A stretch of 64,000 nt of DNA from Oerskovia douganii (GTDB lineage: Bacteria; Actinomycetota; Actinomycetes; Actinomycetales; Cellulomonadaceae). The notes under the pieces were generated by a model, which was given only the letters and a program-made list of their open reading frames with translations, made no database searches and was not told the origin of the DNA. Positions 1 through 64,000 of this stretch are shown here, piece after piece. The stretch covers positions 266,806 to 330,805 of the forward strand of contig NZ_JACSPN010000001.1 in the NCBI RefSeq assembly GCF_015142735.1. Reading direction: 5' to 3'. The number at the start of each line of letters is the position of its first letter. Within the stretch, counting starts at the first letter, position 1. The position numbers and the translations under genes are program-made.

Positions 1-37
1 CCCCCCGCCCCCCCCCCCGCCGCCCCGCCCCGGACCC
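1..37. other. C-rich tract at window edge
   Basis: An almost pure run of C with single G interruptions. The minus strand therefore carries several adjacent G runs, enough for a G-quadruplex by composition. It lies about 20 bases upstream of the -10 element of the dinG-like gene. Whether it belongs to an upstream gene cannot be seen because the window starts here. Confidence 0.6.
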
Positions 38-58
38 TGCCGTGTCGGTGGCCCCACG

Positions 59-64
59 TAGACT
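59..64 (+). promoter_or_regulatory. -10 element, leaderless dinG-type gene
   Basis: TAGACT, followed by exactly six bases and the GTG at 71. This spacing puts the predicted transcript start on the start codon. Confidence 0.6.
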
Positions 65-70
65 TCCGGG

Positions 71-2128
71 GTGCCCGAGGACCTCACCGCCACCCTGACC
101 ACGGGCTCTGCGACCCCTGACGTCGAGGAGCTGCTCGACCTCGCGGTCGGCGCCCTCGGTGGTGGCCGTCGCGCCGGGCAGCACCAGATGGCCGTGGACG
201 TGGCCCGGACGATCGACGGCGCGGACGGGCCGGACCACCTGCTGGTCCAGGCCGGCACCGGCACCGGGAAGTCGCTCGGCTACCTCGTGCCGGCCGTACG
301 GCACGCCGTCTGCGAGGACGAGCGCGTCATCGTCTCGACCGCGACCCTGGCCCTCCAGCGCCAGATCATCACGCGTGACCTCCCGCTCGTCGCCCAGGCC
401 GTCGCCGACCGGCTGCCGCGCCCGCCCCGCATCGCGCTGCTCAAGGGCTGGCACAACTACCTGTGCCAGCACAAGATCGAGGGCGGCTACCCGGCCGACG
501 AGCCCACGCTGTTCGACCTTCCCACGGGCGGGGAGCGCGCAGGCGTCGCCGAGCACCCGGCGCCCGGCGCGGCCTCGGGAGCGGCGGCGCTGGGGGAGCA
601 GGTCGTGCGGCTGCGCGAGTGGGCGCAGGAGACCACGACCGGGGACCGGGACGACCTGGTGCCCGGCGTCTCGGACAAGGCCTGGCGGCAGGTCTCGGTC
701 ACGGCCCTCGAGTGCCTGGGCGCCAAGTGCCCCCTCATCGACGACTGCTTCCCCGACCAGGCCCGCACGTCCGCCCGCGAGGCCGACGTCGTCGTGACCA
801 ACCACGCCATGCTGGGCATCGCCGCGTCCGGTTCGCCCGGGGTCCTGCCCGAGCACGGCGTCGTGATCGTCGACGAGGCGCACGAGCTGAGCGACCGCGT
901 CACCGCCGCCGCGACCGCAGACCTCTCGGTGCCCGTCATCGAGCACGCCGCGCGCCTCGCGCGCCGGCACGGGGGCGTCCAGACGACCGACCTGGACCTC
1001 GCCATCGGGGCGTTCGGCACCGTCGTCGCCGCGCTGCCGGCCGAGCGCTTCCCCGACGGCCTGCCCGACGACGCGCGCTCGGCGGTCGCCGCGGTCCGTG
1101 ACGCGGCCCGTACCGTCCTGAGCGCCCTCAAGCCGGACACGTCCGGCGGGCAGGGCTCTCAACCCGACACCGGCATGAAGATGGCCCAGACGACCATGCT
1201 CCAGGTCTTCGAGATCGCCGAGCGCATGGCCCAGGACCCCGCGGGCCACGACGTCCTGTGGTGCTCGCGTGCGGGCGACGACGGCCGGTGGAGCGGGGAC
1301 GGCGTGAGCAAGCTGCACGCGGCCCCCCTCGCGGTCGCGGGCCTCATCCGTACCCATCTCCTGACCGAGCGCACGGGTGTCTTCACGTCGGCGACGCTCG
1401 CGCTGGGCGGCACGTTCGACCCCGTCGCCCGGTCCCTGGGGCTCGACGACGACGGTGCGACCTGGACCGGCGTGGACGTCGGCAGCCCCTTCGACTACCC
1501 CCAGCAGGGCATCCTCTACATCGCCAAGCACCTGCCGCAGCCCGGCCGCGAGGCCGCCACGGACGGTCAGCTCGACGAGATCGCCGACCTCATCACCGCC
1601 GCCGGGGGGCGGACCCTCGGTCTCTTCTCGTCGCGGCGCGCGGCGCTCGCGGTCGCCGAGGCCATGCGCGAGCGCCTCGACGTCCCCGTCCTGTGCCAGG
1701 GCGACGACCAGCTCCCGACCCTCGTCAAGGAGTTCGCCGCGGACCCGCAGACGTGCCTGTTCGGCACGCTCTCGCTGTGGCAGGGCGTCGACGTGCCCGG
1801 CCCCAGCTGCCAGCTCGTCCTCATCGACCGGATCCCCTTCCCGCGACCCGACGACCCCGTGAAGTCGGCTCGCGCCCGAGCCGTCGAGGCCGCGGGCGGC
1901 AACGGCTTCATGCAGGTCTCGGCCAACCACGCCGCCCTGCTGCTCGCCCAGGGCGCCGGGCGCCTCATCCGGTCCACGTCGGACCGCGGCGTCGTCGCGG
2001 TCCTCGACCCGCGTCTCGCGACGGCCCGCTACGGTTCCTACCTCACGAGGTCCATGCCGGACTTCTGGACCACGACCGACCGTCGTGTCGTTCTCTCTGC
2101 GCTCGAGCGCCTGTCCGCCCTAGGCTGA
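71..2128 (+). CDS. dinG: ATP-dependent DNA helicase, DinG/XPD type
   Basis: Superfamily 2 helicase of 685 residues, expected to unwind DNA 5' to 3'. Walker A is AGTGTGKS (residues 61-68) and motif II is DEAH (268-271). Four cysteines at 132, 215, 220 and 226 lie between them in the spacing of the XPD/DinG iron-sulfur cluster. The C-terminal helicase half holds a QGVDVPG stretch and GAGRLIRS (motif VI). The GTG start is chosen because a TAGACT hexamer lies six bases upstream, which fits a leaderless mRNA. In E. coli dinG is LexA-controlled; no SOS box is visible upstream here. Family assignment is secure; the exact role (R-loop or quadruplex removal) is inferred from the family. Confidence 0.9.
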   Translation: MPEDLTATLTTGSATPDVEELLDLAVGALGGGRRAGQHQMAVDVARTIDGADGPDHLLVQAGTGTGKSLGYLVPAVRHAVCEDERVIVSTATLALQRQIITRDLPLVAQAVADRLPRPPRIALLKGWHNYLCQHKIEGGYPADEPTLFDLPTGGERAGVAEHPAPGAASGAAALGEQVVRLREWAQETTTGDRDDLVPGVSDKAWRQVSVTALECLGAKCPLIDDCFPDQARTSAREADVVVTNHAMLGIAASGSPGVLPEHGVVIVDEAHELSDRVTAAATADLSVPVIEHAARLARRHGGVQTTDLDLAIGAFGTVVAALPAERFPDGLPDDARSAVAAVRDAARTVLSALKPDTSGGQGSQPDTGMKMAQTTMLQVFEIAERMAQDPAGHDVLWCSRAGDDGRWSGDGVSKLHAAPLAVAGLIRTHLLTERTGVFTSATLALGGTFDPVARSLGLDDDGATWTGVDVGSPFDYPQQGILYIAKHLPQPGREAATDGQLDEIADLITAAGGRTLGLFSSRRAALAVAEAMRERLDVPVLCQGDDQLPTLVKEFAADPQTCLFGTLSLWQGVDVPGPSCQLVLIDRIPFPRPDDPVKSARARAVEAAGGNGFMQVSANHAALLLAQGAGRLIRSTSDRGVVAVLDPRLATARYGSYLTRSMPDFWTTTDRRVVLSALERLSALG

Positions 2129-2205
2129 GACCCGGCAGTCCACGCGGCGGACGTCGGACGCTCGTGCAGCGACCGGCGGCCGACGCACTACGTCCAGGAG
2201 GCACA

Positions 2206-3159
2206 GTGCCCGCCCGTACCACCAAGCTCGCGATCGTCGGCGCAGGTTCCGTCGGATCGACCCTCGCCTACGCGGCGCTCATGCGCGGAGCCGCTCACAC
2301 CGTGAGCCTCCTCGACATCAACCGGACCAAGGTCGAGGCCGAGGTCCTCGACCTCCAGCACGGCATCCAGTTCATGCCGATGGCCAAGGTCGAGGGCTCC
2401 GACGACGTCGCGGTGTGCGCCGACGCCGACGTCGTCGTGTTCACCGCCGGCGCCAAGCAGAAGCCCGGTCAGACGCGCCTCGACCTCGCGGAGGCCACGA
2501 TCTCGCTCGTCCGCAAGATCCTGCCCGGGCTCGTCGAGGTCGCGCCCAACGCGATCTACATCATGGTCACGAACCCCGTCGACGTGGTGACGTACGCCGC
2601 GCTCAAGTACTCGGGGCTCCCGCCCAACCAGCTGTTCGGGAGCGGCACCGTCCTGGACTCGTCCAGGCTGCGGTTCCTCGTGGCGCAGCACTGCGGCGTC
2701 GCGGTGCAGAACGTCCACGCCTACATCGCCGGCGAGCACGGCGACAGCGAGATCCCGCTGTGGAGCTCGGCGACGATCAGCGGCGTCCCGCTGCTCGACT
2801 GGAAGGGCCTGCAGGGCCGTGGGCCCCTCACGGCCGAGGTGCGCGAGGACATCGCGCACGAGGTCGTGCAGTCCGCCTACCGCATCATCGAGGGCAAGGG
2901 TGCGACCAACTACGCGGTCGCTCTGGCCGCGACCCGGATCATCGAGGCGATCCTCGACGACGAGCACCGGGTCCTGCCCGTGTCGTCGCTGCTCGAGGAC
3001 TTCCACGGGATCAACGACGTCTGCCTGTCCGTCCCCTCGCTCCTCGAGCGACGCGGCTGCGGGGAGCGCATCGAGGTGCCGCTGTCCGACCACGAGCTCG
3101 CGGGCCTGCGGGCGTCCGCCGACTCGGTCCGTGCGGTGGCCAAGAGCTTCGGTCTGTAG
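2206..3159 (+). CDS. ldh: L-lactate dehydrogenase
   Basis: NAD-dependent L-lactate dehydrogenase of 317 residues, interconverting pyruvate and L-lactate in the cytoplasm. The Rossmann motif GAGSVGS starts at residue 12, the substrate arginine region is in the QKPGQTR loop, and the catalytic histidine is H178 in GEHGDSEIP, all typical of LDH rather than malate dehydrogenase. The GTG start follows an AGGAGG at 2196-2201; an in-frame open stretch upstream overlaps the helicase gene in another frame and is not coding. A 16-bp hairpin follows the stop and is shared with the convergent lexA gene. In family terms the enzyme regenerates NAD during oxygen limitation. Confidence 0.95.
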   Translation: MPARTTKLAIVGAGSVGSTLAYAALMRGAAHTVSLLDINRTKVEAEVLDLQHGIQFMPMAKVEGSDDVAVCADADVVVFTAGAKQKPGQTRLDLAEATISLVRKILPGLVEVAPNAIYIMVTNPVDVVTYAALKYSGLPPNQLFGSGTVLDSSRLRFLVAQHCGVAVQNVHAYIAGEHGDSEIPLWSSATISGVPLLDWKGLQGRGPLTAEVREDIAHEVVQSAYRIIEGKGATNYAVALAATRIIEAILDDEHRVLPVSSLLEDFHGINDVCLSVPSLLERRGCGERIEVPLSDHELAGLRASADSVRAVAKSFGL

Positions 3160-3219
3160 CCACGACCGGTGCGCCGGCGGGCCCGGTGTCCGCTCGCCGG
3201 ACGACGGCCCCGTGGCACG

Positions 3220-3255
3220 ACGAAGGGGACGAGCCCTGAGGCTCGTCCCCTTCGT
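3220..3255. terminator. Bidirectional terminator between ldh and lexA
   Basis: Perfect 16-bp inverted repeat (3220-3235 with 3240-3255) around a four-base loop, between convergent genes. The stem core GAAGGGGAC is also used by the terminator at 7208-7240. Confidence 0.85.
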
Positions 3256-3264
3256 GGTGCCTGC

Positions 3265-4014
3265 TCAGAGGCTGCGCAGCACCGAGACCACGCGACCGAG
3301 GATCTGTGCGTCGTCCCCGGAGATGGGTCGGTAGGCCGCGTTGTGCGGCATGAGCCAGACGTGCTTGTCGATGCGCTTGAAGGTCTTGACGGTCGCCTCG
3401 CCGTCGATCATCGCGGCGACGATCTCCCCGTTCTCGGCCACGGGCTGACGGCGCACGACGACCCAGTCCCCGTCGCAGATCGCGGCGTCGATCATGGAGT
3501 CGCCGGCCACGCGGAGCAGGAAGAGCTCGCCGTCGCCCACGAGCTGTCGGGGCAGCGGGAACACGTCCTCGACGACCTGCTCGGCAAGGATGGGGCCACC
3601 GGCGGCGATACGGCCCACGACGGGCACGTAGGACGGCGTGGGCCGCTCGGGCGAGTCCTCGGAGGCGTCGACGCCCTCGACGCGCGGGAAGGCGCTGCCG
3701 GGGAGCGGTGCGATGCCCCTGCTGTCGTCGTTGTGGACGACCTCGATCGCACGGGGCCGGTTGGGGTCACGGCGCAGGTAGCCCTTGCGCTCGAGCGTCG
3801 TGAGCTGGTGCTTGACGCTCGACGGGCTCGTGAGGCCCACCGCCTCGCCGATCTCGCGCATGCTCGGCGGGTAGCCCCGCTGCTCGACCGATGCGCGGAT
3901 CGTCTCGAGCACGAGGCGTTGGCGCGGCGTCAGGCCGTCCCCGCCGGTCGTGCCGTCGGGGAGCTCGTGCACCTTCGCGAGCCCGCCCGTGGTGTCGGCC
4001 ACCCGTCCCGCCAT
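3265..4014 (-). CDS. lexA: SOS repressor LexA
   Basis: Transcriptional repressor of the DNA-damage response, 249 residues. The N-terminal winged helix (about 26-90) ends in a recognition region SPSSVKHQL. The C-terminal S24 peptidase fold has the self-cleavage bond Ala138-Gly139 in GRIAAGG, the nucleophile S173 (GDSM) and the general base K210 (ATVKTF). The ATG at 4014 is preferred over upstream starts because GGCGGAG precedes it and homologous LexA begins just ahead of the winged helix. The gene diverges from the LysM gene at 4330. A promoter with TTGATT (4199-4204) and TACTCT (4176-4181) spaced 17 bases carries an SOS box over its -35, so autoregulation is expected. Confidence 0.95.
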
Positions 4015-4175
4015 CGTCGTCTCCGCCCTGCTCGGCCGTCTCGGTCCCTGTCCTGCGGAGAGGCACCGCGAGCGGCGCCGGCTCCTGCGCGCGGTCGACC
4101 GTGATCCCGTCCGCCCGCGGTGCGGGACGTCCCGCTCGGCGAGCGCCCGACATATCGGACGACCCGTACCCGACC

Positions 4176-4204
4176 AGAGTAGGTCACGCGGCGACACGAA
4201 TCAA
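4176..4204 (-). promoter_or_regulatory. lexA promoter
   Basis: On the minus strand, TTGATT (4199-4204), a 17-base spacer and TACTCT (4176-4181). The SOS box at 4202-4215 overlaps the -35, a classic repression geometry. Confidence 0.65.
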
Positions 4205-4215
4205 ACACATGTTCG
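4202..4215. promoter_or_regulatory. SOS box A (LexA operator)
   Basis: CAAAC-ACAT-GTTCG matches the Gram-positive/actinobacterial LexA operator CGAAC-N4-GTTCG with one mismatch. It overlaps the lexA -35. Confidence 0.75.
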
Positions 4216-4268
4216 AGCATGTCTCGACATCTGCCGTCTTCGGTGATAGAAATCGTACAGATGTTCGA

Positions 4269-4282
4269 CGAACAGGTGTTCG
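4269..4282. promoter_or_regulatory. SOS box B (LexA operator)
   Basis: CGAAC-AGGT-GTTCG is a perfect LexA operator 48 bases before the LysM gene. The same 14 bases recur before the HEPN-dinB pair at 17666-17679. Confidence 0.9.
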
Positions 4283-4329
4283 AACCGACCGGGGAAGGCG
4301 GTTCGGGCACCGCGGACCGAGGAGCGGCG

Positions 4330-4704
4330 ATGAGTGTCAGTGCGATGGAGATGACCCAGGGCTGGGGAGTCGAGCGCAGGGCTGCGCGGCAGCAGGAAGC
4401 CCCGTTACGGCTGACCGCACGCGGGCGAGCGGTGCTCGTGCTCCTCGTGGCGGCCGTGCTGGCGCTCGGTGCCCTGTGGGGAGGCCGCGCCGTCGCCTCG
4501 GGTCCCGGTGAGCCGGTCGAGGTGCGGGTCCATGTCGTCGAGGCGGGCGAGACTCTGTGGCAGCATGCCTCCGCGCTGGCGGCGGGCGGTCGCGACGTGC
4601 GCGACGTCATGGTGGACCTCGCGGAGCTGAACAACCTCTCTTCGAACGGTCTGCAGGTCGGGCAGCGGTTGCTCCTGCCCGTGGATCCTGACTTCGGCCG
4701 CTGA
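4330..4704 (+). CDS. SOS-controlled LysM membrane protein, ChiZ/Rv2719c-like
   Basis: Protein of 124 residues: an N-terminal cytoplasmic stretch, one membrane segment (about residues 35-55, rich in L, V and A) and an extracytoplasmic LysM domain (about 67-118, beginning VVEAGETLW and ending VGQRLLLP). LysM binds peptidoglycan. Starts at 4219 and 4261 are rejected because the SOS box at 4269-4282 would lie inside the gene; ATG 4330 follows a GAGGAGCGG Shine-Dalgarno sequence. Divergence from lexA and position before nrdR match mycobacterial Rv2719c (chiZ), an SOS-induced division inhibitor. The same role, holding back septation during DNA damage, is inferred from domain and position, not from close sequence identity. 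Confidence 0.8.
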   Translation: MSVSAMEMTQGWGVERRAARQQEAPLRLTARGRAVLVLLVAAVLALGALWGGRAVASGPGEPVEVRVHVVEAGETLWQHASALAAGGRDVRDVMVDLAELNNLSSNGLQVGQRLLLPVDPDFGR

Positions 4705-4756
4705 CGTCGCCCGGCGGGTCGTGCGGCGAGGGTGGGCCGTGCGCGGGTCGAGAGGG

Positions 4757-4788
4757 TTGCGCAATCGCATTAGGTTCGCCTAAGTTAG
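4757..4788 (+). promoter_or_regulatory. Promoter with DtxR/IdeR-type iron box
   Basis: TTGCGC (4757-4762), an 18-base spacer and TAAGTT (4781-4786) form a plausible promoter. Bases 4770-4788 (TTAGGTTCGCCTAAGTTAG) match the DtxR/IdeR consensus TTAGGTTAGGCTAACCTAA at 14 of 19 positions and cover the -10, so iron-loaded repressor would block it. No iron-uptake gene follows. Confidence 0.6.
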
Positions 4789-4844
4789 TACTGCCTCACC
4801 CGCCCGGCTGGGGGGTCGGTCGGTGAGGAGGAGGCGCGCCCAGC

Positions 4845-4892
4845 GTGCCTCCGCAGTTGCGTCGACGTCTGCGAGGCGAGTCGCGGACGTGA
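4845..4892 (+). CDS. Candidate 15-residue peptide
   Basis: A GTG frame of 15 codons, MPPQLRRRLRGESRT, lies about 50 bases after the predicted start of the iron-box transcript. A strong GAGGAGGAGG (4825-4834) precedes it by ten bases. The peptide is very basic (six Arg). It could be a leader peptide, a small regulatory peptide, or chance reading within a small RNA. No family is recognised; support is the Shine-Dalgarno sequence and its place between a promoter and a terminator. Confidence 0.35.
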   Translation: MPPQLRRRLRGESRT

Positions 4893-4913
4893 GATGGGGA
4901 CGGGGGCGTCCCG

Positions 4914-4944
4914 ACGGAGGTGGCCGTTCGACGGCCACCTCCGT
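4914..4944 (+). terminator. Strong hairpin ending the iron-box transcript
   Basis: Perfect 13-bp stem (4914-4926 with 4932-4944) and a five-base loop. It would limit the transcript from the 4757-4786 promoter to about 150 nucleotides, separating it from nrdR. Confidence 0.75.
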
Positions 4945-5056
4945 TCTCATGTGAGCGGTCGGGCGCCCTGCGGTGAGCCGTCCTCCGGTGCGTAGCGGGG
5001 TCGCGGTCCCCGGGTGACGACGGTCGGACTGTGACCCGCTCGCCTGGCGGGGCGTC

Positions 5057-5086
5057 TTGCGCCTCGTCGAGGTCGGGACATAGGTT
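5057..5086 (+). promoter_or_regulatory. Candidate nrdR promoter
   Basis: TTGCGC (5057-5062) and TAGGTT (5081-5086) with an 18-base spacer, about 60 bases before the nrdR start. Confidence 0.45.
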
Positions 5087-5149
5087 CGGGACGCACCTTC
5101 CGTGGCGACCGGCCCGGAGGGCCCGCGCAGCCCACAGGAGTATCGCCTC

Positions 5150-5674
5150 ATGCACTGTCCGTTCTGCCGGCACGCGGACTCCCGGGTCGTCGACTCACGA
5201 ACCTCCGACGACGGAGCGTCCATCCGTCGCCGTCGACAGTGCCCCGCGTGCAACCGGCGCTTCACCACGATCGAGACGGCCAGTCTCTCGGTCGTCAAGC
5301 GGTCCGGGGTGACCGAGCCCTTCAGCCGGGAGAAGATCGTCACGGGCGTGCGCAAGGCGTGCCAGGGGCGCCCGGTCAACGAGGACGACCTCGCGGTGCT
5401 GGCGCAGAAGGTCGAGGAGTCGCTCCGTGCGGGCGGCAGCGCCGAGCTCGACGCCTACGAGATCGGGCTCGCCATCCTCGGGCCGCTCCGCGAGCTCGAC
5501 GAGGTCGCGTACCTGCGCTTCGCGAGCGTCTACCAGGCGTTCGACTCGCTCGAGGACTTCGAGTCCGCCATCAACTCGCTCCGTGCGGAGCGCGAGGAGC
5601 GTGCGGCTGCGTCCGGCGACGCGGCCGCGACGGACGACGAGCCGACCGCCGACGTGGTGCCCGACCGCGCCTAG
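5150..5674 (+). CDS. nrdR: Transcriptional repressor NrdR
   Basis: Nucleotide-sensing repressor of ribonucleotide reductase genes. The N-terminal zinc ribbon has CPFC (residues 3-6) and CPAC near residue 31, followed by the ATP-cone beginning [11 protein letters not shown] that binds ATP or dATP. At 174 residues it is about 20 longer than usual because of an acidic, probably disordered tail after about residue 150. The ATG at 5150 follows AGGAG and starts right at the zinc ribbon; a longer frame from 5102 has no such support. Ribonucleotide reductase genes are not in the window. The LexA-LysM-NrdR order is shared with mycobacteria. Confidence 0.95.
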
Positions 5675-5740
5675 CTGGACCCGGCCGGGTACACCTAACC
5701 CCGCGTTTCGGGGACGTCGCTCGGCGACGCCTGCGAGCCC

Positions 5741-5800
5741 GGCCAGAGGTCGCTCGACCGGGCTAGAGGTCGCTCGACCGGGCTAGAGGTCGCTCGACCG
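5741..5800. repeat. Three tandem copies of a 20-bp unit
   Basis: Unit ggctagaggtcgctcgaccg, head to tail at 5741-5760, 5761-5780 and 5781-5800; the first copy differs at one base. The last copy contains the stop codon and final codons of the aldo/keto reductase gene, so the array looks like a slippage-type duplication of that gene's 3' end. Confidence 0.9.
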
Positions 5801-6859
5801 TGCGGCCCAGATGTTGACGCCGGTGTTCAGGGGCCTAGGTGCCCCGTCTGGCCCTGGCTCGGTGGTGACGGCGTCGATCGCCGCGAGCTCGTCCTGCGAG
5901 AACGGCGGCGAGTCCAGTGCTGCCAGGTTCTCGTCCACCTGCTCGACGGTCCGTGCACCCACGAGCACCGACGTCACGCGCGAGTCGCGCAGCGTCCAGG
6001 CGATGGCGGTCCGGGAGAGGGGCTCTCCCCGTCCGGTCGCCACCTCGCGCAGCGCCCGGACCCGGGCGAGGTTCTCGGGAGCGAGGTGCTCCTTGCGCAG
6101 CGACACGCCGCGCGCTGCACGTGAGTCGGCCGGGACGCCGTCGAGATAGCGGTCGGAGAGGACGCCCTGGGCCAGCGGCGAGAAGACGACGAGCCCGGTG
6201 CCTGCGTCGCCGACGACGTCGAGCAGGCTGCGCCCGTCAGGGCCCGGGGCCTCGATCCACCGGTTCAGCATCGAGTACGAGGGTTGGTGCAGGACCAGCG
6301 GCAGGCCCAGGTCGTCGGCGACCGCGAGGGCCTCTGCCGTGCGCTCGGCCGAGTAGGACGAGATGGCCGCGTACGTCGCCCGGCCCGAGGTGACCGCGGT
6401 CGCCAGGGCGCCGATCGTCTCGTGGAGGGGAGTCGTGGGATCGAAGCGGTGGGAGTAGAAGACGTCCACGTGGTCGGTCCCCAGCCGGCGCAGCGACGCG
6501 TCGAGCGACGACAGCAGGTACTTGCGGGACCCCCCTTCCCCGTACGGCCCGGGGCCCATCCGGTAGCCGGCCTTGGTGGAGATCAGGAGCTCGTCGCGGT
6601 GGCCGCGCAGGTCACCGGACAGGAGGCGACCGAACGAGGCCTCGGCCGAACCGGGCGGCGGACCGTAGTTGTTCGCGAGGTCGAAGTGCACGATCCCGCG
6701 CTCGAACGCGTGCAGGACGAGCTCGCGCTGGGCCGCGAACGGGGTCGAGTCCCCGAAGTTCTGCCAGAGGCCGAGCGAGAGGCGGGGCAGGACCAGGCCC
6801 GAGCGCCCGGCTCGGGAGAACGGTACGGCCGTGCCCGGCTCCGGTGCTTTGTGCGACAT
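5783..6859 (-). CDS. Aldo/keto reductase, glyceraldehyde-phosphate reductase (MgrA/YghZ) type
   Basis: NADPH-dependent aldo/keto reductase of 358 residues with a TIM-barrel fold. The AKR tetrad is visible: D and Y in FDLANNYG, K in STKAGY and H in FYSHRFD. The variant FYSHRFD and the length place it with the MgrA/YghZ (AKR14-like) subfamily that reduces L-glyceraldehyde 3-phosphate and methylglyoxal; the true substrate is unknown. The ATG at 6859 is chosen because TACGGT (minus strand, 6866-6871) lies six bases before it, a leaderless arrangement; frames extending to 7204 run through the divergent DUF5302 gene. The stop codon lies in the last unit of a 20-bp tandem array. Confidence 0.9.
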   Translation of the reverse strand: MSHKAPEPGTAVPFSRAGRSGLVLPRLSLGLWQNFGDSTPFAAQRELVLHAFERGIVHFDLANNYGPPPGSAEASFGRLLSGDLRGHRDELLISTKAGYRMGPGPYGEGGSRKYLLSSLDASLRRLGTDHVDVFYSHRFDPTTPLHETIGALATAVTSGRATYAAISSYSAERTAEALAVADDLGLPLVLHQPSYSMLNRWIEAPGPDGRSLLDVVGDAGTGLVVFSPLAQGVLSDRYLDGVPADSRAARGVSLRKEHLAPENLARVRALREVATGRGEPLSRTAIAWTLRDSRVTSVLVGARTVEQVDENLAALDSPPFSQDELAAIDAVTTEPGPDGAPRPLNTGVNIWAARSSDL

Positions 6860-6865
6860 GTCTCG

Positions 6866-6871
6866 ACCGTA
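6866..6871 (-). promoter_or_regulatory. -10 element, leaderless aldo/keto reductase
   Basis: TACGGT on the minus strand, six bases before the ATG ending at 6859. Confidence 0.55.
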
Positions 6872-6970
6872 CCCGGTCGTATTCGCTGGCGTTCGGTGGC
6901 CGCGTGCGACAGGCTTGGCACGGGAGCGCCCGACGGCGCACCTGATCCACCGAGAGAAGGAGGCCCGCCG

Positions 6971-7162
6971 ATGACGACGTCGAAGGACGAGACACCCGCG
7001 ACCACGCCCAGCGAGGACGCCAAGGCGAAGTTCCGCGAGGCACTTGACCGCAAGAACGCCGCGAGCCACCGCACCGCGGACGGAGGCTCGAACACGGGCT
7101 CCGTCCATGGTTCGGAGACCGTCGGACCTGTGCAGCGGACGTTCCGCCGCAAGTCCGGCTGA
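6971..7162 (+). CDS. DUF5302 small protein
   Basis: A 63-residue hydrophilic protein of the actinobacterial DUF5302 family. The conserved core is KAKFREALDRKN in the middle; the N-terminus is rich in T, D and E and the C-terminus basic (TFRRKSG). No enzyme motif or membrane segment is seen. The ATG follows GAAGGAGG at 6956-6963. It diverges from the aldo/keto reductase and converges on serA with a shared terminator. Function is unknown for the family. Confidence 0.8.
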   Translation: MTTSKDETPATTPSEDAKAKFREALDRKNAASHRTADGGSNTGSVHGSETVGPVQRTFRRKSG

Positions 7163-7207
7163 GCACCGGCCGGGTCTCGAACCGGCCCCACGCACTCGGA
7201 GCACGAC

Positions 7208-7240
7208 GAAGGGGACCAGCCCGACGGGCTGGTCCCCTTC
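7208..7240. terminator. Bidirectional terminator between DUF5302 gene and serA
   Basis: A 15-bp stem (7208-7222 with 7226-7240) with a three-base loop between convergent genes. Its stem resembles that of the ldh-lexA terminator (GAAGGGGAC plus a nearby AGCC). Confidence 0.85.
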
Positions 7241-7261
7241 ATCGTGTCCGGGCGTGAGGCG

Positions 7262-8461
7262 TCAGGACAGCACGCGCAGCTTGACGGTCGCGTCCATCGC
7301 ACGCAGCTCCTCGATCGCCGCGGGCAGGAGCTCCGCGCCGACGTCCGTCACCACGTAGCCGAGGTCGCCACGGGTCGCGAGCATCTGTCCCTCGATGTTC
7401 GTGCCGTGCTCGGCGAGGACCGCGTTGACGGCCGCGAGCACGCCCGGGGTGTTGCGGTGCAGGTGGGCGATCCGGCTCACGCCCGTGCTCTGCTCGAGCG
7501 CGAGGTTCGGCATGTTGACGCTCAGCGTCGTGGAGCCTGTCGCGAGGTAGTCCCGGAGCTTGCCGGAGACGAACTGGCCGATCGACTCCTGCGCCTCCTC
7601 GGTCGACCCGCCGATGTGCGGCGTGAGGATGACGTTCGGCAGGCCGCGCAGGTCCGACTCGAAGTGGTCGCCGCGCTTCTTGGGCTCCTCGGGGAACACG
7701 TCGATCGCGGCTCCCGACAGGTGCCCGGAGAGGATCGCCTCGCGCAGGGCGGCGGTGTCGACGACGAAGCCGCGCGACAGGTTGAGCAGGATCGAGCCGC
7801 GGCGCATGCGCGAGAGCTGCTTCTCGCCGAACAGGCCGGCGTTGCCACCCCGTCCGTCGACGTGGAGCGTCACGACGTCGGCGGTCTCGAGCAGCTCGTC
7901 GAGGCTGTCCATGCGGCGGGCGTTGCCCAGGGCGAGCTTCTCGGCCGTGTCGTAGAAGACCACCGACATGCCCAGCGCCTCGGCGACGACCGAGAGCTGG
8001 GTCCCGATGTTGCCGTAGCCGATGATGCCCAGCGTGCGCCCACGCACCTCGTGGGCTCCCTCGGCGGACTTGTCCCAGATGCCGTCGTGCAGCGCGCGGT
8101 CGCGCTCGGTGAGCCGGCGGGTCAGCGCGATGATCTCCGCGAGCGCGATCTCCACGACCGAGCGGGTGTTGGAGAACGGCGCGTTGAACGTCGCGACGCC
8201 GTGGGCGGCCGCGGCCTTGAGGTCGATCTGGTTGGTCCCGATGCAGAACGCGCCGATCGCGACGAGGTCGGGGGCGGACTCCAGCACGCGGGCCGTCACG
8301 TTGGTCTTGGACCGGATGCCGAGGATGTTCACACCCTCGAGCGCCTCGATCAGCTCGGACTCGTCCAGGGCCCCGGAGCGCACGGTCACGTCGATACCGG
8401 CGGACTCGAGGATCGAGGTGGCGAGGGGGTGCAGGTTTTCAAGGAGGAGGGCGCGTAGCAC
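7262..8461 (-). CDS. serA: D-3-phosphoglycerate dehydrogenase
   Basis: First step of serine biosynthesis: oxidation of 3-phosphoglycerate with NAD. The 399 residues match the shorter E. coli-type enzyme (substrate and NAD domains plus a C-terminal ACT domain from about 325), not the long actinobacterial type with an extra ASB domain. Motifs: CIGTNQ, FSNTRSV, the NAD-binding GYGNIGTQ, and TPHIGGS with the catalytic histidine. The GTG at 8461 gives the expected N-terminus (LRALLLENLHP); no clear Shine-Dalgarno sequence precedes it, so the start is less certain. The ACT domain suggests serine feedback inhibition. Confidence 0.93.
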   Translation of the reverse strand: MLRALLLENLHPLATSILESAGIDVTVRSGALDESELIEALEGVNILGIRSKTNVTARVLESAPDLVAIGAFCIGTNQIDLKAAAAHGVATFNAPFSNTRSVVEIALAEIIALTRRLTERDRALHDGIWDKSAEGAHEVRGRTLGIIGYGNIGTQLSVVAEALGMSVVFYDTAEKLALGNARRMDSLDELLETADVVTLHVDGRGGNAGLFGEKQLSRMRRGSILLNLSRGFVVDTAALREAILSGHLSGAAIDVFPEEPKKRGDHFESDLRGLPNVILTPHIGGSTEEAQESIGQFVSGKLRDYLATGSTTLSVNMPNLALEQSTGVSRIAHLHRNTPGVLAAVNAVLAEHGTNIEGQMLATRGDLGYVVTDVGAELLPAAIEELRAMDATVKLRVLS

Positions 8462-8553
8462 GTGTCTATGGTGCGCCGAGTTGCTGCGAGCACCAAACGA
8501 GTCTTGTCCCTCGGACGACGCGATCTCCCCGCGCGCGGGCGTGCCCGCGCCCG

Positions 8554-10881
8554 TCAGTCGGCGAACCCCCGCGGGAGCGGACGGGCGTGCACGACGACGA
8601 GCCGTTGCGTCGGACGGGTCATCGCCACGTACAGCTCGGACGCGCCCGAGGTCGCCTCGAGGACCTCGGCGGGCTCCAGGAGGACGACCGCGTCGAACTC
8701 GAGCCCCTTGGCCTGGGTCGGGCTGAGGACCGTGAGCGCGGCCCCCAGCGCCTCGATCTCGGCCGCGGGCCCGGTCAGCAGCGGGTCGCTCGCGTGGGTC
8801 CGGGTCAGGTGGTCGCGCACGTCCGCCACGCGGTGGGCGGGAGCGACGACCGCGACCCGGCCGGCGCCGTCGGGACCCACGAACTCCGCCAGGGAGGACC
8901 GGACCCGGCGGGCGACCTCGGCCAGGACGTTCTGATCCGGCCCGACGGGAGCCAGGACGAGCGCGCCCGGGACGTCGCGCGCCGAGGTGAGCGACGACGT
9001 CGGGAGGCGGTGGGCCGCGGCGAACCGCTGCGCCGTGTCCGCGATCTGCGTCGGCGTCCGGTAGTTGACCGTCAGGGTCGACAGGCGCCACGAGTCGCGC
9101 AGCAGCGGGTCGAGCATGCTCGCCCACGAGCGGGCTCCGGCGAGCGAGGACGTCTGGGCGACGTCGCCGACGATCGTCATCGAGCGCGTCGGGCAGCGGC
9201 GGACCAGGGCACGCCACGCCATCGCGGAGAGCTCCTGGGCCTCGTCGACCACGACGTGCGCGTACGTCCAGGTCCGGTCCTGCGCGGCCCGCTCCGCCGT
9301 GGTCAGGCGCGAGCCGCCGCCCGCGAACCGGTCGGCGAGGATCTCCGCACCGACGATCCCGCCGCCCGCACCCGAGGATTCCAGGACCTGGCGCGCGTAC
9401 TCGAGGTTCGCCGCGCGGTCCGCGGCCTCGGCCTTGGCCTGGGCGCGCGCGGCCTGGTCGTCCTCGCCGAGGAGCTCGGCGGCCTCGTCGAGCAGCGGCA
9501 CGTCGGCGGGCGTCCACGGCGAGCCCTTGGGGCGCGCGAGAGCCGCACGGTCTGCGCGTGACATGTCCGGAGCCGCCTCGGCGAGGCGGTGCGGCTTGAC
9601 GAAGAGGTCCTCGACCAGGCGCTCGGGGGTCAGCGGCATCCACGCGAGGTTGAGCGCGATCCGGATCTCGCGCTGGCGTCGGAGGTCGTCGATCACCTCG
9701 GCCCGCTCCTCGGGCGCGACGGGCCCGCCGAGCTCGACCAGGTACTGGTCGGCGAGGCGCCCCAGCATCTCCCGAACGAACGGTACGCGGGCCAGGTTGT
9801 GCGGCTTGTGCGTGCGGTGCGCCTTGGCGATCGCCTCGCGCACGTCGGAGCGGCGGACCACCAGGTCGTGCCCGTCGATGCGCAGGTGCTGGTCGGCGGC
9901 AGGGACGCGCTGGCGTGCGCGGACCGCCCGCTGGATGATCCTGGCCCACGACGCGCGGCCCTTGATCCGGGCGACCTCGGGCGGCTCCTCCCCGTCGGCG
10001 ACGAGGCCGGGAAGGAGCTCGGAGATGGTCGTGCTCACGACGCCCGTCTCTCCGAGGGAGGGCAGGACCTGGTCGATGTAGTGCAGGAACGACAGGCTCG
10101 GCCCGACCAGGAGGACGCCCGAGCGCTCGAGCAGCCGTCGGTGGGCGTACAGCAGGTAGGCCGCCCGGTGCAGGGCCACGGCGGTCTTGCCCGTGCCGGG
10201 TCCGCCCTGGACCACGAGGGCGCCCGCGAGCTGGGAGCGGATGATCGCGTCCTGCTCGGCCTGGATCGTGGCGACGATGTCACCCATGCGGCTCGTGCGT
10301 CCCGCGGCCATCGCCGCGAGCAGCGCGCCCTCGCCCGAGAGCGAGGAGTCGGTGGCGGCGTCCGAGGTGAGGTCGAGGACCTCGTCCTCGATGCCCGTCA
10401 CGGTCCGTCCCCGGGTCACGAGGTGGCGACGTCGGCGGACCCCGTCGGGGTGTGCCGCGGTCGCTCGGTAGAAGGACTGGGCGGCGGGCGCTCGCCAGTC
10501 GGTGAGGATCGAGGTGTGCTCCTCGTCGGACAGCCCGATGCGTCCTACGTACCGGGTCGCGCCGTCCTCCAGGTCGAGGCGGCCGAACGCCAGCCGGTCC
10601 TCGACGGCCTCGAGCTGTGCCAGGCGGTCCTCGTAGAGGGTCGCGAACGCGTCGCGCTCGCTGCGATTCTGCGGCGACCCGGAGGGGCCCGTCCGACGGA
10701 CGCCCGCGAGCCGCGAACGGGTCGTGGCGCGCAGCTCGTCGAGGCGCGTGTACAGCGTGTCGACGACGGCCTGCTCCTTGCCGATCTCGTTCTGACGGTC
10801 GGAGGCCGGGGCGTCCCGTTCCGGCCCGGCCTGCTCGTCGGCAGCAGGCGTCCCGCTCGTCCGGTCGCTCGTCTCGCGCAC
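8554..10881 (-). CDS. helR: HelD/HelR-like superfamily 1 helicase
   Basis: UvrD-like ATPase of 775 residues. Visible motifs: Walker A GGPGTGKT (about 225), VVVDEAQEL (about 545), GDVAQTS, VNYRTP, QAKGLEFD and LYVAMTRP. The N-terminal region (about 25-100) predicts a long coiled coil of the type HelD pushes into RNA polymerase, and the lack of nuclease or 2B-type extensions also fits HelD rather than UvrD or RecB. HelD-class proteins release stalled RNA polymerase; the Streptomyces member HelR also displaces rifamycin. No rifamycin-associated inverted repeat was seen upstream. The GTG at 10881 follows AGGACGGA; longer frames continue into the divergent gene. The symbol is tentative. Confidence 0.8.
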   Translation of the reverse strand: MRETSDRTSGTPAADEQAGPERDAPASDRQNEIGKEQAVVDTLYTRLDELRATTRSRLAGVRRTGPSGSPQNRSERDAFATLYEDRLAQLEAVEDRLAFGRLDLEDGATRYVGRIGLSDEEHTSILTDWRAPAAQSFYRATAAHPDGVRRRRHLVTRGRTVTGIEDEVLDLTSDAATDSSLSGEGALLAAMAAGRTSRMGDIVATIQAEQDAIIRSQLAGALVVQGGPGTGKTAVALHRAAYLLYAHRRLLERSGVLLVGPSLSFLHYIDQVLPSLGETGVVSTTISELLPGLVADGEEPPEVARIKGRASWARIIQRAVRARQRVPAADQHLRIDGHDLVVRRSDVREAIAKAHRTHKPHNLARVPFVREMLGRLADQYLVELGGPVAPEERAEVIDDLRRQREIRIALNLAWMPLTPERLVEDLFVKPHRLAEAAPDMSRADRAALARPKGSPWTPADVPLLDEAAELLGEDDQAARAQAKAEAADRAANLEYARQVLESSGAGGGIVGAEILADRFAGGGSRLTTAERAAQDRTWTYAHVVVDEAQELSAMAWRALVRRCPTRSMTIVGDVAQTSSLAGARSWASMLDPLLRDSWRLSTLTVNYRTPTQIADTAQRFAAAHRLPTSSLTSARDVPGALVLAPVGPDQNVLAEVARRVRSSLAEFVGPDGAGRVAVVAPAHRVADVRDHLTRTHASDPLLTGPAAEIEALGAALTVLSPTQAKGLEFDAVVLLEPAEVLEATSGASELYVAMTRPTQRLVVVHARPLPRGFAD

Positions 10882-11078
10882 GCTGATCCGTCCTGTCGTC
10901 TGGTCCCTCGCGGTCCGCTCGCGCACCCCGCGACGCAGCCGTCCATTATTGCCGATCTGGGAGGCGTCGGGCGCCATCGACCGGCTGGGTGGACACGCTC
11001 CCTCCCGAACGTCCGGGCCGGGCTGCTCGGCCCTCGCCTCCCAGCACGAGGCTCCGGAGTCATCTACCATCGGGAACC

Positions 11079-11114
11079 ATGGCGACTGACGGGAGCGAGG
11101 GCCGTGGTGACTGA
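11079..11114 (+). CDS. Candidate upstream mini-ORF overlapping the PP2C start
   Basis: ATG frame of 11 codons (MATDGSEGRGD) beginning 9 bases after TACCAT (11065-11070), so nearly leaderless if that is a -10. Its TGA (11112-11114) overlaps the GTG codons at 11104 and 11107 of the phosphatase gene, an arrangement that could couple translation. It may equally be chance. Confidence 0.25.
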   Translation: MATDGSEGRGD

Positions 11115-12429
11115 GCCCTTGGCACCTCGCCCGGAGGGCACGGCCCCGGGAGTCCTGTCGCCGGAGGACCTCCTGCGCGTCCTGCTGGTCGAGGACGACG
11201 ACGGGGACGCGCTCCTGGTCGAGGAGCTCCTCGACGACGCACGGGTCAAGGTCGAGCTGCACCGGGCGACGAGCCTCGACCTCGCGCTCGAGATGCTGCG
11301 CCTGCACGACGTCCACTGCATCCTGCTCGACCTCGGCCTCCCGGACGCCGTCGGGCTGTCCGCGGTCGAGCGGCTCCAGGCCCGCAACGACCCCCCGGCG
11401 CTGGTCGTCCTCACGGGGCACACCGGGATCGACCTCGGGGTCCAGGCGGTCGCGGCCGGCGCCGACGACTACCTGGTCAAGGGGGAGGTCGACGGCGACC
11501 TCCTCGGTCGGTCGGTCCGGTACGCCGTGCAGCGCCGCCGCTCCAAGGAGCAGCAGCGCGCCCTGTACCGCAGCGAGGTGCGGGCCGCGGAGACCGCGCG
11601 GCTCGAACGCGCCCTGCTGCCCACGCCGCTCGTGACGGACGAGACGATCGCCGTCATGGTCGGGTACATCCCGGGCGGCAACGGACTGCTCGGCGGTGAC
11701 TTCTACGACGCGGTCGAGCGCCCCGACGGCAGCGTCCTGTGCCTGATCGGCGACGTCGCGGGCCACGGCCCCGACGAGGCGGCGCTCGGCGCGACCCTGC
11801 GCACCGCATGGCGCACGCTGGTCCTGTCGGACGTCGACCCCGCCCAGATCCTGCCCCTCGTCGAACGCGTCCTGGTCCCGGAGCGCGCCCGCCCGGAGGT
11901 GTTCGTGACCCTCTGCCAGGTCGTCATCGCGCCCGACCGCACGAGCGTCGACCTCTACCTCGCGGGCCACATGCCGCCGCTGCTCCTCCAGGGGTCCTGC
12001 AGCGAGCTCCCGACGACGTCGCGCGGCCGGGCGCTGGGCATCCCCGTCGACGGCGGCTGGCGGGTCGAGCGGGTGCCGCTCGAGGGGCCGTGGGCGCTCA
12101 TGCTCTACACGGACGGGCTCATCGAGGCGACGCTCGCGGACGACCGCGAGACGGCTCTCCCCGCGAAGGCCGACGTGGCCCGCACGCAGGACGCGCTCCC
12201 GCGTCGGGAGCGCCTCGGTGTCCAGGGATTGATCAAGGCCGTCGACACGGAGCTCGCGAACGGCGACGAGGGGCTCGTCGAACGGGTCTTCCGACTGGTC
12301 CGCACCCTGCACGGCGGGCCGCTCGTCGACGACGCCGCGGTGCTCGTGGTCGGGTGGGGCGGCCCGGACCAGGACGCCCGCGGCGCGCGGACGGCCACCC
12401 TCGCAGACTCCGACGAGTGGTCGCAGTGA
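11104..12429 (+). CDS. Response regulator with PP2C (RsbU/SpoIIE-type) phosphatase output
   Basis: 441 residues in two parts. The receiver domain (about 20-140) has acidic LVEDDDGD, phosphoacceptor D76 (LLDLGLP) and K126 (YLVKGE). After a helical linker (140-175), the PP2C-type serine phosphatase (about 190-410) shows GGDFYD, IGDVAGHG and YTDGLIE, the metal-binding acidic motifs of RsbU. Such proteins dephosphorylate anti-sigma antagonists when the receiver is phosphorylated. The GTG start (11104, or 11107) follows GGGAGCGAGG. Its stop overlaps the kinase start by GTGA, so the two are translationally coupled and probably partners. No anti-sigma or antagonist gene is nearby. Confidence 0.88.
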   Translation: MVTEPLAPRPEGTAPGVLSPEDLLRVLLVEDDDGDALLVEELLDDARVKVELHRATSLDLALEMLRLHDVHCILLDLGLPDAVGLSAVERLQARNDPPALVVLTGHTGIDLGVQAVAAGADDYLVKGEVDGDLLGRSVRYAVQRRRSKEQQRALYRSEVRAAETARLERALLPTPLVTDETIAVMVGYIPGGNGLLGGDFYDAVERPDGSVLCLIGDVAGHGPDEAALGATLRTAWRTLVLSDVDPAQILPLVERVLVPERARPEVFVTLCQVVIAPDRTSVDLYLAGHMPPLLLQGSCSELPTTSRGRALGIPVDGGWRVERVPLEGPWALMLYTDGLIEATLADDRETALPAKADVARTQDALPRRERLGVQGLIKAVDTELANGDEGLVERVFRLVRTLHGGPLVDDAAVLVVGWGGPDQDARGARTATLADSDEWSQ

Positions 12430-14138
12430 CAGGGACGGCCGGGACGGGGCAGGAGCCCGCGCCCGACGACCTGCCCACGGGTGACCGCGCAGCGCCCACC
12501 GGGCCGGAGGCACCCGAGCCGATCGACGCGGGCCCCGGTTCGGCGACCGCGCACGAGGGAGCGCCCCCCACCGGCCCGTCGCTGCGGCGACGGCTCGGCG
12601 GCCTCCTGGTCGTCGCCGCGACGATCCTGCTCGCGGTCGTCGTGGTATCGGTCGTGGCGCTCGTCAACGTGGTGCGCTTCCAGGACGACGTCACGAACCC
12701 GTACTTCAACGCGATCACCCAGGCGGACAGCGCGTACGTGTCCCTGATCGACGCCGAGTCCTCGGTGCGGGCGTACCTGGCCTCCGGGACCGCTCTGAAC
12801 CTCGAGGCCTTCGACCGCTCGTTCGTCACGGAGGGCGAGGTCGCGCTCCACGATCCCCGCACGGCGCAGATCGTCACCAAGTCCGCCCCCGTCGCGGACG
12901 GCCTCGACGCAGCGCACCAGGCCATCCACGAATGGGCCCTGACGTTCGCGCTGCCCGCGGTCGAGAAGGTGCGTGAGGGAGGGCCTGACGCCGTGTCCAC
13001 GGACGAACGGCTCGAGGGGGCCAGGCTCTTCAACGAGGCCCGGGTCGCGACGAGCGACTACATCAAGGTGCTGCGCGACGTCCGCGAGGAGAAGGTCCAG
13101 TCCCTGGACTTCTGGACGCAGGTGCTGTTCGGCTCGGTCGTGGTCCTGGTCGTCGCGGCGATCCTCGTCGGGTCGTTCCTCTGGAGCCTGCTCAAGCGGT
13201 GGATCACGGAGCCTGTCACGACCCTCGCGCACCAGGTGAGGGTGGTCAGCGCAGGACAGCTCCGCCAGCCGGTCTCCGTCCAGGCGCCCGGCGAGATCGG
13301 GGCGCTCGCGGTCGACGTCGAGCACATGCGGCAGGAGCTCGTGAGCCAGGTCGCCGAGATCCGCGCCTCGCACGCGGAGGTCGAGCACTCGCACGAGCTC
13401 CTCGCGGCCCAGGCGCGGGAGCTGGCGCGGTCGAACCGCGACCTGGAGCAGTTCGCCTACGTGGCCTCCCACGACCTGCAGGAGCCGTTGCGCAAGGTCG
13501 CGTCCTTCACCCAGCTCCTGAAGAAGCGCTACGGGGGGCAGCTCGACGAACGCGCCGACCAGTACATCGACTTCGCGGTCGACGGCGCGAAGCGGATGCA
13601 GCGCCTCATCCAGGACCTGCTCGGCTTCTCCCGGGTCGGGCGGACCGGGAGCGAGCGGGTGCCCGTGGACCTGGAGAAGTCCTTCGCCGTGGTCCTGTCG
13701 GACCTCGACGAGAGGATCACCGAGACCGGCGCGACCGTCACGCACGACCCGCTGCCGACCGTGCGGGGCGAGAAGGCGCTGCTCGAGCAGCTCTTCGTCA
13801 ACCTGCTGGGCAACGCGATCAAGTTCCGTGACCCGGAGCGTCCACCCGTCGTCCACGTCGGTGTCCGTGCGCTGGACAAGGCGTGGGAGTTCAGCGTCTC
13901 CGACAACGGGATCGGCATCGACGCGCAGTACGCCGAGAGGGTTTTCGTGATCTTCCAGCGGCTGCACCCCAAGGACGTCTACGAGGGGACCGGGATCGGG
14001 CTCGCCCTGTGCAAGCGGATCGTCGAGCACCACGGGGGCGAGATCTGGATCGAGCCGAACGAGGATGGCGGGACGACGGTCCGTTTCACGCTCGCGCACC
14101 TCTCGGTCGACGGTGGCGGTGCGCCCTCGCCGACATGA
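12426..14138 (+). CDS. Membrane sensor histidine kinase (CHASE3-like, HAMP)
   Basis: 570 residues. A 50-residue disordered N-terminus, first membrane helix (about 55-80), an extracytoplasmic helical region of about 155 residues with the size and placement of a CHASE3 domain, second membrane helix (about 237-260), HAMP (to about 315), coiled coil, then the kinase core. H349 in ASHDLQEPLR is the phosphorylation site; NLLGNAIKF, SDNGIGID and GTGIGLALC are the N, G1 and G2 boxes. The SHDLQEPL form is typical of phytochrome-related kinases that pair with small single-domain receivers. It overlaps the upstream phosphatase gene and a lone receiver follows at 14256. Signal unknown. Confidence 0.9.
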   Translation: MTGTAGTGQEPAPDDLPTGDRAAPTGPEAPEPIDAGPGSATAHEGAPPTGPSLRRRLGGLLVVAATILLAVVVVSVVALVNVVRFQDDVTNPYFNAITQADSAYVSLIDAESSVRAYLASGTALNLEAFDRSFVTEGEVALHDPRTAQIVTKSAPVADGLDAAHQAIHEWALTFALPAVEKVREGGPDAVSTDERLEGARLFNEARVATSDYIKVLRDVREEKVQSLDFWTQVLFGSVVVLVVAAILVGSFLWSLLKRWITEPVTTLAHQVRVVSAGQLRQPVSVQAPGEIGALAVDVEHMRQELVSQVAEIRASHAEVEHSHELLAAQARELARSNRDLEQFAYVASHDLQEPLRKVASFTQLLKKRYGGQLDERADQYIDFAVDGAKRMQRLIQDLLGFSRVGRTGSERVPVDLEKSFAVVLSDLDERITETGATVTHDPLPTVRGEKALLEQLFVNLLGNAIKFRDPERPPVVHVGVRALDKAWEFSVSDNGIGIDAQYAERVFVIFQRLHPKDVYEGTGIGLALCKRIVEHHGGEIWIEPNEDGGTTVRFTLAHLSVDGGGAPSPT

Positions 14139-14243
14139 GGGCGGCGACGGGTACCCGGCGGACGGGCACCCTGCTCGACGCGGGCCGTGGCACCGCGGCC
14201 GTGCGGTGACGGCGTGCCCGGCGCGTCGGGCGCACGCGTCGAC

Positions 14244-14249
14244 TAGGCT
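14244..14249 (+). promoter_or_regulatory. -10 element, leaderless receiver gene
   Basis: TAGGCT, six bases before GTG 14256. Confidence 0.55.
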
Positions 14250-14255
14250 CGCGGG

Positions 14256-14747
14256 GTGGCTCGGGAGGACCGGGCCGGTACGACGACGAACGGTGCGGTG
14301 GACGACATGGGCAACGGGCACAAGGTGATCGACGTCCTGCTGGTCGAGGACGACCCCGGTGACGTGCTCATGACCCGCGAGGCGTTCGAGGACCACAAGG
14401 TGACGAACCGGCTCTCGGTGGTCAGCGACGGCGTCAGCGCGATGGCCTTCCTGCGCAAGGAGGGCGAGTACCCCGACGCCCCGACGCCCGACCTGATCCT
14501 GCTGGACCTGAACCTGCCCCGCATGGACGGGCGCGAGGTGCTGGGCGAGCTCAAGTCGGACCCCGTCCTGCGGCAGATCCCCGTGGTCGTCCTGACCACG
14601 TCGGAGGCCGAGGAGGACGTCGTGAGGTCGTACTCCCTGCACGCGAACGCCTACGTGACCAAGCCGGTCGACTTCGACCGCTTCATCGACGTCGTGCGCC
14701 AGATCGACGACTTCTTCGTCACCGTGGTCCGGCTGCCCGCACGCTGA
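14256..14747 (+). CDS. Single-domain response regulator, Rcp1/RcpA-like
   Basis: 163 residues with only a receiver domain (about 24-155): LVEDDPGD acidic pocket, phosphoacceptor D84 in LLDLNLP, T/S in LTTSEAEED and K in YVTKPVDF. There is no output domain. The long spacing and the PGDV and RMDG features match receivers that take phosphate from phytochrome-type kinases. GTG 14256 is preferred because TAGGCT lies six bases upstream (leaderless); an internal ATG at 14307 is an alternative. It probably takes phosphate from the kinase encoded just upstream and may pass the signal by protein contact. Confidence 0.85.
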
Positions 14748-14949
14748 CCGCTCGGCGCGCGTCGGGCGGACCACCACCGGCCGGACCTGCGCGTGACCTG
14801 CGTCCGCATCGTGAGGCTCGGTCGTGACGGGGGACCCGGGAAGCATCGGGCACCCCGCGGTGTTGTCCTGATCGAACCGCCCGAGAACCGCGCCGGCACC
14901 GCCCGGCCGACGACCTGGGCGGGCGAGGACGACGACGGAGGAGCATCTG

Positions 14950-15897
14950 GTGCTGGACCCACGAGGGATCTACGAGGTGGACGAGGCCGCGGTGGCGCGC
15001 GTCCTGCCCGCGGCGACGGGGACGCAGGGGGAGGCGGCCGTCCGTGCGACGGGACCGGTCATGCTGCACTCGGTGCGCGGTTTCGTGGACGCGGGGACGA
15101 CCGGCGAGCTCGCGGTCGACCACCTGCTCGAGGAGTTCGAGGTCACGCGGCTGGTCACGTTCGACGTGGACCAGCTGCTCGACTACCGCTCGAAGCGGGT
15201 GACCATGCTGTTCGACGCGGACCGGTGGGCGTCGTACGACGAGCCGTTCCTGGCGATCGACCACCTGCGCGACGCCGAGGGCACGGGCTTCCTGCTCCTG
15301 CACGGCATGGAGCCGGACCTGCAGTGGGAGCGCGTGGTCGCTGCGCTGCGCGAGCTCGTGAACCGGTTCGACGTGTCGCTCGTCGTGGGGTTCCACGGGA
15401 TCCCCATGGGGATCCCGCACACGCGCCCGCTGTCGGTGACCGCGCACGCGACCCGGCGCGAGCTGATCGAGGACCACACGTCGTGGTTCGGCACGGTCAA
15501 GGTCCCGGGGTCGTTGGCCGCGCTGCTCGAGCTGCGTCTCGGGGAGTCGGGGCACGACGCGATGGGCTTCACGGTGCACGTGCCGCACTACCTGGCGCAG
15601 TCGCCGTTCCCGCCCGCGGCCGTGGTGGCGCTCGAGAACGTCCAGCGCTCGACCGGGCTGGACCTGCGGGTCGCCGCGCTGACGTCGGGGGCTCAGGAGG
15701 CCGTGGCCGAGGTCGAGCGGCAGATGGCCGAGTCCGAGGAGGTCACGGCGGTCGTGCGTGCGCTCGAGGAGCAGTACGACGCGTTCGCCCGTTCGGTGGG
15801 GCGCACGAGCCTGCTCGCGGAGTCGGCGCCCATACCGACCGCTGACGAGCTCGGGGCCGAGTTCGAACGCTTCCTTGCCCAGCAGACGGGGGAGTGA
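14950..15897 (+). CDS. PAC2 family protein
   Basis: 315 residues related to the proteasome-assembly-chaperone PAC2 family, common in actinobacteria as soluble proteins of unknown role. Recognisable stretches are GFVDAGTTG near residue 40, TFDVDQLLDYR (about 80), and GFHGIPMGIPHTRP (about 150). The C-terminal third is acidic and helical. The GTG start follows GGAGGAG at 14936-14942. No proteasome genes are in the window. Function in proteasome assembly is not established for bacterial members. Confidence 0.8.
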   Translation: MLDPRGIYEVDEAAVARVLPAATGTQGEAAVRATGPVMLHSVRGFVDAGTTGELAVDHLLEEFEVTRLVTFDVDQLLDYRSKRVTMLFDADRWASYDEPFLAIDHLRDAEGTGFLLLHGMEPDLQWERVVAALRELVNRFDVSLVVGFHGIPMGIPHTRPLSVTAHATRRELIEDHTSWFGTVKVPGSLAALLELRLGESGHDAMGFTVHVPHYLAQSPFPPAAVVALENVQRSTGLDLRVAALTSGAQEAVAEVERQMAESEEVTAVVRALEEQYDAFARSVGRTSLLAESAPIPTADELGAEFERFLAQQTGE

Positions 15898-16208
15898 CGG
15901 CCCCGCGCGGAGGTTGTGCGGAGGTTGTGCGGACGAATCACGGTATTTCCTCGGCGCCTGACGTGGCGAACTTCACCTTCACCGTGCAAAACTAAGTCTC
16001 GTTGCAGTGACGTGCTCGAGACATGCCTTCGCGTGAACCGGTGTCGACACAGCAGGATCCCGGTCCGCCGGGTCGTGCCAGTCAGCCGGCGGTCGCCACG
16101 ACCGGACCTCGCGGAGCGCGTCGCGGGTCCGCGTGGCTGTGGCTCGATGAACGGGCGAAGGGTCCGTTCGCGGATGTCCCCGCATGGACAGAAGGTACGA
16201 GGAACAGC
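15898..16208 (+). other. Long 5' region of cold-shock gene
   Basis: 311 bases without a gene. It starts with two tandem copies of gaggttgtgcg (15910-15920, 15921-15931) and then a locally A/T-richer stretch (about 15932-16000) that may hold the promoter. Cold-shock genes often have long structured leaders; I could not settle a fold. Confidence 0.5.
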
Positions 16209-16412
16209 ATGGCGCAGGGTTCTGTGAAGTGGTTCAACGCTGAGAAGGGCTACGGGTTCATCGCCCAGGACGGCGGCGGTGCCGACGTCTTCGTCCACTA
16301 CTCCGCGATCGAGGCCCAGGGCTACCGGTCGCTCGAAGAGGCTCAGCGGGTCGAGTTCGAGATCACCCAGGGTCCCAAGGGCCCGCAGGCGGAGAACGTC
16401 CGCCCGCTCTGA
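16209..16412 (+). CDS. cspA: Cold-shock protein
   Basis: Single cold-shock domain protein of 67 residues, an RNA chaperone that melts secondary structure. RNP1 (KGYGFIAQ) and RNP2 (VFVHYSAI) are intact. ATG 16209 follows GAGGAA with a seven-base spacer. The region upstream is more than 300 bases, consistent with a long regulatory leader. A strong bidirectional terminator follows. The symbol denotes the family; paralogues elsewhere are likely. Confidence 0.95.
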
Positions 16413-16449
16413 TCTCCCTGATCGTGCGCCGGCTCTCGCGGGTCGGCGA

Positions 16450-16485
16450 CGGAGGCCGCACCCCCGTCCGGGGGTGCGGCCTCCG
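16450..16485. terminator. Bidirectional terminator after cspA
   Basis: Perfect 16-bp stem (16450-16465 with 16470-16485), four-base loop, between convergent genes. Confidence 0.85.
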
Positions 16486-16493
16486 TGCTGCTG

Positions 16494-17600
16494 TCAGCCG
16501 TCCTCCCGCCCGACTGCGTGGCGACCGTCCGCCGCAGCACCTCGGGGCGCGGCGGCGTCGGGCAGGGACGACGAGGCGGGGTCCGCGGCCGCAGCGGGTG
16601 GCGGCGGGTCCTCGATCGGCGCCGCGGTCCCGGCGAACCGCCGGGCCTCCTGTCCCGTGAGCAGGGTGGCCGGGACCGGCAGGCTGCGCAGCGTGCGTGC
16701 GAGCGTCGCTCCGTCCAGGTCGAGCCCGGCCTCGGCGGGGTCGTCGCCCGCGCCGGGCGAGGCGGCGGACGGGCGACGGACCGCGACCAGCACCAGGTTC
16801 CCGTAGCGGCGCCCCTTGAGCTGCCCGGGCTCGGCGATCAGGCCGACGTCGCCCCAGGCGTCCCGGTCGCGGGGCCCGTCGTCGGTGAGCGCGGCGACCG
16901 CCGTCGCGAGCTCCGCGCGGACCAGGGCCAGCGGCGGTCGGTCGGCGCAGTTCGCGAGGTACACCCCACCGGGCCGCAGGACCCGCAGGACGTCGCCCAC
17001 GAAGCCCGCCGTCGTGACGTGCCCGGGGGTCGTGTCGCCCGCGAAGACGTCACGGACGACGACGTCGACGCTCGCGTCCGGCAGCGTGGCGAGCTCTGCC
17101 CGGGCGTCTCCCGCACGGAGCCGCAGGCGGGGGGCGCGGGGGAGCGAGAACCACTCGCGCACCCGCGCGACGAGGTCGGCGTCCAGGTCCACCGCGAGCT
17201 GGCGGGAGTCCGGTCGTTCGTGCTCGACGTACCGGGCGAGGGTGCAGCCCGCGGCCCCCAGGTGCACGACCCGCAACGGTCCGGGGGGAAGCGCCGCGAG
17301 CACCGCTGCCATCTGCTGCATGTACTCGAACGTCAGCAGCCCCGGGTCCGCCAGGTCGAGGTGCGAGCTCGGCACCCCGTTGACGAGGAGGGTGACGCCT
17401 GTGCTGCCGTCCGGGTCGGGGACCAGGCGGGCGGTGCCGGTCGAGGTGCGGACCTCCTCGGTCGGCAGGTCCCGGGTGGTCCCGGCCCCCTGCTGCCGGG
17501 CCCCGGTGCGTCCCCGCCGAGCGGGCGGCGTCGGCTCTGTGGGTGGCGAGGAGGATGCTGAGGAACGACGCGGAGCGCGTCGGGTGGTCTTGCGGCCCAT
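16494..17600 (-). CDS. Spermidine synthase-like SAM-fold protein
   Basis: 368 residues. The central part (about 60-275) is a class I methyltransferase/spermidine synthase fold: VVHLGAAGCTLARYV (motif I, about 110-124), AVDLDADLV with the acidic ribose-binding end, AGDARAEL and VVVRDVFAG. In true spermidine synthases the last motif is D-x-x-D; here DVFAGD is close but not identical, so polyamine synthesis is unproven. The N-terminus is basic and disordered and the C-terminal 60 residues rich in A and P. ATG 17600 has TACGGT (minus, 17607-17612) six bases upstream, a leaderless start. Confidence 0.75.
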   Translation of the reverse strand: MGRKTTRRAPRRSSASSSPPTEPTPPARRGRTGARQQGAGTTRDLPTEEVRTSTGTARLVPDPDGSTGVTLLVNGVPSSHLDLADPGLLTFEYMQQMAAVLAALPPGPLRVVHLGAAGCTLARYVEHERPDSRQLAVDLDADLVARVREWFSLPRAPRLRLRAGDARAELATLPDASVDVVVRDVFAGDTTPGHVTTAGFVGDVLRVLRPGGVYLANCADRPPLALVRAELATAVAALTDDGPRDRDAWGDVGLIAEPGQLKGRRYGNLVLVAVRRPSAASPGAGDDPAEAGLDLDGATLARTLRSLPVPATLLTGQEARRFAGTAAPIEDPPPPAAAADPASSSLPDAAAPRGAAADGRHAVGREDG

Positions 17601-17606
17601 GGGTCA

Positions 17607-17612
17607 ACCGTA
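17607..17612 (-). promoter_or_regulatory. -10 element, leaderless spermidine-synthase-like gene
   Basis: TACGGT on the minus strand, six bases before the ATG. Confidence 0.55.
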
Positions 17613-17655
17613 GGGGCTCGAGCGACGGGACCCGTCCACCGGACCCGCCGGGCGA

Positions 17656-17684
17656 TTGACAGGATCGAACAGGTGTTCGATCAT
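17656..17684 (+). promoter_or_regulatory. SOS promoter of the HEPN-dinB pair
   Basis: TTGACA (17656-17661), 17-base spacer, GATCAT (17679-17684). The perfect 16-base palindrome TCGAACAGGTGTTCGA (17665-17680), a LexA operator, fills the spacer. Confidence 0.85.
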
Positions 17685-17703
17685 GGATGACGGAGGTGTT
17701 CGT

Positions 17704-18150
17704 ATGACCACGCAGCACAGAGCGCTCCCCGGTGCGGGGATCGTCGCCCCGGACGTCGCCCGCCTCCTGGCCCGCGCGGACGCCGAGCTCGTCGCGGCCG
17801 GTCTCACGGCTGATCCTGCGGAGCGCTTCGTGCACTCGCACCTCGGTGCGCTGCGTGCCGCGGCGGCCGTGGTGGCTCTCCGGGGCAGACCGCCGGCGCG
17901 CTCCCGGGCGCGCTCGGTCTGGGACATGCTCGCTCTCGTCGAGCCAGGCCTGGCCCCCTGGTCGCTGTACTTCGCGGGCGGGGCCCGGACCCGTGCGGCG
18001 GTCGACGCCGGGAGGTTCGACGCGGTCGAGGCGCGGCGGGCGGACGAGATCATGGCCTGCGCGGAGGACTTCCGCGACGAGGTCGCCATGCTCGTCGACC
18101 CCGACGTCGGGTTCGTCCGCCACCCGTCGCTGCAGGTCGTGGCCTCGTGA
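17704..18150 (+). CDS. SAV_6107-type HEPN domain protein, SOS-controlled
   Basis: 148-residue all-helical protein matching the SAV_6107 HEPN family found beside dinB in actinobacteria. HEPN domains are often RNases or nucleotide-binding helpers. An R-x4-H string (RFVHSH, about residues 41-46) fits the HEPN RNase pattern, but lies nearer the N-terminus than usual, so catalytic use is doubtful. Other conserved-looking parts are RSVWDMLALVEP and the final VGFVRHPSLQV. ATG 17704 follows CGGAGG. A LexA operator lies within its promoter and dinB follows 22 bases after its stop, so both should be induced by DNA damage. Confidence 0.75.
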   Translation: MTTQHRALPGAGIVAPDVARLLARADAELVAAGLTADPAERFVHSHLGALRAAAAVVALRGRPPARSRARSVWDMLALVEPGLAPWSLYFAGGARTRAAVDAGRFDAVEARRADEIMACAEDFRDEVAMLVDPDVGFVRHPSLQVVAS

Positions 18151-18172
18151 CCCGTCTCGTGCCGGGTCTGCC

Positions 18173-19432
18173 GTGAGCCGGGGGCCCCGGGCCGTCCTGA
18201 CCCGCCGGGACTGGGGGGACGACGAGACGGGCTGCTCGATCCTGCACGTCGACATGGACGCCTTCTTCGCCTCGGTCGAGCTCACCCGCCGACCGGAGCT
18301 CGTGGGGCGCCCCGTCATCGTCGGCGGTGCCGAGCGCAGCGTCGTCCTCGCGGCCACGTACGAGGCCCGCGCCTTCGGCGTCCACTCGGCCATGCCCATG
18401 GCGCTCGCCCGACGCCTGTGCCCCCAGGCCGTCGTCGTGCCCCCGGACCACGGGGCGTACCAGGACGCGTCGCGGGCGGTCATGGAGATCGTCCGCGAGA
18501 TCACGGCCCTGGTCGAGCAGATCAGCATCGACGAGGCCTTCCTCGACGTGAGCGGCGCACGTCGCAGGCTCGGTGCGCCGACGCTCATCGCGCAGGCCCT
18601 GCGGGCGAGGGTCCGGGCGGAGGTCGGCATCACGTGCTCGGTGGGGATCGCCTCGACCAAGTTCGTCGCCAAGCTCGCGTCGACGCACGCCAAGCCGGAC
18701 GGCATGCTGCTGATCCCCGCGGCGGCGACCGTCGACTTCCTGCGCACGCTGCCCGTGGGTGCGTTGTGGGGCGTCGGGGAACGGACGGAGAAGGTCCTCG
18801 CCGGCTGGGGCATCTCGACCGTCGCCGAGCTCGCCGACACCGACGTCGCGACGTTGCAGGCCGCGGTCGGGAAGGCTGCCGGCGCACACCTCCACGACCT
18901 CGCCTGGGGGAGGGACCCGCGTCCCGTCGACCCGGGACGGACCGAGCAGAGCATCGGTGCCGAGACGACGTTCGCGCAGGACCTCTACGACCCTGCCGTC
19001 ATCGGGTCGGCGCTGCTGGGTCTCGCGGACCGCTGTGCGACGCGGCTGCGCAGCCAGTCGTTCGTCGCCCGCACCGTCTCGGTCAAGGTCCGGACCTCGG
19101 ACTTCCGGACGCTCACCAGGTCGCGGACGCTCGCGTCGCCGACCGACGTCGCGCAGGAGATCCACGCCGTGGCTCTCGAGCTCGTCCGCGGGGTGGACCG
19201 GCGCGGTCTGCCGGTCCGGCTCGTCGGGGTGCGCGCGGAGGGCCTCGAGCGCCGGGAGGACGCGGTCGAGCAGCCGACCCTCGAGGAGTCGGTCCGGGAG
19301 GGCGCGGGTGCCCAGAGAGCCGCGGAGCGCACCCTGGACCAGATCCGGGGCCGTTTCGGGATGAATTCGATCGGACCCGCGTCCACCCGTCGACGCTCGA
19401 CTACCACCGGGGCAGATGTAGAACTATCCTGA
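18173..19432 (+). CDS. dinB: DNA polymerase IV (Y family)
   Basis: Translesion polymerase of 419 residues. Catalytic acidic motifs are HVDMDAFFASVE (about 24-35) and SIDEAFLDVS (about 120), with the steric-gate aromatic in the first. The thumb helix-hairpin-helix (GVGERTEKVLAGWGI) and little-finger domain follow. The C-terminus ends in a basic S/T/R-rich tail without a clear clamp-binding motif. GTG 18173 is the first good start ahead of the catalytic motif; Shine-Dalgarno is weak, suggesting coupling to the HEPN gene 22 bases upstream. SOS control comes from the operator at 17665-17680. Likely source of damage-induced mutagenesis. Confidence 0.92.
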   Translation: MSRGPRAVLTRRDWGDDETGCSILHVDMDAFFASVELTRRPELVGRPVIVGGAERSVVLAATYEARAFGVHSAMPMALARRLCPQAVVVPPDHGAYQDASRAVMEIVREITALVEQISIDEAFLDVSGARRRLGAPTLIAQALRARVRAEVGITCSVGIASTKFVAKLASTHAKPDGMLLIPAAATVDFLRTLPVGALWGVGERTEKVLAGWGISTVAELADTDVATLQAAVGKAAGAHLHDLAWGRDPRPVDPGRTEQSIGAETTFAQDLYDPAVIGSALLGLADRCATRLRSQSFVARTVSVKVRTSDFRTLTRSRTLASPTDVAQEIHAVALELVRGVDRRGLPVRLVGVRAEGLERREDAVEQPTLEESVREGAGAQRAAERTLDQIRGRFGMNSIGPASTRRRSTTTGADVELS

Positions 19433-19469
19433 GGGGGACACATTCAACCGCTGAGAACCGGGGGTGCCC

Positions 19470-19874
19470 ATGCCTCTGTCAGAGTACGAGCAGCGCGTAC
19501 TGGAACAGATGGAAAGAGCGCTGACCTCGGATGATCCGCGGTTGGCGACGACGCTTCAGTCGAGCCCCCGCAAGTCCGGGTTGCGCTACGTCGCGGCAGG
19601 GATCGGAGTGGTCGGCGGCCTGCTGCTGCTGGTCCTCGGCGCCGCGACCGCCTCGCCCGTCCTGGGGGTCATCGGGTTCGTCGTGATGTTCGCCGGGGTC
19701 GCCTTCGCGTTCTCCGCGCCCCGCAAGTCCGCGACCGGACCGGTGGGTGTGGTGGACCAGGACGGCAAGGTGACTCCGCCCAGGGCTCCCGCCAAGCGCG
19801 GTGCGCCTCGTCAGGGCTTCATCAACCGACTGGAAGAGCGGTGGGACCGTCGGCGCGAGCAGGGCGGTCGCTGA
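19470..19874 (+). CDS. DUF3040 membrane protein
   Basis: 134 residues, the DUF3040 family that sits upstream of the dcw cluster in many actinobacteria. It begins MPLSEYEQRVLEQMERAL, then has two adjacent membrane segments (about 45-85) and a basic cytoplasmic tail ending RRREQGGR. ATG 19470 matches the family's N-terminus; GTG 19464 is two codons longer. Its 3' end overlaps the convergent transglutaminase gene by 53 bases. Function unknown. Confidence 0.85.
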   Translation: MPLSEYEQRVLEQMERALTSDDPRLATTLQSSPRKSGLRYVAAGIGVVGGLLLLVLGAATASPVLGVIGFVVMFAGVAFAFSAPRKSATGPVGVVDQDGKVTPPRAPAKRGAPRQGFINRLEERWDRRREQGGR

Positions 19875-22167
19875 GCTCGTCCCGCACGCCGCTGACCACC
19901 GCGTCGCGCCACGCGACGAGCTGCGTCGGTGAGGAAGCCGACCAGCTGCGCGCGTAGCGCTGGGCCTCGAGCTCGGAGGTCAGCGCGACCAGGGCGTCCG
20001 TCGTGGGGTCGGAGAGGCGGCGTCCGGTCCTCTCCTCGACCTGACGTGCCACGGCGGCAGGAACGTTGCGCAGGGTCACCGACCTCTGCCAGCGGACACC
20101 CAGTCGGTCGAGGTCCTGGACGAGGTCCGTCCAGGTGGACTCCACGTCGGGCTCCGGTGCCACGGACCTGCGGCGTCGGGCCAGGACCCATCCCAGCGCT
20201 GACAGGACGAGGACCACGACGAGCGCGAGCGCTCCCATCACCCAGCCGCGTCCTGCGGACGTCGGCTCGTCGGTGCCCCCGAGGCCCGCGCCGGCGGACG
20301 GCGCGGTCGTCTGGACGGTCCCGGGTGACGCCTCCGGCCGGCCGAGGTTCGTCGGCACGTCGCCCGGCGCGGGCGTGGTCCCGTTGCCCGGGGTGCCGAT
20401 GAGCGGGTCGGCCCAGGAGGGCACCGGGCCGGCCTGGACCGCCGGGGTCGGCTCGAACCGGACCCAGCCGTGGCCCGGGAAGTAGAGCTCAGGCCAGGCG
20501 TGCGAGTCCTTCCCCGTCACCTGGTAGACCGAGCGGCTCGTCCGTTCGCCGGGGAGGAATCCGACCGCGAGGCGCGCCGGGATGCCCAGGGTGCGGGCCA
20601 TCATGGTCATGGAGGTGGCGAACTGGACGCAGTAGCCCTCCCTGTCCTGGAGGAAGTTCCAGACCGTGTCGTCGGTCTCACCGTCCGGCACCGTCGTGGA
20701 GTACGTGAAGTTGCTGCCGTCGCGGAAGAACGACTGCAGGGCGACGCCCGCGTCGTAGCGGCTCGTCGTGCCTGCGGTGATCTCCTCGGCGAGAGCACGG
20801 ATCCGGTCCCGGTAGGGCGTGTCGGGGACCTCGACGAGGTGGGGGTCGTCCAGGTCGTCACCCGTGCTGGACCTCAGCGCACCGGCGGTGAGGTCTCGGG
20901 CGAAGACCTCGAACGAGTAGGTCATCCCGGGCGCCGTCGCGGTGTTGCCGGTCACCTCGTCACGGGCCTCGTCGTAGAACCACTCGCCGTCCACGTCGAC
21001 GGACCGAGGCTCGGTGGGCAGGACGAGCTTCTCGTCGCGCAGGGTCCTGAGCGTCACGTCGACCGTCCGGGGGGCGGTCGCCCCCGAGGTCGCGGGGGAC
21101 TCGGGCCACAGGACCTGGTCGGGGTCGACCTGGGGGCCCTGCGCCGAGTCTCCGCGGCGCCAGCCGCGACCGTCGAAGCCGGTCAGCGTGAACATGCGCA
21201 GCGGACCGATGCTGGTGCTGCTGGTGCCCAGGGCCGTGTCCTGGGGGAACTCGTACGTCAGGGCGACCTCGTCCGACCGGGCGCCGAGGTTCTGCTCCAT
21301 GTCGAGGTCGCTCGCGAGGCGCACGGTCGGGCCTGCGCTGGTGAAGAAGGACGACCACGGTGAGCGCAGGACCTGAGGGATCGCGCCGGCCGCCGTGCCC
21401 GCGACGAGGGCGAGCACGGCGATGGTCGCTGTCGACGCCAGGACCCCGGCGGCTCGCACCCCGTGCGTCGCAGGACGGACAGGGGTCGTCTGCGAGCCCT
21501 GCCGGCGGGGTGTGCGGTGCGGGTTGTCGACCGCGACGAGCAGGAGCAGGGCGGTGACCGTGACGACGAAGACCACCGGGGGGACCGAGCCCTCGATGAC
21601 GAGCGGCGGGAGCCACAGGGCCAGGAGCGGGAGCGCCGCGGCGGCGGGGAGGCGCAGCCCGCCCACGACGAGGTCCGTGACGAGGAAGACGAGCACCGTC
21701 CCGGCCACCGCGATGAGGGCGAGGGGGAACGAGGCGTCGATCGGGGCGACCTCCTCGACGATCAGGCGCTGACCGGCCGTGAAGCGCGCGAGCAGCCGGT
21801 CCACGCTCGCGCTGCTGATCGCCAGGTCGACGCCGCGGGACGTCGGCCCCCCGAACGCGGCGAGGAGCGCCCAGCAGCCCACGAGCAGGCCTACGAGGGT
21901 CGGCACGAGTCCTCGGAACCCGACGTCGTGACGTCGGCGTCGTCCGTCCTGTCCGCGGCCCAGCAGCAGGCGTGTCCCGCAGGTCACGACGGCGAGGCCC
22001 AGGACGAACCAGGTGCCCGTCCCGGTCCAGTCGCCCGGGCCGATGAGCAACGAGAGCGCGCGGAAGGACGCGAGCGTCGCGACGGTCACGAGGACCGTGG
22101 TCGCGACGACGCGTCGGACGGTGGCTCGCTGGACCTCGTGGTCCGTCCGCGGGGACGTGGCGGTCAC
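19822..22167 (-). CDS. Transglutaminase-like membrane protein (TgpA type)
   Basis: 781 residues. Several N-terminal membrane helices (about 20-240), a large extracytoplasmic region with a transglutaminase/protease core (cysteine in REGYCVQFATSM, about 520; histidine in DSHAWPELYFPG and an acidic residue after it), then a Pro/Gly-rich linker, one more membrane helix (about 665-685) and a cytoplasmic tail. Such proteins accompany MoxR and DUF58 genes and may modify or crosslink envelope proteins; the substrate is unknown. GTG 22167 overlaps the DUF58 stop (GTGA). It forms the last gene of a three-gene operon. Confidence 0.87.
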   Translation of the reverse strand: MTATSPRTDHEVQRATVRRVVATTVLVTVATLASFRALSLLIGPGDWTGTGTWFVLGLAVVTCGTRLLLGRGQDGRRRRHDVGFRGLVPTLVGLLVGCWALLAAFGGPTSRGVDLAISSASVDRLLARFTAGQRLIVEEVAPIDASFPLALIAVAGTVLVFLVTDLVVGGLRLPAAAALPLLALWLPPLVIEGSVPPVVFVVTVTALLLLVAVDNPHRTPRRQGSQTTPVRPATHGVRAAGVLASTATIAVLALVAGTAAGAIPQVLRSPWSSFFTSAGPTVRLASDLDMEQNLGARSDEVALTYEFPQDTALGTSSTSIGPLRMFTLTGFDGRGWRRGDSAQGPQVDPDQVLWPESPATSGATAPRTVDVTLRTLRDEKLVLPTEPRSVDVDGEWFYDEARDEVTGNTATAPGMTYSFEVFARDLTAGALRSSTGDDLDDPHLVEVPDTPYRDRIRALAEEITAGTTSRYDAGVALQSFFRDGSNFTYSTTVPDGETDDTVWNFLQDREGYCVQFATSMTMMARTLGIPARLAVGFLPGERTSRSVYQVTGKDSHAWPELYFPGHGWVRFEPTPAVQAGPVPSWADPLIGTPGNGTTPAPGDVPTNLGRPEASPGTVQTTAPSAGAGLGGTDEPTSAGRGWVMGALALVVVLVLSALGWVLARRRRSVAPEPDVESTWTDLVQDLDRLGVRWQRSVTLRNVPAAVARQVEERTGRRLSDPTTDALVALTSELEAQRYARSWSASSPTQLVAWRDAVVSGVRDELSDRPARADGPTALPVG

Positions 22168-23489
22168 CGGCGCTCCTCCATGAGTCGGTTCCAGGCGGCG
22201 GAGATGGTGCTCGTCCGCGGGTCGACGGCCACGGCGTGCCAGCCGACCGCACGCAGAGTGGTCAACGAGTCCTCGAGCGCGGCGTCCGGGAGCGGGCCCG
22301 GGGCGACGACGAGCGCCCAGTGGTCACCGGTGCCGGCCATGGGGGCGACGGCGGACGTGGAGAGCGGGCCCAGGGGGGCGAGCACGGCGACCGTGAGCTC
22401 ACCGGGGCGCCGCGATGCTCGCAGCGCGTCCGCGGTCGTCGCGAGCGCGCGCTCGGCGTCCCGCGGGCTCGTGTGCCCCTCGAGGTCGATCGTGTCGTCG
22501 AGGAGCTGGGCCGCGCGTTCGCTGCGGCGTCCCGTCGACTGCGGGAAGGTGCCGACCGCGGGAGCCGCAGAGGACGTGACGAGCCGGACCGGGTGGCCCG
22601 CCGCGAGCAGCATGACGGCGACGGACGCCGCGGCCTCGATCGCCCACTCGCCGTCCTGGGCCGTGCTCGAGGCACGGTCCGTGCCCGGAGGAGGCAACGT
22701 GCCCCGGTCGAGGAGGACGGTCACGGGAGGCATGCCGGCGTTCTCGTCGGTCCGCACCATGAGCTGGCCCCGTCGGGCGGCGGTGGCCCAGTGCACCCGC
22801 CGTGGGTCGTCTCCCGCGACGTAGTCACGCAGGACGCTGTCGTCGCTCGACGAGGCGCGGGCTCCGCTCGCGGACCGGGCGAGGTCCCCGAAGGCACGCG
22901 ACCCGCGCACCTCCAGGCCCGTCGTCCGGGGCCTCACCGAGACCGTGCTGGCCTCGCCGAGGGGTTGGACGGCCCGGACGAGGCCGAACAGGTCCACCCG
23001 GCTCGTCAGGACGGGGCCGAGCGCCCACCGGCCTCGGTGCTCCGGGCGCAGCCGGTAGCGCACGGCGATCCGGTCGGGGTGGGACACGACCTGTGCGCGG
23101 AGCGCGTCGTGCTCGCAGAGCTCGCCCGCTGCCTGCTCGCTGATCTGGAGCCGCGAGAGCCGACCGAGCGCGGTGGCCGTCGGTGAGACGGGGGAGACGA
23201 GGAGCCGGGTCGTGACCTGGCTCCCGCGGACCGCGGGGTCCGGCTCCACCCGGCGGGAGACCCGCAGGGCCCCCGGGCCGCGGTCGATGCGACGGGCCAG
23301 CATCCAGGTCCAGGCGGCGGCCACGACGAGGAGGCCCGCGGCCCCGAGTCCCACGACGTCCGTCAGGCCGAGCACCGTGCCGGCGACGACGAGCACGAGG
23401 CCCGCTGCGAGGACGGCGGTGCCCCGGACGGTGGGGCGGACCTGCGAGAGCCTGCCGGGGATCCGGGGTCCGGTACGGAGCCCAGGCAC
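22164..23489 (-). CDS. DUF58 domain protein
   Basis: 441 residues with two close N-terminal membrane helices (about 20-65) and a DUF58 domain that resembles a von Willebrand A fold. The family signature DYVAGDDPRRVHWATAARRGQLMV lies near residue 230 (key part DDPRRVHW). It is expected to be a MoxR partner. Start GTG 23489 lies one base after the moxR stop; its own stop overlaps the transglutaminase start, so all three genes are coupled. Confidence 0.88.
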   Translation of the reverse strand: MPGLRTGPRIPGRLSQVRPTVRGTAVLAAGLVLVVAGTVLGLTDVVGLGAAGLLVVAAAWTWMLARRIDRGPGALRVSRRVEPDPAVRGSQVTTRLLVSPVSPTATALGRLSRLQISEQAAGELCEHDALRAQVVSHPDRIAVRYRLRPEHRGRWALGPVLTSRVDLFGLVRAVQPLGEASTVSVRPRTTGLEVRGSRAFGDLARSASGARASSSDDSVLRDYVAGDDPRRVHWATAARRGQLMVRTDENAGMPPVTVLLDRGTLPPPGTDRASSTAQDGEWAIEAAASVAVMLLAAGHPVRLVTSSAAPAVGTFPQSTGRRSERAAQLLDDTIDLEGHTSPRDAERALATTADALRASRRPGELTVAVLAPLGPLSTSAVAPMAGTGDHWALVVAPGPLPDAALEDSLTTLRAVGWHAVAVDPRTSTISAAWNRLMEERR

Positions 23490-23490
23490 G

Positions 23491-24495
23491 TCAGTGGCGT
23501 TCTGTCGCGGGACGGGCCGGGATCGGGGTCCGCTCGACGATCGAGCGGACCACGTGCTCGGTCGTGTGGCCCGCGAGGCGGGACTCGTTGGACAGGATCA
23601 GCCGGTGCGCGAGGACCGGGATCGCGAGGAGCTGGACGTCGTCGGGCAGGACGTGGTCGCGGCCGGCCATCGCGGCGACCGACTTGGCCGCGCGGAGCAG
23701 CTGGAGCGAGGTGCGGGGGGAGGCGCCGAGCTTGAGGCCGGGGTGCTCACGGGTCTCGGTCACGAGCGCGAGCACGTAGCGCTTGACGGCCGGAGAGGCG
23801 TAGACCGAGCGGACGAGCTGCGCGAAACGCAGGATCGTCTCCCCGTCCACGACGGGGGTGATGTGCTCGAGAGGGTTGTCCGACTCCTGCCGGTCGAGCA
23901 TCTCGAGCTCGGCGTCGAGGCCGGGGTACCCGACCGTGAGGCGGGCCATGAACCGGTCGCGCTGCGCCTCGGGCAGGGGGTAGGTGCCCTCCATCTCGAC
24001 CGGGTTCTGGGTCGCGACGACGAGGAAGGGGCGGGGGAGCCGGTGCGTCGTGCCGTCGACCGTCGTCTGACCCTCCTCCATGCACTCGAGGAGGGCGGAC
24101 TGCGTCTTGGGCGAGGCGCGGTTGATCTCGTCGCCGATGACGATGTTGGCGAACACGGGTCCCGGGCGGAACTCGAAGTCGTGGGTCTCCGTGCGGAAGA
24201 TGTTGACGCCCGTGAGGTCGCTGGGCAGCAGGTCCGGGGTGAACTGGATGCGCCCGACCTGGCAGTCGATCGTCCGGGCCAGGGCCTTGGCGAGCGTCGT
24301 CTTGCCGACTCCCGGGACGTCCTCGAGGAGGAGGTGCCCCTCCGCCAGCAGGACGGCCACCGTCAGGTGCACGAGCTCCGGTCGTCCGGAGATCACCGAC
24401 TCGATCCTCGTCCGGATCCGCGCGGTCGCCTCGACGAGTTCGCCGAGGGGATCGATCCCGTCGCGCCGTGGCGCGGTCGAGTAGTCGGTGAGCAC
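23491..24495 (-). CDS. MoxR-type AAA+ ATPase
   Basis: 334 residues. Walker A is EDVPGVGKTTLAKAL (about 60-74), Walker B IVIGDEINRASPKTQ, sensor VVATQNPVEMEGTYPLPEAQRDRF. MoxR ATPases act as chaperones that activate a VWA/DUF58 partner. GTG 24495 is chosen because GGAGG lies upstream and the protein then begins just before the AAA domain; longer frames are not supported. A -10 hexamer TAGGCT (minus strand, 24536-24541) precedes it. The operon runs away from the dcw cluster. Confidence 0.92.
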   Translation of the reverse strand: MLTDYSTAPRRDGIDPLGELVEATARIRTRIESVISGRPELVHLTVAVLLAEGHLLLEDVPGVGKTTLAKALARTIDCQVGRIQFTPDLLPSDLTGVNIFRTETHDFEFRPGPVFANIVIGDEINRASPKTQSALLECMEEGQTTVDGTTHRLPRPFLVVATQNPVEMEGTYPLPEAQRDRFMARLTVGYPGLDAELEMLDRQESDNPLEHITPVVDGETILRFAQLVRSVYASPAVKRYVLALVTETREHPGLKLGASPRTSLQLLRAAKSVAAMAGRDHVLPDDVQLLAIPVLAHRLILSNESRLAGHTTEHVVRSIVERTPIPARPATERH

Positions 24496-24535
24496 GAGAA
24501 CCTCCGTCGGGTCACGCCTGGCGTCTGGAATGTCG

Positions 24536-24541
24536 AGCCTA
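24536..24541 (-). promoter_or_regulatory. -10 element of moxR operon
   Basis: TAGGCT on the minus strand about 40 bases before the moxR start, leaving room for a Shine-Dalgarno leader. Confidence 0.4.
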
Positions 24542-24745
24542 GTTGACCATTCTCCCCACGACCCTCCACGTCCGGATCCCGAAACGGCTCGAGGGGTCGT
24601 ACCGCGCCGGGACGAGCCGGGCGTACGGGGCGAAGTCGTCGTCGAGGAGGGCGAGGGCTCGCCGGACGCCCCACTTCGCTCCATGCCCTCTGACCTGCGG
24701 AGATTTCGCGAAGAGGGGTGAAATGGACGCGATATCCCAGGCCGG

Positions 24746-24775
24746 GTGGAGGCTTGTGGAGTACTGTGGAGGGCG
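24746..24775 (+). promoter_or_regulatory. MraZ-type operator, three decamer repeats
   Basis: GTGGAG recurs at 24746, 24756 and 24766, a strict 10-base period (GTGGAGGCTT, GTGGAGTACT, GTGGAGGGCG). This is the layout of MraZ binding repeats (TGGG/TGGA plus five-base spacers), just before mraZ, and implies autoregulation. Confidence 0.75.
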
Positions 24776-24802
24776 AGGGATCAGGCGGGGAGGTGAAGTC
24801 GG

Positions 24803-25267
24803 ATGAACGAGTCGTTCAGCGGTTCTCCGAGCCTGCTCCTCGGGACGTTCACCCCTCGGCTCGACGACAAGGGACGACTCATCCTGCCTGCGAAGTTCCG
24901 TGGACAGCTCGCCTCGGGGCTGGTCATGACCCGGGGGCAGGAGCGTTGCCTCTTCCTGCTGCCGATGGACGAGTTCCGCCGGATGTACGACCAGATCCGG
25001 CAGGCACCCGTCACGAGCAAGCAGGCGCGGGACTACCTCCGCGTCTTCCTGTCGGGGGCCAGCGACGAGATCCCGGACAAGCAGGGCAGGGTCTCGATCC
25101 CGGCCCCGCTGCGGGCCTACGCGGGGCTCGACCGGGACGTCGCGGTGATCGGCGCCGGCACGCGCGTCGAGATCTGGGACGCCACCGCGTGGGAGACCTA
25201 CCTCGCCGAGCAGGAGGCCGAGTACGCCTCCACGGCCGAGGAGGTGCTGCCCGCACTGCGTTTCTGA
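24803..25267 (+). CDS. mraZ: Cell-division regulator MraZ
   Basis: 154 residues with two SpoVT-AbrB-type half domains: [19 protein letters not shown] (about 14-32) and [18 protein letters not shown] (about 90). Each holds the D-x-K/Q-G-R loop that contacts DNA. It represses the dcw operon by binding direct repeats upstream; three such repeats lie at 24746-24775. ATG follows GGGGAGGTGAAG. First gene of the dcw cluster. Confidence 0.95.
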
Positions 25268-25509
25268 CCCTGGACCTCGTACGACCACTGCACAGCACGC
25301 AGCAACGAGCAGCACGACCGGCCGAGGTGACGAGGCTCCGCACGATGAGGCCTCCTCCCGCCCGCTCTGGCGCACTTCCCCGGTGCCAGAACGGTCGCGG
25401 AGGGAGACCTGGTCGGGCGGGGCCGTCCCCCGCAGGACGCACGGCCCGCAGCAACCGAACCACCGGATCGACCCCGCAGCACCACAGGACCGAACAGGAA
25501 GGAGGCGTC
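25268..25509 (+). ncRNA. mraZ-rsmH leader, candidate mraW RNA motif
   Basis: 242 non-coding bases inside an otherwise packed operon. Actinobacteria carry the mraW RNA motif at this place, ahead of rsmH (mraW). A hairpin pairs TCTGGC (25366-25371) with GCCAGA (25385-25390) around a loop containing CACTTCCCC, and a second region at 25420-25450 is rich in complementary G and C runs. I cannot align it to the Rfam model, so identity rests on position and the hairpin. Confidence 0.45.
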
Positions 25510-26532
25510 ATGACCACACCTCGCAGCACGTCAGGATCGGGAGCGGAGGACCGCCACGTCCCGGTCCTCCTCCAGCGGTGCGTGGACCTCCTCGCCCCGG
25601 CTCTCGCCGAGCCCGGCTCGGTGCTCGTCGACTGCACGCTCGGGATGGGCGGCCACACCGAGGCCGTGCTGGAGCAGGTCCCCACCGCGCGGGTCGTCGG
25701 CATCGACCGCGACCCCCAGGCCATCGCGCTCGCGTCGCAGCGCCTCGCTCGCTTCGGCGACCGCTTCCAGGCGGTGCACGCCGTGTACGACGAGATCGGC
25801 GACGTGATCGCGGGTCTCGGGCTGCCGTCCGTCCAGGGCGTCCTGATGGACCTCGGCGTCTCCTCGCTGCAGATCGACGAGTCGGAGCGTGGCTTCTCCT
25901 ACGCCCAGGACGCCCCGCTCGACATGCGCATGGACACGACGACGGGCCTGACCGCCGCCGACGTCCTGAACACCTATGACGAGCGCGAGCTGACCCGGAT
26001 CCTGCGGGAGTACGGCGAGGAGCGCTTCGCCCAGCGCATCGCACGGGCCGTCGTCCGACGGCGCGAGGTCGAGCCCTGGACACGGAGCGCGCCCCTCGTG
26101 GACCTCGTGCGGGCCAACATCCCTGCGGCTACCCGCAAGACCGGGGGGAACCCCGCCAAGCGCACGTTCCAGGCGCTGCGGATCGAGGTCAACGGTGAGC
26201 TCGAGGTCCTCGAGCGCGCTGTCCCGGCAGCGGTCGAGGCCCTCGCCGTCGGGGGGCGGATCGTCGTCGAGTCCTACCAGTCCCTCGAGGACCGGATCGT
26301 CAAGCGGGAGCTCGCGCGCGGGGCGACCTCGAGCGCGCCTCCCGGGCTGCCGGTCGAGCCGGAGACCCACAAGCCCTACCTCCGGCTGCTCGTCCGTGGC
26401 GCCGAGGAGGCGCCTGCGGAGGAGCTCGAGCGCAATCCGCGGTCGGCCTCCGTGCGGCTGCGGGCCGCCGAGAGACTTCGACCGACACCCGACCACCTAC
26501 GCCACCGCCCGCGAGGGGAGAACAAGCCATGA
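25510..26532 (+). CDS. rsmH: 16S rRNA (cytosine-1402-N4)-methyltransferase RsmH
   Basis: 340 residues; methylates N4 of C1402 in the ribosomal P site. It starts with HVPVLLQ (about 16-22), SAM motif [22 protein letters not shown] and GFSY, all RsmH signatures, and the central helical insert is present ([23 protein letters not shown]). ATG follows GGAAGGAGG. Its stop overlaps the ftsL start (ATGA). Confidence 0.96.
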
Positions 26533-26972
26533 GCTCACGACAGGCCGCTGCCCGGCCTCTGACGTCGACCGCTTCGGCACCTGTCCGCAGGCCGTCGCTC
26601 ACCGCGCTGCCCGGGGGTGCCGGTGAGCGCTCCGGGCGGCCGCGCCTCGAGGCGGTCCGCGCGCCGCTCCAGGTGCAGTCGCGGGTGCCGTTCCTGGTCC
26701 TGTGCATGTCGATCCTCGGCGCCGCACTCCTGGGAGCGCTCCTGCTGAACACGACCATGGCCAAGGGCTCGTACGAGCTGTCGGACCTGCGGACGACCGC
26801 GGGGGTGCTCGAGCAGGACACGCAGGCACTGACGTCGCAGATCCAGGCGGCCACGACGTCCCTGCCCGAGCGCGCCCGTGCACTGGGCATGGTCGAGTCC
26901 GAGGCGCCGACCATGCTGCGGCTGTCGGACGGCGCCGTCGTCGGGGCGTCGGAGGCGGGGAGCACCCCGTGA
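26529..26972 (+). CDS. ftsL: FtsL-like septum protein
   Basis: 147 residues of bitopic topology: 55-residue basic cytoplasmic region, one membrane helix (about 57-77), then an extracytoplasmic coiled coil (about 85-120, [17 protein letters not shown]) and a short tail. Sequence identity in this family is low, so the call rests on topology and position between rsmH and ftsI. FtsL forms a complex with FtsQ and FtsB to activate FtsWI. It overlaps both neighbours by four bases. Confidence 0.82.
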
Positions 26973-29068
26973 CGCCGGGGACGGGTCGGCGGGGCGACGG
27001 TACGCCGCCTCGCCCGTCGGCACCGTCCCGCAAGCGGGCGTCGTCGGGGGCCTCTGCTGCGTCCGACCGGCGCACCGGCGGGGCGTCGGCGCGCACCACC
27101 CCGGCTCGTCGGCAGTCCTCGACGGCTACCGAGCGCGCCGACCGGCCCGTGGCGTCGGCTTCCGGGCGCGGCCCGGCGGGGACGCGTGGCGCGGGCGTCG
27201 CGCGGTCCGGTGGCGGCGGTCGGGGCACGGCGGTCGGGCGGCCTGCGGCTGCGGCGCTGCCCGCCCCCGGACGCCCCGAGCGCCGCCAGCGATGGCTCAT
27301 GGGGGTCGCCCTGGTGGTCCTCCTGGCCTTCACGGTGCGCCTGGTCTACGTCCAGGTCGTGATCGGACCGAGCCTCGCGCTCGCCGCGGAGGGGGCCCGC
27401 ACGCAGTCGCACGTCACGATGGCGCACCGCGGGGACATCACGGACGCCGACGGCGTGGTGCTGGCGACCTCGATCGACCGGTACACCGTGTCGGCGGACC
27501 AGAAGACGATCCCCGAGTTCGTCCCGTCGTCGCGGCACACGATCGACGGGAAGAAGGTCGAGGGCGAAGGAGCGGTGGCGCTCGCCAGGCTGCTCGCCCC
27601 CATCCTCGACCGGTCGGCCCCCGAGCTCGCGGCACAGCTCAGCGGGACCAACGGTCGGATCAACCGCAACGTGATCCTCAAGAAGGACGTGGTCCCGGAG
27701 GTCCAGCGCCAGATCGTCGCGCTCGGGGTCTCCGCCTACATCCGCACCAAGCTCACGACCGAGCGGACCTACCCGGCGGGCACCACCGCGGGGAACATCG
27801 TGGGCTACGTCGGTGCGCAGCAGTCCGACGACGGCACGACCGAGCAGGTCAAGGGTCTCGGAGGGGTCGAGGCGACGTACGACGACCTCCTCACGGGGAC
27901 CCCCGGCAGCGAGAGCTTCCAGCGGGCGGGCGGCGCGAGCGGTGTGCGCATCCCGGGCAGCACCCAGCAGAGCGTCGAGGCGGTGCCCGGCGACTCGGTG
28001 GCCCTGACCCTCGTGCGCGACATCGGGTGGAAGGCGCAGGACTCGATCGACAAGGCCGTGGCCGAGACCGGGGCCGACTACGGGATCGCCGTGGTCCAGG
28101 ACGTGCGCACCCAGGAGATCCTGGCTCTCGCGGACTCGGGAGCGATCGACCCGAACGACCGCAGCGACTCGCGGGTCGCGGACGGCAGCCGCGCCGTCAA
28201 GGACGTGTTCGCTCCCGGCTCGACGGGCAAGGTCATCACGATGGCCGCCGTGATCGAGGAGGGCCTGGCCTCCCCGGAGAGCCGGTACGAGGTCGACTAC
28301 ACCTACACCACGTCGAACGGCGAGACCTTCCGTGACTCGCACTACCACGGCCTCGAGAACCTGACGCTCGCGGGCGTCCTCGCGGAGTCCTCCAACACGG
28401 GCACGGTCATGGTCGGGCAAGACCTGCCCAAGCAGACGCGCGAGGACTACCTGCGGGCGTTCGGGCTCGGTGCGAAGACCGGGCTCGGGCTCCCTGGGGA
28501 GTCGGCCGGTCTCCTCGCCCCGGCCGCCTCGTGGGACGGGCGGACCGAGTACGCGGTCCTGTTCGGTCAGGGGTTGGCCGTGAACGCGGTCCAGGCGACG
28601 AGCGTGTTCTCGACGATCGCGAACGGGGGCAAGCGGGTGACACCGACCCTCCTCAAGGGGACGACCGGGCCTGACGGGGTCTTCGTCCCGGCGCCGGACC
28701 GGGAGGCGACCCAGGTGGTCTCGGAGTCGACGGCCGACCAGGTCCTGCACATGATGGAGGCCGTGGTCGAGGAGGGGTCGGGAGCCGCGGCAGCGATCGA
28801 CGGCTACCGGGTCGCCGGCAAGACGGGCACGGCAGAGGAGGTCGGCGCGGACGGGCGCCTCACCGACATCATGGCCTCGTTCATCGGGGTGGCCCCGGCC
28901 GACGACCCGCGGTACACCGTGTCGGTGTTCCTCAAGAACCCGCGGACCAACATCTTCGGGGGGCTCGTCGCGGCCCCGGTGTTCAAGGACGTGATGGGCT
29001 TCACGCTCCAGCACATGAACGTCCCGCCGAGCTCGAGGGTCGAGGAGCCCTACCCGACGACGTGGTGA
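26969..29068 (+). CDS. ftsI: Septal transpeptidase FtsI (PBP3)
   Basis: Class B penicillin-binding protein of 699 residues. A basic disordered cytoplasmic tail of about 105 residues precedes one membrane helix (about 110-130). The PBP dimer domain begins at HRGDITDADG, and the transpeptidase holds S418-T-G-K421, S474-S-N476 and K618-T-G620. It crosslinks septal peptidoglycan with FtsW. GTG 26969 overlaps the ftsL stop. No PASTA domains. The long tail exceeds that of most homologues and recurs in FtsW and FtsQ of this cluster. Confidence 0.95.
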   Translation: MTPGTGRRGDGTPPRPSAPSRKRASSGASAASDRRTGGASARTTPARRQSSTATERADRPVASASGRGPAGTRGAGVARSGGGGRGTAVGRPAAAALPAPGRPERRQRWLMGVALVVLLAFTVRLVYVQVVIGPSLALAAEGARTQSHVTMAHRGDITDADGVVLATSIDRYTVSADQKTIPEFVPSSRHTIDGKKVEGEGAVALARLLAPILDRSAPELAAQLSGTNGRINRNVILKKDVVPEVQRQIVALGVSAYIRTKLTTERTYPAGTTAGNIVGYVGAQQSDDGTTEQVKGLGGVEATYDDLLTGTPGSESFQRAGGASGVRIPGSTQQSVEAVPGDSVALTLVRDIGWKAQDSIDKAVAETGADYGIAVVQDVRTQEILALADSGAIDPNDRSDSRVADGSRAVKDVFAPGSTGKVITMAAVIEEGLASPESRYEVDYTYTTSNGETFRDSHYHGLENLTLAGVLAESSNTGTVMVGQDLPKQTREDYLRAFGLGAKTGLGLPGESAGLLAPAASWDGRTEYAVLFGQGLAVNAVQATSVFSTIANGGKRVTPTLLKGTTGPDGVFVPAPDREATQVVSESTADQVLHMMEAVVEEGSGAAAAIDGYRVAGKTGTAEEVGADGRLTDIMASFIGVAPADDPRYTVSVFLKNPRTNIFGGLVAAPVFKDVMGFTLQHMNVPPSSRVEEPYPTTW

Positions 29069-29268
29069 CCTGCCCCCGGACGGTCGTGACGTCGTCGGGC
29101 CGTGCTGGCTGCGGCCGGGCGCTGCGCGAGCCGCTCTCCCGGTCCGTCTCGCGGCGCCCGCCGCACGGGCCGTGCGGGCGTGCCCACGCACGCCAGGACG
29201 TGCGTGAAGGTCCCGTGAAGTACCCGGTCCGGGCGTCCTCCCCGACGGGGCGCGCGCAGGATGCACGG

Positions 29269-29274
29269 TAGGTT
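29269..29274 (+). promoter_or_regulatory. -10 element, leaderless murE
   Basis: TAGGTT, six bases before GTG 29281; an internal promoter of the dcw cluster. Confidence 0.6.
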
Positions 29275-29280
29275 CTACTC

Positions 29281-30981
29281 GTGACATCCCCGATCGACCG
29301 CCTTCGCCCTGCCACGTCCGTGCACCGCACCGCGCGGGACCTCGTGACCACCTTCGGCCTCGACGTCGACGCCCGCGGGACGGGGACGGGCCAGGGGGCG
29401 GACGCCCTCGAGACGACCGAGATCTGGTCGGTGGCCTCGGACAACCGCGTCGTCACCGAGGGAGACCTCTTCGTCGCCCTGCCCGGGGCCGGCACGCACG
29501 GCGCGAGGTTCGCGCGCGACGCGATCAGCCGTGGCGCGCGCGCCGTGCTGACGGACCCCCAGGGGGCGCGCCTCGTGGCCGAGACGGGCGCACCCCGCGT
29601 GCCGGTCCTCGTCACCGAGGACCCGCGGGGCGTCCTGGGCCACGTCGCCGCCTGGGTCTACGGGGAGCCCGCGACGCAGCTGACGACCTTCGCGGTCACG
29701 GGGACCAACGGCAAGACGACCACGACGTACCTGCTGGACCACCTCCTGCGCGCGCTCGGCTGGAAGGGCGGGCTGATCGGGACGGTCGAGATGCGCTCGG
29801 GCGACCGCGTGCTGCCCAGCCGCCTCACGACGCCCGAGGCCGCGGACCTGCAGGCCCTGCTCGCCACGATGCGCGAGGACGGGGTGAGCACGCTCGCGAT
29901 GGAGGTGTCCTCGCACGCGCTCTCGCTGCACCGGGTCGACGGCATCGTGTTCGACGTGGCGGGCTTCACCAACCTGAGCCAGGACCACCTCGACTTCCAC
30001 GGGGACCTGCAGGAGTACTTCGACGCGAAGGCCGCCCTGTTCACGCCGCAGCACGCGCGGCGCGGTGTGGTCGTCGTGGACGACGCGTGGGGCCGGCGCC
30101 TGGCGGAGGTCGCGACGATCCCGGTCGCGACGCTCGCGGTCACGACCGGCACGCGCGGCGACCTCGACGCTCCTGCCGCCACCGAGGGCGCCGACTGGAC
30201 CGTGTCGGACGTTCGGGCCCTGGACGCCGCGGAGGGCACCGGCAGCGGCTTCGTCCTGCGCCACCGCGACGGACGCGAGCTGCGCACGTCGACCGCGCTG
30301 CCCGGCGGGTTCAACGTGGCCAACGCCGCCCTGGCGCTGACCATGGTCCTCGAGGCCGGTGCGGACCTGCGCGACGTGCAGGTGGCGCTGGAGGCCGCGG
30401 GAGGCGTGAGCACCCAGGTCCCCGGTCGCATGGAGGTCGTGGGGTCGTCGCCGCGGGTGGTCGTGGACTTCGCGCACAACACCGACGCGCTCTCGCTGGC
30501 CCTGGCCGCACTGCGCCCGACGACGACGGGCCGGCTCGTCGTGGTCTTCGGCGCGACGGGCGACCGGGACAAGGGCAAGCGGCCCAGCATGGGGGCGGTG
30601 GCGGTCGAGGGGGCCGACGTCGTCGTCGTCACCGACGACGACCCGCACGGCGAGGACCCGGCCGCGATCCGCGCCGAGGTGCTCGCCGGGGCGAGGGCGG
30701 CGCAGCAGGCCGCCGCGGCGCGCGTCGAGCCAGGGGCCGTCGACGGCGTCCGGCACGGCGGGCCGGCCCGCGCGGCGACCCTGGTCGAGATCGCCCCCAG
30801 GGCCACCGCGATCCGTGACACGATCCTGGAGGCCGACGCGCAGGACACCGTCCTGGTCGCGGGCCGAGGCCACGAGGTCTGGCAGGAGATCGCCGGGGTG
30901 GACCATGCCCTGGACGACAGGGTGGAGGCGCGGGCCGCACTGGCCGCGCGCCACGAGACGACGAAGGAGCACGGAGAATGA
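29281..30981 (+). CDS. murE: UDP-MurNAc-dipeptide:diamino acid ligase MurE
   Basis: 566 residues; ATP-dependent ligase adding the third stem-peptide residue. Walker motif TGTNGKTTTTYLL (about 140), MEVSSHALSLHRV with the carbamylated lysine region following, and the C-terminal domain with FAHN and GATGDRDKGKR. The substrate loop reads DDPH (453-456) followed by GEDP where diaminopimelate enzymes have DNPR, so the arginine that binds the extra carboxylate is absent. Lysine or ornithine is therefore the likely substrate. The GTG start has TAGGTT six bases upstream, so it begins its own leaderless transcript. Overlaps murF. Confidence 0.95.
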   Translation: MTSPIDRLRPATSVHRTARDLVTTFGLDVDARGTGTGQGADALETTEIWSVASDNRVVTEGDLFVALPGAGTHGARFARDAISRGARAVLTDPQGARLVAETGAPRVPVLVTEDPRGVLGHVAAWVYGEPATQLTTFAVTGTNGKTTTTYLLDHLLRALGWKGGLIGTVEMRSGDRVLPSRLTTPEAADLQALLATMREDGVSTLAMEVSSHALSLHRVDGIVFDVAGFTNLSQDHLDFHGDLQEYFDAKAALFTPQHARRGVVVVDDAWGRRLAEVATIPVATLAVTTGTRGDLDAPAATEGADWTVSDVRALDAAEGTGSGFVLRHRDGRELRTSTALPGGFNVANAALALTMVLEAGADLRDVQVALEAAGGVSTQVPGRMEVVGSSPRVVVDFAHNTDALSLALAALRPTTTGRLVVVFGATGDRDKGKRPSMGAVAVEGADVVVVTDDDPHGEDPAAIRAEVLAGARAAQQAAAARVEPGAVDGVRHGGPARAATLVEIAPRATAIRDTILEADAQDTVLVAGRGHEVWQEIAGVDHALDDRVEARAALAARHETTKEHGE

Positions 30982-32381
30982 TCGAGCTGACTGCGGCGGA
31001 GGTCGCCGCAGCGACCGGTGGACGGCTGGTCGCCGACCCGGACGTGAGGGTGACCGGCTCGGTCGTCGTCGACTCGCGGCAGGCGCAGGCGGGTTCGCTC
31101 TTCGTGGCGCTCCCCGGCGAGCACGTCGACGGGCACGACTTCGTGCCGGTGGCCGTGGGCAACGGCGCGGCGCTCGTGCTGGCCTCCCGTGAGGTCGACG
31201 CGCCGGCCGTCGTCGTCGGGGACGTGCAGGCCGCGCTCGGTGCGCTGGCCCGCGAGGTCCTGCGCCGCCTGCGCGCCGCGGGTGACGTGCAGGTCGTGGG
31301 CATCACGGGCTCCGTGGGCAAGACGACCACGAAGGACCTCCTGGGGCAGCTGCTCGCCCCGCACGGTCGGACAGTGGTCCCGCGCGGCTCGTTCAACAAC
31401 GAGATCGGGCTGCCGCTGACCGTGCTCGAGGCGGACGCCTCGACCCGCTACCTCGTGCTGGAGATGGGGGCGAGCGGCATCGGGCACCTGACGTACCTGA
31501 CGCAGATCGCGCCCCCGGACGTCTCGGTCGTGCTCGCGGTGGGCAGCGCCCACCTGGGCGAGTTCGGTGGCATCGAGGCCGTGGCGACGGCCAAGTCGGA
31601 GATCGTCACGGGCCTGGCCCCGGGGGGGACTGCCGTCCTCAACGCCGACGACCTGAGGGTCGTCGCGATGGCCGACGTGGCGCCCGGGCCCGTCGTGACG
31701 TTCGGGACCATCCCGGCGGCCGACGTGCGCGCCGAGAACATCGGGATGGACCGTTCGGGCTGCGCGTCGTTCGACCTGCGCGTCCGGGGCGCGGAGCCCG
31801 TGACCCACCCCGTCCAGCTCCGCCTCGTGGGCGAGCACCACATCTCCAACGCGCTCGCCGCGGCCGCGGCCGCGATCCAGGTCGGGCTCGACCCGCAGGC
31901 CGTCGCCGCCGGGCTGAACGAGGCGCCCGCGATCAGCCCGCACCGCATGGCGGTCACGCAGCGGGCCGACGGCATCACCGTGATCGACGACTCCTACAAC
32001 GCCAACCCGGACTCCATGCGCGCCGCGCTCAAGGCCCTCGCGGTCATGGCGGGACGCGAGCGCCGCTCGGTCGCGGTCCTGGGCGAGATGCGAGAGCTCG
32101 GTCCCGACTCGCGCGCCGCTCACGACGAGATCGGTCGTCTCGTGGTCCGATTGAACATCAAGCTGCTCGTCGTGGTCGGTGAAGGCGCCGGCGGCATCCA
32201 CGACGGCGCCACCCAAGAGGGGTCCTGGGGTGATGAGACTCGGTTCGTGCCGGACGTCGAGGCGGCGTCCGCGCTGCTGCGCGACGAGCTGCTGCCCGGC
32301 GACGTGGTCCTGGTGAAGTCCTCGAACGGCTCGGGCCTGTGGCGCCTGGGCGACGAGCTCGCGGGCGAGGTGCGCGCATGA
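30978..32381 (+). CDS. murF: UDP-MurNAc-tripeptide:D-Ala-D-Ala ligase MurF
   Basis: 467 residues; adds D-Ala-D-Ala, completing the pentapeptide precursor. N-terminal uridine-binding domain with [22 protein letters not shown], Walker motif [12 protein letters not shown] (about 112-123), [13 protein letters not shown], and C-terminal [15 protein letters not shown]. Starts with ATGA overlap to murE and overlaps mraY in the same way. Confidence 0.96.
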
Positions 32382-33478
32382 TCGCGATCCTGGTCTCCGC
32401 GTGCGTCTCGCTGCTCGTGGCCCTCCTGGGCACCCCGTTGTTCATCAAGTTCCTGATCCACCGCAACTACGGGCAGTTCGTCCGTCAGGACGGCCCGACG
32501 GCGCACTTCACCAAGCGCGGCACGCCCACCATGGGCGGGGTCGTCATCATCGGCGCGACCCTGGTCGGCTGGGCCATGTCCTACGTCGTGTCGTCGATCG
32601 TGTCGGACACGCCGCGGACGCCGAGCGTGTCCTCGCTCCTCGTGCTCTTCCTCATGACGGGGCTGGGGCTCGTCGGCTTCTTCGACGACTTCACCAAGAT
32701 CCGCAAGCAGCGGAGCCTGGGTCTCTCGCCGCGCGCGAAGATCATCGGTCAGGGGGTCGTGGGCGTCACGTTCGCGGTCCTCGCGCTCCAGTTCCCCAAC
32801 GAGAACTTCCGGACGCCCGCCTCGACGCACATCTCGTTCCTGCGCGACACCAACATCGACCTCGCGTTCGCCGGGGCGACGGTCGGGCTGATCCTCTTCG
32901 TCCTGTGGGCGAACTTCCTGATCACGGCGTGGTCGAACGCGGTCAACCTCACCGACGGCCTCGACGGCCTGGCCACGGGCGTGTCCGTGATCGTGTTCGG
33001 GAGCTACATCCTGGTGAGCATCTGGCAGCTCAACCAGAGCTGCCAGATCCTCGACGCCGCCGGTCCCCGCTGCTACGAGGTCCGGGACCCGCAGGACCTG
33101 GCGATCGTCGCGGCCGCGATCATGGGCGCGTGCGTCGGGTTCCTGTGGTGGAACGCGAGCCCCGCGAAGATCTTCATGGGCGACACGGGCTCGCTCGCTC
33201 TGGGCGGCGCGCTGGCCGGTCTGACGATCCTGTCCCGCACCGAGGTCCTCGCGGTCATCATCGGCGGCCTGTTCGTCATCATCGTGCTGTCCGACGTGAT
33301 CCAGATCGGGTACTTCAAGATGACCGGCAAGCGGGTCTTCAAGATGGCGCCCCTGCACCACCACTTCGAGCTCTCGGGCTGGGGCGAGGTGACGATCGTC
33401 ATCAGGTTCTGGCTGATCGCCGGCCTCTTCGCAGGCCTGGGGCTGGGGATCTTCTACGCGGAATGGGTGGTCAGCTAG
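32378..33478 (+). CDS. mraY: Phospho-MurNAc-pentapeptide transferase MraY
   Basis: 366-residue polytopic membrane enzyme making lipid I on undecaprenyl phosphate. Family motifs: GTPTMGG (about 47-53), GFFDDFTK with the aspartate pair, [24 protein letters not shown], and HHHFE near the C-terminus. About ten membrane segments. Start ATG 32378 overlaps the murF stop; the TAG stop overlaps the murD GTG by one base. Confidence 0.96.
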
Positions 33479-34989
33479 TGCCCGACGCGACCCCTGCTGA
33501 GGGTGACGCCTCGTCGGGAGGGGTCCCGGCCTCGGCCGCGCCCCACGCACTGACCGTCCCGTGGGAGCGGGCGCGGGTCCTGGTGGCCGGTCTCGGTGTC
33601 TCGGGCCGGGCCGCCGTCGAGGCTCTGAGGCCGAGGGTCTCCGCGGTCGTCACGGTCGACAGGTCTGCCCCCGACGCCGACCTGCAGGACGGGTCCCAGG
33701 TGGACCTGGGGGCGATCGACCTGGTGGTCGCGTCGCCGGGCTGGGCGCCGTCGTCGGACCTGCTGGTCGCGGCGCAGGCAGCCGGTGTGCCCGTCTGGAG
33801 CGAGGTCGAGCTCGCCTGGCAGCTGCGGACCGTGCGGGCGGACGGCTCGTCCGCCCCGTGGCTCGCGATCACCGGGACGAACGGCAAGACCACCACGGTC
33901 GAGATGCTCACGTCGATCCTCTCGGCCGCGGGCCTGCGGGCCGCGGCCGTGGGCAACGTCGGGACCCCCGTGGTGAGCGCAGCCCTCGACCCGGACCTCG
34001 ACGTGCTCGCGGTCGAGCTCTCGAGCTTCCAGCTCCATTTCACGCACAGCATGTCGGCCCAGGCCGCGGCGGTCCTCAACGTCGCGCCCGACCACCTCGA
34101 CTGGCACGGCTCGCTCGAGGCCTACGCGGCCGACAAGGGCCGGATCTACGAGCGCGCGCAGGTCGCGTGCGTCTACAACGTCGCGGACCCCCGGACCGAG
34201 CACCTCGTCCGGGAGGCCGACGTCGAGGAGGGGGCGCGGGCGATCGGGTTCACGGTCGGTGCACCCGCCCGGGCCCAGCTCGGCGTGATCGAGGACGTCC
34301 TGGTGGACCGCGCGTTCCACACCGCTCCCGACGACCCGGCACGGCACCGCACCGCCCAGGAGCTCGCGACGTTCGCGGACCTCGCGCACCTCGCCGGGCC
34401 CGACGGGGTGGTGCCGGTCCACGTGGTCGCCAACGCCCTCGCGGCCGCGGCGCTCGCCAGGGCGCACGGGGTCGACGCGCGTGCCGTCCGGGACGGCCTG
34501 CGCACGTTCAGCCCGGGGGAGCACCGCATCCAGCGGGTGGCGACGCTCGACGACGTCTCGTACGTCGACGACTCGAAGGCCACCAACGCGCACGCCGCGT
34601 CCGCGGCGCTGGGGGCGTTCCCCGCGGGCACCGTGGTCTGGGTCGCGGGCGGACTCGCCAAGGGGGCCACGTTCGACGAGCTGGTCCGCGCGCGCGCCTC
34701 GCGGCTGCGTGCCGTCGTCCTGATCGGTGCCGATCCTGAGCCTCTCGCGGGTGCTCTGGCCCGACACGCACCCGATGTCCCCGTGGTCCGCGTCGATCCC
34801 GGTGACACTGGGACGGTGATGCAACGAGCCGTCTCCAGCGCCCAGGGCCTCGCCGCCCCCGGGGACACGGTCCTGCTCGCGCCCGCGTGCGCGTCGATGG
34901 ACCAGTTCGCGTCCTACGCCGCGCGCGGCGAGGCCTTCGTCCGGGCCGTGCGCGACCTGACCGTCTCCGAGATCGAGCGCGAGAGGTAG
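33478..34989 (+). CDS. murD: UDP-MurNAc-L-Ala:D-Glu ligase MurD
   Basis: 503 residues; adds D-glutamate as second stem residue. Rossmann-type N-terminal domain (VAGLGVSGRAAVEAL, about 38-52), Walker motif TGTNGKTTTVEML, FQLHFT and NVAPDHLDWHG in the centre, and the C-terminal EHRIQRV and DDSKATNAHA motifs. The GTG start sits in the mraY stop. About 25 N-terminal residues are extra and disordered. Confidence 0.95.
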   Translation: MPDATPAEGDASSGGVPASAAPHALTVPWERARVLVAGLGVSGRAAVEALRPRVSAVVTVDRSAPDADLQDGSQVDLGAIDLVVASPGWAPSSDLLVAAQAAGVPVWSEVELAWQLRTVRADGSSAPWLAITGTNGKTTTVEMLTSILSAAGLRAAAVGNVGTPVVSAALDPDLDVLAVELSSFQLHFTHSMSAQAAAVLNVAPDHLDWHGSLEAYAADKGRIYERAQVACVYNVADPRTEHLVREADVEEGARAIGFTVGAPARAQLGVIEDVLVDRAFHTAPDDPARHRTAQELATFADLAHLAGPDGVVPVHVVANALAAAALARAHGVDARAVRDGLRTFSPGEHRIQRVATLDDVSYVDDSKATNAHAASAALGAFPAGTVVWVAGGLAKGATFDELVRARASRLRAVVLIGADPEPLAGALARHAPDVPVVRVDPGDTGTVMQRAVSSAQGLAAPGDTVLLAPACASMDQFASYAARGEAFVRAVRDLTVSEIERER

Positions 34990-34993
34990 CCCG

Positions 34994-36628
34994 GTGGCCC
35001 AGACGACGAGCGGGCGCGGGCCTGCGTCCCGCTCGGCCGCGGGCCGCTCCACGCCGAAGCAGCCTGCGTCGGGTGCCGCCCGGCCGGGGGCCGCTCGCCA
35101 GGGGGGCGAGGGGGACGCCCGTCCGGCCAGGACGGCGCCTCGGAACCCGGCGAGGACGAAGGGCGCCCAGGACGACTCCCGGGCGCGGTCCGTGAAGCCT
35201 GCGGCCGGCCCGTCCTCGGGCACGCCGCGCGCTGCCGGTGCCTCGACGAGCGCGTCGGGCAAGCGGCCGACCAGCACGGCTGCGGGCGGGATCCCCGGTG
35301 CCCGCAAGGGCGCCACCCCCGGCCCGAGGAAGCCGCGCACCCGTCGTCCTGCGGGCACCAAGACCTCGGGTGTCGAGGAGCGCGACTGGCTCGGCCAGTG
35401 GAACAGCGCCGTGACGAGCTACTACCTCCTGGTCGGGGCGACGACGCTGCTCGCGATCATCGGCCTCGTCATGGTGCTCTCGAGCTCGGCGGTCACGGAG
35501 ATCGCCGCCGGGAACTCCCCGTACAAGGCCTTCTGGACACAGGCCCAGTTCGCGCTCATGGGACTGCCTGTGCTGCTCGTCGCGAGCAGGTTGCCCCCCG
35601 GGTTCTACCGCCACGCCGCCTGGCCCCTCCTGGTGGTCGCGGTCGCGCTGCAGGCGCTGATCTTCAGCCCGCTCGGGTACGCGGTGGGCGGAAACCTCAA
35701 CTGGCTCAACTTCGGGTCGTTCATGGTCCAGCCCTCCGAGCCTGCCAAGCTCGCGCTCGCGGTCTGGCTCGGTCTGGTCCTCGGGCGCAAGCAGCGACTG
35801 CTGGGCTCGTGGAAGCACGCGATCGTGCCGGCCGTGCCAGGGGCCCTGCTCGTGATGGGGCTGGTCGTGGCGGGGCACGACCTGGGGACCATGCTCGTCC
35901 TCCTGATCCTGGTCGCGGGGGCGTTCCTCGTCGCCGGGGTCGACTGGAAGCTGCTGGCCCTGGCAGGGGTCGTGTCGGCGGCGGTCGTCGGGATCGGGTT
36001 CGTGGCCCTCCAGGAAGGGTCGAACCGCATGAACCGCTTCTTCGCCATGTACTCCGGGGTGTGCGACACGGCCGACGCGAACGCGGGGACGACCGAGTGC
36101 TACCAGACGATCCACGGCCTGTGGGCCCTGGGGACGGGTGGGCTCGGTGGTGTGGGGCTCGGCGCGAGCCGCGAGAAGTGGAGCTACCTGCCGGAGGCGC
36201 ACAACGACTTCATCTTCGGGGTCATCGGCGAGGAGCTCGGTCTGCTCGGCACGCTCCTGGTCCTCGCGCTGTTCGCGGTGCTGGGGCTCGCGATGAGCCG
36301 TGTCATCCGTCGCCACCCGGACCCGTTCGTCAAGATCACGACCGCCGGCATCGCCTGCTGGATCGTGGGCCAGGCCCTGATCAACATCGGGGTCGTGATC
36401 GGGCTGGTCCCCGTGATCGGGGTCCCGCTGCCGCTGGTCTCCTCGGGCGGGTCGGCCCTCATCACGACCATGGCGGCCCTGGGCGTCGTGATCTCGTTCG
36501 CGCGGGACGAGCCCGGTGCCCGCGAGGCGCTCAGCGCGCGGGGGAGCGTGGTGCGCAGGTCGCTCGCCGTCGTCGGGCACACGGGGCGGCGAGCCCTTCC
36601 ACGACGTCGCCGGCCCCAGACCCGGTGA
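34994..36628 (+). CDS. ftsW: Septal peptidoglycan polymerase FtsW
   Basis: 544-residue SEDS glycosyltransferase that polymerises lipid II at the septum with FtsI. About ten membrane helices begin after residue 140. SEDS motifs: LSSSAV, NWLNFGSFMVQPSEPAKLAL, HDLGTMLVL, PEAHNDFIFGVIGEELG with the catalytic acidic residue region, and PLPLVSSGGSA. The first 130 residues are a basic, Pro/Ala/Ser-rich disordered extension, unusually long. Four bases separate it from murD. Confidence 0.95.
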   Translation: MAQTTSGRGPASRSAAGRSTPKQPASGAARPGAARQGGEGDARPARTAPRNPARTKGAQDDSRARSVKPAAGPSSGTPRAAGASTSASGKRPTSTAAGGIPGARKGATPGPRKPRTRRPAGTKTSGVEERDWLGQWNSAVTSYYLLVGATTLLAIIGLVMVLSSSAVTEIAAGNSPYKAFWTQAQFALMGLPVLLVASRLPPGFYRHAAWPLLVVAVALQALIFSPLGYAVGGNLNWLNFGSFMVQPSEPAKLALAVWLGLVLGRKQRLLGSWKHAIVPAVPGALLVMGLVVAGHDLGTMLVLLILVAGAFLVAGVDWKLLALAGVVSAAVVGIGFVALQEGSNRMNRFFAMYSGVCDTADANAGTTECYQTIHGLWALGTGGLGGVGLGASREKWSYLPEAHNDFIFGVIGEELGLLGTLLVLALFAVLGLAMSRVIRRHPDPFVKITTAGIACWIVGQALINIGVVIGLVPVIGVPLPLVSSGGSALITTMAALGVVISFARDEPGAREALSARGSVVRRSLAVVGHTGRRALPRRRRPQTR

Positions 36629-36681
36629 CGGGCACGCGGGCCCGCGCCCCGCGGGCGGACGACCGGTGCGCCCGGCGCGGC

Positions 36682-36710
36682 TACTCTCAGGTCCCGGACC
36701 TCTCCGGGAC
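36682..36710 (+). promoter_or_regulatory. Candidate murG promoter and leader hairpin
   Basis: TACTCT (36682-36687) resembles the -10 of lexA and of the DksA-like gene. A 7-bp hairpin, GTCCCGG (36691-36697) with CCGGGAC (36704-36710), follows immediately at the start of the predicted leader. No clear -35. Confidence 0.35.
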
Positions 36711-36745
36711 GGACATCAGCGACAGCAAGGACAGGTGACAGGTAC

Positions 36746-37870
36746 GTGGTGAGCTCTTCAGTCGGCTCGGTGGTGCTCGCAGGCGGCGGGACGGCGGGGC
36801 ACGTCAACCCGCTCCTCGCGGTCGCGGACGAGCTGCGCGCACGCAACCCCGAGGCGGTCGTGACCGTGCTCGGGACGGAGAGCGGCCTCGAGGCGGACCT
36901 GGTGCCCGCGCGCGGCTACCCGCTGCGGTTCGTGCCCAAGGTGCCGATGCCGCGGCGTCCGAGCGGCGAGTGGGTCGCGCTGCCGGGCAAGCTCAAGGCG
37001 GCGGTCGACGCCGCGGGTGCGGTGATCGACGAGACCCGGGCGGAGGTCGTGGTGGGGTTCGGCGGGTACGTCTCGACGCCCGCGTACATCGCGGCGAACC
37101 GCCGCGGCGTGCCCATCGTGATCCACGAGCAGAACGCCCGGCCCGGTCTCGCCAACCGGGCGGGTGCCCGGTGGGCGAGGTACGTCGCGCTCACGTTCGA
37201 GGGGACGCCGCTCAAGGGCGGGGTCGTCACGGGCCTGCCGCTGCGGTGGGAGATCGCCGACCTGGTCCGCGACCGCGGGGTCGACGGCCCGACGGTCCGG
37301 GCCAACGCGGCGTCGTCGCTGGGCCTGGACCCCGCACGGCCCACCGTGGTCGTCACGGGCGGGTCGCTCGGTGCGCAGAGCCTCAACGAGGCGATGTCGG
37401 GCGCGGCGCGCGAGGTCCTCGCGACCGGTGCGCAGGTGCTGCACCTGACGGGCAAGGGCAAGGCGGACGCGGTGCGGGCGGCCGTGGCGGGGCTCCCCGG
37501 CTACGACGTGCGCGAGTACCTGTCGGAGATGCACCTCGCCTACGCGGTCGCTGACCTGGTGGTCTGCCGATCGGGGGCGGGGACGGTCAGCGAGCTCGCC
37601 GCGCTGGGGATCCCCGCGGTGTACGTCCCCCTGCCCATCGGGAACGGTGAGCAGCGGCTGAACGCGGCCCCGCTGGTACGGGCGGGGGGCGGGATCCTGG
37701 TCGACGACGAGGCGTTCACCTCGCAGTGGGTGGCCGCGAACGTGCCGGCGCTCGTGACGGACGCGGACCGGCTGCGCACCATGGCGGCGCTCGCGTCGCG
37801 GGCCGGGCTCCCGGACGCGGCGGCCCGGGTCGCGGACCTGGTCGAGAAGGCCGCGGGGGTCGTCCGATGA
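36746..37870 (+). CDS. murG: Lipid II synthase MurG
   Basis: 374-residue peripheral membrane GT-B glycosyltransferase adding GlcNAc to lipid I. N-terminal GGGTAGHVNP (about 13-22), GFGGYVSTP, HEQNARPGLANR, and the UDP-binding TGGSLGAQSLNE and CRSGAGTVSELAA. GTG 36746 or 36749 follows a weak AGGT; a gap of 117 bases from ftsW holds a candidate promoter. Overlaps murC. Confidence 0.96.
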   Translation: MVSSSVGSVVLAGGGTAGHVNPLLAVADELRARNPEAVVTVLGTESGLEADLVPARGYPLRFVPKVPMPRRPSGEWVALPGKLKAAVDAAGAVIDETRAEVVVGFGGYVSTPAYIAANRRGVPIVIHEQNARPGLANRAGARWARYVALTFEGTPLKGGVVTGLPLRWEIADLVRDRGVDGPTVRANAASSLGLDPARPTVVVTGGSLGAQSLNEAMSGAAREVLATGAQVLHLTGKGKADAVRAAVAGLPGYDVREYLSEMHLAYAVADLVVCRSGAGTVSELAALGIPAVYVPLPIGNGEQRLNAAPLVRAGGGILVDDEAFTSQWVAANVPALVTDADRLRTMAALASRAGLPDAAARVADLVEKAAGVVR

Positions 37871-39363
37871 CGGGGCAGGACGGTCTCGCGACGCCGCCGA
37901 CGCTCGAGGAGCTCGGCACGGTCCACCTCGTGGGGATCGGCGGTGCGGGCATGTCGGTGGTGGCCCGGTTGCTCGCCGCGCGCGGCGTGCGCGTGCAGGG
38001 GTCGGACGCCAGGGACAGCGCGGTGGTCGAGGCGCTGCGCGCCGACGGCGTCGCGGTCCACGTGGGGCATGACGCCGGCAACGTCGAGGGCGCGGACACG
38101 CTCGTGCTCTCGAGCGCGGTGCGACCCGACAACCCGGAGCTGGTCGCGGCGCGGGCCGCGGGCCTGCGCGTGCTGCACCGCTCGGAGGCGCTCGCCGCGC
38201 TCATGGCGCTGGGGCGGTCGGTCGCGGTCGCGGGCGCGCACGGCAAGACCACGACGTCGGCCATGGTCGCGACGACCCTGCGGGCGGCCGGTCTGGACCC
38301 GTCGTTCGCGATCGGCGGCTCGGTCATCACGAGCGACGGTGCGATCCCCGGGGGCCACCTGGGTTCCGGCGACGTCGTGGTCGCCGAGGCCGACGAGTCC
38401 GACGGTTCGTTCCTCAACTACGCGCCGACGATCGCGGTCGTGCTGAACGTCGAGCCCGACCACCTGGACCACTACGGTTCGCGCGAGGCGTTCGAGCGGG
38501 CGTTCGTCGACTTCGCGCGGCGCATCGCGCCGGACGGTTGGCTGGTCGCGTGCCAGGACGACCCGGGGGCGCGCGCCCTCGCGGACGCGCACCGTGCGGC
38601 GGGCGGCAGGGTCGTCACGTACGGCACGTCGCCGGGCAGCGACGTGCTCCTGCAGGACGTCCGGCCCGACGGCGTCGCGGGGGTCGCCGCGCGCCTCACC
38701 GTGGCCGGTGGTCCGGACGGGCCCACCGGTGCGCCGGAGGGCCTGCCCGGGGCCGGGACGCTCGACCTGCGCCTGCAGGTCCCCGGTGCGCACAACGCGC
38801 TCAACGCGGCGGCAGCGGTCGCGACCGCGGTCCTGCTGGGTGTGGGCGTCGAGGAGGCGGTGACGGGTGTCGGTGAGTTCCTGGGGACCGGCCGACGGTT
38901 CGAGGCCCGGGGCGAGGCGGGGGGCGTGCGGGTCGTCGACGACTACGCGCACCACCCGACCGAGGTCGCGGCGCTGCTGACCGCGGCGCGCCCCGTGGCC
39001 GCCGGGGGGCGCGTGCTGGTCCTGTTCCAGCCGCACCTGTACTCGCGGACGCGATCGTTCGCGCAGGAGTTCGCCGACGCGCTGGCACTCGCGGACGAGG
39101 TGGTCGTCACGGGCGTCTACGCGGCCCGCGAGGACCTCGACCCCAGCACGGGGTCGTGGACGATCGTGGACCTGATGCCGGAGGGCGCGGCCAGGGGCGT
39201 CGAGGACCGGGTCGTCGCCGCGCGCGAGCTGGCCGCCGTGGCGCGTCCCGGTGACCTGCTGCTGACGGTGGGGGCCGGTGACGTGACCGAGCTCGGCGCG
39301 GTGGTCCTCGAGGAGCTCGCCGCGCGCGACGTCCCGAGGCCCACCGGGGAGGCCGAGGACTGA
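37867..39363 (+). CDS. murC: UDP-MurNAc:L-Ala ligase MurC
   Basis: 498 residues; attaches the first stem residue to UDP-MurNAc. It begins with GIGGAGMSVVARLL (about 21-34), Walker motif GAHGKTTTSAM (about 124-134), EADESDGSFL, NVEPDHLDHYG, and DDYAHHPTEV in the C-terminal domain. ATG 37867 overlaps the murG stop; the stop overlaps the ftsQ start (TGATG). Confidence 0.96.
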   Translation: MTGQDGLATPPTLEELGTVHLVGIGGAGMSVVARLLAARGVRVQGSDARDSAVVEALRADGVAVHVGHDAGNVEGADTLVLSSAVRPDNPELVAARAAGLRVLHRSEALAALMALGRSVAVAGAHGKTTTSAMVATTLRAAGLDPSFAIGGSVITSDGAIPGGHLGSGDVVVAEADESDGSFLNYAPTIAVVLNVEPDHLDHYGSREAFERAFVDFARRIAPDGWLVACQDDPGARALADAHRAAGGRVVTYGTSPGSDVLLQDVRPDGVAGVAARLTVAGGPDGPTGAPEGLPGAGTLDLRLQVPGAHNALNAAAAVATAVLLGVGVEEAVTGVGEFLGTGRRFEARGEAGGVRVVDDYAHHPTEVAALLTAARPVAAGGRVLVLFQPHLYSRTRSFAQEFADALALADEVVVTGVYAAREDLDPSTGSWTIVDLMPEGAARGVEDRVVAARELAAVARPGDLLLTVGAGDVTELGAVVLEELAARDVPRPTGEAED

Positions 39364-40454
39364 TGCGCCCACCGTCGCGCCCTCGACCGGCGGCCCCCCG
39401 GCCGTCCGCCCGTCCTGCCGGTCCCGCTCAGCCGGGGCCGGGGCCGGGGCCAGGGCCGGGGGCGTCCGGTCGTCCTGGGGAGCGGTCGGGAGCGACGGAC
39501 GGCGGCGGGGCTGTGCCGAGAGCCGGTCGCGCCGCGGTCCCGGTCGCTGACGACGAGACCGTGACGCAGCCGCTCGTGCTCCGGGGGAGCGAGCTGGTGC
39601 CGGCCGGCGACGCCCGCCCGGCCCAGGGGGCGACGCGCGAGCCGTCGTCGACGGGGCCGCTGCCGCTCGTCCGGCCGCAGGGCGTGGGTCGGGGGGCCCG
39701 ACCCGTCGACCGGGTGGTCTCGACCGGGATGGCCGATCGGCTCGCGGAGAAGGCCGCGATGCGTCGGCACCGGCTCCGGACCCGGATCCTGGCCTGGTCC
39801 GCGGCCGTGGCCGTGGTCGTGGCGGGGGTGTGGGTCGTGATGTTCTCTCCCGTGCTCGGGACGGACCCGGCGAAGGTCTCGATCACGGGGGAGGGGACGG
39901 TGATCGACCTCGCGCAGGTCCAGGGGGTCGTCTCGGGGGCCGCGGGGGTGCCCTTGCCCCGGGTGGACACGATCGGCCTGCGCGACGAGATCCTCGGGCT
40001 CAACGGTGTGCGTGACGTGCAGATCCTCCGGGCCTGGCCCGACGGCCTGACGGTGACCCTCGAGTCGAGGGAGCCCGTGGCCGCGGTCCCGGACGAGGGG
40101 CGTTTCGCGCTGCTCGACCGCGACGGCGTGCGGGTGGCGACGGTCGATGCCGTGCCGGACGGGCTGCCGGAGATCGGCGTGACGCTCGACGAGCAGGGGG
40201 CACGGTCCTTGCGGGCGGCCCGCATCGTGCTCAACGTGCTGCCGCCCGAGCTGCGGGCCGAGGTCGCGGAGGTCACGGCCCAGACCCAGGACGCGGTCGA
40301 GATGACGTTGCGTGACGGCGCGGTGGTCGAGTGGGGCAACGAGGAGGACGCGGCGCTCAAGGTCAAGGTGCTCCAGGCCCTGCGGGCGCTGCCCGACAAC
40401 CAGGGCGTGAGGCTCTTCGACGTGTCGGCGCCCACGATGCCGATCACGCAGTGA
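39363..40454 (+). CDS. ftsQ: Division protein FtsQ
   Basis: 363-residue bitopic protein. A long disordered Pro/Arg/Gly-rich cytoplasmic part of about 140 residues, one membrane helix (about 143-163), a POTRA domain (about 170-240: VSITGEGTVID, GVPLPRVDTI, VRDVQILRAWPDGLTVTL) and the FtsQ C-terminal domain. It scaffolds FtsL/FtsB and FtsWI at the septum. The GC-rich simple repeats near 39430-39470 encode an alternating P/G stretch. Start ATG overlaps the murC stop. Confidence 0.92.
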   Translation: MRPPSRPRPAAPRPSARPAGPAQPGPGPGPGPGASGRPGERSGATDGGGAVPRAGRAAVPVADDETVTQPLVLRGSELVPAGDARPAQGATREPSSTGPLPLVRPQGVGRGARPVDRVVSTGMADRLAEKAAMRRHRLRTRILAWSAAVAVVVAGVWVVMFSPVLGTDPAKVSITGEGTVIDLAQVQGVVSGAAGVPLPRVDTIGLRDEILGLNGVRDVQILRAWPDGLTVTLESREPVAAVPDEGRFALLDRDGVRVATVDAVPDGLPEIGVTLDEQGARSLRAARIVLNVLPPELRAEVAEVTAQTQDAVEMTLRDGAVVEWGNEEDAALKVKVLQALRALPDNQGVRLFDVSAPTMPITQ

Positions 40455-40567
40455 GGCGCGCGTGCGCGCGGGGCGCGTCCGGGGTCTTCGGAGGCGTCCA
40501 GGTCGCGCCCGGCAGGGTGTGACGTGGGCCATGGCACAGGTTTTCGCCGACACGCGCGGGCGGGTCG

Positions 40568-40596
40568 TTGATACGGCAGGGGCGGGCACCTACCGT
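40568..40596 (+). promoter_or_regulatory. ftsZ: ftsZ promoter
   Basis: TTGATA (40568-40573), a 17-base spacer and TACCGT (40591-40596). A second A/T-rich candidate (CATAACTATAACC) lies at about 40615-40627. Confidence 0.6.
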
Positions 40597-40624
40597 CGAC
40601 ACAGCACAACCTGACATAACTATA

Positions 40625-40653
40625 ACCCTCTAGTTGAGGGTGAAGGTTGAGGG
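40625..40653 (+). promoter_or_regulatory. ftsZ leader hairpin and direct repeat
   Basis: ACCCTC (40625-40630) pairs with GAGGGT (40636-40641) around TAGTT. GTTGAGGG occurs at 40633-40640 and 40646-40653, a 13-base period. Could be an operator or an RNA structure controlling FtsZ level. Confidence 0.45.
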
Positions 40654-40676
40654 CTACAGGATCGAGAGGCATTGAC

Positions 40677-41987
40677 GTGGCAACTCCGCAGAACTACCTA
40701 GCAGTGATCAAGGTGGTCGGCATCGGCGGTGGTGGCGTGAACGCCGTCAACCGGATGATCGAGGTCGGTCTCAAGGGCGTCGAGTTCATCGCCATCAACA
40801 CCGACGCGCAGGCGTTGCTGATGTCCGACGCCGACGTCAAGCTCGACGTCGGGCGCGAGCTCACGCGCGGGCTCGGTGCCGGCGCGGACCCGGAGGTCGG
40901 CAAGAAGGCCGCCGAGGACCACGCCGAGGAGATCGAGGACGTCCTGCGGGGCGCCGACATGGTCTTCGTCACGGCGGGCGAGGGCGGTGGCACCGGGACC
41001 GGTGGCGCGCCCGTGGTCGCACGCATCGCCCGGTCGTTGGGTGCGCTGACCGTCGGTGTCGTCACGCGCCCCTTCACGTTCGAGGGACGCCGTCGGTCGG
41101 TCCAGGCCGACCAGGGGATCGAGGCCCTGCGCAACGAGGTCGACACCCTGATCGTCATCCCGAACGACCGGCTCCTGTCGATGTCCGACCGCAACGTGTC
41201 GGCCCTCGACGCGTTCCACTCGGCCGACCAGGTCCTGCTCTCGGGTGTCCAGGGCATCACCGACCTCATCACGACGCCGGGTCTCATCAACCTCGACTTC
41301 GCCGACGTGAAGTCCGTCATGCAGGGCGCGGGCAGCGCGCTCATGGGCATCGGCTCCGCACGGGGCGAGGACCGGGCCGTCCAGGCGGCCGAGCTCGCGA
41401 TCTCCTCGCCGCTGCTCGAGGCCAGCATCGACGGTGCGCACGGTGTGCTGCTCTCGATCCAGGGTGGGTCCGACCTCGGGCTCTTCGAGATCAACGAGGC
41501 GGCACGGCTGGTCCACGAGGCCGCGCACACCGAGGCGAACATCATCTTCGGTGCCGTGATCGACGACGCCCTCGGCGACGAGGTCCGCGTGACCGTGATC
41601 GCGGCCGGGTTCGACGGCGGCACGCCCCAGGTCCGCAAGGACGCCCGCGCGCTGGGTCAGGTCGCGGGTGCTCCCGCGGTCCCGGCCGCGCCCGCGCCGC
41701 CCGCTGCGGTCCCGGCCACGACGGGCAGCCACACGCTCCCGCGTCCGCTCGTCCCGATCGCCTCGGAGCCCGACGACGTGCCGGTCACCTTCGGTGGCGG
41801 CGCCGCGACGGTCTCGGCGGGCTACGCGCCCATCCCGACCTTCAGCGTCGTCCCGACCGAGGAGAACCACAACGCCGAGCAGGTCGCGGCGGAGCGGTCG
41901 GCCCAGGTCGAGGTCCCGCGTCTCTACGACGAGGAGCCCGTCCGCCGCAAGATCGAGGACCTCGACGTCCCCGACTTCCTCAAGTAG
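40677..41987 (+). CDS. ftsZ: Tubulin-like division protein FtsZ
   Basis: 436 residues; the GTPase forming the Z ring. N-terminal [11 protein letters not shown], tubulin signature GGGTGTGG (residues 103-110), T7-loop [11 protein letters not shown]. After the core (about 315) comes a 110-residue Ala/Pro-rich linker and a C-terminal peptide [12 protein letters not shown], the docking site for SepF. GTG 40677 follows GAGAGG and matches the family N-terminus ([13 protein letters not shown]). It has its own promoter in the 222-base gap after ftsQ. No ftsA is present, as in other actinobacteria. Confidence 0.97.
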
Positions 41988-41991
41988 CCCC

Positions 41992-42777
41992 GTGCTCGAT
42001 CCTGCACCGCCCGCACCCCCGGTTCTCGAGGTCGACCTCGGTCCGGGGGTGCGTGCTGCGTTCACGGGCGCTGCCGGAGGTTCGTCCCCGGCCCCCTGGT
42101 CGGGGCTCAACCTCGGGCTGGGCGTCGGCGACGCACCCGAGCGCGTCCTCGCCCACCGCGAGTCCGTCGGCAGGTGGCTCGGCGCGCCGCTCGTCTTCGC
42201 GACGCAGGTGCACGGTGCGGGGGTGCGCGTGCTGTCCGGGGAGGACCGGGTGGCGCGGAGCGAGCGGGCGGTGGGCGCCGACACGTGCGGCGAGTACGAC
42301 GCGCTCGTGACGGCCGAGCCGGGCCTCGGGCTGGGCGTCCTGGTCGCGGACTGCGTGCCCGTCCTGCTCGCGGACCCCGAGGCGAGGGTCGTCGGTGTCG
42401 CGCACGCCGGTCGGCAGGGGCTGGTCGAGGGGGTCGTCGGTGCGGCGCTCGAGGCGCTCCTGGGCTGTGGCGCGCGCGCCGACCGGGTGCGCGCCGTCGT
42501 CGGGCCGTCCGCGTGCGGCCGCTGCTACGAGGTGCCCGCCCGGATGCGCGACGAGGTCGACGCGGCGCGTCCCGGCACGGCGTCGACCACGAGCTGGGGC
42601 ACCCCCGCGCTCGACCTGCCCGCGGGGGTCGTCGCAGAGCTGCGCGCCGGGGGGGTGGAGCAGGTCGTCGTCACGGGGATCTGCACCCTGGAGGACGAGC
42701 GCTTCTGCTCGCACCGTCGAGCGAGCGCCCAGGGCCTGGTCACGGGCCGGTTCGCGGGAGTCGTCGCACTCGGGTGA
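41992..42777 (+). CDS. pgeF: Laccase-domain protein PgeF (YfiH/YlmD)
   Basis: 261 residues of the multicopper-oxidase-like family PF02578, now known to correct misincorporated serine in peptidoglycan precursors in E. coli and to act on purine nucleosides. Metal/active-site strings: ATQVHGAGV, VADCVPVLLAD, GVAHAGRQGLVEGV, GPSACGRCYEV, and DERFCSHRR. GTG start four bases after ftsZ, so co-transcribed. The yggS gene that often follows is missing here. Confidence 0.88.
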   Translation: MLDPAPPAPPVLEVDLGPGVRAAFTGAAGGSSPAPWSGLNLGLGVGDAPERVLAHRESVGRWLGAPLVFATQVHGAGVRVLSGEDRVARSERAVGADTCGEYDALVTAEPGLGLGVLVADCVPVLLADPEARVVGVAHAGRQGLVEGVVGAALEALLGCGARADRVRAVVGPSACGRCYEVPARMRDEVDAARPGTASTTSWGTPALDLPAGVVAELRAGGVEQVVVTGICTLEDERFCSHRRASAQGLVTGRFAGVVALG

Positions 42778-42920
42778 CGGGCGGACGGGGCGCGGCGAGC
42801 CGTTTCTCACCCCGGTGCTCGTTCTCGCCTCCTGGGCGTGTCGCATCCCGCGCGTGTCCGGGGCTGGGTTAGCGTGCAAAGCACGGAACCAGCAGTCGAC
42901 ATGAGGACGGAGAGAGGGCG

Positions 42921-43406
42921 ATGGCCGGAGCACTTCGCAAGACCATGCTTTACCTGGGCCTCGCTGATGATCGAGGCGAGGGCGAGCAGGAAGAGTTCAT
43001 CGACGAGTACGACGACTTGGGGGCCGACGTGCCGACCGACTACCAGGCTCAGGTGACCCCGTTGCACAGGACGGTCGCCCCACGAGAGGTACCCCAGACC
43101 AGCATGTCAGCAGCCGAGCTCCGCCGGATCACGACCGTGCACCCGCGCTCCTACAACGACGCGCGCGTCATCGGGGAGGCCTTCCGCGGCGGCACACCGG
43201 TCATCATGAACCTCTCCGACATGGACGACGCGGACGCCAAGCGCCTGGTCGACTTCTCCGCCGGGCTCATCTTCGGCCTGCACGGAGCCATCGAGCGGGT
43301 GACCAACAAGGTCTTCCTGCTCTCGCCCGAGCACGTCGAGATCACCGGTGAGGAGCAGGCACCCGAGCCTCCTGTGAACCGGGCCGGCTTCTTCAACCAG
43401 AGCTGA
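42921..43406 (+). CDS. sepF: Z-ring anchor SepF
   Basis: 161 residues. N-terminal amphipathic membrane-targeting helix ([14 protein letters not shown]), acidic linker, and the C-terminal SepF domain (about 65-148) with [32 protein letters not shown] and [15 protein letters not shown]. It tethers FtsZ to the membrane in actinobacteria, which lack FtsA. ATG follows GGAGAGAGGG. It lies 143 bases after pgeF. Confidence 0.95.
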
Positions 43407-43432
43407 CCGCGGACTCTGGCACAGTTGACCCT

Positions 43433-43723
43433 GTGAATTTCGTCTTCGATCTGCTGGCATTCGTCCTCGGTCTCTACCTGATCGTGCTCATCGGCCGCGT
43501 GGTCTTCGACTGGGTGCAGGTCTTCGCACGCGACTGGCGCCCGCGGGGCGTGATGCTCGTGCTCGCGGAGACCATCTACACCCTGACCGACCCGCCGCTG
43601 CGCGCACTGCGCAAGGTGATCCCGCCTCTGACCCTCGGTCAGGTGCGGATCGACCTCGGCTTCATCGTGCTCTTTCTCGCAGTCTTGTTCGCTGCACAGA
43701 TCTTCGGCTCGATAAACAGGTAG
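43433..43723 (+). CDS. YggT family membrane protein
   Basis: 96 residues with two membrane helices (about 3-25 and 68-92) and the family loop VVFDWVQVFARDWRPRG, TDPPLRALRKVIPP. GTG 43433 is 26 bases after sepF and no Shine-Dalgarno is evident. YggT proteins accompany sepF and divIVA; a role in osmotic balance or division is suggested for some but not established. Confidence 0.87.
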   Translation: MNFVFDLLAFVLGLYLIVLIGRVVFDWVQVFARDWRPRGVMLVLAETIYTLTDPPLRALRKVIPPLTLGQVRIDLGFIVLFLAVLFAAQIFGSINR

Positions 43724-43870
43724 AAACCCGACAACACGGCGTGCTCGTCGCCGGTGCTCCCCGCTGGGGCCCCGGTCGGAGTCCGCTTCCGCTGACAAAC
43801 TCCGCTACTTTGGACCGTGGCGATCTCGAGATCGCCCGGTCTGACGGCGCAAACGCATTGAGGTGAGACG

Positions 43871-44527
43871 ATGGCACTGCTGACAGCAGAGGACATCCTG
43901 AACAAGAAGTTCTCCGCGACGAAGTTCCGCGAGGGATACGACGTCGAAGAGGTCGATGACTTCCTGGACGAGGTGGTGAGGACGCTCAACTCCGTGCAGG
44001 AGGAGAACGACGACCTCAAGACCAAGCTGGCCGCAGCGGAGCGACGTGTCGCCGAGCTCAGCCGGGCCGACGCCTCGGCGCCGTCCAAGCCTGCCGTGGT
44101 CGACGTGCCCGCCACCCCGGAGCCCGCTCCCGTCGCGCCGATCTCGGCCGCGGTCACCGGCAAGCTGAACGCCGAGCCGGAGTCCGCCACGGGCATGCTC
44201 CAGCTCGCGCAGAAGCTGCACGACGACTACGTGCGCTCGGGCCAGCAGGAGGGCGACCGCCTCATCGCGGAAGCGAAGGAGGAGGGCACCCGGATCGTGC
44301 AGGAGGCCGAGGAGACCTCGCACCGCACGCTCTCGCAGCTCGAGCAGGAGCGTTCGCTCCTCGAGCGCAAGATCGACGAGCTCCGTCTCTTCGAGCGGGA
44401 CTACCGCACGCGTCTCAAGAGCTACCTGCAGAACCTCATGGGGGACCTCGACAACCGGGGGAGCGCGCTTCCCCCTCGCAGCAGCGCCGGCGCCGGTCGC
44501 TCGAGCGACCTGAGCACGGGTATCTAG
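43871..44527 (+). CDS. divIVA: Polar growth protein DivIVA (Wag31)
   Basis: 218 residues. N-terminal lipid-binding domain (LLTAEDILNKKFSATKFREGYDVEEVDDFLDEV, with the exposed F and K/R tip), coiled coil to about 60, a Pro/Ala-rich linker (60-105) and a second long coiled coil (105-190). It marks curved membrane and directs polar wall synthesis. ATG follows GAGGTGAG. Preceded by about 150 bases with a TACTTT hexamer (43806-43811) that may be its promoter, and followed by a hairpin terminator at 44599-44631. Confidence 0.95.
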   Translation: MALLTAEDILNKKFSATKFREGYDVEEVDDFLDEVVRTLNSVQEENDDLKTKLAAAERRVAELSRADASAPSKPAVVDVPATPEPAPVAPISAAVTGKLNAEPESATGMLQLAQKLHDDYVRSGQQEGDRLIAEAKEEGTRIVQEAEETSHRTLSQLEQERSLLERKIDELRLFERDYRTRLKSYLQNLMGDLDNRGSALPPRSSAGAGRSSDLSTGI

Positions 44528-44598
44528 TCCACCTGCCACCTGGCAGACGACCACCAGGCGTGCGGGCCACAGGGTCCGCCGTCCGTCGGTCCGTCGCG

Positions 44599-44631
44599 AC
44601 GCACCACTCCGGCCCGTCCGGCGTGGTGCGT
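44599..44631 (+). terminator. Terminator after divIVA
   Basis: ACGCACCAC (44599-44607) pairs with GTGGTGCGT (44623-44631); the loop holds a small secondary stem. Confidence 0.65.
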
Positions 44632-44654
44632 TGTGCGTACCGGCGGGCGGCGTC

Positions 44655-44660
44655 TACTCT
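44655..44660 (+). promoter_or_regulatory. -10 element of DksA-like gene
   Basis: TACTCT, 27 bases before the ATG, leaving a short leader that contains GGAGGGG. Confidence 0.4.
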
Positions 44661-44687
44661 CACCGCAACTCGAACCGGAGGGGCGAC

Positions 44688-45149
44688 ATGACCAAGCTCA
44701 GCACCGCGACGCGCGCGGTCGTACGACAGCAGTTCCCGAACCTAGCTCGCGACGTCAAGTCCTTCCCCGTGCGTGACGGCGAGGAGCCGTGGACGCTCAA
44801 GGAGGCGGAGGAGCAGGCAGCGACCCTGCTGGAGGAGCGCGAGCGCCTCGAGCGCGAGCTCACCGAGGCGGACCAGGAGCTCTCCGAGCTGCTGCGCAAC
44901 TCGGGCGACGGAGCGGGCGACGACCAGGCCGACTCCGGTTCCAGCGCGCTCGAGCGCGAGCAGGAGCTCACGCTCGTCAACAACATGCGTGACCTGCTCG
45001 AGCAGACCAAGCACGCGCTCGACCGCATCGCCGCCGGCACCTACGCGACGTGCGAGGCCACGGGTCTCCCGATCGGCAAGGCGCGCCTGCAGGCCTACCC
45101 GCGGGCGAACCTCTCGGTCGAGGCGAAGCAGCGCGAGGAGCGCCGCTGA
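44688..45149 (+). CDS. TraR/DksA-family protein with degenerate zinc finger
   Basis: 153 residues. The coiled coil (about 35-100) is rich in E/R/L and the C-terminal module reads YATCEATGLPIGKARLQAYPRA (key part TCEATG...RLQAYP). Of the four zinc cysteines in DksA only the first remains; the others are T, S and A. DksA-like proteins insert a coiled coil in the RNA polymerase secondary channel. Start ATG follows CCGGAGGGG. It sits between divIVA and lspA as in many actinobacteria. Role here is unproven. Confidence 0.85.
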   Translation: MTKLSTATRAVVRQQFPNLARDVKSFPVRDGEEPWTLKEAEEQAATLLEERERLERELTEADQELSELLRNSGDGAGDDQADSGSSALEREQELTLVNNMRDLLEQTKHALDRIAAGTYATCEATGLPIGKARLQAYPRANLSVEAKQREERR

Positions 45150-45171
45150 CCTGGCGTACCGGCAGCACACG

Positions 45172-45203
45172 ACGGCCGCCGTCCCCACGGGGGCGGCGGC
45201 CGT
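45172..45203 (+). terminator. Terminator after DksA-like gene
   Basis: ACGGCCGCCG (45172-45181) pairs with CGGCGGCCGT (45194-45203), extended by CCCC/GGGG next to one bulged base. Confidence 0.7.
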
Positions 45204-45266
45204 CCGCGTCGGGCGGGACCGAGCGAGATCGTTCCCGCGCGACCGGGCATGGCAGACTTGCGGCCG

Positions 45267-45980
45267 ATGTCCACTACACCTTCGCCACAGCCACCCGTGC
45301 CCGCCGACCGCTCGGACGGGGCAGGCACGGGATCCGCGGCCTCCTCGGCCGCGCCGTCCGCCGGCGCGCCCCGTCGCCACCTCCTGGCGTGGGTCGCCGG
45401 GCTCACGCTCCTCGTGATCCTGGTCGACCAGGCCTCCAAGTACTGGGCCGAGGCCACCCTCGCCGACCAGGCGCCCGTCCCCGTGCTCGGCACGCTGCTC
45501 CAGCTGCGCCTGCTGTACAACGACGGGGCCGCCCTCTCGATCGGGTCCGGGTTCACGTGGCTGCTGACCATCATCGTGGTCGGTGTCGTCGTGGTCATCC
45601 TGCGGATCACGCGCAAGATCGGCTCGCGCGGCTGGGCCGTCGCGCTCGGCCTGCTCCTGGGCGGCGCGATCGGCAACCTCATCGACCGGCTCTTCAAGGA
45701 GCCGAGCTTCGGTCAGGGACACGTGGTCGACTTCATCGACTACGCGGGCTTCTTCGTGGGCAACGTCGCGGACATCGCGATCGTCGCGGCGGCCGTCATG
45801 ATCGCGATCCTGTCGATCCTGGGGATCGGCATCGACGGTCAGCGGCACGCGGACACGGACAAGGACGTGGTGGAGGCCGCGCCGTCGGACGCGACGCCTG
45901 ACGTCGCACCGGGCGACCCAGACCCGAAGGGTCCCGGCACGACCAGCCCGACCGCACCGCCCACCGGGACGGAGTCCTGA
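45267..45980 (+). CDS. lspA: Lipoprotein signal peptidase LspA
   Basis: 237 residues; an aspartyl peptidase that cleaves lipoprotein signal peptides. Four membrane helices between about 35 and 190; signature [12 protein letters not shown] and the second catalytic region [17 protein letters not shown]. Disordered tails at both ends; the C-terminal 45 residues are acidic and Pro-rich. ATG 45267 is preferred to 45249 because CAGACT lies a few bases upstream, though spacing (8) is loose. Stop overlaps rluD. The Rieske-type lipoprotein at 57982 is a plausible substrate. Confidence 0.92.
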
Positions 45981-46918
45981 TGGGCCAGGTCCGTTCTCTG
46001 CCCGTGCCCGACGGCCTGGCGGGCGAGCGCGTCGACGCCGCGCTCGCGCGGCTGCTCGGCCTGTCCCGCACGCGGGCCGCGGAGGTCGCGGCCGCCGGTG
46101 GCGTGCGCGTCGACGGGCGCGAGGTCGGCAAGTCCGACCGGCTGGTCGCCGGGGCGTGGCTCGAGGTCGAGATCCCCGACGAGCCCGAGGCGTCGACCCC
46201 GCAGATCGTCGCCGAGCCCGTACCGGGCATGAAGATCGTGTACGACGACGACGACGTCGTGGTGATCGACAAGCCCGTCGGAGTCGCGGCGCACCCCTCG
46301 CCGGGCTGGACGGGACCGACGGTCGTCGGCGCCCTGATCGCGGCGGGGTACCGCATCTCCACGTCCGGGGCGGCCGAGCGCCAGGGCATCGTGCACAGGC
46401 TCGACGTCGGGACCTCGGGACTCATGGTCGTCGCCAAGAGCGAGCTCGCGTACTCGGTGCTCAAGCGCGCCTTCAAGGAGCGCACGGTCGAGAAGGTCTA
46501 CCACGCGCTCGTCCAGGGGCACCCCGAGCCGACGACGGGCACGATCGACGCGCCCATCGGGCGTCACCCCTCGGCCGACTACAAGTTCGCGGTGACGGCG
46601 GAGGGCAAGCCGTCGGTGACCCACTACGAGGTCCTCGAGATGCTCCCCGCGGCCTCGCTCGTCGAGGTCCACCTCGAGACCGGGCGCACGCACCAGATCC
46701 GGGTGCACTTCTCGGCACTTCGCCACCCGTGCGTGGGCGACCTCACGTACGGGGCGGATCCCGTGCTGGCCAAGAAGGTGGGGCTGACTCGCCAGTGGCT
46801 GCACGCGGTGCAGCTCGGGTTCGAGCACCCGGCGACGGGGCAGTGGACGCAGGTCACGAGCGAGTACCCCGAGGACCTGGCGCGCGCGCTCGAGGTCGTG
46901 CGCGGGGCGTACTCCTGA
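45980..46918 (+). CDS. rluD: 23S rRNA pseudouridine synthase, RluD type
   Basis: 312 residues. N-terminal S4 domain (about 15-75), then the RluA-family core with [15 protein letters not shown] holding the catalytic aspartate, and [12 protein letters not shown]. RluD modifies U1911, U1915 and U1917 of helix 69 in E. coli; exact sites here are inferred. TGATG overlap with lspA, the usual actinobacterial pairing. Confidence 0.92.
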
Positions 46919-46994
46919 GGACCGGTCGGCCGGTCGAGGACCTGCGGGACGGCGGCGGGCGCGCCGCCCGTGCCGCCCGACGGAAGGAACGCAC

Positions 46995-47462
46995 GTGCTG
47001 ACGACCGAGCGGGTCACCACGCCCGAGCAGCTCACGGAGGCGCACGCGCTGCGCCTCGAGGTCTTCGTGGACGAGCAGCAGGTGCCGCTCGCCGAGGAGA
47101 TCGACGACGCCGACTTCGCGCCCAGCACCACGCACGTCCTGGTGCGGGACGACGCGGGACGCGCCGTGGGCACGGGACGGCTGCTGACCGACCCGGCCCA
47201 CCCGGGCGAGGTGCACGTCGGACGCGTCGCGGTGGCCCGCGACGCGCGGGGGAGCGGCGCGGGAGCCGCCGTGATGCGTGCGCTCGAGGAGATCGCGGTC
47301 GCCGAGCACGCCGCGGCGGGCACGGTCCGGATCGAGCTCAGCGCGCAGACCCAGGCCACGGGCTTCTACGAGCGCCTGGGCTACGAGGTGTACGGGCCCG
47401 TGTACCCGGACGCGGGCATCGACCACCGGGACGCCGCCAGGACGCTCACCACGGACGACTGA
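46995..47462 (+). CDS. GNAT-family N-acetyltransferase
   Basis: 155 residues. Acetyl-CoA loop VAVARDARGSGAGAAVM (about 77-93) and a C-terminal FYERLGYEVYGPVY. The N-terminal LRLEVFVDEQQVPL is seen in ElaA-like members. GTG follows GGAAGGAACG. Substrate unknown. Confidence 0.87.
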   Translation: MLTTERVTTPEQLTEAHALRLEVFVDEQQVPLAEEIDDADFAPSTTHVLVRDDAGRAVGTGRLLTDPAHPGEVHVGRVAVARDARGSGAGAAVMRALEEIAVAEHAAAGTVRIELSAQTQATGFYERLGYEVYGPVYPDAGIDHRDAARTLTTDD

Positions 47463-47595
47463 GCGGGGCGCAGCCACCCCCTGGTGACGCGCGGGCGAGG
47501 TCCGCGTCGAGGGGGAGCGGCGCCGTCGGTCCGCGTGAGACGAGTCCCACGCCGGTACCGGGAGCCGACACGCCGGGAGGGTCGGTGGCTCGATC

Positions 47596-47601
47596 TAGAC
47601 T
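47596..47601 (+). promoter_or_regulatory. -10 element, leaderless dnaE
   Basis: TAGACT, six bases before ATG 47608. Confidence 0.6.
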
Positions 47602-47607
47602 CGACGC

Positions 47608-50600
47608 ATGCCGTCTGCCGTCGCCCCCGGAAGCACCCAGAAGTCCGACGACTTCGTCCACCTGCACGTCCACACCGAGTACTCGATGCTGGACGGTGCC
47701 GCGCGGCTCGGAGACCTCTTCGAGGAGACCGCGCGCCTGGGGCAGAAGGCCATCGCGACCACGGACCACGGCTACATCTTCGGGGCCTTCGACTTCTGGT
47801 CCAAGGCGACCCAGGCCGGCATCAAGCCCATCATCGGCGTCGAGGCGTACGTCACGCCCGGCACCAGCCGGTTCGACCAGACGCGCGTGCGGTTCGGCGA
47901 GAAGGGCCAGGAGTCCGACGACGTCTCGGCCCGCGGTGCGTACACGCACCTGACGATGTGGGCCCGCAACAACGAGGGCCTGCACAACCTCTTCCGGGCC
48001 AGCTCGCTCGCGTCGCTCGACGGTCAGATGGGCAAGTGGCCGCGCATGGACCGCGACCTGCTCGAGCGCTACGGCAAGGGCATGATCGCGTCCTCGGGCT
48101 GCCCGTCGGGCGAGATCCAGACCAAGCTGCGGCTCGGCCAGTGGGACGCGGCCGTGCAGGCCGCCGGCGAGCTCCAGGACGTGTTCGGCAAGGAGAACTT
48201 CTACGTCGAGCTCATGGACCACGGTCTCGACATCGAACGCCGGGTCATCAAGGACCTGCTGCGGCTCTCGGAGACGATCGGCGCCCCCCTGGTCGCGACC
48301 AACGACCTGCACTACGTGAAGAAGGAGGACAGCCACTCCCAGGAGGCGCTGCTGTGCATCAACTCCGGCTCCACGCTCGCGGACCCCGACCGCTTCAAGT
48401 TCGACGGCGACGGCTACTACGTGAAGTCCGCCGCCGAGATGCGGCACATCTGGAAAGAGCTGCCCGAGGCCTGCGACAACACGCTGCTCATCGCCGAGCG
48501 GTGCGAGGTCAGCTTCGACACGTCCGCCAACTACATGCCCAACTACCCCTGCCCCCCGGGCGAGGACGAGACCTCCTGGTTCATCAAGGAGGTCGAGAAG
48601 GGCCTGCACTACCGCTACCCCGACGGCATCACGGACGCCGTGCGCAAGCAGGCCGAGTACGAGACCCAGGTCATCGTCCAGATGGGCTTCCCGGGGTACT
48701 TCCTCGTGGTCGCCGACTTCATCAACTGGGCCAAGGACAACGGCATCCGCGTGGGCCCGGGCCGTGGTTCCGGAGCGGGCTCCATGGCGGCCTACGCCAT
48801 GCGCATCACGGACCTCGACCCGCTGCAGCACGGCCTGATCTTCGAGCGCTTCCTCAACCCGGACCGCGTGTCCATGCCCGACTTCGACGTCGACTTCGAC
48901 GAGCGTCGTCGCGGTGAGGTCATCCGGTACGTCACCGAGAAGTACGGCGAGGACCGTGTCGCCCAGATCGTGACGTACGGCACCATCAAGGCCAAGCAGG
49001 CGCTCAAGGACTCCTCGCGTCTCCTGGGCTTCCCGTTCGCGATGGGCGAGAAGCTCACCAAGGCCATGCCGCCCGCGATCATGGGCAAGGACATCTCCCT
49101 CACGGGCATCTTCAACCCCGACGACAAGCGGTACAACGAGGCCGACGAGTTCCGGCAGATCCACGCCGCGGACCCCGACGCGCAGCGCGTCGTCGAGCTC
49201 GCCAAGGGCATCGAGGGCCTGAAGCGCCAGTGGGGCGTGCACGCGGCCGGCGTCATCATGTCGAGCGAGCCGCTCATCGACATCATCCCGATCATGCGCC
49301 GCCTCCAGGACGGCGCGGTCATCACGCAGTTCGACTACCCCACCTGCGAGGGCCTCGGCCTGATCAAGATGGACTTCCTGGGCCTGCGCAACCTCACGAT
49401 CCTCGACGACGCTCTCGAGAACATCGTGATGAACGGCAAGGACCCCGTCGTCCTCGAGACGCTGACGCTCGACGACCCCAAGACGTACGAGCTCCTGGGC
49501 CGCGGCGACACCCTGGGCGTGTTCCAGCTCGACGGCGGCGGCATGCGGACCCTGCTCAAGCTCATGCGCCCCGACAACTTCGAGGACATCTCGGCCGTGG
49601 GCGCGCTGTACCGCCCCGGCCCCATGGGCGCCAACTCGCACACCAACTACGCGCTGCGCAAGAACGGGATGCAGGAGGTCACTCCCATCCACCCCGAGCT
49701 CGAGGAGCCGCTCGCGGAGATCCTCGGCACGACCTACGGCCTGATCGTGTACCAGGAGCAGGTCATGGCCATCGCGCAGAAGGTCGCCGGGTACTCCCTC
49801 GGCCAGGCCGACATCCTGCGCCGCGCGATGGGCAAGAAGAAGAAGTCCGAGCTGGACAAGCAGTTCGAGGGCTTCTCGAACGGCATGAAGGAGCGCGGCT
49901 TCTCCATGGCCGCGGTCAAGACGCTGTGGGACATCCTGCTGCCGTTCTCCGACTACGCGTTCAACAAGGCGCACTCCGCGGCGTACGGGGTGGTCTCCTA
50001 CTGGACCGCGTACCTCAAGGCCAACTACCCGACCGAGTACATGGCCGCGCTGCTCACGAGCGTGCGCGACGACAAGGACAAGTCGGCGCTCTACCTCAAC
50101 GAGTGCCGTCGCATGGGCATCACGGTGCTCCCGCCGGACGTCAACTCGTCGTCGGCGAACTTCACGGCCGTCGGCAAGGACATCCGCTTCGGCCTGACCG
50201 CGGTGCGCAACGTGGGCGCCAACGTCGTGGACGCGATCGTCGCGACGCGCGAGGAGAAGGGGACGTTCGCGTCCTTCACCGACTTCCTCGACAAGGTGCC
50301 AGCGGTGGTCTGCAACAAGCGCACCATCGAGTCGCTCATCAAGGCAGGGGCGTTCGACTCGCTCGACCACGCGCGACGCGCGCTGCTCGTGGTCCACGAG
50401 CAGGCCGTCGACTCGGTCATCAGCGTCAAGCGCGAGGAGGCCAAGGGCCAGTTCGACCTCTTCGCGGACCTGGGGGGCGAGGACCCCGCGATGTCCTTCA
50501 GCGTCGACGTGCCGGACATCCCGGACTGGGACAAGAAGCAGCGCCTCGCGTTCGAGCGCGAGATGCTGGGCCTGTACGTGTCCGACCACCCGCTGTCGGG

Positions 50601-51165
50601 GCTCGAGCACGTCCTGACGCGCGCGGCCGACACCTCGATCGCGGCGCTCATGGCCGACGAGGCCCGCCCGGACGGGTCGACCGTCGTGATCGCCGGGCTC
50701 ATCACCTCGCTCCAGCGCAAGATGAGCAAGAACGGCAACCCGTGGGCGGCGGTCACGATCGAGGACCTCGAGGGTGGTGTCGAGGTCATGTTCTTCGGCG
50801 AGACCTACCTGGCGTACTCGACGATCCTCGCCGAGGACCAGGTCGTGGTGCTCCGCGGGCGCGTGCGGCGCCGTGACGAGACCATGCAGCTCCAGGCCAT
50901 GGAGGTCTCGCTCCCCGACATCTCGGCGGTCGCCGACACACCCGTGCTCGTGAGCCTGCCCGAGTCGCGCTGCACCCAGCCCGTGGTCGAGAAGCTGCGC
51001 GAGATCCTCTCGACGCACCCGGGCGTGACCGAGGTCCACCTCAAGCTCACGAGCCCCGGCCGGACCAAGGTCATGCGGCTCGAGGACACGTTGCGGGTGA
51101 CGAAGAGCCCCGCGCTGTACGGGGACCTCAAGGCGCTGCTCGGTCCGTCCTGCCTCACGGTCTGA
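47608..51165 (+). CDS. dnaE: DNA polymerase III alpha subunit
   Basis: 1185 residues, the main replicative polymerase (DnaE1 type). The N-terminal PHP domain keeps HLHVHTEYS (H18, H20, H22), so it may hold metal and proofreading activity as shown for mycobacterial DnaE1. Catalytic aspartates are D425, D427 and D429 region (PDFDVDFDE) and D589 (KMDFLGL). Later come the helix-hairpin-helix, clamp-binding region and an OB fold (VVIAGLITSLQRK). ATG start is leaderless with TAGACT six bases upstream. A hairpin lies just after the stop. Confidence 0.97.
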   Translation: MPSAVAPGSTQKSDDFVHLHVHTEYSMLDGAARLGDLFEETARLGQKAIATTDHGYIFGAFDFWSKATQAGIKPIIGVEAYVTPGTSRFDQTRVRFGEKGQESDDVSARGAYTHLTMWARNNEGLHNLFRASSLASLDGQMGKWPRMDRDLLERYGKGMIASSGCPSGEIQTKLRLGQWDAAVQAAGELQDVFGKENFYVELMDHGLDIERRVIKDLLRLSETIGAPLVATNDLHYVKKEDSHSQEALLCINSGSTLADPDRFKFDGDGYYVKSAAEMRHIWKELPEACDNTLLIAERCEVSFDTSANYMPNYPCPPGEDETSWFIKEVEKGLHYRYPDGITDAVRKQAEYETQVIVQMGFPGYFLVVADFINWAKDNGIRVGPGRGSGAGSMAAYAMRITDLDPLQHGLIFERFLNPDRVSMPDFDVDFDERRRGEVIRYVTEKYGEDRVAQIVTYGTIKAKQALKDSSRLLGFPFAMGEKLTKAMPPAIMGKDISLTGIFNPDDKRYNEADEFRQIHAADPDAQRVVELAKGIEGLKRQWGVHAAGVIMSSEPLIDIIPIMRRLQDGAVITQFDYPTCEGLGLIKMDFLGLRNLTILDDALENIVMNGKDPVVLETLTLDDPKTYELLGRGDTLGVFQLDGGGMRTLLKLMRPDNFEDISAVGALYRPGPMGANSHTNYALRKNGMQEVTPIHPELEEPLAEILGTTYGLIVYQEQVMAIAQKVAGYSLGQADILRRAMGKKKKSELDKQFEGFSNGMKERGFSMAAVKTLWDILLPFSDYAFNKAHSAAYGVVSYWTAYLKANYPTEYMAALLTSVRDDKDKSALYLNECRRMGITVLPPDVNSSSANFTAVGKDIRFGLTAVRNVGANVVDAIVATREEKGTFASFTDFLDKVPAVVCNKRTIESLIKAGAFDSLDHARRALLVVHEQAVDSVISVKREEAKGQFDLFADLGGEDPAMSFSVDVPDIPDWDKKQRLAFEREMLGLYVSDHPLSGLEHVLTRAADTSIAALMADEARPDGSTVVIAGLITSLQRKMSKNGNPWAAVTIEDLEGGVEVMFFGETYLAYSTILAEDQVVVLRGRVRRRDETMQLQAMEVSLPDISAVADTPVLVSLPESRCTQPVVEKLREILSTHPGVTEVHLKLTSPGRTKVMRLEDTLRVTKSPALYGDLKALLGPSCLTV

Positions 51166-51180
51166 CCGGACGCCCGGCAC

Positions 51181-51214
51181 AGGACGGCCCGGTCCTCGTG
51201 GGCCGGTCCGTCCT
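51181..51214 (+). terminator. Terminator after dnaE
   Basis: AGGACGG (51181-51187) pairs with CCGTCCT (51208-51214) and an inner CCGG/CCGG stem. Confidence 0.6.
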
Positions 51215-51244
51215 GGGCCGAGCCTCGTCGGCACGGGGCCGACG

Positions 51245-51250
51245 TAGACT
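51245..51250 (+). promoter_or_regulatory. -10 element, leaderless F420-type gene
   Basis: TAGACT, seven bases before GTG 51258. Confidence 0.55.
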
Positions 51251-51257
51251 CGCCGAC

Positions 51258-51665
51258 GTGATCCACCTGACCCCTGAGCAGCGCGTGTTCGTGACCGAGC
51301 GCCACCTGGCGACCCTGACGACCCTCCGCGAGGACGGCAGCCCGCACGTCGTCCCGGTGGGCTTCACGTGGGACCCCGAGGCCGGGGTCGTGCGCATCAC
51401 CACGAACGACACGTCGGTCAAGGCGCTCAACGCCGGGCGCCTCACGCCCGCCGGTGAGCACCCGCGCGCGGCGGTCTGCCAGGTCGAGGGCGGGCGGTGG
51501 ATCACGCTCGAGGGCACCGTCTCGGTCTCCCGCGACCCCGACGAGGTCGCCGAGGCCGTGCGCCGCTACACCAAGCGCTACAAGGAGCCGCGTGTCAACC
51601 CGCGCCGCGTGGTCCTGCGGATCGTCGCCGACAAGGTCATGAGCTCGAGCTACATGGCGTTCTGA
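51258..51665 (+). CDS. PPOX-class flavin/F420-dependent protein, Rv2074-like
   Basis: 135-residue split beta-barrel protein resembling mycobacterial Rv2074, an F420H2-dependent biliverdin reductase. Similar strings: ERHLATLTTLREDGSPHVVPVGF (shared core HLATLTTLR...SPHVV), KALNAGR, RWITLEGTVSV and RYTKRYKEPRVNPRRVVL. GTG 51258 follows TAGACT by seven bases. Whether it uses F420 or FMN, and its substrate, cannot be decided from sequence alone. Confidence 0.8.
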   Translation: MIHLTPEQRVFVTERHLATLTTLREDGSPHVVPVGFTWDPEAGVVRITTNDTSVKALNAGRLTPAGEHPRAAVCQVEGGRWITLEGTVSVSRDPDEVAEAVRRYTKRYKEPRVNPRRVVLRIVADKVMSSSYMAF

Positions 51666-51722
51666 CGCGCCGGTCGCACGGGCGCGTCGCGCGGGTGCGC
51701 GGACCCGCCCGTGCACGGGGCC

Positions 51723-51950
51723 TCAGCCGACGACCGCACCGATCTGCCCGGTCGGGACGTCGACCGTCACGACGTCGCCCTTGTGGAGCTGGCGGCCGCG
51801 ACGGGTGTCGACCTCGCCGTTGACCTTGACCTCTCCCTCGGAGATGAGGTCGCGGGCGTGCGCGCCGGACTCGACGAGGCTCGCGAGCTTGAGGAACTGG
51901 CCGAGGCGGATGACGTCGTCGGTGATCTCCACCGTGGGTGTCGTGGTCAT
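51723..51950 (-). CDS. Small S4-domain RNA-binding protein (YbcJ-like)
   Basis: 75 residues, almost all S4 domain: RLGQFLKLASLVESGAHARDLI, EGEVKVNGEVDTRRGRQL, GDVVTVD. Such proteins bind structured RNA, perhaps during ribosome assembly. ATG at 51950; GAGAAT (minus, 51957-51962) lies six bases upstream, possibly another leaderless start. It converges with the flavin-fold gene and diverges from hisD. Confidence 0.88.
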   Translation of the reverse strand: MTTTPTVEITDDVIRLGQFLKLASLVESGAHARDLISEGEVKVNGEVDTRRGRQLHKGDVVTVDVPTGQIGAVVG

Positions 51951-52031
51951 GAGGCCATTCTCTCGCGTCCGGCACGTGCCGGAGAACCGACCACCTGCTG
52001 AATCGCGTGGAGTCCTGCACGGGGTGCGGCC

Positions 52032-52037
52032 TACGAT
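52032..52037 (+). promoter_or_regulatory. -10 element, leaderless hisD
   Basis: TACGAT, six bases before GTG 52044. Confidence 0.55.
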
Positions 52038-52043
52038 GGGGCG

Positions 52044-53369
52044 GTGATCAATCGCATCGACCTGCGTGGTCGTTCCCTGTCTCCCCGTGAGCTCACGGAG
52101 ATCCTGCCGCGTCCGGAGATCGGCGTCGAGGACGCCGCGGAGAAGGTCGCCCCGATCCTGCACGACGTCCGTCTGCACGGCGCCTCGGCGCTGCGGGACC
52201 TCTCCGAGCGGTTCGACGGCGTCCGTCCGGTCCACCTGCGGGTCCCGGCCGAGCACCTCACCGCCGCGCTCGAGTCGCTCGACCCGCTCGTGCGCGAGGG
52301 GCTCGAGGAGGCGATCCGCCGGGTGCGGACCGTGCACGCGGCCCAGCGCCCGCAGCCGTTCGCGGTCGACCTGGGCCCCGGGGCACAGGTCCGACAGCGC
52401 TGGATCCCGGTCCGCCGCGTGGGGCTGTACGTGCCCGGCGGGATCGCGGTCTACCCGTCCTCGGTCATCATGAGCGTCGTCGCGGCGCAGGAGGCCGGGG
52501 TGCGCGAGCTCGCGGTGGCCTCGCCGCCGCAGCGCGAGAACGACGGCCTGCCGCACCCCACGATCCTCGCGGCGTGCGCGCTGCTGGGCGTCGAGGAGGT
52601 CTACGCGGTCGGGGGCGCCCAGGCGATCGCCATGTTCGCGTACGGGGCCGCGGGCAGCGAGCCGCAGGACGGCGACTACCTGTGCGAGCCCGTGGACGTC
52701 ATCACGGGGCCGGGGAACATCTACGTCGCCGCGGCCAAGCGGCTCGTGCGGGGCGTCGTCGGGATCGACTCCGAGGCCGGCCCCACGGAGATCGCGATCC
52801 TCGCGGACGGCGACGCCGACCCCACGCACGTCGCGCTCGACCTCATCAGCCAGGGCGAGCACACGCCGGACGCCGCGGCGGTCCTCGTGACGCCGTCGGT
52901 CGAGCTCGCGGCCAGGGTCGACGCCCGACTGGTCGACCTGGTGCCGGAGACCAAGCACGCGGCCCGCGTGGCCCAGGCGCTGTCCGGGCCGCAGTCCGCG
53001 ATCATCGTGGTCGACGACCTGGAGCAGGGGCTCGACGTCGTGGACGCCTACGGCGCCGAGCACCTCGAGATCCAGACCGCCGACGCCGCCGCGCTCGCCG
53101 AGCGGGTCCAGAGCGCGGGTGCGATCTTCGTCGGTCCGTACTCGCCCGTCCCGCTGGGCGACTACATGGCAGGGTCCAACCACGTCCTGCCGACCGGCGG
53201 CTGCGCCCACTACTCGAGCGGCCTGGGGGTGCACAGCTTCCTGCGGGCGGTCCAGGTCGTCGAGTACACGGCCGACGCCCTCGAGGAGCTGGCGGACCGG
53301 ATCGTGGCCGTCGCCAACGACGAGGACCTGCCCGCGCACGGCGAGGCGATCAGGGCACGCTTCCAGTAG
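52044..53369 (+). CDS. hisD: Histidinol dehydrogenase
   Basis: 441 residues; last two steps of histidine synthesis, oxidising L-histidinol to histidine with NAD and zinc. Signatures: [64 protein letters not shown] with Q and H zinc ligands, and [20 protein letters not shown] start with TACGAT six bases upstream. In related genomes hisC follows directly; here 5.3 kb of other genes intervene. Confidence 0.96.
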
Positions 53370-53393
53370 CAGGCTGGCGGCGCTGACTGCACG

Positions 53394-53435
53394 AGCGGGG
53401 CGGGACCAGGGATCAGTCCCCGGTCCCGCCCCGCT
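53394..53435. terminator. Bidirectional terminator between hisD and recQ-like gene
   Basis: AGCGGGGCGGGACC (53394-53407) pairs with GGTCCCGCCCCGCT (53422-53435), with a 14-base loop, between convergent genes. Confidence 0.8.
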
Positions 53436-53456
53436 CTCGTGCGTCGTGGACCGGGG

Positions 53457-56006
53457 TCAGCGAACCCCGAGCACGAACGGGTGGACCACGGCCGCACCTG
53501 CCTGGCGCAGCAGTCGTGCGGCGACCGTCAGGGTCCAACCTGAGTCGGTGTAGTCGTCGACCAGGAGGATCCGTCGTCCCGCGAGCCCTGCCTGGGCGGG
53601 GCCGGACAGCTCGAGCTGCAGGCGTTCGACGACCCCGGCCAGGCGCATGGCGGAGTTCACGTCGTGACGGCCGGGCTGCTCCCGACCGGGCACGGGGCCG
53701 ACCGACCCGACGAAGGGGCGGTCGAGGTAGCGGGCGAGCCCACCGGCCAGGTGCTGGACCAGGTGGGGACGTGTCGCGGACCGGACCGACACCACGCCGT
53801 CGAGCAGCAGCCGTCGCTCGGGTGCCGCCTCGGTGCCCTCGTCCACCGCGGGGGCGGCCCCGTCGGCCACGCCGTCGGCGGGAGCCGTCGCGTACAGCGC
53901 GTCCCACTCGTCGAGCACGCGCGCGGCCGCGCGGCGCAGGGCGACGGGTGTCTCGCCGTCGGGCACGCCGGGCGCGAAGAGCTCGCGGAGCGGACCTGAC
54001 CAGCCGAGCCCGTCGAGGCGGGCGACGGCGCGTCCCGGGGACGCGAGCTCCTCGGGGGACAGGCGCCCCTTGAGGTCGAGGCCCATGCGGTCGAGGCCCG
54101 TGGGCCACTGGCGCCGGGCGACGACCTCGACGCCCGGGCGGTCCATGTCCGCGCGGGCTGCGGACACGGCCTCGGCGTCCGGGGCCGCGGGCAGGTCCAC
54201 GCCGCCGCACCGGTCGCAGCGCCCGCACCTCCAGCCGGGCTCGAGCTCGGGGTCGTCGAGCGTCGCACGCAGGAACGCCATGCGGCAGCCTGTCGTCGCT
54301 TCGTAGTCGAGCATGGCCTTCTGCTCGGCGAGCCGGGTCTGCTCGACGCGCGCGTAGCGGTCGGCGTCGTACTCCCAGGGCTTGCCGGTCGAGATCCAGC
54401 CTCCCTTGACGCGGCGCACCGCGCCGTCGACGTCGAGGACCTTGAGCATGGTCTCCAGGCGCGAGCGCTTGAGGTCGACCTGCGTCTCGAGGGCGGCGAC
54501 CGACTGCGTGCCGCCCCCGGCCTCGAGGGCCGCGAGCGTCTCGCGGACCTGGCGCTCGGCGGGGAACGCGAGCGAACCGAAGTACTCCCAGATGCGGCGG
54601 TCCTCCTCGCCCGGCAGCAGGACCACGACCGCGCTGTCGACGCCACGACCCGCACGCCCGACCTGCTGGTAGTACGCGATGGGCGAGGACGGCGCGCCCA
54701 GGTGCACGACGAACGCGAGGTCCGGCTTGTCGAAGCCCATGCCCAGCGCCGAGGTCGCGACGAGGGCCTTGACGCGGTTCTCCTTGAGGTCCGCCTCGAG
54801 CTGCTCGCGCTCGGTCGTGTCGGTCTGGCCCGTGTAGGCGGCCACCGCGAGGCCCGTCGCGCGGAGCTGGCTCGCGACCTGCTCGGCGGCCGAGACCGTG
54901 AGGCAGTAGACGATCCCCGAGCCGTCGACGTCCTGGAGGGTCTCGGCGAGCCACGCGATGCGGCTCGGCTGGTCCGGCAGGTTCAGGACGGCCAGGTGGA
55001 GCGACTCGCGGTCGAGACCGCCGCGCAGCACCAGCACGTCCTCGCGCGGGCCGCCCGGGATCCCCGCGGCCGCCGCGCCGCCTGCCGCGGCGGCGCCTGC
55101 CGCGGCGGCGACCGCCGCGCCCGTGACCCCGAGCTGCTCCGCGACGTCCGCGGTCACGCGCTCGTTCGCGGTCGCGGTCGTGGCGAGCACGGGGATGCCC
55201 GGGGGCAGGTCCGCGAGCAGGGTGCGGATGCGGCGGTAGTCGGGCCGGAAGTCGTGTCCCCAGTCGGAGATGCAGTGCGCCTCGTCGATCACGACGAGGC
55301 CTGCGTCGGCCGCGAGGCGGGGCAGGACCTCGTCGCGGAAACCGGGGTTGTTGAGCCGTTCGGGCGAGCACAGCAGCACGTCGACCTCGCCGGCGGCGAT
55401 CGCTGCGTGCACCTCGTCCCACTCGGTCATGTTCGAGGAGTTGATCGTCACGGCGCGGATCCCGGCGCGGGCGGCGGCGGAGATCTGGTCGCGCATCAGG
55501 GCCAGGAGCGGCGAGACGATGACCGTGGGGCCCGCGCCCCGCGAGCGGAGCAGCGAGGTCGCGACGAAGTACACGGCCGACTTGCCCCACCCCGTGCGCT
55601 GGACCACGAGTGCCCTGCGCCGGAACGCGACCAGGGCCTCGATCGCGAGCCACTGGTCGTCGCGCAGCGCGGCGTCCTCGCGTCCGACGAGCCTGCGCAG
55701 CGCGGTCTCGGCCTCCTCGCGCAGGTCCTTGCCCTCGAGCAGACCGCGCAGCATGGCGACCTTGGCGAGGCGGGCGGCGTCGGCGGCCGCGGCGGCGTCT
55801 GGCGCGGCGTCCACCGGGGGAGCGGTGCCCGTCGCCGCCGGGGACGGCGCGGTGGGGGCCGGTGCACGCCCTGCCACGGCCCGGGTGCGGGGGCCCGCGT
55901 CGTCGGGGACCGGGGGCTCGTCGTACAGGTCGGCGGGGGGCTCCGACGCGAAGTCGGGCGGGAGGTCGGCGTACGGGTCGCGCTGGTCACGAGGGAACGA
56001 GGTCAC
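53457..56006 (-). CDS. RecQ helicase fused to a phosphoribosyltransferase-like domain
   Basis: 849 residues. Acidic, Pro-rich N-terminus (1-80), RecQ helicase lobe 1 with Walker A RTGWGKSAVYF and DEAHCISDWGHDFRPDYR, a 25-residue Ala/Gly-rich insert, lobe 2 with YTGQTDTTER, ATSALGMGFDKPD and QVGRAGRG, and the RecQ zinc region (GCRMAFL, CGRCDRC). From about residue 730 it continues into a PRTase-like domain with ILLVDDYTDSGWTLT, the PRPP-loop motif of ComF-type proteins. There is no clear HRDC domain. GTG 56006 is leaderless (TACGAT, six bases). Confidence 0.9.
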   Translation of the reverse strand: MTSFPRDQRDPYADLPPDFASEPPADLYDEPPVPDDAGPRTRAVAGRAPAPTAPSPAATGTAPPVDAAPDAAAAADAARLAKVAMLRGLLEGKDLREEAETALRRLVGREDAALRDDQWLAIEALVAFRRRALVVQRTGWGKSAVYFVATSLLRSRGAGPTVIVSPLLALMRDQISAAARAGIRAVTINSSNMTEWDEVHAAIAAGEVDVLLCSPERLNNPGFRDEVLPRLAADAGLVVIDEAHCISDWGHDFRPDYRRIRTLLADLPPGIPVLATTATANERVTADVAEQLGVTGAAVAAAAGAAAAGGAAAAGIPGGPREDVLVLRGGLDRESLHLAVLNLPDQPSRIAWLAETLQDVDGSGIVYCLTVSAAEQVASQLRATGLAVAAYTGQTDTTEREQLEADLKENRVKALVATSALGMGFDKPDLAFVVHLGAPSSPIAYYQQVGRAGRGVDSAVVVLLPGEEDRRIWEYFGSLAFPAERQVRETLAALEAGGGTQSVAALETQVDLKRSRLETMLKVLDVDGAVRRVKGGWISTGKPWEYDADRYARVEQTRLAEQKAMLDYEATTGCRMAFLRATLDDPELEPGWRCGRCDRCGGVDLPAAPDAEAVSAARADMDRPGVEVVARRQWPTGLDRMGLDLKGRLSPEELASPGRAVARLDGLGWSGPLRELFAPGVPDGETPVALRRAAARVLDEWDALYATAPADGVADGAAPAVDEGTEAAPERRLLLDGVVSVRSATRPHLVQHLAGGLARYLDRPFVGSVGPVPGREQPGRHDVNSAMRLAGVVERLQLELSGPAQAGLAGRRILLVDDYTDSGWTLTVAARLLRQAGAAVVHPFVLGVR

Positions 56007-56012
56007 CCAGCG

Positions 56013-56018
56013 ATCGTA
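56013..56018 (-). promoter_or_regulatory. -10 element, leaderless recQ-like gene
   Basis: TACGAT on the minus strand, six bases before the GTG ending at 56006. Confidence 0.55.
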
Positions 56019-56056
56019 GGCGCTGGGTGGGACAGCGCGTGGTCGTGCACAGGCCC

Positions 56057-56098
56057 GGCCCGGTGCGTCCGACGGGAGTCCGTCGCTCGCACCGGGCC
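56057..56098 (-). terminator. Terminator after alcohol dehydrogenase gene
   Basis: GGCCCGGTGCG (56057-56067) pairs with CGCACCGGGCC (56088-56098), with an inner GACGG/CCGTC stem. Confidence 0.75.
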
Positions 56099-56130
56099 TC
56101 GGGGTCTGCCACGGGCCGCTCGGGGGCTGG

Positions 56131-57162
56131 TCAGGAGTGCATGTCCATGACGACGCGCCCGTCGATCTTGCCCTGCTCCATCTCGCTGAAGATGTCGTTG
56201 ATGTCGCTCAGCGGCCGCACGGTGTAGGTCGGGGTGACCTTGCCGCGCGCGAAGAAGTCCAGGGCCTCGGCCATGTCCTTGCGGGTCCCGACGATCGAGC
56301 CGCGGACCGTGAGGCCGAACAGGACGGTCGTGAAGATGTCGAGCGGGAACTTCTCGGGGGGCAGGCCCACGAGCGAGACCGTTCCGCCGCGGCGCAGCGC
56401 GCCGACGGCCTGGGGGAACGCGTGGGCGTTGACCGCGGTCACGAGGGCGCCGTGCACGCCGCCCCCGGTCTTCTCCTGGATCTCCGCCGCGGCGTCGGCC
56501 GAGGTGGCGGCGTTGACCGTGACCTCGGCACCGTGCTTGCGGGCCAGGGCGAGCTTCTCGTCGTCGACGTCCACGGCCGCGACGCGACGGCCCATCGCGA
56601 CGGCGTACTGGACGGCGATGTGCCCCAGGCCGCCGATGCCGGAGATCAGGACCCACTCGCCGGGCTTGGTGTCGGTCATCTTGAGGCCCTTGTAGACCGT
56701 GACGCCCGCGCACAGGATGGGGCCGACGGCCGAGTCCTCGACGCCGTCCGGGATGATCGGTGCGTAGCGGGAGTCGACGAGCATGTACTGGCCGAACGAG
56801 CCGTCGACCGAGTAGCCGCCGTTCTTCTGGTGCGGGCAGAGGGTCTCCCAGCCCGTCTCGCAGTACTCGCACTCGCCGCACGCGCTCCACAGCCAGGCGT
56901 TGCCGACCTTGTCGCCGACCTTGACGCGCGTGACCTGGTCGCCGACGGCGACGACGGTCCCGACGCCCTCGTGGCCCGGGACGAACGGCGGGGAGGGCTT
57001 GACGGGCCAGTCGCCGTGGGCGGCGTGCAGGTCGGTGTGGCACACGCCCGTGTAGTCGACCTTGACCAGCGCCTCGAGCGGTCCGGGGGTGGGGACCTCG
57101 ACGTCGTCGATCGTGAGCGGCTGGGCGAACGTGTGGACGACGGCTGCCTTCATGGTGCTCAT
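56131..57162 (-). CDS. adhP: Zinc alcohol dehydrogenase (AdhP type)
   Basis: 343-residue medium-chain dehydrogenase, close in layout to bacterial ethanol-active AdhP. Catalytic zinc ligands in GVCHTD and GHEGVG, and a CAGVTVYKGLK stretch; structural zinc cysteines in CGECEYCETGWETLC; NAD motif GIGGLGHIAVQYA; acidic end of the Rossmann strand (AVDVDD) prefers NAD over NADP. ATG 57162 follows GGAGGAG. Its promoter region has TACGGT (57256-57261) and, upstream, an inverted repeat TTGTGA-N6-TCACAA (57315-57332). Confidence 0.93.
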   Translation of the reverse strand: MSTMKAAVVHTFAQPLTIDDVEVPTPGPLEALVKVDYTGVCHTDLHAAHGDWPVKPSPPFVPGHEGVGTVVAVGDQVTRVKVGDKVGNAWLWSACGECEYCETGWETLCPHQKNGGYSVDGSFGQYMLVDSRYAPIIPDGVEDSAVGPILCAGVTVYKGLKMTDTKPGEWVLISGIGGLGHIAVQYAVAMGRRVAAVDVDDEKLALARKHGAEVTVNAATSADAAAEIQEKTGGGVHGALVTAVNAHAFPQAVGALRRGGTVSLVGLPPEKFPLDIFTTVLFGLTVRGSIVGTRKDMAEALDFFARGKVTPTYTVRPLSDINDIFSEMEQGKIDGRVVMDMHS

Positions 57163-57255
57163 GACTCTCCTCCAGGAGCGGACACCGGGGTGGGTCGCCC
57201 CGTGGTCGACGGGCCGACGGGACGCGCGGCGCGTCCGAGGATGTCCGGCTCTTCG

Positions 57256-57261
57256 ACCGTA
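57256..57261 (-). promoter_or_regulatory. Candidate -10 element of adhP
   Basis: TACGGT on the minus strand; predicted start near 57249, giving an 87-base leader. Confidence 0.35.
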
Positions 57262-57314
57262 GCCGAGACCGCGTCGGAGGGCTCGGTGGGGACGGGGCGG
57301 AAAGGGAGAAGGCT

Positions 57315-57332
57315 TTGTGAAAACTATCACAA
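57315..57332. promoter_or_regulatory. Crp/GlxR- or Rex-type operator upstream of adhP
   Basis: TTGTGAAAACTATCACAA is an inverted repeat. It fits TGTGA-N6-TCACA (Crp/GlxR) exactly and the Rex site TTGTGAA-N4-TTCACAA with one mismatch. Its centre is about 75 bases upstream of the predicted adhP transcript start, more like an activator position than a blocking one. Confidence 0.65.
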
Positions 57333-57348
57333 GCGTTCCGGGTGCAGG

Positions 57349-57828
57349 TCAGGCGCCCTTTCGCGAGCGCCCGGACGACCTGCGCCGCTCGACCACGAGC
57401 GCGAGCAGCGCCCCGACGAGCGCGACCCACTCGCTCACCGCAGCCGTGACCTGCTGGACCCCGCCGAGCGTCTCCTCGACCGCGAAGAAGCCGACCGTGG
57501 TCGAGAGGTAGAAGGCCCCCAGCGTCGCGACGGAGAACCCGACCGCCCCCAGCAGCGGCAGCCAGTGGCGCCACACCAGCACGAGCAGCCCGAGCGCGAA
57601 GCCCGCGACCGCGTTGAGCAGGAACAGGGGCCCCACGACCTCGATGTCCCGGTAGCCCTGGACGTACAGGAACAGGTGCACGTCGGCCGAGAGCAGGAGC
57701 CCCGCGGCGGTCACGCCGCGCAGCAGCCACGCCCCGCGCGGCAGCGGGGGCGGGGTGGGAGGGGTGCCCGACGCCGGAGAGCGGCCGGGCGTCGACCCGG
57801 CGGTGGGAGGAGGTCCGGACGCGTCCAT
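57349..57828 (-). CDS. Small four-helix membrane protein
   Basis: 159 residues: a 35-residue Pro-rich N-terminus then four membrane helices (about 40-60, 68-88, 95-115, 125-150) and a basic tail SSGRSRKGA. The loop after helix 1 reads DVHLFLYVQGYRDIEVVGPLF. No family could be assigned. ATG 57828 follows CGGAG. It diverges from the Rieske-type lipoprotein gene and may work with it, but this is context only. Confidence 0.65.
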   Translation of the reverse strand: MDASGPPPTAGSTPGRSPASGTPPTPPPLPRGAWLLRGVTAAGLLLSADVHLFLYVQGYRDIEVVGPLFLLNAVAGFALGLLVLVWRHWLPLLGAVGFSVATLGAFYLSTTVGFFAVEETLGGVQQVTAAVSEWVALVGALLALVVERRRSSGRSRKGA

Positions 57829-57933
57829 GGGGGGCTCCGAGCGGTCGGGCGCGGGAGGCGAAGGGTCCCGGAGGTCGCGCACGGCGGGCGCCGGACCGAG
57901 CCCTCGCGCTCGCGCGTCGCGTCGGTCCCGGTG

Positions 57934-57945
57934 CTTCAATTGAAG
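57934..57945. promoter_or_regulatory. 12-bp palindrome between membrane protein and Rieske genes
   Basis: CTTCAATTGAAG, perfectly symmetric and A/T-rich within GC-rich surroundings. It lies between divergent genes and could be an operator. Confidence 0.4.
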
Positions 57946-57981
57946 GACCGATCGACCCCGGACGCACGGCGAAGGGTGACC

Positions 57982-58518
57982 ATGGAGACCTCGACCACGC
58001 GGGCCACCCCTCGCCCGCACGCGGAGCCCGGCCCGGCGTCGCCCCCCGAACCCGCGACCGAGCAGCTCGCCCGCCGCGCGGCCCAGCCTCTCTCACGCCG
58101 CTCGCTCCTCGTGTCCGCCGGTGCCGGAGCGGGGGCCCTGGTGGTCGCCGCGTGCTCGGGCGGCGGCGGGGGCGCGGGGACCTCGGGCGGGACCGGAGGG
58201 TCGAGCGCGACGAGCGCGGCGCCGTCGGGCACGGTCGTCACGCCCACGGGCGACGTGCCCGTCGGGGGAGCGGTCTCGGTCCAGGTGGACGGCGCGCCCT
58301 ACCTCGTGACCCAGCCCGAGGAGGGGACCTTCGAGGCGTTCAGCGCGATCTGCACGCACCAGGGGTGCACGGTCGCCCCCGGGGACGGCGAGCTCGACTG
58401 CCCGTGCCACGGGTCCCGCTTCGACCTGTCGACCGGGGACGTGCTCGCCGGGCCGGCGCCCACTCCGCTGCCGCGCCTGGCCGTCACGGTCAGCGGCAGC
58501 GACGTCGTCACCGCCTGA
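57982..58518 (+). CDS. Tat-exported Rieske [2Fe-2S] lipoprotein
   Basis: 178 residues. A 45-residue leader contains RRSLLVSAGAGAGALVVAAC: a twin arginine, a hydrophobic stretch and a lipobox cysteine, so it is probably exported folded by Tat and lipid-anchored. A Gly/Ser linker leads to a Rieske domain with CTHQGC (first C and H) and CPCHGSRFD (second C and H). Related small Rieske lipoproteins are common in actinobacteria; they are not part of a bc1 complex in evidence here. ATG follows AAGGGTGA. Confidence 0.9.
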   Translation: METSTTRATPRPHAEPGPASPPEPATEQLARRAAQPLSRRSLLVSAGAGAGALVVAACSGGGGGAGTSGGTGGSSATSAAPSGTVVTPTGDVPVGGAVSVQVDGAPYLVTQPEEGTFEAFSAICTHQGCTVAPGDGELDCPCHGSRFDLSTGDVLAGPAPTPLPRLAVTVSGSDVVTA

Positions 58519-58539
58519 ACCGCGCAACCGGGAGCATGA

Positions 58540-58569
58540 CCGGACCGACCGGACCGACCGGACCGACCA
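58540..58569. repeat. Short GACCGGACC tandem repeats
   Basis: About three copies of a nine-base unit (ggaccgacc) between the Rieske gene and hisC. No hairpin of note. Confidence 0.6.
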
Positions 58570-58633
58570 GCCTGCCCGGCCCGGGCGCACCGCCCGCCTG
58601 CCGGACGTTCACCCCTCGTCCACGCACGGTTCG

Positions 58634-58639
58634 TAGACT
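58634..58639 (+). promoter_or_regulatory. -10 element, leaderless hisC
   Basis: TAGACT, six bases before GTG 58646; start of a separate his operon. Confidence 0.6.
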
Positions 58640-58645
58640 GTCCTG

Positions 58646-59872
58646 GTGACCACTCCACTCCTCGAGTCCCCGGACGGCGCACCCCAGGCGGGTGCCTCCT
58701 TCTCGCAGCCCCGCGCGCACGCCGCGCCGGAGGTGCACCTGCCGGTGCGGGCCGAGCACGCGGGGATCGAGCCGTACGGGGCGCCGCAGCTCGACGTGCC
58801 CGTGCTGCTCAACGTCAACGAGAACCCCTACGCGCCCTCTCCCGAGGTCGTCGCGACCATCGCCGCGGACGTCGCGGCCGCGGCCGCGACCCTCAACCGC
58901 TACCCGGACCGCGACTTCCCGGGGTTGCGCCAGGACCTGGCCGACTACCTCGCGGGCGAGTCGGGCGTGCGCGTGGCCCCCGAGCAGGTCTGGGCCGCGA
59001 ACGGCTCCAACGAGGTCATGCTGCACCTGCTCCAGGCGTTCGGCGGACCGGGGCGCACGGCCCTGTCCTTCGCTCCCACCTACTCGATGTACCCCGAGTA
59101 CGCGCGAGACACCTCGACCGCCTGGGTCACCGGCCGGCGCGAGACGGACTTCACGCTCGACCCGGACGCGGCCCGCGCGGCGATCGCCGAGCACGCCCCG
59201 TCCGTGATCCTCCTGGCCAGCCCGAACAACCCGACCGGCACGGCCCTGACGCGCGACGTCGTCGAGGCCGTGTGCGAGGCCGCGCTCGCGGTCACGCCCC
59301 GCGGCGCCGAGCCCGGCACGTCGGCCGTCGTCGTGGTCGACGAGGCGTACGGCGAGTTCCGCCGCGCGGGCGTCCCCTCGGCGCTCGAGCTGCTCGAGCG
59401 CTACCCGAACCTCGCGGTCTCGCGCACCATGTCCAAGGCGTTCGCGCTGGCCGGGGCGCGCGTGGGCTACCTCGCCGCGTCGACCACGCTCGTCGACGCG
59501 CTGCGGGTGGTCCGGCTGCCGTACCACCTGTCCGCCGCGACCCAGGCCGTCGCGCGCGCGGCCCTCAAGCACTCGGCGTCCCTCCTGGCCCAGGTCGACG
59601 CCCTGCGCGCCGAGCGCGACGCCACGGTCGCGTGGCTGCGGGCCCAGCGTCCGGCGGCCCTGGGGGGCGAGCCCCTGCAGGTCGCGGACTCCGACGCGAA
59701 CTTCGTCCTGTTCGGCACCTTCCCGGACCGGCACGCGGTCTGGCAGGGCCTGTTGGATCGGGGCGTCCTCATCCGGGAGACTGGTCCCGACGGATGGCTG
59801 CGGGTGTCGATCGGCACCCCGCAGGAGATGACGGCGTTCAAGGACGCCCTGGTGGAGGTGGCAGGACTGTGA
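58646..59872 (+). CDS. hisC: Histidinol-phosphate aminotransferase
   Basis: 408-residue PLP aminotransferase. N-terminal [35 protein letters not shown] and the Schiff-base lysine in [18 protein letters not shown] 35-residue extension precedes the family start. GTG start with TAGACT six bases upstream. Overlaps hisB by GTGA. Confidence 0.95.
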
Positions 59873-60468
59873 AGCGCACCGCGCGCATCGAGCGCGCGAC
59901 GTCGGAGTCGAGCGTGCTCGTCGAGCTGGACCTCGACGGGACCGGGAAGACGGACATCTCGACGACCGTCCCGTTCTACGACCACATGCTGACGGCCCTC
60001 GGCAAGCACTCGCTCATCGACCTCACGGTCCGGGCCACGGGCGACACGCACATCGACGCGCACCACACGGTCGAGGACGTCGCGATCACCATCGGCGAGG
60101 CGCTCAGGATCGCGCTGGGCGACAAGGCGGGGATCTCGCGCTTCGGCGACGCCATGGTCCCGCTCGACGAGGCGCTCGCGCTCGCGGTCGTGGACGTGTC
60201 GGGCCGCCCGTACCTGGTGCACGAGGGTGAGCCCGCAGGGCAGGAGTACCACCTGATCGGTGGGCACTTCACGGGGTCGCTCACGCGCCACGTGCTCGAG
60301 TCGATCGCGCACCACGCGGCGATCTGCATCCACGTGCGCGTGCTCTCGGGCCGCGACCCGCACCACATCGTGGAGGCGCAGTTCAAGGCCCTCGCGCGCG
60401 CCCTGCGCTTCGCGGTGGCCCCCGACGCCCGGGTCGACGGCATCCCCTCGACCAAGGGCGCCCTGTGA
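59869..60468 (+). CDS. hisB: Imidazoleglycerol-phosphate dehydratase
   Basis: 199-residue monofunctional HisB; dehydrates imidazole glycerol phosphate. Metal-binding repeats [37 protein letters not shown] and [17 protein letters not shown]. There is no phosphatase domain. GTG start overlaps the hisC stop; its own stop overlaps the next gene. Confidence 0.96.
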
Positions 60469-61094
60469 GCCCCGAGCCCACGCTCCCTGCACAGCCCGAC
60501 GGGACCGAGGGCGGCCACGAGCCGGCCACGGCCCCCGAACCCCGCGACCACGACCCGCGGACGACCGAGACGGACGACATGACCACCCCGCAGAACCCGA
60601 ACGAGCCCGAGCTGGACCTGGAGATCCCGGACGACATCTCGAGCCTCCTCACCCCTTCCTCCGACCCCGAGGTCGCGGTCCTCGTGACCCAGATCGCGGG
60701 CGCCGAGCCCCTCGCCGCGGCGTGCTCGATCGCGCAGGTCGAGGTCGACGCCGTGCCCACCGGCATCGGTGCGCTCGCCGTCCTGCGGGACCGGTCGGGC
60801 GACGCCCCCCAGCGTGCCGCGGCCGCGATCTCGACCCTCGTCAAGGGCGTCCCCCTCATCCTCCTCACGCGTCGCGGCGAGCAGATCACCGCGGTCCGCT
60901 GGGAGGGCGGGGTCGAGGGCGACGTGCTCGCCCCCGGCCTCGTGCTGGGCGGTGCCCCCGAGGAGCTCGAGGACCTCGTGACGGGGCAGACGACCGTCGC
61001 GGACCTCGCGGGCGTCGTGCCCAGCTCGGGGATCTCGCGCTGGAAGGCCATGCGACTGCTCACGGCCTCGGCTCGCAAGGCGCGCAAGAAGTGA
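60465..61094 (+). CDS. Unknown protein encoded inside the his operon
   Basis: 209 residues. The first 60 are acidic, Pro-rich and disordered; the remainder (about 65-200) looks like a compact alpha/beta domain with alternating hydrophobic segments ([39 protein letters not shown]) and a basic C-terminus ending ARKARKK. No catalytic motif is recognised. GTG 60465 overlaps hisB and its stop overlaps hisH, so it is tightly coupled. An internal ATG at 60580 would remove most of the disordered part. No family assigned. Confidence 0.75.
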
Positions 61095-61738
61095 GCGAGG
61101 GGCCCTCGGTCGTCGTCCTCGACTACGGTTTCGGCAACGTCCGCTCGGCGGTCCGCGCCCTCGAGCGCGTGGGTGCCCGGGTCGAGCTCACCGCGGACCG
61201 TGCGCGCGCGTCGGAGGCCGACGGCCTGGTCGTCCCCGGCGTCGGGGCGTTCGCCGCGGTCATGGCCGGCCTCAAGGCCGTGCGCGGCGACCAGATCGTC
61301 GAGCGCCGCCTCGCGGGCGGGCGCCCGGTGCTGGGGATCTGCGTCGGCATGCAGGTCATGTTCGACGAGGGGGACGAGCACGGCACCCTCACGGAGGGGC
61401 TCGGTGAGTGGCCCGGGATCGTCGACCGCCTCGAGGCGCCCGTGGTCCCGCACATGGGCTGGGACACGGTCGACGTGCCCGACGGCTCGGTGCTGTTCGA
61501 CGGGATCGCCGACGAACGCTTCTACTTCGTGCACTCCTACGCGGCCCGCCGCTTCCCGCTCGGGGTCGACGAGCCGGTCGGCCCGGCGTTCCGCGCCCCG
61601 CTCGTGACGTGGTCCGAGCACGGCGGCCGGTTCGTCGCAGCCGTCGAGAACGGCCCGCTCTCCGCGACGCAGTTCCACCCGGAGAAGTCCGGCGACGCCG
61701 GTGCCCGCCTCCTGGAGAACTGGGTCCGCTCGCTCTGA
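61091..61738 (+). CDS. hisH: Imidazole glycerol phosphate synthase, glutaminase subunit
   Basis: 215-residue class I glutamine amidotransferase. Nucleophile cysteine in [11 protein letters not shown], histidine in QFHPEKSG with the following glutamate, and N-terminal [17 protein letters not shown]. It feeds ammonia to HisF, whose gene is not in the window. GTG 61091 overlaps the stop of the unknown gene. Confidence 0.96.
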
Positions 61739-61857
61739 ACCCGTGGGCAGGGCTCCGTCCCCGCCCGCCGCACCACCGTGTCAACCACCGTGTCACGGGC
61801 GCCCGCACCGCGCGGACCCCGCCCCCAGCCTCGTGAATCCCTCGGAAGGACCTCCTC

Positions 61858-62589
61858 ATGACCGATCGTCTCGTCCTGCTGCCCGCCGTCGACGTCGCCG
61901 ACGGGCAGGCGGTGCGCCTCGTCCAGGGGGAGGCCGGCTCGGAGACCTCGTACGGCGACCCGCTGTCGGCGGCCCTCGACTGGCAGGCCGGGGGCGCCGA
62001 GTGGGTGCACCTGGTGGACCTCGACGCGGCCTTCGGTCGCGGCTCGAACGCCGAGCTCCTGGCCGACGTCGTCGCGCGCCTCGACGTCCAGGTCGAGCTC
62101 TCGGGCGGCATCCGGGACGACGAGTCCCTGGCCCGTGCGCTCGCGACAGGGTGCTCGCGCGTCAACCTCGGCACCGCGGCCCTCGAGAACCCCGAGTGGA
62201 CGGCCAAGGTCATCGCCGAGCACGGCGACGCGATCGCCGTCGGGCTCGACGTGCGCGGCACGACCCTCGCGGCGCGCGGCTGGACGCAGGAGGGAGGGGA
62301 CCTGTGGGAGGTCCTCGAGCGTCTCGACGCGGCCGGCTGCTCGCGCTACGTCGTGACCGACGTGACCAAGGACGGGACGCTGCGCGGCCCCAACATCGAC
62401 CTGCTCCGTGAGGTCGCGGCCCGTACCGACGCACCGGTCGTCGCGTCGGGCGGCATCTCGAGCCTCGCGGACCTCGAGGCGCTGCGCGCGCTCGTGGGCG
62501 AGGGCATCGAGGGGGCCATCGTCGGCAAGGCCCTGTACGCGGGGGCCTTCACGCTGCCCCAGGCCCTCGACGTGGCAGGCCGTCCGTGA
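61858..62589 (+). CDS. priA: Phosphoribosyl isomerase A (HisA/TrpF bifunctional)
   Basis: 243-residue TIM barrel. In actinobacteria PriA isomerises both ProFAR (histidine) and PRA (tryptophan). Features: [15 protein letters not shown] with catalytic D11-type residue, SGGIRDDE, and [15 protein letters not shown] with the second aspartate. The R in SGGIRDD and the actinobacterial context favour PriA; absence of a trpF cannot be tested here. ATG follows GGAAGGA. Overlaps sseB. Confidence 0.93.
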
Positions 62590-63425
62590 CCTCGGCGACG
62601 CCCGACCCGCACGCCGGCCACTCCCACGGCACCCCCCACGGGGCGTCGCCGTTCTCGAAGGGGCCCGCCGATCCGGCGTCCGGTGCCCCGGCCCCGTCGG
62701 ACGGGGCGGGCAAGGCCCTGCCTCCGTCGTCGGGCGTCGCCGACGACGACGGGTCGGCCGACCCCGCGCTGGTCGGGGTCCTCGCCGACTTCGCGGCCGG
62801 TGCCGCGAGCCTGACCGAGGTGGTCGCGCAGCTCGCGCGCACGCGCCTGCTCATCCCCGTCCTGGCCGAGCTCGAGAAGTCGGGCGTGGGGGAGCACGGC
62901 CAGAAGGTCGACAAGGAGGCCTCGGCCGGCGTCGTCGCGCTCGAGGCCCCGGACGGACGTCGGGCGCTCCCGGTGTTCTCGAGCGTCGCGAGCATGGCCG
63001 CCTGGCGGCCCGACGCGCGCCAGGTCCCCGTGGACGCCCCGCGGGCGGCGCTGTCGGCCGTGAGCGAGGACTGGTCGCTCCTGGTCCTCGACCCCGCCGG
63101 ACCGGTCACGGTCCTCGTGCCGCGGCCCGCGGTGTGGGCCCTCGCGCAGGGCAAGGACTGGGCCCCCGCGGTGATGGACGGCACAGTCGTGCCCGACGTC
63201 GCCGCCGCGATCACCGGCGCGGTCCAGGGGATCGAGCACGTCGCGGCCGTGCGCGCCGAGACGGGCCGCAGCGCGGAGGTCGCGGTCGTGCTCTCGATCG
63301 ACTCGGGGCTCGACCGGCGCGGGCTCGACGCGGTCCTCGCCCGGGTCAACGCGGCCCTCGCGGGCAGTGACGTCGTCTCGGAGCGGGTCGACTCGCTCGA
63401 GCTGCGCATCGGGCGCGCAGACTGA
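62586..63425 (+). CDS. SseB-family protein
   Basis: 279 residues. The N-terminal 60 residues are disordered and contain a His-rich start (HAGHSHG). An SseB-type domain (about 65-180: [47 protein letters not shown]) is followed by a second part (to 279) resembling the SseB C-terminal region. In E. coli SseB affects serine sensitivity; here it follows priA as in many actinobacteria. Start overlaps the priA stop. Confidence 0.85.
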
Positions 63426-63539
63426 CCTGCGGTCGCGGTGCCGTCGGGCGCTGCGGCCCGCCGGCGCCGCAGCCCCCGGTCCGACAGGTCCGGTCGTCGC
63501 GGCCGCCCCACCCGGGGCGCCCCTGCCGCGCCGACGAGG

Positions 63540-63974
63540 TCAGCGGCGTCGGCGGCCCAGGACCCACCCGCCGACCACGGCCAGCACCATGGCCACGACC
63601 TGGCCACCCAGGATGACCTTGTTGAGGTCGAGGGCCGGGTGCCACCGCGTGCCGTCGGAGCCCACGGCGTACACGCCGACCGGGCGGACCCGGACCCCGA
63701 AGCCACCGCCACCGCCTGCACCCTCGCCGGGTCCGTCGCCCGTGCCGTGCTCGGTGCCGGAGGCGGCGTCCGGCGCCCCGTCGGGCGACCCGACGCCGTA
63801 CCCGTACCCCGTCCCGGTGCCGCCCCAGACCTTCGCCACGGGGATCACGAGGGTCCCGTCGCGCTCGTACGGCTCACCGAACACCTTGCGCACCGAGAAG
63901 GCGTCGCTCGCCGCGCGCACGATGAAGGAGGGGTCCGGTCGCCCCGCCGCGTTCTTGCTGCTGTCGCTGCTCAT
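63540..63974 (-). CDS. YtfJ/GerW-family protein with C-terminal membrane anchor
   Basis: 144 residues. The family string VFGEPYERDGTLVIPVAKVWGG is at 30-51, then a Gly-rich stretch (55-90), then FGVRVRPVGVYAV and a C-terminal hydrophobic helix (about 120-140) ending RRRR. YtfJ is named from spore germination in Bacillus, but members occur widely in non-sporulating actinobacteria. ATG 63974 has TAGGCT (minus, 63982-63987) seven bases upstream. It converges with sseB. Confidence 0.85.
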   Translation of the reverse strand: MSSDSSKNAAGRPDPSFIVRAASDAFSVRKVFGEPYERDGTLVIPVAKVWGGTGTGYGYGVGSPDGAPDAASGTEHGTGDGPGEGAGGGGGFGVRVRPVGVYAVGSDGTRWHPALDLNKVILGGQVVAMVLAVVGGWVLGRRRR

Positions 63975-63981
63975 GCCTCGC

Positions 63982-63987
63982 AGCCTA
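63982..63987 (-). promoter_or_regulatory. -10 element, leaderless YtfJ gene
   Basis: TAGGCT on the minus strand, seven bases before the ATG. Confidence 0.55.
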
Positions 63988-64000
63988 CGAGCAGGGCGGC

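Follow-up and report, generated by a model that had tools for sequence, protein, structure and literature searches.

What does a small HEPN protein do between an SOS promoter and the gene of a translesion polymerase? This question is raised by a locus of Oerskovia douganii contained in the 64,000 nucleotides that we analysed (hereafter the window), where TTGACA, a LexA palindrome, a HEPN gene and dinB follow one another (Table 1). An earlier note on this DNA had described an SOS operon pairing the two genes, and had proposed that the HEPN protein might cut RNA, inhibit DinB or escort it.

Promoter and genes of the HEPN-dinB locus

The LexA palindrome is perfect and lies between the -35 and -10 elements, as the earlier note had stated. 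It covers the greater part of the spacer and shares 2 bases with the -10. It is present as a single exact copy in the 64-kb window, where 4 LexA-like sites with at most 1 mismatch were found vs. 0.16 expected. The promoter is the only one of this pattern in the region, and the value for the same pattern in shuffled sequence was 0.0. The gap of 22 nt reported between HEPN and dinB is exact (18150 to 18173). Position 17656, previously given as the start, falls on the TTG that opens the -35 hexamer; the HEPN gene begins with ATG at 17704, behind GGAGGTG. The lexA gene is carried by the same window (3265-4283 region, minus strand, start near 4197), and three LexA-like boxes (11/12; 4201, 4253 and 4268) are located between it and a divergent LysM-type gene.

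Table 1. Features of the HEPN-dinB locus and its flanks (positions in the window)
Feature	Position	Strand	Support
Divergent methyltransferase-fold (spermidine-synthase-like) gene, flank	16494..17600	-	weak PF13649/PF08241
Sigma-70-like promoter, TTGACA-17 nt-GATCAT	17656..17684	+	10/12 match
Perfect LexA (SOS) palindrome TCGAACAGGTGTTCGA in the -35/-10 spacer	17665..17680	.	12/12
Putative ribosome-binding site GGAGGTG	17693..17699	+	reading of the sequence
HEPN_SAV_6107 gene, ATG start, 148 aa	17704..18150	+	PF18726
dinB, GTG start, 419 aa, Y-family DNA polymerase IV	18173..19432	+	PF00817, PF11799, NF003015
DUF3040 gene, downstream neighbour kept in most lineages	19464..19874	+	PF11239 E=1.6e-26

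The assignment of the small protein to the HEPN proteins was borne out by its sequence and by its fold. It matches PF18726 (HEPN_SAV_6107) with 97.3 bits (gathering cut-off 27.2; E=7.9e-28), and a PDB sequence search gave no significant relative. The AF2 model (pLDDT 89.3, pTM 0.81) has the HEPN helical-bundle fold: its best match is AF_0298 (2hsb; Z 15.2), and it also matches human sacsin HEPN (3o10; Z 13.4), TT1696 (1ufb; Z 13.2) and the HepT toxins (Z about 10), the HEPN domains being ranked above unrelated helical bundles in the structure-comparison list.

The dinB product scores 393.6 bits as Pol IV PRK03858 (cut-off 367) and exceeds the cut-off of NF003015, with both the IMS catalytic and the C-terminal domain. 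Its C-terminus presents a RecA-NT-like stretch, AERTLDQIRGRFGMNSIGPAS, and the C-termini of the DinBs adjoining HEPN are clamp-like and RecA-NT-like. The divergent methyltransferase-fold flank is kept in the loci of the same family and in several loci lacking HEPN.

Distribution, operon arrangements and predicted LexA control

PF18726 was found in 198 of the 296 sampled genomes of the class, in single copy in nearly all carriers, with 186 out of 201 genomes of family f10 and 80 out of 81 of the genus taken as Corynebacterium. Outside the class, matches are rare and weak. Within f10, none of the 14 sampled genomes of genus g18 (probably Mycobacterium) carries HEPN, whereas the other genera are nearly all positive. 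The viral contigs searched contained no relative, and the locus keeps a stable place next to the division cluster, so that a phage or mobile origin was rejected. This vertical, single-copy and syntenic inheritance, together with frequent loss in several families, would suit a passenger, i.e. a gene long resident in a chromosomal region that changes little, lying behind an SOS promoter with no role in the damage response. We consider this highly improbable, as HEPN persists where the polymerases have gone and then still has a LexA box of its own, and as R51 and W73, invariant across the family alignment, point to selection.

To describe the arrangements, we mapped 80 loci fetched by coordinates and 80 named loci fetched by sequence, with approximate gene starts. 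The most complete of the common arrangements runs from a LexA box through DUF6504, HEPN, dnaE2, SAM methyltransferase and dinB to DUF3040. In raw counts, uncorrected for relatedness and including a few duplicates, the order DUF6504-HEPN-dnaE2-(methyltransferase)-dinB-DUF3040 was observed in 43 loci, HEPN-methyltransferase-dinB in 8 and HEPN-dinB in 15 (window and relatives included), while the methyltransferase is missing from the cassette in 10. In four other loci (L087, L110, L112 and L204, the latter from Actinoplanes utahensis), the box and HEPN precede imuA'-imuB-dnaE2-methyltransferase, followed by dinB in the first three. The constant gene across arrangements is HEPN. From this comparison, the DUF6504-HEPN-dnaE2-methyltransferase-dinB order looks ancestral, and the variety of HEPN-headed arrangements indicates that the HEPN-dinB pairing of the window is the remnant of a more extensive SOS cassette. 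A dnaE2 gene and an ImuB-C-like gene, absent from the window locus, are present in relatives.

The genome of the window has a canonical imuA'-imuB-dnaE2 cluster elsewhere (L121, from position 3132; G000 contig C17), with its own perfect box and no HEPN beside it. As assembled, the dnaE2 of this cluster is broken by a few N and by a stretch of low complexity. Within the order, families with DUF6504-HEPN-dnaE2 lack ImuB and families with HEPN-dinB possess it. A replacement of ImuA by HEPN was rejected, since relatives of the window have both genes and imuA' itself can follow HEPN. DUF6504, which shows a weak sequence likeness to ImuB-C, is probably a standalone ImuB-C; a Pfam scan of the ImuB of the window genome did not detect DUF6504.

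Several loci display particular features. In L067, a second perfect LexA box (6570, oriented coordinates) is found directly before dnaE2, about 3 kb downstream of HEPN, which suggests a split SOS operon. L125 carries three perfect LexA boxes with an exact spacing of 44 bp (2110-2213; G000 C69:28110-28211), apparently between the 3' ends of convergent nuclease/phosphatase-type and GMC-oxidoreductase-type ORFs. In family f8 (L049-L055, L075), a highly diverged HEPN lies directly before dinB without a LexA box, and the regulation of the pair seems to have changed. The methyltransferase of the operon (L094 4626-5378 and equivalents) is closest to CmoM, with about 100 bits vs. a cut-off of 366. It remains with HEPN in Streptomyces after the loss of the polymerases, and its substrate may hint at the role of HEPN.

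The pairing of HEPN and dinB does recur in actinobacteria, as previously claimed, but dinB is no specific partner: HEPN is also associated with dnaE2, with imuA'-imuB-dnaE2, or stands alone. These other partners, and the relatives keeping the box and dinB without HEPN, led us to reject a specific HEPN-DinB pair as a general rule. The dinB-keeping families f5, f42, f45 and f52 lack HEPN, as do f1 G360 and f47 G351, where box and dinB are kept. Given these cases and the absence from g18, HEPN can be neither an essential nor an obligatory subunit of DinB.

LexA control was then considered over the same loci. When the Streptomyces-type HEPN-methyltransferase-DUF3040 arrangement is excluded, 89 of 93 loci show a box with 11-12 matches out of 12 in the 1.6 kb that precede HEPN; over all loci, the proportion is 92/157, vs. 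3/595 random windows of the same DNA. The TTGACA-N3/4-LexA box layout is conserved in the promoters of the window's own family (f1) and of f47. The SOS-type promoter of the earlier note is thus upheld, by the position of the palindrome in the promoter and by the box conserved upstream of HEPN in relatives. In Corynebacterium, a box of at least 10/12 lies within 250 bp in 22 of 30 loci, vs. 1 of 593 control windows. In C. glutamicum, cg2381 belongs to the LexA regulon and is induced by ciprofloxacin (M=3.86; PMC5055667). This gene is three gene numbers from mraZ (cg2378) and, by synteny, would be the HEPN gene. On the sequences compared, HEPN is predicted to be repressed by LexA and induced by damage, and HEPN_SAV_6107 to be a conserved DNA-damage-response gene across actinobacteria, usually heading an operon of error-prone polymerases.

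The box is also present where no polymerase adjoins HEPN. HEPN-only loci keeping it (L095, L105, L109, L114, L115, L156 from Kutzneria and L189 from Umezawaea) have perfect or near-perfect boxes and no polymerase nearby. In Corynebacterium, HEPN adjoins DUF3040 and a local dinB is absent; in Streptomyces, the arrangement is HEPN-methyltransferase-DUF3040 with a degenerate LexA site. More generally, the usual position of HEPN is beside DUF3040 and the division cluster. The loci with HEPN and a box but no polymerase, this usual place and the HEPN-DUF3040 association of Corynebacterium would fit an SOS effector acting apart from lesion bypass, e.g. a checkpoint on division or envelope genes, the operon being shared for co-regulation only. 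However, HEPN is found most often beside dnaE2, dinB and DUF6504, and in other lineages the polymerase association has formed anew with imuA'-imuB. We regard such an effector as a serious but rather unlikely explanation.

Position and conservation of the R-x4-H string

The R-x4-H string on which the RNase idea was based exists in the window protein (R41-F-V-H-S-H46). The first position is Arg in 94 of the 104 non-redundant members (90%) and the second is His in 95 (91%), and such conservation indicates that the string is no chance occurrence. The earlier note had proposed to check this conservation by alignment. Two other residues, R51 and W73, show no variation and are more informative than the pair, which breaks down in several clades under SOS control. 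H46 is replaced by Tyr in all 30 Corynebacterium loci, where R41 is mostly gone; R41 is lost in five of six f47 loci (to T, S or V); and H46 is lost in six of eight f4 loci (to Q). In f47 and f4, the LexA boxes are kept.

Moreover, the string lies inside helix 2 (38-60) of the AF2 model, whereas HEPN toxins have their catalytic RX4HXY in the loop between alpha4 and alpha5 (PMC11586414). The equivalent loop of the model (102-109) contains no His, the catalytic-site position having been compared by secondary structure and aligned ranges rather than by superposed coordinates. The window protein thus lacks the hallmark of catalytic HEPN RNases, R-x4-6-H in the loop that precedes the last helix. 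A profile alignment of the PF18726 family with HepT gave no usable match. In the survey of Anantharaman 2013, the SAV_6107 family is also given as one in which the motif is not conserved (PMC3710099).

Could HEPN still be an SOS-induced RNase, with R41 and H46 as the active site, cutting RNA and slowing growth during repair under the sole restraint of LexA? The conserved pair, the fold shared with HEPN toxins and the likeness of the operon methyltransferase to the tRNA methyltransferase CmoM, although far below the cut-off, would be in line with it. The place of the string, the losses in clades under SOS control and the absence of an antitoxin or MNT neighbour argue against it: no nucleotidyltransferase antitoxin gene lies beside the window HEPN, whose neighbours are the methyltransferase-fold gene, dinB and DUF3040. 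With the string off the catalytic loop and broken in SOS-controlled clades, the RNase toxin reading is weakened to the point of being improbable, and RNA cutting by HEPN_SAV_6107 is probably absent.

Possible role beside damage polymerases and known systems

The fold, the operon, the conservation of the LexA box and the loss of the proposed catalytic pair come from direct comparison. Our best reading, which we hold with even confidence, is that HEPN is a non-catalytic, LexA-induced accessory of translesion polymerases or mutasomes. As to its molecular role, an escort or regulator of damage polymerases is preferred over an RNase; we infer a partner and an effect on mutagenesis. More tentatively, HEPN_SAV_6107 may be an unrecognised mutasome subunit or gatekeeper, i.e. 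a non-catalytic polymerase handler common to the ImuA'-ImuB-DnaE2 type and to the split type (DUF6504/ImuB-C, DnaE2B and DinB).

During normal growth, LexA bound to the palindrome between -35 and -10 would block transcription; after DNA damage, its cleavage would allow HEPN to be made together with the translesion polymerases. The ancestral operon would have been DUF6504-HEPN-dnaE2-methyltransferase-dinB. In other lineages HEPN heads imuA'-imuB-dnaE2-methyltransferase(-dinB), and in the family of the window the locus would have shrunk to HEPN-dinB, leaving imuA'-imuB-dnaE2 separate with its own box. The protein itself would act on the translesion machinery as a small, non-catalytic bundle of helices, either as an adaptor or as a regulator. 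Other HEPN proteins are dimeric, and this one probably is too. The face with R51 and W73 may bind a polymerase or RecA/ssDNA, and HEPN may gate the access of mutagenic polymerases. RecA and the clamp are likely in the same assembly, given the C-termini of the adjoining DinBs. The HEPN-only loci without a local polymerase speak against this accessory role, as does Streptomyces, where HEPN stays with the methyltransferase behind a degenerate box, and operon membership alone is no proof of membership in a complex.

The absence of a described function, stated in the earlier note, was supported: our full-text searches on HEPN, SAV_6107 and DUF6504 found no paper that connects this HEPN family with SOS translesion polymerases, although subscription literature, including the original paper on the LexA regulon of C. 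glutamicum, could still mention such a link. HEPN also goes unmentioned in the two surveys devoted to these polymerases. A small SOS gene heading operons throughout a class, missed by recent surveys, offers a ready genetic handle, and its deletion would directly test whether translesion polymerases need a helper or a brake. If true, this reading would place a HEPN domain in DNA damage tolerance instead of among RNase toxins. The topic is relevant to tuberculosis (PMC10421592) and to genome evolution in actinobacteria.

Finally, the locus can be compared with known systems. By gathering score and fold, the window protein is a member of HEPN_SAV_6107 (PF18726; HEPN-M SAV_6107 of Anantharaman et al. 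2013, PMC3710099), whose table entry names neither an operon nor a partner nor a function; our analysis adds the SOS/mutasome context. With the HEPN-MNT (HepT-MntA) toxin-antitoxin it shares the helical-bundle fold, but here there is no MNT neighbour and no RX4HXY in the Y-loop. The DUF6504-HEPN-dnaE2-methyltransferase-dinB cassette appears to be the same module as the DnaE2B-[ImuB-C]-PolY-RecA and DnaE2B-[ImuB-C] modules of Actinobacteria (Timinskas and Venclovas group, 2026, PMC12926913), in whose text HEPN and DUF6504 have 0 hits. DnaE2B was reported there to occur without ImuA/ImuB, and the absence of ImuB from our DUF6504-HEPN-dnaE2 families fits this report. In addition, HEPN is found with genes of the ImuA'-ImuB type and in isolation. 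The ImuA'-ImuB-DnaE2 mutasome is likewise controlled by LexA and HEPN heads its cassette in the four loci cited above, but the cluster of the window genome has no adjoining HEPN. Lastly, the small subunits UmuD', YqjX and ImuB-C suggest an analogous role for HEPN: a small LexA-controlled protein is similarly encoded just before the gene of a Y-family polymerase, although their fold is unrelated to HEPN.
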